Origin: Candidatus Gastranaerophilales bacterium
Lineage (GTDB): Bacteria > Bacillota > Clostridia > Lachnospirales > Lachnospiraceae
DNA: 39,277 bases
Direction of reading: 5' to 3'
Assembly: GCA_023663225.1 (NCBI GenBank)
Contig: JAMPHU010000026.1
Span: 1-39,277 of the forward strand
This document shows, piece by piece, positions 1-39,277 of this stretch; positions within the stretch are counted from its first letter, which is position 1, and every line of letters begins with the position of its first letter. Made by a program: the position numbers and the translations under genes. Below the pieces are notes generated by a model. That model did not search any database. It had not been told where the DNA came from and saw only the letters and a program-made list of their open reading frames with translations.

Positions 1-6
1 GTATAT

Positions 7-41
7 GTGTCAAAAGACTTTGGAAAAATGACTTTTGACAC
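7..41. repeat. Perfect 10-bp inverted repeat
   Basis: GTGTCAAAAG at 7-16 is mirrored by CTTTTGACAC at 32-41 with a 15-nt spacer. No T-run follows on either strand, so a terminator role is weak. Such repeats are often remnants of mobile-element ends or recombination sites, but nothing here proves that. Confidence 0.5.
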
Positions 42-495
42 CTACATCATAATATTTTAATTCATATTTATATCCAGTATAGGCTATATTTTCATATGTC
101 CTCTATCAACACATTCTGCTAAAGATTCACAAATATTAATATACTCAGTCACATCAGATTGATTGGGAAAGGTAAATAATGACAGGTTCTTGAATGATCT
201 GTCTAATTCACAAGTAAATCAAAATATTGTGAGTGGGAAATATAACAAAACCGTAAATAAAAACAGCAATGATACATAGGAAGATTTTAAGAAACGGCAT
301 CCGCATGGAAGTTGGAACTGAAAAATTGGATATAAATAATAGGGTGTGCAAACATTTTTGATTTTGCATACCCTAATTAATAACTATTGAAAAATTATAA
401 ATCAATTATCCTGCATAGATAATGCATATTTACTGGATGTCGTAATTGGAAATAATCGCTACTAATACATTTCCGAACTAATACCTTCATTTTTT
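42..495. other. AT-rich intergenic stretch without a recognisable gene
   Basis: No convincing reading frame was found on either strand. The only structure seen is the 340-375 hairpin, listed separately. The composition matches the two small membrane-protein genes that follow, so this is probably part of the same acquired segment. Confidence 0.5.
340..375 (-). terminator. Hairpin downstream of the small membrane-protein pair
   Basis: A 13-bp stem forms between TAGGGTGTGCAAA (340-352) and TTTGCATACCCTA (363-375), with one G-U pair. On the minus strand the stem is followed only by ATTATTTATA, so the U-tract is poor. Its position after the minus-strand genes ending at 496 favours a terminator, but the call is tentative. 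Confidence 0.4.
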
Positions 496-723
496 CTATC
501 TATCATTTGTTTTACTTTTAAAAGAAGAAATTGATTTTATATTCTTTTGTTTTATATTTGTATCAAAGAATTCTTTTTTTGTAGTTACGTCTCTTAGCCT
601 TTCTATTATTGCCTTGCTTCTTCTTTTTGTATTTATTACATAAACTAAAGTGCACACAAAACATATTAAAGAAATAAACACACCAAAAAAAATGATTAAA
701 TAAAATGCCCACTCATTCACCAT
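496..723 (-). CDS. Small single-pass membrane protein, function unknown
   Basis: The 75-residue product has one hydrophobic segment (about residues 6-29) followed by a basic, Lys/Arg-rich tail of about 45 residues, so an N-out/C-in single-pass topology is likely. It overlaps the 3' end of the upstream membrane-protein gene by 11 nt, which indicates translational coupling. No catalytic motif or known family is recognised. The region is much more AT-rich than the core genes, which suggests acquisition with the surrounding mobile debris. Confidence 0.55.
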   Translation of the reverse strand: MVNEWAFYLIIFFGVFISLICFVCTLVYVINTKRRSKAIIERLRDVTTKKEFFDTNIKQKNIKSISSFKSKTNDR

Positions 724-1114
724 TATTTTCTACTCCTTTTATAAGTTGAATAGAAAGATTAATTATAAAACAGCACACGGTAAAAACAATTGATAATAAA
801 TATATCGGTTCTAAATATAATTTTGCATGAAATTCTTCTGCCAATGACAAAACGCCATAAACCCACGATAACACTATTATAAAAAAAACTAATGTAGCAA
901 ATAAAGCTATTTTTATCTTACTTTTATTATCTATCTCATATAGTGAATTCAAACCATTAGCCGATATAATTATATCAAAAAAATAAACTTCTGAACATAT
1001 ATCATAATACATAAATGCCCGTTCTGTAATAACAAACATTATAATCTTTAATCCTATAGGCAAAAGTCCTGCAACTATAGTAAAAAAGAACCAACCTATC
1101 AATTTCTTAAACAT
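713..1114 (-). CDS. Small polytopic membrane protein, function unknown
   Basis: The 133-residue product has about three hydrophobic segments (roughly residues 5-29, 68-92 and 100-123) separated by short polar loops. A GAGG ribosome-binding site sits 6 nt before the ATG at 1114. It is the first gene of a two-gene unit with the overlapping 75-residue gene. A perfect TATAAT lies upstream (1167-1172 on the complement) but without a convincing -35. I do not recognise the family. A two-component membrane pair such as an immunity or phage-exclusion module is possible but unproven. Confidence 0.55.
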   Translation of the reverse strand: MFKKLIGWFFFTIVAGLLPIGLKIIMFVITERAFMYYDICSEVYFFDIIISANGLNSLYEIDNKSKIKIALFATLVFFIIVLSWVYGVLSLAEEFHAKLYLEPIYLLSIVFTVCCFIINLSIQLIKGVENNGE

Positions 1115-1371
1115 TTTATTCCTCTTTTGATTTATAATACATTATTCCCCTTAAAACGTTCATTTTATTATATCATTAATTGTCATTTTGTGGTAGATAG
1201 AACATTTGTTTGATAAAATTTATAGTATGATATTGTTACTATTCACGAAAAAAAATGAATACTGACAGAATACTGATTTAAACTCACTAAATATTTCTGG
1301 AATCCAGTAAAATCAAGTATTCTAGCATTGTTATAAAGGAATGGTGGTTTGCACAATAAACTGATCTTTCT

Positions 1372-1406
1372 TTTGTTGGTATTTATTATTAAATAATACC
1401 AACAAA
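1372..1406. repeat. 12-bp inverted repeat beside the transposase promoter
   Basis: TTTGTTGGTATT (1372-1383) and AATACCAACAAA (1395-1406) are perfect inverted copies with an 11-nt loop. A further GTTGGTAT occurs at about 1422-1429 inside the promoter spacer. The location just before the -35 box suggests an IS-end or regulator-binding role. Confidence 0.5.
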
Positions 1407-1410
1407 CATA

Positions 1411-1439
1411 TTGACATTTTCGTTGGTATACATCATAAT
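1411..1439 (+). promoter_or_regulatory. Sigma-A promoter for the IS-associated ORF
   Basis: TTGACA at 1411-1416 and CATAAT at 1434-1439 are separated by exactly 17 bp. The start codon it serves is at 1477 or 1459. Confidence 0.6.
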
Positions 1440-1458
1440 AAATAGTGCCAAGTAGATT

Positions 1459-1842
1459 TTGATAGGAGTAAGTCAAATGTCAATTGTACGGTACACAAAC
1501 AAGAAAACAGGGCAGATCGCATTGTATGAATCCACATCTTACTACGATCCGGAAACAAAACAATCACGCCCGAAGAGAAAATATTTGGGGATCGAAGATC
1601 CGGAAACCGGCGAACTGATCCCTTCCTCCGGCAAATGTGGAAGGAAGAAGAGAACGGATGGAGGAAGTACATTGCCGAAGAAAAAACAGGAATACAATGA
1701 TCGGGACAAATACGAGAAGCTTCTGAAGGAATGTGAGGAAAAAGATGAGAGGATAAAGCACCTGGAGCATGAGAACAAGCAGCTTAACGTGTGTCTTAAA
1801 AAACTTAAGGAAACCTTAGAAGATATGATTGGTGAGGAATGA
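1459..1842 (+). CDS. Small insertion-sequence-associated protein (transposase N-terminal-like)
   Basis: The predicted 127-residue protein begins at 1459 with a non-ATG codon or, more likely, at the ATG at 1477 (MSIVRYTNKKTG), which has AGGAG 10 nt upstream. The N-terminal half, with the motif YYDPETKQSRPKRKYLG, resembles the start of transposase-associated proteins common in Lachnospiraceae IS elements (IS1634-like or the accessory ORF of IS66-like elements). The C-terminal half (about residues 75-120) is a charged coiled coil. It is either the intact accessory ORF of a decayed element or the N-terminal stub of a longer transposase. The promoter is intact but downstream transposase sequence is broken. 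Confidence 0.6.
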   Translation: MIGVSQMSIVRYTNKKTGQIALYESTSYYDPETKQSRPKRKYLGIEDPETGELIPSSGKCGRKKRTDGGSTLPKKKQEYNDRDKYEKLLKECEEKDERIKHLEHENKQLNVCLKKLKETLEDMIGEE

Positions 1843-1867
1843 TCGGTGCCTCTTTAAAGGAATTCTG

Positions 1868-2099
1868 ATGGAAAATTTATTTGAAGATTACATGGCAGCA
1901 CGCTGCACGATAAAACACTTAAAGCAAACGACCGATGAGTTCCGATCAGCATATATCCCCGTAGCTTCGGAGCAGCGTCCAGTACGGGCCCAGCCTGCAG
2001 GCGCTGGCTCTCTCGTTGACGAATACCGTTAATGCCGCAATGAATAAAACAGCCATGTTCCTGAGCGGATTGACACGAGGGAATGATCACCGGTGGTGA
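1868..2099 (+). pseudogene. Degenerate IS66-like transposase remnant
   Basis: Two short overlapping frames look like transposase pieces. Frame one starts at 1868 (MENLFEDYMAARC) and ends at 2032. Frame two spans 1968-2099 and reads SVQYGPSLQALALSL followed by MNKTAMFLSGLTRG, which resembles the VQYGP region of IS66-family TnpC transposases. No frame is long enough to be functional, and stops separate the pieces. The element is therefore dead. The sequence at 2100-2200 still looks coding-like (TFDQVYIDRFHEKVELI) but could not be assigned. Confidence 0.5.
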
Positions 2100-2204
2100 G
2101 AATACTTTTGATCAGGTCTATATTGACCGGTTTCATGAGAAGGTGGAATTGATATGAGAAAAGTCACGCAAGTGCGTGTAGAAACTGAAAAAGTTATCTT
2201 TTAT

Positions 2205-2231
2205 GAGCAGTTATTGCATCTGCTCTTTTTT
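2205..2231 (+). terminator. Rho-independent terminator after the IS debris
   Basis: GAGCAG (2205-2210) pairs with CTGCTC (2220-2225) around a 9-nt loop, followed by six T residues at 2226-2231. It would end plus-strand transcripts from the IS region before they run antisense into the glycosyltransferase gene. A small palindrome, CACGCA-AG-TGCGTG, lies just upstream at 2165-2178. Confidence 0.6.
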
Positions 2232-2310
2232 CATATCTAAAATCAGAAGCCGTAGAAACTCTATTTATATCATCTTTTTAGCGAAAAAACACCAACCCCT
2301 CCCTTTTGCA

Positions 2311-4302
2311 CTACCTACACTCCCACACCCCCACCTTCCCATTACGGAAGGTCTGTTCATACCCATACTCCTCCAAAAAATTCTGGATCATCTGCCACTT
2401 TTCATCCGCCTCTATCGCGTTCCAAACCTCTGGGCCATATTTTTCTTCCACGCTTTGATCAATCGCACTTATGACCTCACTCTCCTCAACATCCTTCACG
2501 CTGCCCTCTTTGTTGCTTTCTTCGCCACTTCCAACCGTACCCAGCTCTCGCTGTTCCAGATAACAAGCGTATTTGTCTTCCAGTATCACCACCGGACGAT
2601 AGGAGGCATCCGCCTCTATATCCCTGCACATTTCCTCCATGGCGGACCTCATGACTTCCGGACGGTAGGAGGTCAGATCGCTCCAGGGATTGAAAGCGGA
2701 CGGCATCTGCAAGTAATAAGACAGAGCCGGTATCCCGCCGTACAAAAGCACATCCTTTCCTGCGAGATCCTGCTCCTTTACATAAGCGCTGAGTCCTCTC
2801 ATCCATTCCGCCCGCTCGGGATCCATGCGCATCCCGCCAAGCACCTCGTTATTTTTCACCTCCGCAGTAACATGCCGCATACCCGTACTTTCCGCAAACG
2901 AAAACCCAAGTCCGAAAAGAGTTGCGTTCACCGCAAACAGGAGCAAAAATGCACACAAAATCGCTTTCACCGGAAAAGAGCAGAGCGCGATCCTCTTCCA
3001 CTTCCAATCTCCCACGTACCGCACAAAACGATAAGCCTCCCAAAACGTGTAGGGCGCCGCCACAAACAAGTTATTCATGCTGGGAAACGTCTTGTTGTTG
3101 CTGCCGATGGAAGTGACCAGCACCACCAAGATCAGGATTCCGCTGATCAACTTTTCCTCTTTGGGACTGCCTCTGTGAAAAATACGGACTGCCGCGATCC
3201 CCATGGTCAGCATCAAAAACAGAATACCCGGACGCCGCATCGGTCCGTAGGTATAAAGTACAAGAGAATAAAAACCCCTCTTGTACAGCCAGATCAACAT
3301 TGCCGCCGCCACGCCGCACCACAAAACACGCAGCGCCGTCGAAATCCATCCCGCGATACGGAAGCCTGTCTCAGCGCTTTTGCCGCTTTTCTTGGATCGC
3401 GCCAGCCAATCCGTAAACCATGCCGCCGCTCCAAAGATCACAATCCCCACCGCCACGATAAACAAAATTCTCACGACCCAATACAAATTTTCCACATAAT
3501 CGTAAAGCATCAGCGTCAACATAGAATTGGCCTTATAGTCCGTGGCGTCGTCCGTCATGGCAAAAAGCTGGCGGATCCCCGCCACATAATGATCCAGTCC
3601 ATAGCGGATATGAAGATACCCCAAAAGCAGGCCCAGTCCGGTCAGATAACCTCCCATACACCACAGCGTGCGGTTTAGCGTTTTCCTCGAAACCTTCTTT
3701 CCCTCTCTCTCTTCCAGCCATTCGATCACACCATATGCCCATACTGCCACAATCAATACCGCCTCCGGCAGATTGGAAAAACGCACCAGCACATTGACCC
3801 CCAGGCAGACCCCCGCCGCATACAGATACCACCCTTTTTCCTGTGTCAACCCACAATACAAAAAAATCACACACAGCAAAAAGAATACATAGGTCAAATA
3901 ATTATACAGGCTGGCCGTGGGACACCAGCACATCCCCAACGCCACAAACTCTCCCGCAAAGGTAATCCAACGTGAGATTCCCAGTTTTCTCGTACAAAAA
4001 AGATAGCCGGCCACCGCCAGCGCACTGGCAAACAGGCCGGTATAAAAATTCATTCCCCGAAGCGTTCCGCCAAAAGGGAGCAGCGTCAAAAAATGGCCTA
4101 CCGCCGTAGTCATGTATGTGGAAAACAACCACATGGGATCCATATGCTCCGTCCCCATATATTGAAAGTTGGCATAATTATAACCCGTATCCCAAAAGTC
4201 CAATCCCCACTCAATATGCCGCAAAGGGTATATCAAAAGAAACAACAAAATCAATATCTCCTCAACCTTTTTTCTGTCGCCCTTTCCTTTTACCTGGTTC
4301 AT
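2311..4302 (-). CDS. Polytopic membrane protein, GT-C-like glycosyltransferase
   Basis: The 663-residue protein has about ten or more hydrophobic segments over the first 480 residues and a soluble, acidic C-terminal domain of about 180 residues. The overall plan (an early loop with acidic residues around WDTGYNYANFQY, many TM helices, extracytoplasmic C-terminus) fits GT-C/PMT-type enzymes that move sugars from polyprenyl-phosphate donors to surface polymers. No exact family was confirmed. The start at 4302 (MNQVKGK) is preferred because GGAG lies 7 nt upstream; a GTG two codons earlier is less well placed. It follows the acyltransferase gene by 13 nt, so the two probably act on the same surface glycan. 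It is the last gene of the t6A-led run. Confidence 0.65.
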   Translation of the reverse strand: MNQVKGKGDRKKVEEILILLFLLIYPLRHIEWGLDFWDTGYNYANFQYMGTEHMDPMWLFSTYMTTAVGHFLTLLPFGGTLRGMNFYTGLFASALAVAGYLFCTRKLGISRWITFAGEFVALGMCWCPTASLYNYLTYVFFLLCVIFLYCGLTQEKGWYLYAAGVCLGVNVLVRFSNLPEAVLIVAVWAYGVIEWLEEREGKKVSRKTLNRTLWCMGGYLTGLGLLLGYLHIRYGLDHYVAGIRQLFAMTDDATDYKANSMLTLMLYDYVENLYWVVRILFIVAVGIVIFGAAAWFTDWLARSKKSGKSAETGFRIAGWISTALRVLWCGVAAAMLIWLYKRGFYSLVLYTYGPMRRPGILFLMLTMGIAAVRIFHRGSPKEEKLISGILILVVLVTSIGSNNKTFPSMNNLFVAAPYTFWEAYRFVRYVGDWKWKRIALCSFPVKAILCAFLLLFAVNATLFGLGFSFAESTGMRHVTAEVKNNEVLGGMRMDPERAEWMRGLSAYVKEQDLAGKDVLLYGGIPALSYYLQMPSAFNPWSDLTSYRPEVMRSAMEEMCRDIEADASYRPVVILEDKYACYLEQRELGTVGSGEESNKEGSVKDVEESEVISAIDQSVEEKYGPEVWNAIEADEKWQMIQNFLEEYGYEQTFRNGKVGVWECR

Positions 4303-4315
4303 AACCACTCTCCCG

Positions 4316-5473
4316 TCATTTTATCAAAAACAGCGCATCCACCGCCGCAATTTTTTCCACGATAACACGATACGGCTTCACGCCAAGCAACGCCTTATGA
4401 AGTCCCCGCATCAAAAATGCCCTGACGACGTCCGCCAGAATACCGGCAGTAAACACACAGACCACGGCCAAAGCCGTCCACAAAAGCAGCTCCGGCACGC
4501 CGATGATCCGCTCCGCTCCCAGCCATTTCTGCCACTGATAGCGCACCCCCAAATTCTCATGGAGCAAATATACGCCCAAAGTATACGGCGCGATCCGATT
4601 GATCAGTGCAGCCGCCTTCCCTGACACACGCAGATGTAAAAAAGCGCCGAACAATCCTATGGACGCCACAAAAGGCAGGATATGATTATATTCAATGGGC
4701 ACTTTCATAATATGCTCCAAAGCGCCCGTCCGCAGGTACACCTGCCGCAGTATCATCAGCTCCGCCAACACGGCCAGACAGCCTGCCACATACAGGCAAA
4801 ATGCCCTGCCCTTCCTTTGGAGAAACGAAAGGCCAAACCGTCTGATGTAGGCAGCGGCCAAAAAGACACATAGATACCAGAGACAGTCATAACCCTGCCC
4901 GTCCATCTCAAGTCGGGCCGGAATCACCGATTTCAGCACACAAAACACCAAAAACAGCAGCGCGATCACCACCTGCATCTGTCTTTTGTTCAGGCTGCGC
5001 GCTGCCACGCCAAACAGCGGAAGCAACAGATAGATAAACACATACGCCGACAAAAACCAATAATGTCCCATCGTCACGGGAAGCGCCAGCGTGATCAGAT
5101 AATGCACACTGAACTCCTCCGCGGGATAAATGCCTGTGGCGGCGGCCAGAAGTCCGATTCCCACCGAATACACCCACAACTGCAAATAAAGGGAGAGTAA
5201 TCTGCTCAATTTAAAGGACGAATTGCACAGAAAGTATCCGCTGATCAGGATATATACATTGACCGCAACGATACAGAAAACCTCCACAATCCACGCCGCC
5301 AGACCCGCGCCGCCAAGCGTCCCGCCCGACAGATCAGCCAGAAGATTTCCCTTTCCCAGATAATGCAGGACCACCACCATCATCATCGCCACACACCGAA
5401 GCAACTCCAGATTCGCCATACGGCCGGTCCCATTCTTTTTTTTCTTATCACCATTCTCCGCTTGCAGGCTCAT
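4316..5473 (-). CDS. Acyltransferase family 3 membrane protein (OafA-like)
   Basis: The 385-residue protein has about ten TM segments and the family-3 N-terminal signature LELLRCVAMMMVVVLHY, with the conserved Arg and His used by OafA/YrhL-type enzymes, followed by a second-helix motif ISGYFL. Members transfer acyl groups (often acetyl) from cytoplasmic donors to exported polysaccharides, peptidoglycan or antibiotics. AGAGG 5 nt before the ATG supports the start. It lies between the M3 lipoprotein (15 nt upstream) and the glycosyltransferase (13 nt downstream), so cell-surface glycan decoration is the likely context. The substrate cannot be told from sequence. Confidence 0.85.
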   Translation of the reverse strand: MSLQAENGDKKKKNGTGRMANLELLRCVAMMMVVVLHYLGKGNLLADLSGGTLGGAGLAAWIVEVFCIVAVNVYILISGYFLCNSSFKLSRLLSLYLQLWVYSVGIGLLAAATGIYPAEEFSVHYLITLALPVTMGHYWFLSAYVFIYLLLPLFGVAARSLNKRQMQVVIALLFLVFCVLKSVIPARLEMDGQGYDCLWYLCVFLAAAYIRRFGLSFLQRKGRAFCLYVAGCLAVLAELMILRQVYLRTGALEHIMKVPIEYNHILPFVASIGLFGAFLHLRVSGKAAALINRIAPYTLGVYLLHENLGVRYQWQKWLGAERIIGVPELLLWTALAVVCVFTAGILADVVRAFLMRGLHKALLGVKPYRVIVEKIAAVDALFLIK

Positions 5474-5488
5474 ATCATCCTCTCATTT

Positions 5489-7189
5489 TTATGCGGCTTT
5501 TCCCCCGCGCAGTCCGGTGCCGGAATCCAGACAATTCTCCAATTCCTCCGCGATCTCAGGGATCGTCTCCGGCTGAAAGATATCGTGGAGACCCACCTCT
5601 TCGATTGTCTCCCTGTAGGGAAGGGTGAGCGACAGCGCGGCCAAATCCATATAAATATCGACCGCCTCATCCCGATCTTCCAGCGAGATCAGCCACAGAT
5701 CCAGGGAAGAGAGCGCAGATGTCGCATAACTTATGTAATAGAGCGGATTCTGGAAATTATGGGAGACCTCGATCCAATAATAACTCTCCTCCACACCCTT
5801 CGCATAATAATACCCATATTGCTCTGAAAGATTTTTGTACAGACGATTGATCTCTTCCAGACTCATATCGGGGTTCTGATAGACGGCAGCCTGAAATTCA
5901 TCGTACAGACAGCCTTCCGTAACCGTGCTGATAATATCCCACAGCAGTGTACGGGAAAAAGTCTCCCCTGCTTTTCCAAACAGTTCATCGGAATACTCTG
6001 TGAATAGAAGCGTCAATCCCTGCGAGTGGATCTCGCCCACATCAATATTGAAATTCGCCCACAAATCATGCTGCGTACAGTGAAAAGTCTCGTTAAAGTG
6101 CCCAAATTCATGGATCGTGTCAATATAGTCCTGATAGGTTCCATAGGGCGCATTGAAGATAAAGGCGGTTCCATAAGTTGGCAGTCCCACCGTATAACCC
6201 ATATTCAGTTTACTGTCACTGTACTCAATATCATAGAGATGATACTTGCGCATAAAATCAAACGTGTCGCCCAATTCAGGATCGATCTGTCTCATATAAG
6301 GGCCGATGGCATCCAAAATCTCCTCGCCGCTGTCGTTTGTCTGGTAGTACAGACTGCGGAAAGTGCGTTCACTGATACTGTCCATCGCCATCTCTTCCAC
6401 GGGGACGATATACTCCTTCACCGCTTCCCACACAAGCTTGATGTCCTCCAACGTATAGTCACGATTGTAGATCTCCTGATAGGCATACTCAACATAATTG
6501 TCATATCCGGCTTCCTCGGCGATCTGCGCTCTCACCTGGACCAGATCGCAGTAAATCTCTCCCGCTTTCTGATAAGTAGTCTGCTCGTCCTCATTGGAAG
6601 CCTGCGCCATCACCTGATCATATGCCTGCTCCAGCTTCTCTTCCTCCTTTAGCAAGTCCAACATTCTCTCTGTCACCGGCTCATACTCGCGCAGATACTC
6701 TATATTGTCTGCCCCCGCTTCCTCCTCAATGATCTCCTGGCAAGGTGTGTCCACAAGCAGCGCCAACGCCTGATAACACTGATCGCTCAAAACGCTGCTC
6801 CTGGCGGAGAGATCTGCGGCAATTTCCGCCAATTCCTCATCCGCCCCGTTGGCGTCATATTGAATATTGATCAGACAGTACTGTGTGGAAAGCAGATCCA
6901 TCTCTTCTTTGATCACATCATATAACTGCGCCACCCTCTCTTTGGTCTGCTCCTCTCCCGCTTCCAGCGCCCCCGAAGCAGAAAGTCCTTGAAGCTCCTC
7001 CAGCGCCGCCTCCAGATTCGTCTCGTCAAATCCCGTGAACACCATATCTTCAAAAGCGACCTCCTGGTGCACCTTATCGGGATACTCCGCCTTCGTCACA
7101 TCCACATTCTCATTCTGACACCCCAACAGAGAAAAAGCCAGAATGACACAAAGCATCCCGCTGCTCCATCGTTTCCTTTTTTCCTTCAT
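5489..7189 (-). CDS. M3-family metallopeptidase lipoprotein (oligoendopeptidase F-like)
   Basis: The 566-residue product starts with a basic n-region, a hydrophobic core and the lipobox LLGC (Cys24), predicting a lipid-anchored extracytoplasmic protein. An HEFGH zinc motif lies near residue 360 and the downstream DVGEIHSQ supplies the third ligand Glu, as in M3 peptidases (thimet oligopeptidase/PepF clan). The long helical region between is typical of M3 enzymes. Most M3 oligopeptidases are cytosolic, so the lipoprotein signal is unusual. The ATG overlaps the tsaB stop codon as ATGA, with GGAGG 7 nt upstream, so it is translationally coupled to tsaB. It likely trims peptides outside the cell. 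Confidence 0.85.
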   Translation of the reverse strand: MKEKRKRWSSGMLCVILAFSLLGCQNENVDVTKAEYPDKVHQEVAFEDMVFTGFDETNLEAALEELQGLSASGALEAGEEQTKERVAQLYDVIKEEMDLLSTQYCLINIQYDANGADEELAEIAADLSARSSVLSDQCYQALALLVDTPCQEIIEEEAGADNIEYLREYEPVTERMLDLLKEEEKLEQAYDQVMAQASNEDEQTTYQKAGEIYCDLVQVRAQIAEEAGYDNYVEYAYQEIYNRDYTLEDIKLVWEAVKEYIVPVEEMAMDSISERTFRSLYYQTNDSGEEILDAIGPYMRQIDPELGDTFDFMRKYHLYDIEYSDSKLNMGYTVGLPTYGTAFIFNAPYGTYQDYIDTIHEFGHFNETFHCTQHDLWANFNIDVGEIHSQGLTLLFTEYSDELFGKAGETFSRTLLWDIISTVTEGCLYDEFQAAVYQNPDMSLEEINRLYKNLSEQYGYYYAKGVEESYYWIEVSHNFQNPLYYISYATSALSSLDLWLISLEDRDEAVDIYMDLAALSLTLPYRETIEEVGLHDIFQPETIPEIAEELENCLDSGTGLRGGKAA

Positions 7190-7791
7190 GCTAGTACCTC
7201 CCTATCCGTTCCTTCCCTTCTCTCATAAGGCAAGACCTCGCTTAACAGCGATTGATCGATCAACTGTCTCTGTTGTCCCGCCACCATAAGAATGCCGCAT
7301 GCACAGGAGTAAGACGCGTCCAACCGGTCGGGTTCAACAGTAAACATAGAAAAAGCATCTGCCGGAATCTCATCCAGCAGTTGCAGCTCGTCCACACGAC
7401 AAAGCTCTCTCTCATTCCAATGATAACTTTCCACATACCAACGCCTTCTACCGGCCGAAACCGCAACTTGATAAACGCCGTCCGCCTTCGAGAGCATCGC
7501 CGCCGCATCCGTGCTGCGCACGCCGGAGACAGGTTTGTGCAAAGCAAGCGCCAAAGCGTTTCCTGTCACCACGGCTGTCCGAATACCGGTTTGAGACCCC
7601 GGCCCAATGCACACGACGATCTCATTGATCTCTCCCAGCGAAATGTTTGCACGAGCAACGACATCCCTGATCAATGTGGGAAAATTTTCAATCGGCCTCT
7701 CCATCATCGCAGATGCAATGATCTCCCTATCGGCAGATATTGCACAACTGGCAATCGACTGAGAAGCATCTATGCCAAGTCTGATAGACAT
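7186..7791 (-). CDS. tsaB: t6A biosynthesis protein TsaB (YeaZ family)
   Basis: TsaB is the non-catalytic ASKHA-fold partner that dimerises with TsaD and recruits TsaE for threonylcarbamoylation of A37 in ANN-decoding tRNAs. The 201-residue protein has the N-terminal LGIDAS motif and the family signature CIGPGSQTGIR (usual form GPGSFTGLR). Its ATG at 7791 lies 6 nt after GGAGG and overlaps the tsaE end by 22 nt, indicating coupled expression. The C-terminal region is short and divergent, as is common in Bacillota TsaB. Confidence 0.93.
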   Translation of the reverse strand: MSIRLGIDASQSIASCAISADREIIASAMMERPIENFPTLIRDVVARANISLGEINEIVVCIGPGSQTGIRTAVVTGNALALALHKPVSGVRSTDAAAMLSKADGVYQVAVSAGRRRWYVESYHWNERELCRVDELQLLDEIPADAFSMFTVEPDRLDASYSCACGILMVAGQQRQLIDQSLLSEVLPYERREGTDREVLA

Positions 7792-8285
7792 ATGTCACCT
7801 CCGCCATCTATAAATATGATATCCTGCAATCGTCTCCCCCAATCTCCACCGTTTGGCAAAATGGAGATGATCCGCTCCTCCTCCTGCTCTCCATATGCAA
7901 AATGCAGTTCGAGATATGGCGGCTCAAATCCGGAATATCGATCGGCCCATTCGACTACCGTCACAGCGGTATCATAATATTCTTCAAAGCCAATGCTTTC
8001 CACCTCCACATCATTATTCAGGCGGTAGAGATCCACATGACTGAGCGGTATCCTTCCGGAATCCCGAAGCATATGAATGACAAAAGTAGGACTGGTGACC
8101 AATTCTTTCACGCCCAGATTTTTGGCCAAAGCTTGAATAAAAGTGGTCTTGCCGGCGCCGATCTCCCCTGTAAACAAAAGAATGTCTCCCTTTTTTAGTA
8201 TCTTGGCAAATCGGGATGCCAATGCCGCCGTCTCTTCCACAGAATGTATTGTTTTTATAATGGGTTTTCTATCCTCTATCGACAT
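7770..8285 (-). CDS. tsaE: t6A biosynthesis ATPase TsaE
   Basis: TsaE is the P-loop ATPase that resets the TsaB-TsaD complex during t6A formation. The 171-residue protein carries the Walker A GEIGAGKTT near residue 40, the TSPTF motif shortly after it and the HVDLYRL motif near residue 105, all family hallmarks. It is separated from tsaD by 52 nt containing a terminator-like hairpin and overlaps tsaB by 22 nt. This spacing suggests tsaE-tsaB and the downstream genes can be expressed at a level different from tsaC-tsaD. Confidence 0.95.
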   Translation of the reverse strand: MSIEDRKPIIKTIHSVEETAALASRFAKILKKGDILLFTGEIGAGKTTFIQALAKNLGVKELVTSPTFVIHMLRDSGRIPLSHVDLYRLNNDVEVESIGFEEYYDTAVTVVEWADRYSGFEPPYLELHFAYGEQEEERIISILPNGGDWGRRLQDIIFIDGGGDICLSDLA

Positions 8286-8314
8286 TTATGCTCACGCTCC
8301 CCTATTTGTATTCG

Positions 8315-8346
8315 GAGTCAAAACAAAAATGACTCTTTTAGTCATT
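8315..8346 (-). terminator. Terminator-like, mutually exclusive hairpins at the tsaD/tsaE junction
   Basis: On the minus strand AATGACT (complement of 8340-8346) pairs with AGTCATT (complement of 8328-8334) around a 5-nt loop containing the tsaD stop codon, followed by TTTGTTTTG. The second arm, extended to GAGTCA, can instead pair with TGACTC (complement of 8315-8320). The two hairpins exclude each other, as in attenuators. No ligand or leader peptide is evident, so partial termination is the simplest reading. Confidence 0.55.
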
Positions 8347-9354
8347 CTCCCCACTTTCCGCTAAGGGGAGGGACAAACTTGGCATCATGGGAACCGTATC
8401 CTCAGATGCGCCATAGGTTTGAAACTGCCACCAACCGGCGGCTCCGATCATCGCCGCATTATCTGTGGAATACTTTAAACTTGGGAAGATCACATCTACC
8501 TTCCCCAGGGAACCGTCCGTAAGCTTGCTGCGCAATATCGGACTTTTCGATACCCCGCCGACAACGATCACACTTTGCGGCTCGTATTCTCTGACCGCTT
8601 TGCGAAGCTTTGTCGATAGCACATCCATACTTGCGACGACAAAGGAAGTGGCAATGTCTTCTTTCACAATATTTCCTTTATCTATCTCGCGGCGTACCGC
8701 TGATTTTAATCCGGAAAAAGAAAAATCATATCCCCGCTCTATCATGGGCCGCGGAAGATCATAGCGATCTTTCCCCTGGAGAGATAATTTATCTATGATC
8801 GGCCCGCCCGGATATTCAAATCCAAGCTCTCTGGCTACTTTATCGTATGCCTCCCCCACAGAATCATCCCTTGTGGTTCCAAGCAGCTTGTACTTTCCTC
8901 TTTCCGCAGCATAGACGATCATACAATGGCCGCCTGAGACAAGAAGATATACCGCGGGAAATGCCACCTTCGCCCCGTCCAGTTCCGCCGAAAAAAGATG
9001 TCCCTCAAGATGATTGACCGCGATAAAAGGTTTCCCCCACGCCAGACAAAGCGCCTTGGCAGCGGAGATACCTGCCGCCAGACTTCCCGGAAGTCCCGGC
9101 CCGACGGTAACTGCCACAGCAGATAATTCTTCGGACGCGACATCTGCCTTTTCCAATGCCTCTTTTATCACGCCATTCATCGCGACAACATGCTGTTTGC
9201 TGGCAATGCCCGGCACGACGCCTCCCCATTTCGCATGTAATGGTATTTGACTGGATACTACCGATGATACCACTGTAAAATCATCTTGTACAATGGCTGC
9301 CGCCGTCTCGTCACAAGATGATTCGATGGCTAACAGTATTTGTCCTTTATGCAC
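8338..9354 (-). CDS. tsaD: tRNA N6-adenosine threonylcarbamoyltransferase TsaD
   Basis: TsaD transfers the threonylcarbamoyl group from threonylcarbamoyl-AMP to A37. The 338-residue protein starts with ILLAIESSCDETAAAIV, contains the metal-binding VNHLEGH (HxxxH) motif and ends with the NAAMIGAAGWW segment, all diagnostic for the Kae1/TsaD family, and has the usual length. The ATG at 9354 overlaps the tsaC end by 8 nt. The stop codon is embedded in the hairpin at the tsaD/tsaE junction. Confidence 0.97.
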   Translation of the reverse strand: MHKGQILLAIESSCDETAAAIVQDDFTVVSSVVSSQIPLHAKWGGVVPGIASKQHVVAMNGVIKEALEKADVASEELSAVAVTVGPGLPGSLAAGISAAKALCLAWGKPFIAVNHLEGHLFSAELDGAKVAFPAVYLLVSGGHCMIVYAAERGKYKLLGTTRDDSVGEAYDKVARELGFEYPGGPIIDKLSLQGKDRYDLPRPMIERGYDFSFSGLKSAVRREIDKGNIVKEDIATSFVVASMDVLSTKLRKAVREYEPQSVIVVGGVSKSPILRSKLTDGSLGKVDVIFPSLKYSTDNAAMIGAAGWWQFQTYGASEDTVPMMPSLSLPLAESGEND

Positions 9355-9994
9355 GATAAATCACCCTCTCAATCTCTGATTCCGGTATGGATCCAACCCT
9401 CTCAACTTTCGGCTTTGGAAGATTTACATTTACCAGTGTGGACGGCGCGCCGCTCAATCGTCCTCCGTCTATCGCAAGGGAGGGCGCGCCCGCAAGACTC
9501 GCCAGTGCGCTCTCCATCGTGTGCGGAGTATCTTCTCCATGCCTGTTTGCGCTTGTCATAAACAAAGGTCCCATTTTTCCGGCAAGTTTCTGAATATAAA
9601 CATGGTCGGGAACACGGATCCCCACCTCGACGCGCCCCTCCAGCCATTGCACATTATTTTCCGTCACGCCGCAGGCGATTGTCAACGCCCCCGGCCAAAA
9701 CGCCTCCGCCAATCTCCTGGCCGGCTGATTCCACACAATAGGCAGCATATCTTCCGCCTGCTGCCAATCCGCGACAATGACAGGAAGATGCCGCTGCAAC
9801 GGCCGCTCCTTCATTTCAAATATTCTCTTGATTGCAAGCTCAGAAGTCGGCAGACAGATCAATCCATAAACCGTATCCGTAGGCGTCAAAATAACGCCAT
9901 TCTCATCTAACAGCTTTGCGCTGTACTCGACGAGCTTGTCCAAATCTGTAACTTGTTCCAATGCTATGCGATCATTCTCATACGCCTGATCCAA
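9347..9994 (-). CDS. tsaC: L-threonylcarbamoyladenylate synthase (Sua5/YrdC family)
   Basis: This enzyme makes threonylcarbamoyl-AMP from threonine, bicarbonate and ATP, the first step of t6A synthesis. The protein has the YrdC signature TPTDTVYGL and the KERP..HLPVIV motif. At 215 residues it holds only the YrdC domain and lacks the C-terminal Sua5 domain. The start is a TTG at 9994 with GAGG 6 nt upstream; an in-frame stop lies a few codons further up and no ATG is better placed. It is the first gene of the run and follows the promoter at 10053-10081. Confidence 0.93.
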   Translation of the reverse strand: MDQAYENDRIALEQVTDLDKLVEYSAKLLDENGVILTPTDTVYGLICLPTSELAIKRIFEMKERPLQRHLPVIVADWQQAEDMLPIVWNQPARRLAEAFWPGALTIACGVTENNVQWLEGRVEVGIRVPDHVYIQKLAGKMGPLFMTSANRHGEDTPHTMESALASLAGAPSLAIDGGRLSGAPSTLVNVNLPKPKVERVGSIPESEIERVIYRA

Positions 9995-10023
9995 AATGAT
10001 ACCTCATTTCCTATACGCAAAAC

Positions 10024-10052
10024 AGCGTCATCTACTCTAAAAGTCTGACGCT
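10024..10052. repeat. Hairpin at the 5' end of the tsaC transcript
   Basis: AGCGTCA (10024-10030) and TGACGCT (10046-10052) form a 7-bp perfect inverted repeat with a 15-nt loop. It starts where the tsaC promoter predicts transcription to begin, so the mRNA would have a 5'-terminal hairpin that may stabilise it. An operator is the alternative. Confidence 0.45.
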
Positions 10053-10081
10053 ATTCTAGCACATATAGTCGAATTTATCAA
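10053..10081 (-). promoter_or_regulatory. Sigma-A promoter of the tsaC operon
   Basis: Minus-strand TTGATA (complement of 10076-10081) and TAGAAT (complement of 10053-10058) are separated by exactly 17 bp. The start site would be near 10046, about 50 nt before the TTG codon of tsaC. Confidence 0.75.
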
Positions 10082-10319
10082 GTTGAAGAATGTTGCGCTG
10101 GAGCGTTTGCACTCTGGCGGAGTAACTGGCAACGTCATGTGGTCTACCATTGATTGATATGCAACCGTAAAATGTCCTAAACATATCCCGCTGTTTATTT
10201 CTTATCAACCAGCGCATGATATCTTTGTACGTTATCCTCTATCCCTGTCATCATCAAAGTTAATTGTATATCGTCAATGTGTTCTTATAAAAGACTTTAA
10301 AATTGTTTGGTAAAGTTTT
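10082..10319. other. Junction between the t6A operon and the restriction island
   Basis: No full gene is seen. On the minus strand a short coding-like tail (MMTGIEDNVQRYHALVDKK, stop at 10195-10197) may be the end of a lost gene. No clear terminator for the 287-residue gene that ends at 10320 is visible, and no direct repeat marking an island boundary was found. Confidence 0.4.
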
Positions 10320-11183
10320 CTAATAATTTTCTTTTTCATCCTGATACAAGACACTTCCCATATTTACATATACACTTGGTAGTTTTCCTTTTGTATTAAA
10401 AAAAACTATTTGAATATCCATATGCAAGCTCTCTCCAATAAGATTTTCCATCCCATATTCGAACTCGATCGTGGATATATTACCTTTTCTAATTTCTTTC
10501 ACCAAATCTATTTTTGTTGCATACATTACGCAAGCAGTTGCTCCTGATTCAATATCACAGTTATAAAAATACCATGCCCCCATCTCACTCTTTCCATTAA
10601 CTTTTGCTTCTTTGCAATGGAAATTTCGTATAACCTTTTCTCCATTATTAGTTAGAAAAAAGGTAAATGTATGATAATTTTCAATTACTTTTTCGATTGG
10701 TTCCTCAATATTGAAATTATCTTCTTTCTTTACTGCAATTTGAAAAACATTTCCGACACTAAAATCTTCTAAATCTTCCTGTCTCGCATCCCAAAAGTAT
10801 CTATGTCCTTCTCTAAAAACAGGAAAATATTTTGCTTGCTCTATTCTGGTGTTGATTTCAATAAGTTCGACACTTTTCCTATTTAATTCTCTAATGTCAT
10901 TTTGTAAATTCAATAAATTTGTTTCGGATTTGTCGGACAATTCTTTGTACTTTTTATTTTGATATAAAGCAATTATACCTAAAATAACAGTTCCAATCGC
11001 CCCCAAATAAGAAGCAATAAAGCCAAACCAAGCTTCTCTTGAGAATCTAATAGGTATATTAAATGGCATATGTTCCGTATCAAATAACATCCATTCAATC
11101 AAAAAAGGGAATACCATCAATACCAAACACGCAAATACTATTATTGTGCTACATATAATTATTTTAAATATTTTGTTTTTCAT
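10320..11183 (-). CDS. Two-TM coiled-coil protein downstream of hsdR, function unknown
   Basis: The 287-residue protein has two hydrophobic segments near the N-terminus (about residues 6-30 and 50-72), a charged coiled coil (about 73-115) and a soluble C-terminal domain of about 170 residues without a recognised motif. Topology predicts a cytoplasmic sensor or effector domain tethered to the membrane. The gene is markedly AT-rich and lies 118 nt after hsdR in the same orientation, without an intervening terminator. Membrane-tethered proteins in R-M islands are often phage-defence effectors, but that is inference. It may simply be a hypothetical cargo gene. Confidence 0.7.
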   Translation of the reverse strand: MKNKIFKIIICSTIIVFACLVLMVFPFLIEWMLFDTEHMPFNIPIRFSREAWFGFIASYLGAIGTVILGIIALYQNKKYKELSDKSETNLLNLQNDIRELNRKSVELIEINTRIEQAKYFPVFREGHRYFWDARQEDLEDFSVGNVFQIAVKKEDNFNIEEPIEKVIENYHTFTFFLTNNGEKVIRNFHCKEAKVNGKSEMGAWYFYNCDIESGATACVMYATKIDLVKEIRKGNISTIEFEYGMENLIGESLHMDIQIVFFNTKGKLPSVYVNMGSVLYQDEKENY

Positions 11184-11301
11184 TTTTCCACTCTTTTCTA
11201 CAACTTAAATTCTATTGTTCTTGTATCCTACCTTTGATCTTTACGCTAAAACAGCCACACTGCACGAAATACATAAAATCATCTAAAGCTGTTTCTACTT
11301 G

Positions 11302-14300
11302 CTATTTATCTGTGTCATAAGATGCCAACTCTTGAGCTACCATACTGCCGGGAGGCTGATAGTCCGAATAATTTATAGCTCCATTGGTTCTTGACTTCTT
11401 TTCCTTTGGCTCGTAGGTCAGGTTAAACACTAAATCAGACAGCCATTTCTTGAAAGACGGATTATCTTGAAATTGCTTGAACAATTCCATATTGTCTGCC
11501 ATGATAGCAAAAATAACCTGCTGCAGCGCCCTTTCGCTTTCCATTCGGGCATTTTGTTCATCCGAATTTTTCATGGCGTTTTGATACCGTTCATCCTTAG
11601 CTACCATCTCCGGAATCTCAAGAATCTGCCGCCTGACATTATCCGCATCATTCCAATTGATGTTGCCAAACATGTCATTAAAATCATTCAAAATAATAGA
11701 TAACAAATCCATCTCAGGATTTACAATATTTCCTGTTTTACCAGCCGGAACCGGAGACACTTCCGCATCCTCATCTTCCAGCTTGATGGACATACACTCC
11801 TGCGCTTCCAAACGATAACTGTCCAAATCAATGACATCTAAGATTCCTTCTGAAAAATCGTCATCACGAGGAGATGGCAGTTTCGGAATCAACAGATTTA
11901 GAAAAATGGACAGTCTCTCCCACTCCGCGTTTCCATATGGCAAAATGGCTCCGAGAAATCCGTATGTACGACAAAAAGCCTTCGCTGCGCTTTTGAACTT
12001 AATCTGGCCCTCCGTTTCTAATTCTTTATATACTATCACGCAGACATCTAAAATCGGGTCAAGCCTGTCACGGTCAGCACCATTCAAATACAGGTCAACC
12101 AATTTTTCCACCTGTTCCTCTGAATAAATCTGATATTCTTCCATCGTCGCAATAAGATCGTAAAGCTTATTAGGATCGGTTTCACCGGAAAGCAAAGTTG
12201 TTCTGTAATATCTCGAAAATGCCTCTTCAATCATTGCCGGTTTATTGAAGAAATCCAGCACAAAGGTATCATGTTTCTGTGGGTGGCAACGATTGAGACG
12301 AGACAATGTCTGCACCGCACGGATATCATACAGCATCTTATCTACATACATCGTGTGCAGGAGCGGTTCATCAAATCCGGTTTGGAACATATCCGCAACG
12401 ATAAGAATACGGTAGGGATCTTTCTTAAATTTTTTCGGGATTTTGGCATCGGGAAACCCATTCAGTCCCGCTGAAGTCAGCGGCGTTTCCTGGCCCTGAT
12501 ACTTGCCTTCTTCTGAAAAAGCGATAATTGCCTTATAGGGACTATGCCTGTTTGCAAGGCTCTTGCCTATAGCGTAGAAATATTCAATACAGCGTGAGAT
12601 GCTGGAGGTCACAACCATAGCGCGAGCCTGTCCGCCAATCTTTCCTTTTGCGATAACCTGTTCATGAAAATGCTCCACCATCATCTCTGCTTTTTGTGCA
12701 ATAGTATAGCTGTCACTTTCTACAAAGGAACGAAGTTTCTTTTGCGCCCGTTTCTTGTCAAACATGGGATCGTCCTGCACTGTTTTTATAAGTCTATAAT
12801 AGCTTTCAATCGGCGTGTAATATTTCAGAACATCCAGAATAAAACCTTCCTGAATCGCCTGCTTCATCGTATATACATGGAAAGGACGATGTTTTATATC
12901 GTCACCATCCTGATACGGCACACCAAAGGTTTCCAGTGTCTTGTTTTTCGGAGTAGCAGTAAAGGCAAAATAGCTGGCATTTTTCAGCAACTTGCGTCCC
13001 TCCATCATAGCATTGATAGCATCCTCTTTTTTATCCATATCATCATCAGAAACAAAGCCGGACAATGCCAGATTCATCTGAGCGGAATTTCTGCCATTCT
13101 GACCGGAATGTGCCTCGTCAATGATAATAGCGAAACGATTGGATTTATGGCTTACACCGATATCCGGCACAACATATGGGAACTTCTCAATTGTGGTGAT
13201 AATGATGCGTTTCCCGTCTCGAATGGCATCCCGCAAATCACCGGAATGTTTTGCCCACGCCACAGTATTTGTTACCTGCATAAACTGCTTGATGTTATCC
13301 CTGATCTGCTTGTCCAATATACGGCGGTCGGTAACGACCAGAACAGAATCTACCATCGGATGCCCGTCTTTTTCCAACCCTATCAGTTGATGAGCCAGCC
13401 ATGCTATGGAATTGGATTTGCCACTCCCCGCACTGTGCTGAATCAGATACCGCTTGCCGATTCCGTTTGTGCGAACATCTGCCAGTAGCTTTTCCACGCA
13501 ATCCAACTGATGATAGCGCGGAAATATCTGCTTTATTGTTTTTCTTTTTGTTTCCGGTTCTTCCTCCACAACCAACTGCGCATAGTTTTCAATAATACGG
13601 CTGAGTTTCCGTTTTGTAAGAATATCTTTCCACAAATAATCCGTCATGATACCGTTTGGATTCGGCGGATTACCGGCGCCATCATGATATCCTTTATCGA
13701 AAGGCAAAAACCAACTGCCCTTTCCATCCAACTTTGTGCAGAATTTAACACGAACATCATCCACAGCAAAATGTACCATGCAGCGTTTGAACTGGAATAA
13801 CAATTCCCTTGGAACACGGTCTGCCTTGTATTGCTCTACTGCATCATTCACATTCTGCTTTGTCATCTGGTTTTTCAGTTCAAAGGTAATTACAGGCAGA
13901 CCATTGATGAAAATACACATATCAAGCGCCATCCTCACAGTGTCAGTTGAAAACTGAAGCTGTCTGGTCACGCTGAATATATTCTGCTCAAACATCTCCT
14001 TTGCTTTGGCATTATTCTCCGTCGGTGTCAGATAGAACAAAATAAGGTTAGCTGGATATACTTTTACGCCATTTCGCAACACATCAATAATGCCGCGCTT
14101 AGCAATTTCACCCTGCAATCTGTTCAAAAACTGCTTCTTTTTCATGTCTGATGCAAAAACACCCAGCTTTGCCATCGAATCCGGCTGTGTATTTTGAAGA
14201 AAACGAAACAGGCGGGTTTCATCTACGGCATATTCGCGGTTATAATCGGTATTCATACCCTGCTCATAGCCATTCTGTTCCACCAACCACTTAACGATTA

Positions 14301-14340
14301 AAGTTTCCAGACCATTCTCTTTTGTATTAGTGAAATTCAT
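11302..14340 (-). CDS. hsdR: Type I restriction enzyme R subunit HsdR
   Basis: HsdR is the ATP-driven translocase and nuclease of type I restriction systems. The 1012-residue protein has an N-terminal PD-(D/E)XK nuclease domain (FELKNQ near residue 153), Walker A SAGSGKSNS near 305, the DEAH box (IIDEAHSGQ) near 407, the FTATPKNKT motif and later RecA-like motifs (TGFDEPLL, LSRLNRCHP), then a C-terminal domain that would bind the methylase core. All key motifs are intact. It overlaps the AlbA_2 gene by 14 nt and is the last recognised R-M gene. Confidence 0.96.
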   Translation of the reverse strand: MNFTNTKENGLETLIVKWLVEQNGYEQGMNTDYNREYAVDETRLFRFLQNTQPDSMAKLGVFASDMKKKQFLNRLQGEIAKRGIIDVLRNGVKVYPANLILFYLTPTENNAKAKEMFEQNIFSVTRQLQFSTDTVRMALDMCIFINGLPVITFELKNQMTKQNVNDAVEQYKADRVPRELLFQFKRCMVHFAVDDVRVKFCTKLDGKGSWFLPFDKGYHDGAGNPPNPNGIMTDYLWKDILTKRKLSRIIENYAQLVVEEEPETKRKTIKQIFPRYHQLDCVEKLLADVRTNGIGKRYLIQHSAGSGKSNSIAWLAHQLIGLEKDGHPMVDSVLVVTDRRILDKQIRDNIKQFMQVTNTVAWAKHSGDLRDAIRDGKRIIITTIEKFPYVVPDIGVSHKSNRFAIIIDEAHSGQNGRNSAQMNLALSGFVSDDDMDKKEDAINAMMEGRKLLKNASYFAFTATPKNKTLETFGVPYQDGDDIKHRPFHVYTMKQAIQEGFILDVLKYYTPIESYYRLIKTVQDDPMFDKKRAQKKLRSFVESDSYTIAQKAEMMVEHFHEQVIAKGKIGGQARAMVVTSSISRCIEYFYAIGKSLANRHSPYKAIIAFSEEGKYQGQETPLTSAGLNGFPDAKIPKKFKKDPYRILIVADMFQTGFDEPLLHTMYVDKMLYDIRAVQTLSRLNRCHPQKHDTFVLDFFNKPAMIEEAFSRYYRTTLLSGETDPNKLYDLIATMEEYQIYSEEQVEKLVDLYLNGADRDRLDPILDVCVIVYKELETEGQIKFKSAAKAFCRTYGFLGAILPYGNAEWERLSIFLNLLIPKLPSPRDDDFSEGILDVIDLDSYRLEAQECMSIKLEDEDAEVSPVPAGKTGNIVNPEMDLLSIILNDFNDMFGNINWNDADNVRRQILEIPEMVAKDERYQNAMKNSDEQNARMESERALQQVIFAIMADNMELFKQFQDNPSFKKWLSDLVFNLTYEPKEKKSRTNGAINYSDYQPPGSMVAQELASYDTDK

Positions 14341-15700
14341 TCCTGCCTCTCCTTAGACAATTCTCATTTATTCGCCAATATCCATCTTTTCTTCCTCCGA
14401 CTCTTTCGATAAGACCAAGCTTTTTTAAGTCTGCCACTGCTCGTTGTACAGTTTTATAGGACACTCCTAAACGGACAGCTATTTCGGACATCGAAATGTC
14501 CGTTTGAACCTTTATAAGTTCAAAAACCCTTGTATTTACAGCCTTTCCTTTTCGGACATTTGGGGAAACATCTTTTGTCCTATTAAAAGCTCTGCTGCTC
14601 TCAACAGCTGTAAGCTTGACTGTAATATCGTCTCCAAGGATTCTATATTCCGGTGCATTTGCGCCAATCAAATCACATTCTTCACAAATCTTCTGTATTC
14701 CGCGTCCCCATGCCTCTATATAGCCGGCTCTGAAAAATGTATTTGCTAAATCCGGATTATATGGTCTGGAATTATGTGTTTTCATCAGATTTTCTGTTGT
14801 CCAATCACTAGGAAAGACACATGCATTGCTGATATACATAGCCTCATCTTCTATCCTGATTTGAATCGGGATGCCATCTTCCCATTTGCAATGAATCAAC
14901 GCATTGTACACAGCCTCTCGCACGGCCTCTCGCGCATAAGGGTATGTCTCCACTCGCACCTCTTTATCGTAAGATATAGATGCCTTTAAATATTTCAAAT
15001 AAATCAATTCGACTACCCTGTCCGCAATTAGAATAAGCGAACCCTCTATTACATCCTGATATTGCAAATCCGATCCTACGCCAAACTTCCCGATTTTCAC
15101 ATAACAACCTGTAAAAAAACGTTGAGGATTACGATAAAACAACAAAACTGCTGCCCTTTTTAATTTTCCATCCGTAATGAGTCCCAATTTCTCCAACAAT
15201 TCTTCATTTGTACACTCCAAATCTTTACGTGTCATTCGTTCTGTACGAACAGATTCCCGACGAAAAATTTCAAAACTCTCCATATCCAAGTCTGTAGCAG
15301 AAACATTGTCTATTGGAACCGCATCCCATCGATACCCCGTCTTTCTAACCAAAAATTCTGTCAGTGCCGATCCTCGGAGCTGTTGCTTTGTGCTTCCACT
15401 TCGATAATGATACTCGCCGTGATAGCTGACCGGATAAGAACTTGGATTTACAATAATCTGAATATATTGCTTCCCATTCTCATCCAGGCAGTTTACATCG
15501 GCTATAATCCCCATTGTATCCTTGATTTTATTGGGAATATCCTCAAGAAGTTTCTTGCAGTCAGCTACGCCAATAATTTTCCCCTTGTCATCAAGTCCAA
15601 TATAGATACATCCTCCCTGTGCATTAGCAAAACCGCATATCCATTTCAGATATTCATCCCTCCAAGACTCTTTATATTCTATATTTTGACTTTCCGCCAT
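14327..15700 (-). CDS. Schlafen AlbA_2-domain protein with C-terminal winged helix
   Basis: The 457-residue protein opens with the AlbA_2 signature (NIEYKESW, FANAQGGCIYIGLDD), as in the RNA/DNA-binding Schlafen AlbA_2 domain. It then has a GHKL-like region (VREAVYNALIHCKW, GRGIQKICEE) and ends in a helix-turn-helix (MSEIAVRLGVSYKTVQRAV). Such proteins are often annotated as transcriptional regulators or RecG-like proteins. GGAGG precedes the ATG. It overlaps hsdR by 14 nt and sits inside the type I R-M operon, so it may control restriction or act as an added defence factor. No catalytic activity can be assigned from sequence alone. Confidence 0.85.
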   Translation of the reverse strand: MAESQNIEYKESWRDEYLKWICGFANAQGGCIYIGLDDKGKIIGVADCKKLLEDIPNKIKDTMGIIADVNCLDENGKQYIQIIVNPSSYPVSYHGEYHYRSGSTKQQLRGSALTEFLVRKTGYRWDAVPIDNVSATDLDMESFEIFRRESVRTERMTRKDLECTNEELLEKLGLITDGKLKRAAVLLFYRNPQRFFTGCYVKIGKFGVGSDLQYQDVIEGSLILIADRVVELIYLKYLKASISYDKEVRVETYPYAREAVREAVYNALIHCKWEDGIPIQIRIEDEAMYISNACVFPSDWTTENLMKTHNSRPYNPDLANTFFRAGYIEAWGRGIQKICEECDLIGANAPEYRILGDDITVKLTAVESSRAFNRTKDVSPNVRKGKAVNTRVFELIKVQTDISMSEIAVRLGVSYKTVQRAVADLKKLGLIERVGGRKDGYWRINENCLRRGRNEFH

Positions 15701-15764
15701 ACTTCCTTTCCTCCAAAAAACTATCCCACCATTTGTGAACTCAATGCGTTCGTATTTGAAAACA

Positions 15765-15971
15765 TCAAATAAAACCTCTTTCAGATTTTCCGCTCACTGT
15801 GTGGAAAATCTCAGGGAAACCACCAATACTACATTTATATCTTGCATATTTTTCCGTTTCTTCAACGCCGGATTTTCTCCACCATTTTTCCCATTCGGAA
15901 TAATTGGGGTTATTATCCATGCTGTTTTTCACAAATTCAGAAAACATTTTTATAAAATCCATATCATTCAT
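15765..15971 (-). CDS. 68-residue unknown protein coupled to hsdS
   Basis: The start at 15971 (MNDMDFIKMF) is chosen because AGGAGG lies 9 nt upstream inside the hsdS end; an upstream ATG at 16016 lacks this. The gene overlaps the hsdS stop by 8 nt, so it is translationally coupled. The product is acidic N-terminally and Trp/Lys-rich in the middle (NPNYSEWEKWWRKSG), without TM segments. No family is recognised. Position suggests a small accessory or regulator of the restriction complex. Confidence 0.6.
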   Translation of the reverse strand: MNDMDFIKMFSEFVKNSMDNNPNYSEWEKWWRKSGVEETEKYARYKCSIGGFPEIFHTVSGKSERGFI

Positions 15972-17340
15972 AGAAACTATCCTCCTGTTTTGCAATTTCA
16001 ATATCCATATCTTCACTCACATATTCGTATTCCTGAATTTCAATATTGCGAACATCCACTTTCCCTGTAACCACATCAGAGATAAGACGAGCTTTATATT
16101 CTTCCAATTGCCTTATTTGCATATTCTTCAAATCAATTACTTTCGCAATTTTTGCAAATTGATTATTGAGAAATGTTACAATTTTCTCCTGCTCTCTTAT
16201 TGGAGGCAACGGCATCATAGTAGACAATACTTTGTCTTTTGTAAAATGCGGAATTGTTGCAACACTGCAAATATTTTTCATATATCCTCGTGCCACAAGG
16301 CTTTGAATCCAATAACAAAGGAACGAATTCAGTGCTTGTGTATCCTTAGGACGAATAATATGAATAGAATTTTGCACATAAATTTGCCTATCTTGTAAAT
16401 TTTGCACGATTGCTGCATTACCCGCGCCAGCTCCGCCTTCTACTACCAATAAATCATCAAGTTGAACCTGATACTGCTCTTTTTCTGATTCAGAAAACCA
16501 CATTCGCTTAAGATTCGATAAGTCAACATCGTCAAAATGAACGTCCTTTGCACATATATATTCCTCGTATGAACAGTTTTCATTGCTAGGATTTGATGAA
16601 AGCATTTTACCAAGTATAACCGAGTATACTCGCCTTAGCGAAACTACTTTCCAATGATGTGGTATAGAACCAACCCATTCATAACCGCTGGCAATGGTGT
16701 TGGATTCGGTGTCTAAACCCTTTGTAATTACCTGATGAACTAAGCTGTTTTTCAGTTCATATAGTTTTCCAATCTGCTTTTTCCTAATGTTAATCAACCG
16801 ATTGATTACTGACACCTTCCAGTCGAGAAATCGCACAATCTGGTCTTGCTCAGGACGGGGAGGAACGGGATAAAACTGTGCTGCAAAAACTTCAAAGCGA
16901 AAATCTGATGAGCGCTCTCTGATTCCTCTGTATAGAGATTGTATAAAACCAGTCCGCGCCATTTCTCGAAGTAGGAGTGCATAGTATTGATTATTGCTGT
17001 CACCTTTGGCTTGGCAAACACTGTACACAGGCGTTCCCTTACCATCGGAATCAGATACACCAGTGGAACCTGCGAATGCATCCATTACATGAATAACAAG
17101 GTCACCTTTTTTGATTCCTTGATAACCTATCTCCTTCAATGACTCTGTGAATCCAGTAATTCTGCGTTTTTTCCTCAAAGTAACAGTTCCATCCCGAAAA
17201 CAGGTAACAATTTCATCTGTATCGCTCGTTGGACGTTGCATTTTTTGATATAGATTCTTCCCACGTACCAATCTCCAATGTGACGGCATTTTTTCAATCC
17301 AAGGAACAGGCGAAAGGATATAACTTTCGTATTCTCTCAT
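15964..17340 (-). CDS. hsdS: Type I restriction specificity subunit HsdS
   Basis: HsdS reads the bipartite DNA target for methylation and cleavage. The 458-residue protein has two target-recognition domains, each introduced by a W-containing motif (MPSHWRLVRG and IPHHWKVVSLR) and followed by conserved helices (PRPEQDQIVRFLD and PPIREQEKIVTFLN). The length is normal and both halves are present. The ATG overlaps the hsdM stop by 4 nt. No second or inverted hsdS copy occurs in the window, so phase-variable shuffling is not indicated here. Confidence 0.95.
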   Translation of the reverse strand: MREYESYILSPVPWIEKMPSHWRLVRGKNLYQKMQRPTSDTDEIVTCFRDGTVTLRKKRRITGFTESLKEIGYQGIKKGDLVIHVMDAFAGSTGVSDSDGKGTPVYSVCQAKGDSNNQYYALLLREMARTGFIQSLYRGIRERSSDFRFEVFAAQFYPVPPRPEQDQIVRFLDWKVSVINRLINIRKKQIGKLYELKNSLVHQVITKGLDTESNTIASGYEWVGSIPHHWKVVSLRRVYSVILGKMLSSNPSNENCSYEEYICAKDVHFDDVDLSNLKRMWFSESEKEQYQVQLDDLLVVEGGAGAGNAAIVQNLQDRQIYVQNSIHIIRPKDTQALNSFLCYWIQSLVARGYMKNICSVATIPHFTKDKVLSTMMPLPPIREQEKIVTFLNNQFAKIAKVIDLKNMQIRQLEEYKARLISDVVTGKVDVRNIEIQEYEYVSEDMDIEIAKQEDSFYE

Positions 17341-19409
17341 TGTACTTCCTCCATAATCTCCTCCATCATGCCATCCGCCTCCTTTTCCAGCGCACGAAGG
17401 TCGGCAAGAATATCCGCCATTTCACGCAATTCCACCGGCTTATAGAAATACTTGGTGAAACTGATCTCATAACCAATCTGCGTTTTCTTTTCATCTATAT
17501 AGGCATCGGGAGCGTAGGTCAGCACCTCGTTTCTGATAAAAGCATCAATGCCACCCTCATAAGTGAAAGGGATATTCTCTGTATCTCGCAAATCGACATC
17601 TGCCTCGCCCTCTATCGGTTTTGCGGAAGGGTCTTTCTCTGTAATAAACGGGCGGATCTTTTTAAGAACAGCCGCTTTCAGCTTTGTCGCTCTGGCAAAC
17701 ACTGTCCAATCATCAAGAGGTGCCATTTTAGCCGCCGCTTGTATCGCAGTGCAGACAGAATCGTATTCCCCTGCTTTTACGAAAATATCTACAGGAATTA
17801 TCCTGTCAGGGTAAATGTGTAACCGCAGCGGACGTTCCACTGTGACATTCCAGTAACCAAACTCCTTGTTGTTGAAAACCTTGCTTACCTCGCTTTCCTC
17901 CATCTCAAGGAAGATGCGGAGTATCTCGTTTTTGATTTCCGTTGTAAACTCGCAGTTCTTCTTACCCATATTCTTGCGGAGCGGTGACTTCATGCCGCTC
18001 GCGTCAATCAGTTGGATTTTTCCCTTACGGCGTTCTTCCTTTCTGTTGGAAAGCACCCAGATAAATGTCCCGATACCTGTGTTATAGAACATATTCTCCG
18101 GCAGCGCAATAACCGCTTCCACCAAGTCATTTTCAATCATATAGCGGCGGGCGTTACTCTCACCGCTTCCGGCATCTCCGGTAAAAATGGAAGAACCATT
18201 ATGTACTTCCGCAATACGACTGCCAAGTAGAGTATCCCGTTTCATCTTTGACACATTGTTAAGCAGAAAAAGAAGCTGACCGTCACTGGTTCTCGGAATC
18301 ATAGTAAGCTGTTCGCCATCCTCCAGATAAACATTAAAGCGGCTGTCAAGAATGTCTTTCTTCCCACCCATCTTCTCTGCATCAGTTTTCCAGCTTTTAC
18401 CATAAGGCGGATTGCTGAGCATAAAATCAAACTGACGAGCAGCGTTTCCGTCAAGAGACAGCGTGGAACCATAACTGATATGCTCCGCTTGCTCCCCATC
18501 GCCTTTGAGAAGCAGATCTGCCTTGGCGATAGCGTATGTCTCCGGATTAATTTCCTGTCCAAAAAGATGTATGGATACATTTTTGCCGTGTTGCCCGGCA
18601 AGTGTGAGAAGTCTGTCCTGCGCAACCGTAAGCATACCTCCTGTGCCGCAAGCTCCGTCATAACAGGAATAGGTAGCATCCTTAATCTGATCAGCAATAG
18701 GAACAAACACCAAATCAGCCATCAGTTCCACCACATCGCGAGGAGTCCAGTGTTCTCCGGCTTCCTCGTTATTTTCTTCATTAAAACGGCGGATCAGTTC
18801 CTCGAAAATCGTACCCATACTGTGATTATCTAACGCAGGCAATTTTACCGTCTGCTTGGTATCGTCTGTATATATTGGATTTGGACTAAGATTGATTGTG
18901 GGTGAAACAAACTTCTCTATCACGGCACCGAGAATATCCGCCTCAATCATGGTGTCAATCTGATTGTGGAACTTAAATTTCTCCAAAATTTCCTGGACAT
19001 TCGGAGAAAAACCATCAAGATACGCCTCAAAATCAACTTTCAGTGTCTGCTTCTTTGCACGGCTAGTCAGGTCTTTCAACAAAAAACGCGATGAATTGCA
19101 GAAAGCCTGTCCCGCCGCATTGCAAAGTGCGGGCCACTGATTCGTAATACCGGCATCATCCATTCTCTTTTTCATTTCCAACACCGCAGGTTTCGTTCTT
19201 TCCAGCATTGCATCCAAACGGCGGATAACTGTCATCGGCAGAATCACATCACGGTATTTGCCACGCACATATACATCACGTAGGCAGTCATCGGCAATTC
19301 CCCATATAAAACTCACCATTTGATTGTGAATCTGATTGTCCATGCCTCCGCGTAGTTTGTCGCAACCCGCCCACCCCGATGCATATAATTGTGTTTTCTT
19401 GACAGACAT
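17337..19409 (-). CDS. hsdM: Type I restriction N6-adenine methyltransferase HsdM
   Basis: HsdM methylates adenine with S-adenosylmethionine and, with HsdS, forms the core of the R-M complex. The 690-residue protein has SAM-binding motif I (DGACGTGGML) and the catalytic NPPYG motif near residue 331, with the usual N-terminal helical domain (VILPMTVIRRLDAML). GGAG 9 nt before the ATG at 19409 supports this start; a second ATG at 19343 (MDNQIHNQM) is closer to the family's usual start. It lies 47 nt after the small DNA-binding gene. Confidence 0.96.
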   Translation of the reverse strand: MSVKKTQLYASGWAGCDKLRGGMDNQIHNQMVSFIWGIADDCLRDVYVRGKYRDVILPMTVIRRLDAMLERTKPAVLEMKKRMDDAGITNQWPALCNAAGQAFCNSSRFLLKDLTSRAKKQTLKVDFEAYLDGFSPNVQEILEKFKFHNQIDTMIEADILGAVIEKFVSPTINLSPNPIYTDDTKQTVKLPALDNHSMGTIFEELIRRFNEENNEEAGEHWTPRDVVELMADLVFVPIADQIKDATYSCYDGACGTGGMLTVAQDRLLTLAGQHGKNVSIHLFGQEINPETYAIAKADLLLKGDGEQAEHISYGSTLSLDGNAARQFDFMLSNPPYGKSWKTDAEKMGGKKDILDSRFNVYLEDGEQLTMIPRTSDGQLLFLLNNVSKMKRDTLLGSRIAEVHNGSSIFTGDAGSGESNARRYMIENDLVEAVIALPENMFYNTGIGTFIWVLSNRKEERRKGKIQLIDASGMKSPLRKNMGKKNCEFTTEIKNEILRIFLEMEESEVSKVFNNKEFGYWNVTVERPLRLHIYPDRIIPVDIFVKAGEYDSVCTAIQAAAKMAPLDDWTVFARATKLKAAVLKKIRPFITEKDPSAKPIEGEADVDLRDTENIPFTYEGGIDAFIRNEVLTYAPDAYIDEKKTQIGYEISFTKYFYKPVELREMADILADLRALEKEADGMMEEIMEEVQ

Positions 19410-19456
19410 ATTTTCCTGCTCCTTGCCTATTGATTTTCTTTGGTTTTTTATTTGAA

Positions 19457-19654
19457 TCAGTCGTTAGCACTCTTTCCGCTCTTAACCCATTCATCAAGTT
19501 CAGAAATTTTAAACTTCCATTGCTTTCCAATTTTTTGAGCAGGCAAACCTTCCTTACCGTTCCTAATCCAACTGCGAAGTGTAACCGTCTTAATCCCTAA
19601 GTATTCCGCAGCCTCATCTATGCTAATCCATTTGTCATTCATGATTTCTACCAT
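19457..19654 (-). CDS. Small excisionase/MerR-like helix-turn-helix protein
   Basis: The 65-residue protein matches the excisionase-family DNA-binding fold: ISIDEAAEYLGIKTVTLRSW, a basic turn with GLPAQKIG, then the wing WKFKISELDEWVK. It is the first gene of the R-M operon, preceded by GAGGTGAG and by a promoter at 19699-19726. Such proteins in this position usually regulate type I R-M expression or mark a mobile origin. An ATG four codons downstream is an alternative start. Confidence 0.85.
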   Translation of the reverse strand: MVEIMNDKWISIDEAAEYLGIKTVTLRSWIRNGKEGLPAQKIGKQWKFKISELDEWVKSGKSAND

Positions 19655-19698
19655 GCTCTCACCTCGTGATTTAAACTTGCATATAACTTAACTATTTT

Positions 19699-19726
19699 AT
19701 TATAAATCTCAAATGTATATTTTCAA
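19699..19726 (-). promoter_or_regulatory. Sigma-A promoter of the R-M operon
   Basis: Minus-strand TTGAAA (complement of 19721-19726) and a perfect TATAAT (complement of 19699-19704) are separated by 16 bp, about 45 nt upstream of the small DNA-binding gene. Confidence 0.65.
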
Positions 19727-19846
19727 TAGTTTTCTATTATTTGATATTAATACTTTGTATTTCTGCGTTCAGCATTTTCTTCCAGTAGGTCTTAAAAACG
19801 GTTTTCATCAAATTGCCCCAAACAGTGCAAAGAGAACTTTGCCGCT

Positions 19847-20095
19847 CTAGCCTGCATCCGGTATCGCCAACAATTCCGCAGCAACCTGCGTGGAACCGAT
19901 CCTCATTAAGTTATCCCACACATCCTCCTTACCCAGCAGGTTCATACCTCCATACCATACAAGCGCATCCTCTATAATGCTTTCGGAATCGTAGACTATA
20001 TTGGCTTTATCAAGCTGATCTTTCAGCTTTCGGTTCTCTTTCTGCAAATCCCGCACCAACTGCCGGAGAGAATCGAAATTATAGGCTTGCCATAT
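19847..20095 (-). pseudogene. Small coiled-coil protein gene with a probably lost start codon
   Basis: The open frame runs unbroken from a stop near 20125 to 19847. A strong AGGAGG (complement of 20104-20109) sits 8 nt before an in-frame ATA at 20093-20095, where an ATG would be expected; the nearby ATG in another frame stops after four codons. From ATA the product is 82 residues: WQAYNFDSLRQLV, then a coiled coil (QKENRKLKDQLDKAN), then ALVWYGGMNLLGKEDVWDNL. The N-terminus resembles the start of some helicase-like mobile-element proteins, but this is uncertain. A TTG at 20059 could start a shorter 70-residue form. Confidence 0.45.
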
Positions 20096-20131
20096 CTGAT
20101 CAGCCTCCTTACTAATATTATTTCCCTATCG

Positions 20132-20287
20132 TCATCTTCCTTCTGCAATTAACTTCATAAGCTGTTTATCTATCTTTATACATGCTTTTTCTTCTGGCAA
20201 CATAGTAATTGTACCTTTTCTCAACAATTTTAGGCATAACCCCTGCATGACCAGTTCACCATTTATATCATAACGCAAAAGTACCAA
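20132..20287 (-). CDS. 51-residue unknown protein or remnant
   Basis: A coding-like frame starts with TTG at 20287 and stops at 20132; residues include VLLRYDINGELVMQGLC and TMLPEEKACIKIDKQLM. No clear ribosome-binding site is seen. It precedes the broken coiled-coil gene by about 40 nt in the same orientation, and the two may be debris of one lost mobile-element unit. Confidence 0.35.
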   Translation of the reverse strand: MVLLRYDINGELVMQGLCLKLLRKGTITMLPEEKACIKIDKQLMKLIAEGR

Positions 20288-20599
20288 ATATCAATAAAAA
20301 ATATACACAAACCAGGGACAGATTTATCTACCCCAACCCCCGGCAAATCTGCACCCTTGTCTTGAACACTTTTCTGCCAATTCCATTATAACACCACTCT
20401 GCTAATACAGCCAGTCTATAAATTCCTGCGGCGGCATCTTACGTTCTTTGACCTGTTTTTCCTCTCTCACGCCAACAGCAGGTTTCGCTCCCCAAACAGA
20501 CCTCGAACCCACGCCCCCTCAACCAACAAGCCAAATACTCTTACCAGATATCGTAATCCGAATTATGAGGATAATATATTTTTAAAATTGTAAGATACA
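20288..20599. other. Intergenic stretch with a minus-strand coding remnant
   Basis: A minus-strand frame open from about 20515 to a stop at 20402-20404 has a coding-like tail (EEKQVKERKMPPQEFIDWLY) without a start. No full gene, promoter or RNA could be supported. It probably marks the decayed right border of the restriction island. Confidence 0.4.
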
Positions 20600-20643
20600 G
20601 GAGCAAAAGGTTGCAGAAAGCCTTCTCTGCAACCTTTTGCTCC
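20600..20643. terminator. 18-bp perfect hairpin after gltD
   Basis: GGAGCAAAAGGTTGCAGA (20600-20617) and its inverted copy (20626-20643) form an 18-bp stem with an 8-nt loop about 80 nt downstream of gltD. The internal T4 tract of the arm can act as the U-tract of a shorter A-GGTTGCAGA hairpin in either direction. It likely terminates gltBD transcripts. Confidence 0.7.
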
Positions 20644-20725
20644 GTCCCCAAATGCCCCAATCCTCCCCTACCTCAAAACCGCAACCCCTTTTACGCCTGA
20701 ACCGTCACGTTACTGTAGCGTCACA

Positions 20726-22219
20726 TCACTGCACCACCAAATTGGAATACCCCATCAGACTCTCATCCACTTCTCTGGCCGCTTCTCTGCCCTCGCGGAT
20801 CGCCCACACCACAAGGGACTGCCCCCTGTGCATATCTCCCGTCACAAACACCTTATCCACGCTGGTCTGATATCTGCCCGGCTGAGTCTTCACATTGGTG
20901 CGCTCGTTCAATTCCACGCCAAAGGCTTCCGACACATATTTTTGCGAGCCTAAAAATCCCGCAGCAATCAGCACGATCTCCGCATCTAAGAGCTTTTCGC
21001 TGCCCGCGATCTCGGACATTTTCATGCGTCCGGTCTCCACATCCTTCTCCCAATTCAGCTTCACGATCTTCACCGCTTTCAGATTTCCCTTGTCATCCTT
21101 GACAAACTCTTTCACGGTAGTCTCATACAGACGGGGATCATGGCCGTACAGGGCGATGGCCTCCTCATGTCCATAGTCCGTCTTGCAGACCTTGGGCCAC
21201 TCCGGCCAGGGGTTGTTCTCCGCGCGCGTATCCGGCGCCTTGGGCATCATCTCCAAAAGCGTCACCGATTTGGCCCCATGGCGTATGGAAGTGCCCAGAC
21301 AGTCGTTGCCGGTATCTCCTCCGCCGATGATGACCACATTTTTCCCCTTGGTGTCCACATATTTCTTGTCTGCAAAGCCAGAGTCCAGCAAGCTCTTGGT
21401 GTTGGCCTTGAGAAAGTCCACCGCAAAATAAATCCCTTTGGCGTCCCTGCCTGGGACATTGATATCTCTGGGGTTGGAAGCGCCGCAGGCCAACACCACG
21501 CGGTCAAAATCATGCAGCAGCTTATCCGCCTTCCTCTCTTTTCCCACATCGGCTCCCGTCACGAACGAGACGCCTTCCTCCTCCATGACCTTGATCTTGC
21601 GCTCTATGATCTGCTTCTCCAGCTTCATATTGGGGATGCCGTACATGAGCAGTCCTCCCACCCTGTCAGAGCGTTCAAACACAGTGACATGGTGTCCTCT
21701 TTTGTTCAGTTGATCCGCCGCCGCGAGACCGGAGGGGCCGCTGCCCACCACAGCCACCTTTTTTCCGGTGCGCACTTTGGGCGGTTTTGCCGCCGCATAC
21801 CCTTCCGCATACGCGTTCTCAATGATCGCGTACTCATTTTCCTTTGTGGCCACCGGAGCGCCGTTCAACCCACAGGTGCATGCCGCCTCACACAGCGCCG
21901 GACACACCCTGGAGGTAAACTCCGGAAAATTGTTGGTCTTTTTCAGACGATTGTACGCCTGCTGCCAGTTGCCTGTGTAGACCAGATCATTCCACTCCGG
22001 CACCAGATTGTGCAGAGGACAACCGCTGGCCATCCCGCATATCATCATTCCGGACTGGCAGAACGGCACGCCGCACTCCATACAGCGCGCCCCCTGGAGC
22101 TGCTGTTTTTCTCTGGGCAGATGCTCGTGAAATTCGTTGAAATGCCGGACTCTTTTCTCGGGAGCCTCCGCTAAGCTGACCTCTCTCTCATATTCCATAA
22201 ATCCAGTTGGTTTTCCCAT
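20726..22219 (-). CDS. gltD: Glutamate synthase small subunit GltD
   Basis: GltD is the NAD(P)H-oxidising flavoprotein of glutamate synthase, passing electrons to GltB. The product (497 residues from the ATG at 22219) has the N-terminal Cys motifs for Fe-S clusters (CMECGVPFC and CGMASGCPLH), the FAD-binding GSGPSGLAAADQL and the NAD(P)H site GGGDTGNDC. The start is chosen because AGGAG lies 7 nt upstream; a TTG two codons earlier is less likely. It follows gltB by 17 nt in an operon. Confidence 0.97.
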   Translation of the reverse strand: MGKPTGFMEYEREVSLAEAPEKRVRHFNEFHEHLPREKQQLQGARCMECGVPFCQSGMMICGMASGCPLHNLVPEWNDLVYTGNWQQAYNRLKKTNNFPEFTSRVCPALCEAACTCGLNGAPVATKENEYAIIENAYAEGYAAAKPPKVRTGKKVAVVGSGPSGLAAADQLNKRGHHVTVFERSDRVGGLLMYGIPNMKLEKQIIERKIKVMEEEGVSFVTGADVGKERKADKLLHDFDRVVLACGASNPRDINVPGRDAKGIYFAVDFLKANTKSLLDSGFADKKYVDTKGKNVVIIGGGDTGNDCLGTSIRHGAKSVTLLEMMPKAPDTRAENNPWPEWPKVCKTDYGHEEAIALYGHDPRLYETTVKEFVKDDKGNLKAVKIVKLNWEKDVETGRMKMSEIAGSEKLLDAEIVLIAAGFLGSQKYVSEAFGVELNERTNVKTQPGRYQTSVDKVFVTGDMHRGQSLVVWAIREGREAAREVDESLMGYSNLVVQ

Positions 22220-22236
22220 CTTCAATCTCCTTTTGT

Positions 22237-25200
22237 CTACCTCTTGGTGTTGGCATAAAATGCCTCGATCTGTGCCTGCTCCGCGCTAAGGCCCTTCTCC
22301 TCCATCTGTACGATGGTCTTAAGCACCCGCTCGTAATCATGCGGAATGATCTTCTTAAACTTGGGCAGATAATCATTGAAATGTTCCAGGATCTCCTTCC
22401 CCTTCGCAGAGTTGGTGAGCGTCACATGCTCTTTTATCATACCCTTTAACTCCATGACGTCGTACTTGGAAGTGATCTCCGCGGAAGATACCATCTCTTT
22501 ATTCAAGCGTTTATAGAGATCGTTTTCCTCGTCCAGCACATAGGCGATACCGCCGCTCATACCGGCCGCAAAATTTTTGCCGGTGCGCCCTAAGATCACC
22601 ACGCGCCCTCCGGTCATGTACTCGCAGCCATGGTCGCCCACGCCTTCCACCACCGCGTATGCGCCGGAATTGCGGACACAGAAACGCTCGCCCGCCACGC
22701 CGTTGATAAATGCCTTTCCGCTGGTCGCCCCATAGAGCGCCACATTGCCGATGATAATATTCTCCTCCGCCTTAAATCGACTTCCCTTCGACGGATACAC
22801 CACCAGCTTACCGCCGGAGAGTCCCTTTCCAAAGTAATCGTTGCTCTCGCCCGCAAGTTCCAAGGTAAGTCCCTTGGGGATAAAGGCTCCGAAGGACTGT
22901 CCTCCCGCACCTCTGCACAGGATATGATAACTGTCCTCCTCCACCTCATTACCTAGCTTTTTGGTGATCTCACTTCCCAAGATGGTGCCGAAAGCGCGGT
23001 CCGTGTTGCCCACATCCACCTCCAGGCTCCGCTTCTGTCCCGCGTCGATTGCCTTGCGCAGCTGTTTCAACAGCACTTTCTCATCCAGTGTTTTTTCCAA
23101 TTCAAAATCGTACACCTGCTTGGGATCGAAGGTAAATTTATCTTTGACTCCCTCGTAGGGATTGGACAAAATCTGAGACAGGTCGATCTGACGCTTGCGC
23201 GCGTCCAAATTCTCCTTGATCTTAAGCAGATCCGTCCGGCCCACCAGTTCGTCCAGGGTCTTGACTCCCAACTTTGCCATATATTCGCGAAGTTCTTCGG
23301 CGATAAACCGCATAAAGTTTTCCACGTATTCCGGTTTGCCCCTGAAATTTTTCCGAAGCTCCGGATTCTGGGTCGCCACCCCCACAGGGCAAGTGTCCAG
23401 ATTGCAGACGCGCATCATCACGCATCCCATAGTCACCAGAGGCGCCGTGGCAAATCCAAACTCCTCCGCCCCCAGTATGGCGGCGATCGCCACATCCCGT
23501 CCGCTCATCAGCTTACCGTCCGTCTCGATGCGAACCTTGTTCCGCAATCCATTCATAATGAGCGTCTGATGGGTCTCCGCCAACCCCAGCTCCCAGGGCA
23601 GTCCCGCATTGTGAATCGAAGTGCGGGGAGCCGCGCCGGTGCCGCCGTCGTACCCCGACACCAAGATCACCTGTGCCCCCGCCTTGGCCACGCCTGCCGC
23701 CACGGTACCCACGCCCGCTTCGGACACCAGTTTCACGGAAATGCGCGCGTCCTTGTTGGCGTTCTTCAAATCATAAATGAGCTGCGCCAGATCTTCAATA
23801 GAATAAATATCATGGTGCGGCGGCGGGGAGATCAGAGAGACGCCGGGCGTGGAGTGCCTGGTTCTGGCGATCCAGGGGTACACCTTTCCTCCGGGCAGAT
23901 GTCCGCCCTCGCCGGGTTTCGCGCCCTGCGCCATCTTGATCTGGATCTCCTTTGCGCTGACCAGATAGCGGCTGGTGACGCCGAAACGCCCGCTGGCCAC
24001 CTGTTTGATCGCCGAGCAGCGGTTCAATCCGTCAGGGCCGATCGTCAATCTCTCAATATCTTCTCCGCCTTCTCCGGAATTGCTCTTGCCGTGGAGCCTG
24101 TTCATGGCGATCGCCATAGTCTCGTGCGCCTCTTTGGAGATGGAACCGTAAGACATCGCTCCGGTCTTAAATCTCTGCACGATGGTTTCCACTGGTTCCA
24201 CCTGCTCTATGGGCACACCCTTTTTGGGATAGGCAAAGTCCATGAGTCCTCTCAGATTGCGGATGGAATTTTCATCGTTCACCATGGCGGTGTACTGCTT
24301 GAACATGGCATAGTCGCCCCGCCTGGTGGACTCCTGAAGCATGTGGATGGTGGCGGGATTGTACAGATGCTCGTCTCCGCCGCTTCTGGCCTTATGATGC
24401 CCGGGACTGTCCAGCGTCAGATCGTTGCTCAGTCCCAGCGGGTCAAAGGCCATGGAGTGCAGATCGTCCACGTCTTTTTCAATATCCTTCAAGGTGATGC
24501 CGCCCACCCGACACACCGTGTTGCTGAAATATCTGCCGATCACCTCGGGAGCGATCCCTACCGCCTCAAACAACTGAGAGCCTCGGTAGGACTGAATCGT
24601 GCTGATCCCCATCTTGGAAGCGATCTTGACAATACCGTGCAGCACCGCTCTGTTGTAATCGTCCACAGCCGCGTAATAATCCTTGTCCAGCATATGATTC
24701 TCCACCAGTTCCCGAATGGACTCCTGCGCCAGATAGGGATTGATCGCACAGGCGCCGTAGCCCAGCAGTGTGGCAAAGTGATGGACTTCCCTGGGTTCCC
24801 CCGACTCCAGGATCAGAGACACCCTGGTGCGCTTCTTGGTGCGGACCAGATATTGGTTTAAGGCCGACACCGCCAGCAGGGAAGGCATGGGAACATGGTT
24901 TTCATCCACGCCCCTGTCGGACAAAATCAACACATTGACGCCCTCTCGGTACGCCCGATCCACTTCCACGAACAATCTGTCGATCGCCCTCTCCAGACTG
25001 GTGTTCTTGTAGTATGTGATGGGGATGACTTCCACACGAAAGCCTTCCGCCTTCATATTTTTGATCTTCATCACATCCGTGTTGGTCAATATCGGATTGT
25101 TGATCTTGAGCATATTACAATTTTTAGGGGACTCCTCCAACAGATTCCCCTCCGTCCCCACATAGACGGTGGTGGAAGTGATGATCTCCTCACGGATGCA

Positions 25201-26784
25201 GTCTATGGGCGGGTTGGTAACCTGCGCAAAAAGCTGCTTGAAATAATGGAACAGCGGATGATGTGTCTTGGACAACACCGGCAACGGCGTGTCCACACCC
25301 ATTGCCGCGATCGCTTCCCCGCCGTTTTTCGCCATGGGCAGGATGCTCTGTCTCAACTCGTCGTAGGTGTATCCAAACGCTTTCTGCATCCTCTGGCGCT
25401 CCTCCTCGGTGTACTCCGGCACACGCAGATTCGGTATCTTCAGGCTGTGAAGCTCCACCAGATTGCTGTCCAGCCATTCGCCGTACGGCTGCCTGGACAC
25501 ATACTTTTCCTTCAGCGTCTCATCATCGATCACTTTGCCCTGAAGCGTGTCCACCAAAAGCATCTTGCCCGGGCGCAGTCTCTCCTTCACCTTGATCTTC
25601 ACCGGATCGATATCCAGCACGCCCACCTCGGAGGAGAGAATCAGCACGTCGTCCTCCGTGATCATATATCTGGAAGGGCGCAGGCCGTTTCTGTCCAGCA
25701 CCGCCCCCATGACGTCGCCGTCGGAGAACAGGATGGACGCAGGCCCGTCCCAGGGTTCCATCATCGTCGCATAATATTGGTAGAAATCCCGCTTCGTCTG
25801 GGACATGGCCTTGTCGTTGGCCCAGGGTTCCGGAATGGCGATCATCACAGCCAACGGCAAGTCCATGCCGTTCATCACCAAAAATTCCAGCGTATTGTCC
25901 AGCATGGCGGAGTCGGATCCGGTCTTGCTGATGGCCGGAAGAACCTTGTGCAGCTGCCCCTTCAGATATCCGGATTCCATATTTTCTTCTCTGGCTAACA
26001 TTTTGTCGGCGTTTCCGCGAATGGTATTGATCTCGCCGTTATGTACCATCAGACGGTTGGGATGCGCGCGCTCCCAACTGGGATTGGTGTTGGTGGAAAA
26101 CCTGGAATGTACCATAGCGATCGCGGACTCATAGTCCTCGCTCTGCAGATCCGCAAAGAAAGTGCGCAACTGTCCCACCAAAAACATCCCCTTGTACACA
26201 ATCGTCCTGCTGGACAGAGACACCACATAGGTATCGTCCGTGGACTGCTCAAAGACACGTCTGGCAATGTAAAGTCTGCGGTCGAAAGCGAGGCCCTTCT
26301 CCACATCCGCAGGCTTTTTGACAAATCCCTGCATGATATAGGGCATACACTCCACCGCCTTGTGTCCCAGCACATTGGGGAACGTGGGCACCTGACGCCA
26401 ACCCAAAAACTCCAGTCCTTCCTTCTCCACAATGATCTCAAACATCTTCTTCGCCTGATTCCTGCGAAGCTCCTCCTGCGGAAAGAAAAACATGCCGACG
26501 CCGTACTCTCTCTCTTTGCCAATCTGAATATTCAGCGCTTTGGCTACCTTTGCAAAAAATTTATGCGGAATCTGCGTGAGGATCCCCACACCGTCTCCTG
26601 TTTTTCCCTCTGCGTCCTTTCCGGCTCTGTGCTCCAGATTTTCCACGATCTTCAACGCATTTTCCACCGTGGCGTGATCTTTTCTGCCATTGATATTGAC
26701 ACAGGCTCCGATCCCGCAGTTGTCATGTTCAAACGCTTCCCGATAGAGAGGCGCCTGCGGGAGGTCTCTTTTCACATCAAACAT
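22237..26784 (-). CDS. gltB: Glutamate synthase large subunit GltB
   Basis: GltB makes two glutamates from glutamine and 2-oxoglutarate. The product (1515 residues from the ATG at 26784) has the Ntn amidotransferase Cys after a 22-residue propeptide (DNCGIGACV), the FMN domain, the 3Fe-4S cysteines (MGCVMMRVCNLDTCPVG) and the C-terminal GXGXG beta-helix region (GGRVVILGRTGKNFAAGMSG). GGAG lies 7 nt before this ATG; the ATG at 26790 is too close to it. Expression is probably controlled through the upstream half-site array and the leader hairpin. Confidence 0.98.
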   Translation of the reverse strand: MFDVKRDLPQAPLYREAFEHDNCGIGACVNINGRKDHATVENALKIVENLEHRAGKDAEGKTGDGVGILTQIPHKFFAKVAKALNIQIGKEREYGVGMFFFPQEELRRNQAKKMFEIIVEKEGLEFLGWRQVPTFPNVLGHKAVECMPYIMQGFVKKPADVEKGLAFDRRLYIARRVFEQSTDDTYVVSLSSRTIVYKGMFLVGQLRTFFADLQSEDYESAIAMVHSRFSTNTNPSWERAHPNRLMVHNGEINTIRGNADKMLAREENMESGYLKGQLHKVLPAISKTGSDSAMLDNTLEFLVMNGMDLPLAVMIAIPEPWANDKAMSQTKRDFYQYYATMMEPWDGPASILFSDGDVMGAVLDRNGLRPSRYMITEDDVLILSSEVGVLDIDPVKIKVKERLRPGKMLLVDTLQGKVIDDETLKEKYVSRQPYGEWLDSNLVELHSLKIPNLRVPEYTEEERQRMQKAFGYTYDELRQSILPMAKNGGEAIAAMGVDTPLPVLSKTHHPLFHYFKQLFAQVTNPPIDCIREEIITSTTVYVGTEGNLLEESPKNCNMLKINNPILTNTDVMKIKNMKAEGFRVEVIPITYYKNTSLERAIDRLFVEVDRAYREGVNVLILSDRGVDENHVPMPSLLAVSALNQYLVRTKKRTRVSLILESGEPREVHHFATLLGYGACAINPYLAQESIRELVENHMLDKDYYAAVDDYNRAVLHGIVKIASKMGISTIQSYRGSQLFEAVGIAPEVIGRYFSNTVCRVGGITLKDIEKDVDDLHSMAFDPLGLSNDLTLDSPGHHKARSGGDEHLYNPATIHMLQESTRRGDYAMFKQYTAMVNDENSIRNLRGLMDFAYPKKGVPIEQVEPVETIVQRFKTGAMSYGSISKEAHETMAIAMNRLHGKSNSGEGGEDIERLTIGPDGLNRCSAIKQVASGRFGVTSRYLVSAKEIQIKMAQGAKPGEGGHLPGGKVYPWIARTRHSTPGVSLISPPPHHDIYSIEDLAQLIYDLKNANKDARISVKLVSEAGVGTVAAGVAKAGAQVILVSGYDGGTGAAPRTSIHNAGLPWELGLAETHQTLIMNGLRNKVRIETDGKLMSGRDVAIAAILGAEEFGFATAPLVTMGCVMMRVCNLDTCPVGVATQNPELRKNFRGKPEYVENFMRFIAEELREYMAKLGVKTLDELVGRTDLLKIKENLDARKRQIDLSQILSNPYEGVKDKFTFDPKQVYDFELEKTLDEKVLLKQLRKAIDAGQKRSLEVDVGNTDRAFGTILGSEITKKLGNEVEEDSYHILCRGAGGQSFGAFIPKGLTLELAGESNDYFGKGLSGGKLVVYPSKGSRFKAEENIIIGNVALYGATSGKAFINGVAGERFCVRNSGAYAVVEGVGDHGCEYMTGGRVVILGRTGKNFAAGMSGGIAYVLDEENDLYKRLNKEMVSSAEITSKYDVMELKGMIKEHVTLTNSAKGKEILEHFNDYLPKFKKIIPHDYERVLKTIVQMEEKGLSAEQAQIEAFYANTKR

Positions 26785-26843
26785 TGTCATTCTCCTTTCC
26801 TGCCGCCCACACCCAAGAACACGCAGGCGGTTCCTTGCGCGCA

Positions 26844-26890
26844 AAAAAGGTCGCAATGAACCCTCTCAAGCGCTCCTTTGCGACCTTTTT
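26844..26890 (-). promoter_or_regulatory. Terminator-like hairpin in the gltB leader
   Basis: AAAAAGGTCGCAA (26844-26856) and TTGCGACCTTTTT (26878-26890) form a 13-bp stem with a 21-nt loop, followed on the minus strand by TTTTTTGCG. It begins just after the predicted transcription start and lies about 60 nt before gltB. This is a candidate attenuator, or a bidirectional terminator isolating gltB. The loop contains AGGAG followed by TTG that opens a short frame, so a leader peptide is possible but unproven. Confidence 0.55.
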
Positions 26891-26900
26891 GTCACCACTT

Positions 26901-26929
26901 ACTATACACCCTTTTTTCCTATCTGTAAA
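26901..26929 (-). promoter_or_regulatory. Sigma-A promoter of gltBD
   Basis: Minus-strand TTTACA (complement of 26924-26929) and TATAGT (complement of 26901-26906) are separated by exactly 17 bp. The start would lie near 26894. Confidence 0.7.
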
Positions 26930-26945
26930 CAACTATTTTTTGAGG

Positions 26946-26991
26946 AATTGTCAGATAATTTGACAATTTTAAATTTACGCATAAATTGTCA
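26946..26991. promoter_or_regulatory. Array of three inverted TGACAATT half-sites upstream of gltBD
   Basis: AATTGTCA at 26946-26953, TGACAATT at 26961-26968 and AATTGTCA at 26984-26991 form two overlapping inverted pairs with 7-nt and 15-nt spacers. They lie about 50-100 nt upstream of the predicted gltB start site, the position used by activators such as LysR-type GltC. The binding protein is not encoded in the window. Confidence 0.55.
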
Positions 26992-27077
26992 GAATACTTC
27001 GCCGTGATCACAGACCGATCATGGTATTTATGGCCATCCGGCCGTCTCCTGCCTTGAATAAGGTCATTTTTATCATG

Positions 27078-27881
27078 TTATGCTCTGCGCCCTGTGAGGC
27101 GGCCTTTCAGCCGATAATAGACTTTGCCCAGCAATCTGCTCTCCGCCAAAAATCTTCTGAGCGGCGCCAACGTCCCCAGCATGTATAAGCGGCATCGCAA
27201 CAACTCTTTCCCGCTCAGATAGCGCGCCGTGATTTTTCTGTGTTCCTCCCTGTCCAAACTGCGGTTTTGGCGGCTCTCCGAAAAACCGGCCCCCTCGTAG
27301 GAAGAAATAGGAAACCCCATATGCATCATGCTTGCCTTTTTCACAAAATAGCACCACAGAAAATGATCATAGTCCGCCCTCACGAGATATTGCAGATCGT
27401 ATTTTTTCCCCCGACACAGCTCGGCCGCGTAGAAACAGGACTGATGACAGGGAATATTCCGATAGCAGGCCAGCGCGTCTATGGGATCAGGCGAGTAAAG
27501 CATCACCCCGTTCGCTTTGCTGTAAGTGTCTCCATAGAGAACCAGATTCCCTTGACCCTCCAAAGAAACCTTCTCCGCCCACCCGGCAGTCCGTTCCAAC
27601 ACCGTCTCGTCATAAAAAGTGTCTCCGCAGTTCAAAAACAGAAAAAACGCTCCCCTCGCATACGCCACAGCCTGATTCATGGCGTCGTAAATGCCCGTAT
27701 CCGGCTTGGCAAACAGGCGGATGCGGGCATCCTGTCTCATAGTTTCTATGGAGCCGTCCCTGCTGCCGCCGTCCTTCACCAACACCTCATAATCCTGATA
27801 AGTCTGTGCAAGGACACTGTCTAAGGTTTGATTCAATTTCTCCCCCGGATTCAAACACACTATGATCACTGAAAATTTCAT
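27078..27881 (-). CDS. Family 2 glycosyltransferase
   Basis: The 267-residue protein (start MKFSVIIVCLN at 27881, with GAGGAG 7 nt upstream) has the GT-A fold signature of GT2 enzymes: an N-terminal VIIVCLNPGEKL, the QTYQDYEVLVKDGG strand and the acceptor-side FLNCGD motif. It would transfer a nucleotide-activated sugar to a surface glycan or lipid. The gene lies 11 nt after the HAD-CPBP gene and is the last in its cluster. No TM segment is present. The exact substrate is unknown. Confidence 0.88.
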   Translation of the reverse strand: MKFSVIIVCLNPGEKLNQTLDSVLAQTYQDYEVLVKDGGSRDGSIETMRQDARIRLFAKPDTGIYDAMNQAVAYARGAFFLFLNCGDTFYDETVLERTAGWAEKVSLEGQGNLVLYGDTYSKANGVMLYSPDPIDALACYRNIPCHQSCFYAAELCRGKKYDLQYLVRADYDHFLWCYFVKKASMMHMGFPISSYEGAGFSESRQNRSLDREEHRKITARYLSGKELLRCRLYMLGTLAPLRRFLAESRLLGKVYYRLKGRLTGRRA

Positions 27882-27892
27882 AGCCGGTCTCC

Positions 27893-29416
27893 TCACAATA
27901 TCTTTTTCGCTTTGCCAAGCATATGCAAACTGCCCGCACAGATCACCAGACTCGCCACACACACCGGCCAGCTCATAAACCCGCTCTGCGCCAGGCCCGT
28001 GTAGGACAGGCAGTAGGAGAGCAGATTGGAGATCATATGGACGGCAACCGGCATGAGAAAATTGCCGAAATATTCATAACTGTAGGCGATCAGACAGCCG
28101 ATCGCAAAGGCGTAAATGCCCTGCACCGCATTCATATGATAAAACCCAAACAGCGCGGAGGACAGGACGATCGCCAGCTTCAGCGTCAAAAATCTCCTCA
28201 TGTACGCGAAGAACACACCTCGAAACAGAATTTCCTCCGCGATCGGCGAGATGACGCCATAACAGAAGATTCCCACCAGAAAATACGCGGAATATTGATC
28301 CTCCATCACCGCCTGATAGGCGTCGGATTTGCTGGTAAAACCGGTCAGATCAAACAACAGATTCAGACCGACGACCGCCCCCGCAGCCGCCAAAGCGATC
28401 AGGATATAATGTTGGTTCGGTTCCTTTTTGAGATGGGACAGCTTGGTGTCCTCCTCCGTCATATGGATCAATTTTTTGGCTGTGGGCCACACGGGAACAA
28501 TACCCGCGAGAAAGGCCAGCGCCGACATAATGGTGGAAGTGTTCCCCGTGTAGCCGATCATCTCTCCCGCCTCATCTTTGATGAGCAGAAAGTCCGCCAG
28601 CACCCCCGACAGGCCGCCTCCCACCTGCACCAAAAGCCAGCTCAGCGCGTACAACACCACATTTCTCACCAGCATAAACATCAAAAAGCAGTATGCCATA
28701 GTCCAGATCCGCTGGGTCATGGGATTTTTCTTTTTCTGTCCGGACGCCTGCTCCTCGCTGCCTCTGAGCAAAAATTTCTGCAATTCTTCCACGGAACGGA
28801 CGATGTAATCCGACTTGGCCTCCTTCAATTCCTCCATGCTGCCATAGCCATACGCAACGCCCACGCTCTCGATACCGTTTTCCCTGGCCCCCTCTATGTC
28901 GTGGCGGCGGTCCCCGACCATGTACACCTGATCCGCCTGGATGGGTTCTTCTTTCGACAGACGGGCAAGGACCTCTCTGATCACTTCCGCCTTGGAAGAT
29001 CTGGCGCCGTCCATCTCACTTCCCACCACAACGCAGAAATATTTGTCGATCTTAAAATGCTCCAAAATGCGGCGGACATACTCCTCCGGTTTGCTGGAAG
29101 CCACCGCCAGATACATGCCCTTGGATTGTAGGGTGCGCAACATCTGCGGAATACCGTCGTATAGTTCATTCTCATAGATTCCGGTATCCTGAAAGCGTTC
29201 TCTGTATTTTTCCACCGCCTCTTTGGCCTGCTCTTCGCCAAAACCATAAAACTCCATAAAACTATCCCGCAGAGGCGGCCCGATAAAACACTCCAGCTTG
29301 TCCGGATCCGCCTCTTCCACGCCGAAGGACTGCAAAGCATACTGTACACAGGTAGTGATACCCACCTTGGGATCGGTCAATGTCCCGTCCAGATCAAACA
29401 GTAAATATTTTTTCAT
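27893..29416 (-). CDS. HAD hydrolase fused to a CPBP intramembrane protease
   Basis: Residues 1-215 form a HAD-superfamily phosphatase (FDLDGTLTD, ASSKPEEY, the GDRRHD motif) of the phosphoglycolate-phosphatase/pyrophosphatase type. Residues 230-507 have about eight TM helices and the CPBP/Abi motifs SPIAEEILFRG (near residue 394), then FGFYHMN and AVHMISN, the catalytic Glu and His positions of CAAX-type proteases. Both active sites look intact and the frame is continuous, so the fusion seems genuine rather than a sequencing artefact. AAGGAG precedes the ATG. It lies 2 nt after greA. Immunity, surface-protein processing or signalling roles are possible for CPBP proteins. Confidence 0.85.
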   Translation of the reverse strand: MKKYLLFDLDGTLTDPKVGITTCVQYALQSFGVEEADPDKLECFIGPPLRDSFMEFYGFGEEQAKEAVEKYRERFQDTGIYENELYDGIPQMLRTLQSKGMYLAVASSKPEEYVRRILEHFKIDKYFCVVVGSEMDGARSSKAEVIREVLARLSKEEPIQADQVYMVGDRRHDIEGARENGIESVGVAYGYGSMEELKEAKSDYIVRSVEELQKFLLRGSEEQASGQKKKNPMTQRIWTMAYCFLMFMLVRNVVLYALSWLLVQVGGGLSGVLADFLLIKDEAGEMIGYTGNTSTIMSALAFLAGIVPVWPTAKKLIHMTEEDTKLSHLKKEPNQHYILIALAAAGAVVGLNLLFDLTGFTSKSDAYQAVMEDQYSAYFLVGIFCYGVISPIAEEILFRGVFFAYMRRFLTLKLAIVLSSALFGFYHMNAVQGIYAFAIGCLIAYSYEYFGNFLMPVAVHMISNLLSYCLSYTGLAQSGFMSWPVCVASLVICAGSLHMLGKAKKIL

Positions 29417-29418
29417 AC

Positions 29419-29922
29419 TTAAAAACTCCTTATCTTGTCACTTCCGTCGTCCACAGTGTTCTCTATCTTCACGATGCGCACATCATATCCCACATTGTCG
29501 TTGACCTGCACATGAGCGATATCTCCTGCTTTTTTGCCCAACAGTGCCTTCCCCATGGGCGATTCGTTGCTGATCAGTCCTTCCAGGGAATTTCCCCGAA
29601 CAGTCGTGACGATCCGGTAGGTCTCCGTGGTGTCGTCCTCCACAAATTGCACCGTCACCGTGTTGTTGATACCCACCTCGTCCTCCGCGGACTCCTCGGA
29701 GATCACCTTGGCGGTTCGAATCATCCTCTCCAGATAGCGGATACGGCTCTCGTTTTGATTCTTGACCTTCTTGGCCGCATGATACTCAAAATTCTCGCTC
29801 AGATCCCCGTGGGCCCTCGCCGTCTTGACCTCCTCCAAAGCCTGCGGACGCACCACCAGCTTGCGGTATTCGATCTCCTCCTCTATTTTTTTGATATCTC
29901 CCTGTGTCAACTCATTATACAT
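29419..29922 (-). CDS. greA: Transcription elongation factor GreA
   Basis: GreA stimulates cleavage of backtracked RNA by RNA polymerase. The 167-residue protein has the N-terminal coiled coil with ARAHGDLSENFEY (the acidic tip residues are present) and the C-terminal FKBP-like domain with SPMGKALLGKKAGD. Length and motifs match the family. GGAG is 11 nt upstream of the ATG. It sits between the MraY-like and HAD-CPBP genes, spaced by 21 and 2 nt. Confidence 0.93.
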   Translation of the reverse strand: MYNELTQGDIKKIEEEIEYRKLVVRPQALEEVKTARAHGDLSENFEYHAAKKVKNQNESRIRYLERMIRTAKVISEESAEDEVGINNTVTVQFVEDDTTETYRIVTTVRGNSLEGLISNESPMGKALLGKKAGDIAHVQVNDNVGYDVRIVKIENTVDDGSDKIRSF

Positions 29923-29943
29923 GATACGCTCGTCTCCTTCTCT

Positions 29944-30909
29944 CTACATCTGAATACCGTACACCACGGCTGCCGCCAATATGATCTGGATGATCGCAAA
30001 ACGAAACACCGTCTGTGTGTTAGACCATCCCCACTGTTTGCGCACATGATCATGGAGCGGCGTCCGCACCTTCGTCAAAATATGAATCTTCAAAAAACGA
30101 AGCAGCGACACCTTCAGGATGCCCAAGCCTCCGTCTAAAATCAACACCAGCGCCACCGGAATATATAAAAAGGGAGAGCCTGTCTTTAATATCGCGATGC
30201 TGATAAACAGTCCCATCGCTCTGGAACCCGCATCCCCCATCAAAAGTCTGCTGGGCGTCGCGTTGTACCACAGATACCCCAGGATACACACGGCAAAAAG
30301 AAGGATCATAAAGGAAAAATCTTCCCCCACCCCGCGAATACGGTCCACCAGATAGATCGTCATAATGGTGATGATAGTCAGCGTTCCGGAAAGCCCGTCC
30401 ACCCCGTCGGAACAGTTGGTCACATTCACGGAAGTCCAGACCAACACGATGGCAAACAGCGCGAACACCACGGGCGGCAGTTGGAAACTTGTGTCGAACA
30501 AAGCCAACTCCACCGCGCTGGAATTGTAGCGCAGAAATGTGCAGGCCACCAACGCCGCCACACACAGATCCAAAAAACCCTTTTTATACTCTCCCCAGGG
30601 CGTCTTGGAGGCATCATCCAAGAACCCCGTCAACATGGAGACCGTGATCAATGCCAGATAAAGGATCACTTCCATGGTCAAAGGCAGAAAGAATAACGCG
30701 GACACCACAAACGCCAGCACAAAGATAATGCCCGCCCCTCTCGGCTTTCCCGCGGAGAGCTTCCCGTCATGGGCAAACTCCCTGCCCGCGTCCTTGGGAA
30801 GATACGGACTTAGCCTGGCGGTGAAACCCACCGTCACCACAAATGCAAACAGGATCCCGCAGAAAGCGAGAACCGCCTCCGGCGCCCCCGAAATAATCTG
30901 ATACAGCAT
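29944..30909 (-). CDS. mraY: MraY-family phospho-MurNAc-pentapeptide transferase (divergent)
   Basis: The 321-residue polytopic protein (start at 30909, TAGGAG 5 nt upstream) belongs to the MraY/WecA family, which transfers a sugar-phosphate to undecaprenyl phosphate at the membrane. The DDASK, NCSDGVDGL and MGDAGS motifs and the TPLHDHVRK segment cover the usual catalytic positions. Family hallmarks differ: the usual GTPTMGG loop is GKPRGAG and MGDTGSLALG reads MGDAGSRAMG. The gene is not in a dcw cluster but next to greA. It may be a paralogue, with a different sugar substrate, of a housekeeping MraY elsewhere. Confidence 0.8.
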   Translation of the reverse strand: MLYQIISGAPEAVLAFCGILFAFVVTVGFTARLSPYLPKDAGREFAHDGKLSAGKPRGAGIIFVLAFVVSALFFLPLTMEVILYLALITVSMLTGFLDDASKTPWGEYKKGFLDLCVAALVACTFLRYNSSAVELALFDTSFQLPPVVFALFAIVLVWTSVNVTNCSDGVDGLSGTLTIITIMTIYLVDRIRGVGEDFSFMILLFAVCILGYLWYNATPSRLLMGDAGSRAMGLFISIAILKTGSPFLYIPVALVLILDGGLGILKVSLLRFLKIHILTKVRTPLHDHVRKQWGWSNTQTVFRFAIIQIILAAAVVYGIQM

Positions 30910-30969
30910 ATAAACTCCTATCTGCGCTTCCTGCGCCCTTTTACAAACTTTATCGGACAAACATACCTG

Positions 30970-30998
30970 ATTTTACCATAAAAACATTATTTATGCAA
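30970..30998 (-). promoter_or_regulatory. Possible internal promoter before mraY
   Basis: Minus-strand TTGCAT (complement of 30993-30998) and TAAAAT (complement of 30970-30975) are separated by 17 bp, with an extended TGG before the -10. It overlaps the 3' end of the GTPase gene and would let mraY-greA be expressed separately. Confidence 0.45.
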
Positions 30999-33677
30999 TT
31001 CCTGAAAGGGACGGTGATGGAGACCGTTCCCGGGCAGGCCGCTCTTTTCCAGATAATTTTCCCGAAGTTCCTTTTTGGCGGCATCCACCGCATCCTTCAA
31101 CTCCTGCGCCGACAGCCTGACCGCGCCGTCCCCCCATATGATCATCTGCTCCAATCTGTCCGAGGTCGCCACCGTGATATTCGCCTGACGCCCCATCCGG
31201 TGCACCGTCTTTTCGATATACTGATCCGCCGTCTCCGCCTCTTTTGTATACACGACATAAATATTATGAATCTGAGAGATGCTCCCTGTGCCTCCCTTCA
31301 CCTTGTAGGCATCGAACACAAGAATCAACGTCCCGCCCAGGTAACCTTGATAGTCGCACATCATATCGATCAGCCGATCTCTGGCCCCGTCTATATTCGT
31401 ATCCGCCAGTCGGCTCAGTTCCTCCCACGCAAAAATAATATTATATCCATCCACCAAAAGATAATTTTCCCTCTGCTCCTTTTCCCTAACTTTTGGCTTG
31501 CCCCGCTCCGTCCCCCTCTCCTCCGAATACCGCCTGTGATAACGCCGGAAACGATCTTTCTCCGTTTTTCTTTTCCCATAAGTTCTGGCGAAGATCTCTT
31601 CGATCTCTTCCTGTGTGATATAGTCCGCTGCATATCGCTCCTCTTTTTGCCCAAACGCCGACATGGAAACCGCCCCGTCACCCGACAAAGCGCGCGAACC
31701 ATCCTCCGACCCCATATCCGGCAGACGCAACTTGCTCTCCACATGGGCATACTGCTCCACTTCTCTCCAATCCACATAGACCCCCGCCCCGTGAGAACAA
31801 AACACCGATCCGCACGGGTTCGCCACATCGGCATCGGGATCGTACTGAATTGCAGCCATGACCTCCTCCGCGTTATGGCAGGGTTCATACCCCTTCAACA
31901 CGCAGGAAAGCTTGCCCCGTCCTCTCGTGTAGGCATTGACCTCCCGCTGGTAATCCCGCATGGCAGATACCGGCGCGCTTCCGGTCAAAATACTTTTGTC
32001 ATGCTCCGTCACGACGGGATCAAAGGCGCCGCACATCCGCTGAATGTCCGACATGGCCCGCCCGACGCACTCCGTAGGCAGCTCCAAGGTAAAAGCAAAC
32101 ACCGGCTCCAACAGGATACTTTTGCTACGGCGCAGTCCGTGTCTGACAGCGCGATACGTGGCCTGCCTGAAATCGCCGCCCTCCGTGTGCTTCTCATGGG
32201 CCTTGCCCGCCACCAGAAGGATCCGCATGTCCGTGATCTCCGAACCGGTCAACACACCTATATGGGCCCGCTCCTCCAAATGGGTCATAACCAACCTCTG
32301 CCAATTTCCATCCAGCATGTCCTCGCTGCAGAGAGAAGCAAACTGCAGGCCGCTGCCCCGCTCTCCCGGCTCCAGCAATAAATGCACCTCCGCATAGTGC
32401 CTGAGCGGCTCAAAATGTCCGATTCCCTCCACCGGCTCCGCGATCGTCTCTTTGTATACAATACTGCCTTCTCCAAACTCCACATCCCATCCAAAACGCG
32501 TTTTGACCAGGCTCTTTATGATCTCCAGTTGTACCTCCCCCATGACCTGCATCTGGATTTCTTTTCGTTCCTCCCGCCATACGATGCGCAGCTCCGGCTC
32601 CTCCTCGTTCAGTGCCTTAAGCTGCCCCATCGCCTGCACCGGATCGCTGCCTTCCGGCAAGATCATCCGGTAGACCAGCACCGGCTCCAACAGCGGCAGT
32701 CCGTTGCTCTCCTCAGCTCCCAATCCCTGCCCCGCAAAAGTGGACCCAAGTCCCAGCACCGCACAGACGCCTCCGGCGGGCACCTCGTCCACTGACCGAT
32801 ATTTGGCCCCGTTATAGATGCGGAGCTGATCGACTTTCTCCTCCCAAACGCCGCTCTCACCGGCGCTCTTTTCATTGGTGATGGTCTGCTTGACTTTTAG
32901 AACGCCCCCTGTCACCTTGAGATAAGTCAACCTGTTTTCCGCCTCATCTCTCGTCACCTTGAACACTCTGGCCGAAAATTGCTCCCCATATTCCACGGAC
33001 GGCATATAGCATCGGATCCCCTTCAAGAGACTGTCCACATGCCACAGCTTCAACGCCGACCCAAAATAGCAGGGAAACACTTGCCGCTTTGCCACCGCCG
33101 CCGCAATGTTTCCCGCCTCCATACACCCCGTTTCCAGGTATTCCTCCATCAGAGACTCCTTACAAAGGGCGATATTCTCCGCCAAAACCTGATCAAGCTC
33201 CTCTGCAAACTCCACACAATGCCCGTCCAGCCGCGCCTGCAGCTCCTTGAGAAGCGCTTCTTTGTCCGTGCCTTCCCTGTCCATCTTATTCACAAACAAA
33301 AAGACCGGAATCTCATATCGGTCAAGCAGCCTCCACAGCGTCTCCGTGTGCCCCTGCACGCCGGCCGTCCCGTCCACCACCAACACCGCCAGATCCAGCA
33401 CTTGCAGCGTCCGTTCCATCTCCGCGCAAAAATCCACATGCCCCGGGGTATCTAAAAGCGTGATCTCCAAACCCTCCCAGGTAATTTCCGCCTGTTTGGA
33501 AAAAATCGTGATCCCTCTCTCCCGCTCCAGCGCAAAGTTGTCCAAAAAGGCATCCTTATGGTCAACTCTGCCCATCGCGCGGATCTTTCCGCAGGTATAC
33601 AAAAGTCCCTCCGCCAGAGTCGTCTTGCCCGCGTCCACATGCGCCAATATTCCCACTACCAGTCTGTCACCTTTCAT
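30987..33677 (-). CDS. TetM/EF-G-like ribosomal GTPase fused to a Rae1-like NYN endonuclease
   Basis: Residues 1-650 form a translation-factor GTPase of the TetM/TetO/EF-G type: G1 AHVDAGKTT (12-20), RGITI (54-58), DTPGH (76-80), NKMD (130-133), then EF-G-like domains. A basic linker leads to a C-terminal NYN domain (about 740-880) with YLLVDGYNIIFAW, LVFDAYK, ETADQYIE and ATSD, matching YacP/Rae1, a ribosome-associated A-site mRNA endonuclease. The YSPVST loop of TetM, needed for tetracycline displacement, is replaced by AGKAHEKHTEGGDF, so drug resistance is not supported. GGAGG precedes the ATG. The gene heads the cluster and is divergent to thiT. Coupled ribosome remodelling and mRNA cleavage is the inferred job. 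Confidence 0.88.
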   Translation of the reverse strand: MKGDRLVVGILAHVDAGKTTLAEGLLYTCGKIRAMGRVDHKDAFLDNFALERERGITIFSKQAEITWEGLEITLLDTPGHVDFCAEMERTLQVLDLAVLVVDGTAGVQGHTETLWRLLDRYEIPVFLFVNKMDREGTDKEALLKELQARLDGHCVEFAEELDQVLAENIALCKESLMEEYLETGCMEAGNIAAAVAKRQVFPCYFGSALKLWHVDSLLKGIRCYMPSVEYGEQFSARVFKVTRDEAENRLTYLKVTGGVLKVKQTITNEKSAGESGVWEEKVDQLRIYNGAKYRSVDEVPAGGVCAVLGLGSTFAGQGLGAEESNGLPLLEPVLVYRMILPEGSDPVQAMGQLKALNEEEPELRIVWREERKEIQMQVMGEVQLEIIKSLVKTRFGWDVEFGEGSIVYKETIAEPVEGIGHFEPLRHYAEVHLLLEPGERGSGLQFASLCSEDMLDGNWQRLVMTHLEERAHIGVLTGSEITDMRILLVAGKAHEKHTEGGDFRQATYRAVRHGLRRSKSILLEPVFAFTLELPTECVGRAMSDIQRMCGAFDPVVTEHDKSILTGSAPVSAMRDYQREVNAYTRGRGKLSCVLKGYEPCHNAEEVMAAIQYDPDADVANPCGSVFCSHGAGVYVDWREVEQYAHVESKLRLPDMGSEDGSRALSGDGAVSMSAFGQKEERYAADYITQEEIEEIFARTYGKRKTEKDRFRRYHRRYSEERGTERGKPKVREKEQRENYLLVDGYNIIFAWEELSRLADTNIDGARDRLIDMMCDYQGYLGGTLILVFDAYKVKGGTGSISQIHNIYVVYTKEAETADQYIEKTVHRMGRQANITVATSDRLEQMIIWGDGAVRLSAQELKDAVDAAKKELRENYLEKSGLPGNGLHHRPFQELHK

Positions 33678-33707
33678 TCTTTTCCTCCATGACTCCCACG
33701 AGGGTAC

Positions 33708-33736
33708 TTGACAGCGCTCCCGTCATGTATTATAGT
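33708..33736 (+). promoter_or_regulatory. Sigma-A promoter of the thiT riboswitch unit
   Basis: Perfect TTGACA (33708-33713) and TATAGT (33731-33736) are separated by 17 bp. A TATAAT on the opposite strand (complement of 33729-33734) overlaps the -10, so divergent transcription of the GTPase gene may start here too. Confidence 0.8.
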
Positions 33737-33768
33737 CACATAGAAACCTAATATTATTTTCATTCACA

Positions 33769-33857
33769 TTGCTAGGGGAGCGCATCGCTGAGATTGAGGC
33801 CCACGCCTCTAACCCTCACCACTTGAACCGGATAATACTGGCGTAAGGAAGCAGGAT
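33769..33857 (+). promoter_or_regulatory. TPP (THI-box) riboswitch aptamer
   Basis: The THI-element consensus is clear: GCTGAGATTGAGG, ACCCTCACCACTTGAACCGG, ATAATACTGGCGTAAGGAAGC. A TGCT/AGCA closing stem (33770-33773 with 33850-33853) fits P1. It binds thiamine pyrophosphate and controls thiT. Confidence 0.93.
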
Positions 33858-33863
33858 GTCACC

Positions 33864-33893
33864 CCTCCTTTAGCACAAGAAGGAGGTCTTTTT
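33864..33893 (+). terminator. Riboswitch expression platform: terminator that also hides the Shine-Dalgarno
   Basis: CCTCCTT (33864-33870) pairs with AAGGAGG (33880-33886), followed by TCTTTTT. AAGGAGG is also the ribosome-binding site of thiT (ATG at 33894), so one hairpin can both terminate transcription and block initiation. Confidence 0.75.
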
Positions 33894-34586
33894 ATGTCAT
33901 TTTTTTTCAACCAAGAGGATGGATACTATTCTCTCACAAAGGCAGGAATGATACTTCATGTATGTATCATCGTTGCGCTGATCCTGTTGGCCGCGTTTTT
34001 TCAACGCCCCAAAACCAACGCGGCTGCCAAAAAGAAACTGTTTTCCACCAAACAACTGGTCTTTTCGGCTGTGGCCATAGCGCTGGGTTTTGCCACCTCT
34101 TACATCAAGCTCCTACATATGCCCTGGGGCGGCTCTGTGACGCTCTGCTCCATGCTCTTTGTCGTGCTGGTTGGTTACTGGTACGGACCCCAGATCGGCT
34201 TGACTGTGGGATTGGCCTACGGCATCCTGCAATTTTTGCAAGGCGGAGGCAGCTATATCCTCTCCCCCTTACAGGCGTGCATGGATTACATCCTTGCCTT
34301 TGCGGCGCTGGGCCTGTCGGGTCTGTTCTACAAAAAGGCAAACGGACTTCTGAAAGGGTATCTGTTTGCGGTGTTCGTCAGGGGCGTGTTTCACACCATA
34401 GGCGGTTATCTGTACTGGATGGAATATATGCCGGACAATTTCCCCAAGGCTCTGGCCCCCATCTACCCGATCGCCTACAACTATTCCTATCTGCTGGCGG
34501 AGGGCATCCTCACCGTCATTCTGCTCTCTCTGCCTCCCGTGAAAAGCGCCATGGCCAGGGTGAAACGCTTGGCCACGGAGGACTGA
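33894..34586 (+). CDS. thiT: Thiamine ECF transporter substrate-binding subunit ThiT
   Basis: ThiT is the S component that binds thiamine at the membrane and docks with the shared ECF module for uptake. The 230-residue protein has about six TM helices; VFSAVAIALGFATSYIKL, MPWGGSVTL and the GRV-like FVRGVFHTIGGY match this family. The TPP riboswitch directly upstream makes the assignment strong. The N-terminal extension of about 45 residues with an extra hydrophobic segment is longer than usual. The gene is the only native plus-strand gene and is convergent with addA. The EcfA/EcfT components are not in the window. Confidence 0.93.
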   Translation: MSFFFNQEDGYYSLTKAGMILHVCIIVALILLAAFFQRPKTNAAAKKKLFSTKQLVFSAVAIALGFATSYIKLLHMPWGGSVTLCSMLFVVLVGYWYGPQIGLTVGLAYGILQFLQGGGSYILSPLQACMDYILAFAALGLSGLFYKKANGLLKGYLFAVFVRGVFHTIGGYLYWMEYMPDNFPKALAPIYPIAYNYSYLLAEGILTVILLSLPPVKSAMARVKRLATED

Positions 34587-34648
34587 CGCAAGCGGCAAGA
34601 GGCCGACCGCAGAGGGTTAACGATAGCGGCAAGCGCCACCGTCTGCCT

Positions 34649-37600
34649 CTAGGTAGTACCTAAGTGGAACGAATACAGCAGCTTCTCTTTCATGGGGAGC
34701 TGCTGCAAGTTTGTCAGCGCCTCCTCATAATACGCAAGCTGCACCGCATAGCGGTTCCAAAGCGCCTCCATGGAGGCGACCACATCCGTCTTGTAATCCA
34801 ACAGTACAAGCGCTCCTTCTTCTATAAAAAAGACATCTATGATCCCCTGAATCAACACCTTCTCCCCCGCCGGAAATTCCGCCGCCAGCCTTCTCGCCTC
34901 AATCCCCAGCACAAAAGGCTGTTCTCTGTAAAGCTGCCCTTTTCTGTCGGCCGCCCACATGCGGTAGGCGATCTCCTGCTCTAAAAAGTGCAATAGCTTC
35001 CGCCTGCTCAGCGCGGCAAAATACTCTTGAGAGAGCCGCAGGGCTGCCACCTCTCTCTCTAAGAAGGCATCGAGATCCGCCGCCAGCCGCCCGCGGTCCA
35101 AACCGGCCCTGTACGACTCATAATCCGCCGGAAACTGTGAAAACTGACCGTCCAACAACAAAGGCAGCTCCAACAGCTCCATCGCCCGATGATAGGCGTT
35201 TCCACGGACCGCGCCGCTGACCTTCTCTTCCTCCCTGCGAAAGACAGGGATATAGGGCACCATTTCCTTCTCCTCAAAGGCGTGATATGCCTCTTCATCC
35301 TTGTCGGCCATAGCGGCCAGCTTTAACTCCGACACGGTGGTCTTGGTGTAAAGCTTCTCCAGATTCCTATGGGGATACGCATAGGCAAAACGTTCCCGCA
35401 GCTTCGCCAGCATCTCCTCGTCCACATAGAGATCGGACTTCTCCAGGCGGCTCCTCTTTTCGTACAATCCCACCTGTCCGGTAAGTTTTGTGCCGATCAA
35501 ATCCTCCGAAGAGATCGTGCTGACCTTCACATTCGTCTGTGCCAATATGGGAAGCAAAAAATCAAGAAAACTCCCTGCCTCCATGAAATCGATGTAGGAT
35601 AAATGATCCGCAGCCTGTTCTTTCCAAACCTCCCACTTATCTGCCGCCTGCTCCAGAGAGGCCGTCATAATCAGCTTCTCCTTGGCGCGCGTCAATGCCA
35701 CATAGAGCACTCTGAGCTCCTCCGCCAGAGAGTCCGCTCTCATTTTTCGCGAGACCGCCAGGCGGCGCAGCGTTTTGTTCCGAATCCGCTTCACCGGATC
35801 CACATAATCACAGGCAAGTCCCAGATCCATATCCACGATCAAAGACTGGTTGACGCTCTGCATATTAAAACGCTTGGACAATCCCGCCACAAAGGCCACG
35901 GGAAATTCCAGACCCTTGCTCTTGTGAATACTCATAATCCGCACCACATCCGCGTTCTCATCCAACAGTTCCGCTTCCCCATAGTCCATGTCGTATTTTT
36001 CCAACTGCTCCATATAACGGACAAAATGGAACAACCCAAAATAGCTGGTCTTTTCAAAGTCGGATGCCTTTGTAAACAGCATCTCCACATTGGCGCGGCG
36101 TTTGCCGCCCGCCGGAAGCGCAGTCACATAATCCAGATAGTCATAATCGTCCACAATCCGCTGCAAAAGGCTGCGGATCGGCAGATAGACCGCCACATCC
36201 CGATACGCGGAAATCTGCTCCAGGAACCTATGAACTTTACGCATCAGCGCCGGATCACGCTCCTCCGAAGGAGTTTTCGTTTCCTCCAAGGGCGTCTCCT
36301 CGCTATAAGCGCACAAAGCCTCGTACAGCGTACCCTCTTTTTTGTGCGCCCGCATCAGCGCGATCTCCTCCTCCGTAAACCCGCCAAAAATCGACCTTAA
36401 CACTCCAAACAGAGGGATATCCTGCCTGGGATTGTCAAGCACACGCAAAAGCTGCAACAACTCCTGCACCTCTGACGCGGCGAAATAACCTGTCTTGGAC
36501 GTGATATACGCAGGAATCCCCTCCGCCTCCAACACTTCCTTGCACGCCTCATCCCATCCGCTGGGAGACCGCAGCAAGATCACCATATCCCGATATGCCG
36601 CCGGACGCAGCTCGCCGCTGTCTTTGTCCGTCACTTGAAAAGAGGCTCGCAGCTCTTTTATCTTTTCCGCAATGACTAAAATCTCCGCCTGTTTCGCGTT
36701 AATCCGCTCCTCTGTCTCCGGTTTTTCCACGATCAAGAGTTCACTCTCGCAGTCCGCGTTTTCCGGATACACCGCCCCGACATACAGCGCGGCCCTGTCG
36801 TCATAGTCGATCTCTCCGATATTTTTGTCCATGATCCTGGAAAAAATTCCGTTTACCGTATCCACCACTTGAACGCGGCTTCTGAAATTCTTGGACAGAT
36901 CGATTCGCTGCCGCTCCCCATCGTCTGTGTATGTCTCATATTTCTCCAAAAACAGTTGCGGATTGGCCAGACGGAACTTATAGATGCTCTGTTTCACATC
37001 CCCCACCATAAAACGGTTGTAGCGTCCATCCTCCTCGCCCGAAACTGCTTTCAACAAATACTCCTGCACCAGATTGCTGTCCTGGTACTCGTCGATCAAA
37101 ATCTCTTTAAAATACTGGCGATACTCCAGCGCCACCGGACTGGGATGAATCTCCCCGTTTTCCCGATCTAATAAGATCTCCAGGGCATAATGCTCCATAT
37201 CAGAGAAATCGATCACTTTTTTCTCCTGTTTCTTCGCTTTCATCCGTCTGTCAAACTCTAACACCAGATCGATCAGCGCCGACACAGGCGCCATGCACGC
37301 ACGCCCCTGCGCCGCCGCAAGCTCCAAAGGCGTGGCAAAAAATTTCTCAACCATCTCCTGCACGGTATCCTTCACCTCACCGCGCATCTTTTTGGCCAGT
37401 TCCCGCTTTTGCGCCGAAACGCTTGTATCTTTTTTGGAAGGCAGCCGTCCAAAGCTCACCGTCAGGGCACGGGCCGCACATTCCTCCAAATTGGCACATT
37501 CCGCAAGCCTCCGCAACTGCTCCGCTTCCTGTTCCACCAGCTCTCCATACATATAAGGCCCGTCCGGTGTCTCGCACAGCTTTTTGACCCGTTCCATCTT

Positions 37601-38287
37601 CTCCACACAACCCGCGAGCATCCTCGCGACATGTTCCCACAGATAAACGCCGTAATCGCTCTGCAGCAGGGCCTTCTCGCAGTCTGCGGCATAATCCTCT
37701 CTGCGCGCTTCCAGCCACTCCTCCGGCCAGGGAAAGCTGGCAGCGTAGCGGGACAGATCCAGAATATGTCCCTCCAGCACCTTTTCTTTTCCCCCCGGGC
37801 AAAAATGCTCTACACATGCCAAAAAATCGTCCTCTTTCCTGGCAAAGGCATCCTCCAAAAGTCCGCTCAACACATCCTGCTGCATCAGCCGAATCTCCCC
37901 CTCATCCGCCACACGAAAAGCCGGATCCAATCCGATCTCATTGAAATGGTTGCGAACCAAAAACAGGCTGAAACTGTCGATGGTGGTGATCTGTGCGTTG
38001 TGAAGCAGCGTGGACTGTTTCTGAATATGCTCCGATTCCGGATGCTGCCGCAATTGCTCCGCGATCCCCGCGGCAATGCGCTCCCGCATCTCAGCCGCCG
38101 CAGCGTTCGTGAAAGTCACCACCAACAGCCTGTCCACATCCACCGGATGCGCCTCGTCGCACACCATTCGCACAATGCGCTCCACCAGCACGGCGGTCTT
38201 GCCGCTCCCCGCCGCCGCGGAGACGAGAATATTCCGGTTATGAAGTTCGATCACCTTTTGTTGCTCAGGGGTATATTGAATAGACAT
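34649..38287 (-). CDS. addA: ATP-dependent helicase/nuclease subunit A (AddA)
   Basis: AddA is the UvrD-type helicase and nuclease of the AddAB recombination complex. The 1212-residue protein has Walker A AAAGSGKT near residue 28, DEYQDSN, RIMSIHKSKGLEF, and a C-terminal nuclease motif (GIIDVFFIEEG, LLDYKTD). The length matches the family. CGGAGG lies before the ATG. It has its own promoter and lacks an adjacent addB, which in Bacillota usually precedes addA in an operon; the upstream mobile remnants may have separated them. Confidence 0.95.
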   Translation of the reverse strand: MSIQYTPEQQKVIELHNRNILVSAAAGSGKTAVLVERIVRMVCDEAHPVDVDRLLVVTFTNAAAAEMRERIAAGIAEQLRQHPESEHIQKQSTLLHNAQITTIDSFSLFLVRNHFNEIGLDPAFRVADEGEIRLMQQDVLSGLLEDAFARKEDDFLACVEHFCPGGKEKVLEGHILDLSRYAASFPWPEEWLEARREDYAADCEKALLQSDYGVYLWEHVARMLAGCVEKMERVKKLCETPDGPYMYGELVEQEAEQLRRLAECANLEECAARALTVSFGRLPSKKDTSVSAQKRELAKKMRGEVKDTVQEMVEKFFATPLELAAAQGRACMAPVSALIDLVLEFDRRMKAKKQEKKVIDFSDMEHYALEILLDRENGEIHPSPVALEYRQYFKEILIDEYQDSNLVQEYLLKAVSGEEDGRYNRFMVGDVKQSIYKFRLANPQLFLEKYETYTDDGERQRIDLSKNFRSRVQVVDTVNGIFSRIMDKNIGEIDYDDRAALYVGAVYPENADCESELLIVEKPETEERINAKQAEILVIAEKIKELRASFQVTDKDSGELRPAAYRDMVILLRSPSGWDEACKEVLEAEGIPAYITSKTGYFAASEVQELLQLLRVLDNPRQDIPLFGVLRSIFGGFTEEEIALMRAHKKEGTLYEALCAYSEETPLEETKTPSEERDPALMRKVHRFLEQISAYRDVAVYLPIRSLLQRIVDDYDYLDYVTALPAGGKRRANVEMLFTKASDFEKTSYFGLFHFVRYMEQLEKYDMDYGEAELLDENADVVRIMSIHKSKGLEFPVAFVAGLSKRFNMQSVNQSLIVDMDLGLACDYVDPVKRIRNKTLRRLAVSRKMRADSLAEELRVLYVALTRAKEKLIMTASLEQAADKWEVWKEQAADHLSYIDFMEAGSFLDFLLPILAQTNVKVSTISSEDLIGTKLTGQVGLYEKRSRLEKSDLYVDEEMLAKLRERFAYAYPHRNLEKLYTKTTVSELKLAAMADKDEEAYHAFEEKEMVPYIPVFRREEEKVSGAVRGNAYHRAMELLELPLLLDGQFSQFPADYESYRAGLDRGRLAADLDAFLEREVAALRLSQEYFAALSRRKLLHFLEQEIAYRMWAADRKGQLYREQPFVLGIEARRLAAEFPAGEKVLIQGIIDVFFIEEGALVLLDYKTDVVASMEALWNRYAVQLAYYEEALTNLQQLPMKEKLLYSFHLGTT

Positions 38288-38319
38288 AAGAGTCCTCCGT
38301 ATCAGAAAGATATAGATTT

Positions 38320-38348
38320 ATTATAACGAGAAACGGAGTTTTTTTCAA
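38320..38348 (-). promoter_or_regulatory. Sigma-A promoter of addA
   Basis: Minus-strand TTGAAA (complement of 38343-38348) and perfect TATAAT (complement of 38320-38325) are separated by exactly 17 bp. The start lies about 25 nt before the addA ATG. Confidence 0.75.
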
Positions 38349-38506
38349 TGGCGGCGAGATAGCCTTACGGTTAAAATTGTTACCGACAGCACAAACAGCA
38401 GGGATGCCATACCAACCAACAACTCATGCTTACAAGGAATACCTGCCATAAGTAATAAACTAATTAAATACAACAAAGGCAATAGATGAATGTATTCGGA
38501 AGCTTC
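38345..38506 (-). pseudogene. Remnant of a small membrane-protein gene
   Basis: A frame from a stop near 38507 to 38345 reads EASEYIHLLPLLYLISLLL and then MASLLFVLSVTILTV, two clear hydrophobic helices. There is no start at the beginning; only an internal ATG (MAGIPC) exists. Its end overlaps the addA promoter. It is probably the C-terminal tail of a lost membrane gene. Confidence 0.4.
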
Positions 38507-38571
38507 TTAAAGAGATTGATGCATTATATTAAAAATTCCTTTATAATATTACGAAATTCAGAAAACTTGCT

Positions 38572-38835
38572 TTAATATTCCTTGCACTTCTTTTCTAGCA
38601 TCTCAAAGTCATTTTTTCCTTATCCGATCTTTTTGTCTGTTAATTTCACGGCTTTTAGCCTGCAAAAGAAATTTATAATGCGGATCTTTTTCAGCATTGA
38701 TGTCTAACTCAATCAACTGCTCTTTTGGGACTGGGATCATATTGTTAAGGTTGATAACCGCATAGTCGTTTTTTTGATAAAGCCTATACTTTTTTCATTT
38801 TCTTATGCTTAGGTTTAAATGATGTATTTTCGTCC
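38572..38835 (-). pseudogene. Broken ToxN/AbiQ-family type III toxin
   Basis: The main frame (38609-38794) reads YAVINLNNMIPVPKEQLIEL, then DPHYKFLLQ and INRQKDRI, matching the core of ToxN/AbiQ toxins. The upstream piece FKPKHKKMKK in another frame fits the conserved PKHKKMK box, and the C-terminal NDFEMLEKKCKEY lies in a third frame ending at 38572. Two frameshifts, a missing middle segment and a missing N-terminus show it is dead. No repeated ToxI antitoxin RNA is seen upstream. The toxin is an RNase that acts in phage abortive infection; here it is only a fossil. Confidence 0.65.
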
Positions 38836-39084
38836 AAATGAACCACCTTCGTGAAAAAACAAATGCTCGTAGTACCAGGAAAACGGGACTGTGAATTAAC
38901 TAAAAATATTAACAGGGGGATTAAAAGCAGGACGATATGAAAAGACAGAAGTTGAAAATAAAGGATGAAGGTGGTACAATCAAAAAGCAAAATTATAGTC
39001 AAATCGGGATTTGTAGATATATTTCTTGAACTTTCCTTATTTTTCAAGGCTTTCAGAGCCCCATATAGTGAAATGATATGTATT

Positions 39085-39123
39085 TTCCCTTGTTTTTGCC
39101 CTTATGGGCATTTTACAAGGGAA
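39085..39123. terminator. Nested hairpin downstream of the integrase
   Basis: TTCCCTTGT (39085-39093) pairs with ACAAGGGAA (39115-39123), enclosing TGCCC (39097-39101) and GGGCA (39106-39110). It lies 17 nt after the integrase stop on the minus strand. The U-tract is weak, so it may serve as terminator or as part of an integration site. Confidence 0.5.
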
Positions 39124-39140
39124 GGTTTTTGTGAATGAAC

Positions 39141-39277
39141 TTAGTCATTGCCCGCCACTCTGTCCAAGAGCCTAGCGGAAGTCCGTTTTGCCTCCCTTGT
39201 GGCATGGGCATATACATTCATTGTGATACTCACATCAGAGTGTCCTAAGAGTTCCTGCACATCTTTTGGCGCTGCAC
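39141..39277 (-). CDS. Tyrosine recombinase/integrase, C-terminal part (runs off the window)
   Basis: The last 44 residues are visible (stop at 39141-39143): VQELLGHSDVSITMNVYAHA followed by a basic tail. The LLGH histidine and the Y of MNVYAH are the catalytic C-terminal motifs of phage-type tyrosine recombinases. The gene continues beyond the right edge. Such integrases lie at the ends of integrative elements, so an element probably begins here and extends to the right; an attachment site could lie between about 38350 and 39140 but is not identified. Confidence 0.88.
   Translation of the reverse strand, partial: AAPKDVQELLGHSDVSITMNVYAHATREAKRTSARLLDRVAGND

Follow-up and report, generated by a model that had tools for sequence, protein, structure and literature searches.

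A clostridial fusion of a Tet/EF-G-like translational GTPase with a Rae1-like NYN nuclease domain that appears to have taken over from stand-alone YacP

Introduction

Rae1 (YacP) is a small stand-alone NYN-domain protein, encoded in the rlmB-sigH neighbourhood, that cuts mRNA on stalled ribosomes, at the A site. It is the closest characterised relative of the nuclease domain described below, and the relevant passages of PMC10100781 report that it destabilises mRNAs in a translation-dependent way. That a YacP-like domain can be joined to a translational GTPase has been reported before: according to passages of Atkinson 2015 (PMC4342817), a YacP-like NYN RNase domain has been added to the Tet proteins of ten species of Clostridiales, where it was suggested to act as an RNase on rRNA or to contribute to resistance. 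The architecture discussed here is therefore not a discovery. The protein under study, in which a clostridial translational GTPase continues into a YacP-like NYN domain, shares architecture and class with those fusions and is, as far as a comparison of architecture goes, a member of their group in all but name. The same passages (PMC4342817) mention neither the A-site role of Rae1 nor the disappearance of stand-alone yacP nor the separate standing of the GTPase subfamily. What is added here, from genome comparison, is that the fusion appears to be the Rae1 of these bacteria and that stand-alone yacP has been lost. A literature search, with most subscription journals outside its coverage, found no later paper on the fusion. 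Condon's 2018 account of the distribution of Rae1 may already mention the fusions.

The DNA analysed, hereafter the window, comprises positions 1-39,277 (39,277 nucleotides, forward strand) of contig JAMPHU010000026.1 of Candidatus Gastranaerophilales bacterium (GCA_023663225.1), whose genome is a draft of 111 contigs.

Results

Architecture and Reading Frame

The fusion gene encodes a five-domain EF-G/Tet-type GTPase, then an extension, a linker and a YacP/Rae1 NYN domain, all in one frame (Table 1). The first-pass annotation had proposed a two-domain protein in one continuous frame, and this is borne out by the 896 uninterrupted codons and by Pfam matches to both GTPase and NYN_YacP; its further statement that all G motifs of a translation GTPase are present is also correct. 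Of the 42 named loci retrieved with the fusion protein, 32 have GTPase and NYN domain in a single frame, four are truncated at a contig end and six encode unfused GTPases. As both parts share one frame in 32 of the 42, the fusion is not a chance read-through. A frame break between the domains in related strains would have spoken against the first-pass reading; the fusion is one long frame in 51 of the 55 class genomes of the fused type, the other four being broken fusions. In G455 and G456 it is apparently split over contigs, and in G451 and G359, both draft assemblies, a frame break lies within it. At the loci concerned (L188 in G359, L189 in G451) GTPase and NYN domain stand in two overlapping frames, which may reflect a slip in sequencing, a frameshift or a genuine splitting of the fusion. 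No structure is inferred for the 5′ leader of the fusion gene, compared with shuffled sequences (z -1.32).

Table 1. Features of the fusion gene, in window coordinates, with residue numbers of the encoded protein.
Feature	Position	Strand	Basis or remark
Whole fusion gene	30987..33677	(-)	896 aa, ATG start, uninterrupted frame
Shine-Dalgarno-like GGAGG just upstream of ATG	33684..33688	(-)	read from sequence
GTP-binding domain, residues 7-226	33000..33659	(-)	Pfam GTP_EFTU 1.2e-52; all G motifs present
EF-G domain II, residues 234-318	32724..32978	(-)	Pfam EF-G_D2
EF-G domain III, residues 352-402	32472..32624	(-)	Pfam EFG_III
EF-G domain IV, residues 405-518	32124..32465	(-)	Pfam EFG_IV
Domain IV tip loop, residues 491-512, GKAHEKHTEGGDFRQATYRAVR	32142..32207	(-)	family signature, differs from Tet
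EF-G domain V, residues 522-602	31872..32114	(-)	Pfam EFG_C
Conserved C-terminal extension, residues 603-648	31734..31871	(-)	motif starts C600/H601; common to unfused relatives
Linker, residues 649-738	31464..31733	(-)	mostly disordered in structure model
NYN_YacP (Rae1-like) domain, residues 739-879	31041..31463	(-)	Pfam match residues 740-879

The NYN Nuclease Domain

The Pfam NYN_YacP match is strong (3.1e-47, 161 bits against a cut-off of 24.6), and the domain matches Bacillus subtilis Rae1/YacP (PDB 5mq8, 5mq9) at E 2.9e-28. As the first-pass annotation had read from the sequence, the acidic residues of YacP/Rae1 are present: by alignment, D743, D789, D818 and D840 correspond to D7, D53, D81 and D104 of Rae1. 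None of the 101 fused NYN rows, among which a few genes are represented twice, and none of the 34 stand-alone rows has lost any of the four, so that the reading withstands the check for lost catalytic acids. The fusion protein thus shares with B. subtilis Rae1 an NYN domain with all four acids, but carries it as the tail of a GTPase encoded elsewhere in the genome. In the window's own genome, this domain is the sole NYN_YacP match.

A GTPase Distinct From Canonical Tet Proteins

The description of the GTPase as TetM-like stands as regards its EF-G/Tet-type domains but not as regards an identity with canonical TetM. The best NCBIfam match is tet_protect, at 404 bits, well below its cut-off of 775, and the EF-G model TIGR00484 gives 315 bits against 659. 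With Tet(M)/Tet(O) the protein has in common its five EF-G-like domains and their intact GTPase motifs, and TetO can be aligned over its residues 8-600; it differs in its domain IV tip loop, score and position in the tree, and the C-terminal extension is its own. With EF-G it shares the fold, the G motifs and the tip-loop His, which is aligned with H494, but it carries a nuclease and scores far below the EF-G cut-off. The EF-G fold extends over residues 1-615 of the structure model, a comparison that effectively reached residue ~613 and barely covered the residues beyond.

A quick tree built from 66 GTPase rows places the 41 fused proteins and 14 of the 15 unfused orthologues in one clade (support 100), the distant unfused row L187 falling outside it; the eight canonical Tet rows form their own clade (support 98), apart from the former, and the fusion protein lies outside it. 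The domain IV tip of the fusion family has the consensus G[KR]AHxKHTEGGDFRQATYRA. P509 of TetM is the drug-site proline in passages of PMC8161019; at that position, by our own reading of the alignment and with the partial Tet row L199 omitted, 39 of 41 fused rows have Lys (Lys496 in the window protein) and 6 of 7 Tet rows have Pro. The earlier remark that the tetracycline-release loop of TetM is not conserved is thus upheld by both the tip loop and this residue. The window's own genome encodes two other EF-G-like proteins besides the fusion, and a profile search of it gave no tet_protect match above the cut-off. Judged by these sequence comparisons, the GTPase is a distinct Tet/EF-G-like subfamily and not canonical TetM.

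Extension and Linker

The C-terminal extension (residues 603-648) has no Pfam match. Its C600, H601, C627 and H645 (residues about 600-648, window 31734-31880, minus strand) are conserved in 37-39 of the 41 fused rows and in 14 of 14 unfused ones, L187 being omitted; our guess is that these Cys/His residues might form a metal site. Across fusions the linker is 60-114 residues long and poorly conserved, with the exception of a motif in which E691 and I695 occur in 40 of 40 and T699 in 97%, all three within a predicted helix at residues 689-700. In the structure model (pTM 0.58) the NYN domain is ordered and the linker disordered; a fixed docking of the NYN domain on the GTPase was considered and rejected, as the model leaves the position of the NYN domain unfixed.

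Distribution of Fused and Unfused Forms

The class sample comprised 146 genomes (requested completeness at least 95%, the window's own genome, at 94.5%, being included). The NYN family exceeds the cut-off in 99 of them, fused in 55 and stand-alone in 44, and in none of the 146 do both forms exceed it; a second NYN_YacP match in G425 stays below, at 21 bits. In the order sample the family is found in 268 of 294 genomes, with exactly one match in 263 of the 268, the split into fused and stand-alone having been counted for the class sample alone. At E 1e-140 the fused-family profile matches 64 of the 146 class genomes, namely the 55 fused ones and nine with an unfused GTPase, of which five have a stand-alone YacP and four have none, and 39 of the 44 class genomes with stand-alone YacP are without such a GTPase. 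Run on a broader sample, 119 genomes around Lysinibacillus, the same profile matches nine (seven fused, two unfused). The architecture is also found in single-contig genomes, for example G340 and G425. Of 118 order genomes, 8 contain canonical Tet genes (E 1e-200), and at least two of the 8 (G041 and G158) also carry the fusion. The first-pass annotation had suggested a possible ribosome-rescue or antibiotic-stress factor. Going by this distribution, the fusion behaves as a fixed chromosomal single-copy gene that took the place of stand-alone Rae1, not as an acquired stress gene.

Unfused orthologues from Brevibacillus, Lysinibacillus, Coriobacteriaceae and L. salivarius plasmids share with the fusion protein the domain IV signature and the C-terminal extension but lack the NYN domain; their identity to the fusion is 41-52% for the named loci and about 46% for L. 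salivarius. A separate YacP is present in Lysinibacillus and in two Brevibacillus genomes, is divergent in Collinsella, and is missing from the other Coriobacteriaceae genome. Note also that 33 Ligilactobacillus plasmid records (L. salivarius, e.g. NC_007930) carry the unfused GTPase, named as TetM/TetW/TetO/TetS family in most of the rows listed.

The Former yacP Slot

By Pfam, the neighbours of stand-alone yacP are cysS, mrnC, rlmB and sigH, and the gene stands directly before sigH at 15 and directly after rlmB at 14 of 20 loci. Seventeen fused genomes, chosen for contiguity, have no yacP frame in this slot. Eleven of them, including the window's own (order cysS-mrnC-rlmB-sigH), have rlmB followed directly by sigH. 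The distance between match edges is 13-76 nt in nine of these, 167 nt in G425 and, the largest, 617 nt in G340. The remaining six are unreadable at the slot, because sigH does not adjoin rlmB.

The five order genomes with two matches were re-examined together with G008, and some of them show transitional states. G136 and G154, drafts with 5-6% listed contamination, combine the fusion (running off the contig in G136) with an intact yacP at the old place; in G072, of the same genus, the fusion is accompanied by a yacP with internal deletions, and in G045 by a yacP fragment between rlmB and sigH (1% listed contamination in both). G340, a single contig with 1% listed contamination, has the fusion plus a remnant in the gap that matches the C-terminal part of yacP alone. 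G165 has one split stand-alone gene, and in G008 the fusion is present twice, one copy containing a stop. The NYN family is found in 16 of the 21 genomes of the taxonomic family to which G072 belongs, and two matches occur in the genus of G072 only (three genomes).

The separate yacP gene is indicated, by genome comparison, to have decayed and then to have vanished from the rlmB-sigH slot after the fusion arose; the fusion therefore very probably does Rae1's job, which it appears to have taken over from the stand-alone enzyme. A simple account of replacement is complicated by stand-alone yacP persisting within the window's own family, in at least six genomes among the matches listed (G290, G226, G297, G274, G232 and G185), in two of them in the old slot. 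As G185 has no yacP near rlmB and yet a stand-alone copy elsewhere in the genome, these own-family cases show that yacP can leave the slot without fusion.

Origin of the Fusion

In the same quick tree the fused GTPases form one clade (support 97), of which the fused protein of Traorella (Erysipelotrichaceae) is the first branch and which includes two unfused proteins of Coriobacteriaceae (Actinomycetota; L131 and L134), read as a putative transfer with loss of the NYN domain. In the NYN tree (136 rows) the fused and stand-alone states need three changes, with modest to weak support; L118 groups with the stand-alones, and L189, labelled stand-alone, is a frame-broken fusion. Constraining the fused NYN rows together was not rejected (p-AU 0.571; 36 of the 101 fused rows, L189 dropped). 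The fusion probably arose once.

Gene Context

Neighbour clustering at 61 loci (51 fused, 10 unfused) gave an ABC-transporter cluster scattered in 11 loci and, next in size, a cluster of five loci; as the latter is the largest, the ABC transporters aside, no conserved operon partner is inferred. A mobile element was likewise rejected, just two plasmid-collection records covering at least 80% of the protein, both large replicons (Monoglobus and Agathobacter), as was a defence system, the PADLOC matches being marginal alone (E 4.8e-4 and 8.6e-4). In a phage collection, the unannotated faecal 'Bacteriophage sp.' records MT835563 and MT835514 hold a nearly full-length fusion (at least 80% coverage) and are probably bacterial DNA.

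Elsewhere in the window, a TPP riboswitch (33764-33866, plus strand) precedes a gene for a ThiT-like thiamine transporter (33894-34586, plus strand), divergent from the fusion gene, and a promoter-like TTGACA-17-TATAGT at 33708-33736 goes with this unit. Type I restriction-modification genes occupy 11302-19409 on the minus strand (hsdR 11302-14340, hsdS 15964-17340, hsdM 17337-19409), and one frame at 27893-29416 (minus strand) encodes a HAD phosphatase domain and, behind it, a membrane protease domain of the CPBP/Rce1 type.

Discussion

The reading that we prefer, and whose chances of being right we consider evenly balanced, is that the lineage's Rae1 has been built into a ribosome-binding Tet/EF-G-like GTPase, replacing yacP, so that the nuclease would be brought to ribosomes with an empty A site. 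Its simplest rival holds that the two halves are functionally independent, the NYN domain doing Rae1's work and the GTPase having another role, with the fusion merely keeping both ribosomal or co-expressed. Each half does occur without the other in many genomes, the linker is long, variable and disordered, and the GTPase is retained without the NYN domain in two Coriobacteriaceae; the fusion has nevertheless persisted in many families of the class, stand-alone yacP was lost and not regained beside it, and the linker keeps its short conserved motif, so that we hold independence to be unlikely, although of real weight. Less probable still is a tetracycline ribosomal-protection protein in which the nuclease is a further resistance mechanism, as Atkinson 2015 suggested. 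The EF-G-like fold, the tet_protect match and the annotation of relatives as TetM/TetW/TetO/TetS family all speak for it, as does a chromosomal TetM-like protein of B. toyonensis, which may or may not belong to the present clade and gives resistance: passages of PMC5209696 report that the MIC of tetracycline fell from 16 to 1 ug/ml when its gene was deleted, so that an unfused relative might protect ribosomes. Against this stand the low score, the position outside the canonical Tet clade and the Lys in place of Pro509, and also the distribution, that of a fixed single-copy gene when canonical Tet is found in so few order genomes; moreover, G041 and G158 hold both genes, so the fusion is no stand-in for Tet there. 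Tetracycline protection by the fusion is possible but not indicated.

The ancestral yacP neighbours mrnC and rlmB act on rRNA. They would fit an action of the NYN domain on rRNA or tRNA, in maturation or quality control, and not on A-site mRNA, an older proposal for NYN domains cited in passages of PMC4342817; Rae1, however, needs translation to destabilise mRNAs (passages of PMC10100781) and the fused domain keeps its conserved residues, and we regard this alternative as very improbable. An artefact of assembly or annotation could be suspected in a window from a draft of 111 contigs, but we give it practically no credence, the same architecture recurring in the 32 intact named loci, with four more cut by contig ends, and in the single-contig G340 and G425.

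How a Rae1 built into a GTPase could work is a more tentative matter, and the following model we think rather more apt to be wrong than right. The protein would carry out a GTP-gated surveillance of ribosomes, inspecting those with an empty A site and, where these cannot be released, cutting their mRNA within that site, and would in this capacity have replaced Rae1 across many gut Clostridia. The first-pass idea of ribosome rescue with mRNA cleavage in a single step would be just as tentative. Bound to GTP, the GTPase would dock on the factor-binding site of a ribosome whose A site is empty, with domain IV probing the decoding site; upon GTP hydrolysis domain IV would withdraw, and the flexibly tethered NYN domain could enter the vacated A site and cut the mRNA. 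This stepwise order is proposed because domain IV and the NYN domain would hardly fit into the A site together. Tet proteins use the same ribosomal site, and passages of PMC8161019 indicate that their departure appears to need GTP hydrolysis. By contour length, a linker of 60-114 residues is long enough for NYN entry. The GTPase would thus concentrate the nuclease at ribosomes without A-site tRNA, and may choose whether translation resumes or the mRNA is cut.

If this is true, many gut Clostridia would carry out translation-coupled mRNA decay through one unstudied GTPase-nuclease, and the natural fusion would offer a direct test of how Rae1 reaches its ribosomes. It would also be a warning that some genes of gut bacteria annotated as "TetM/TetW/TetO/TetS family" fall into another subfamily and perhaps do not confer resistance.
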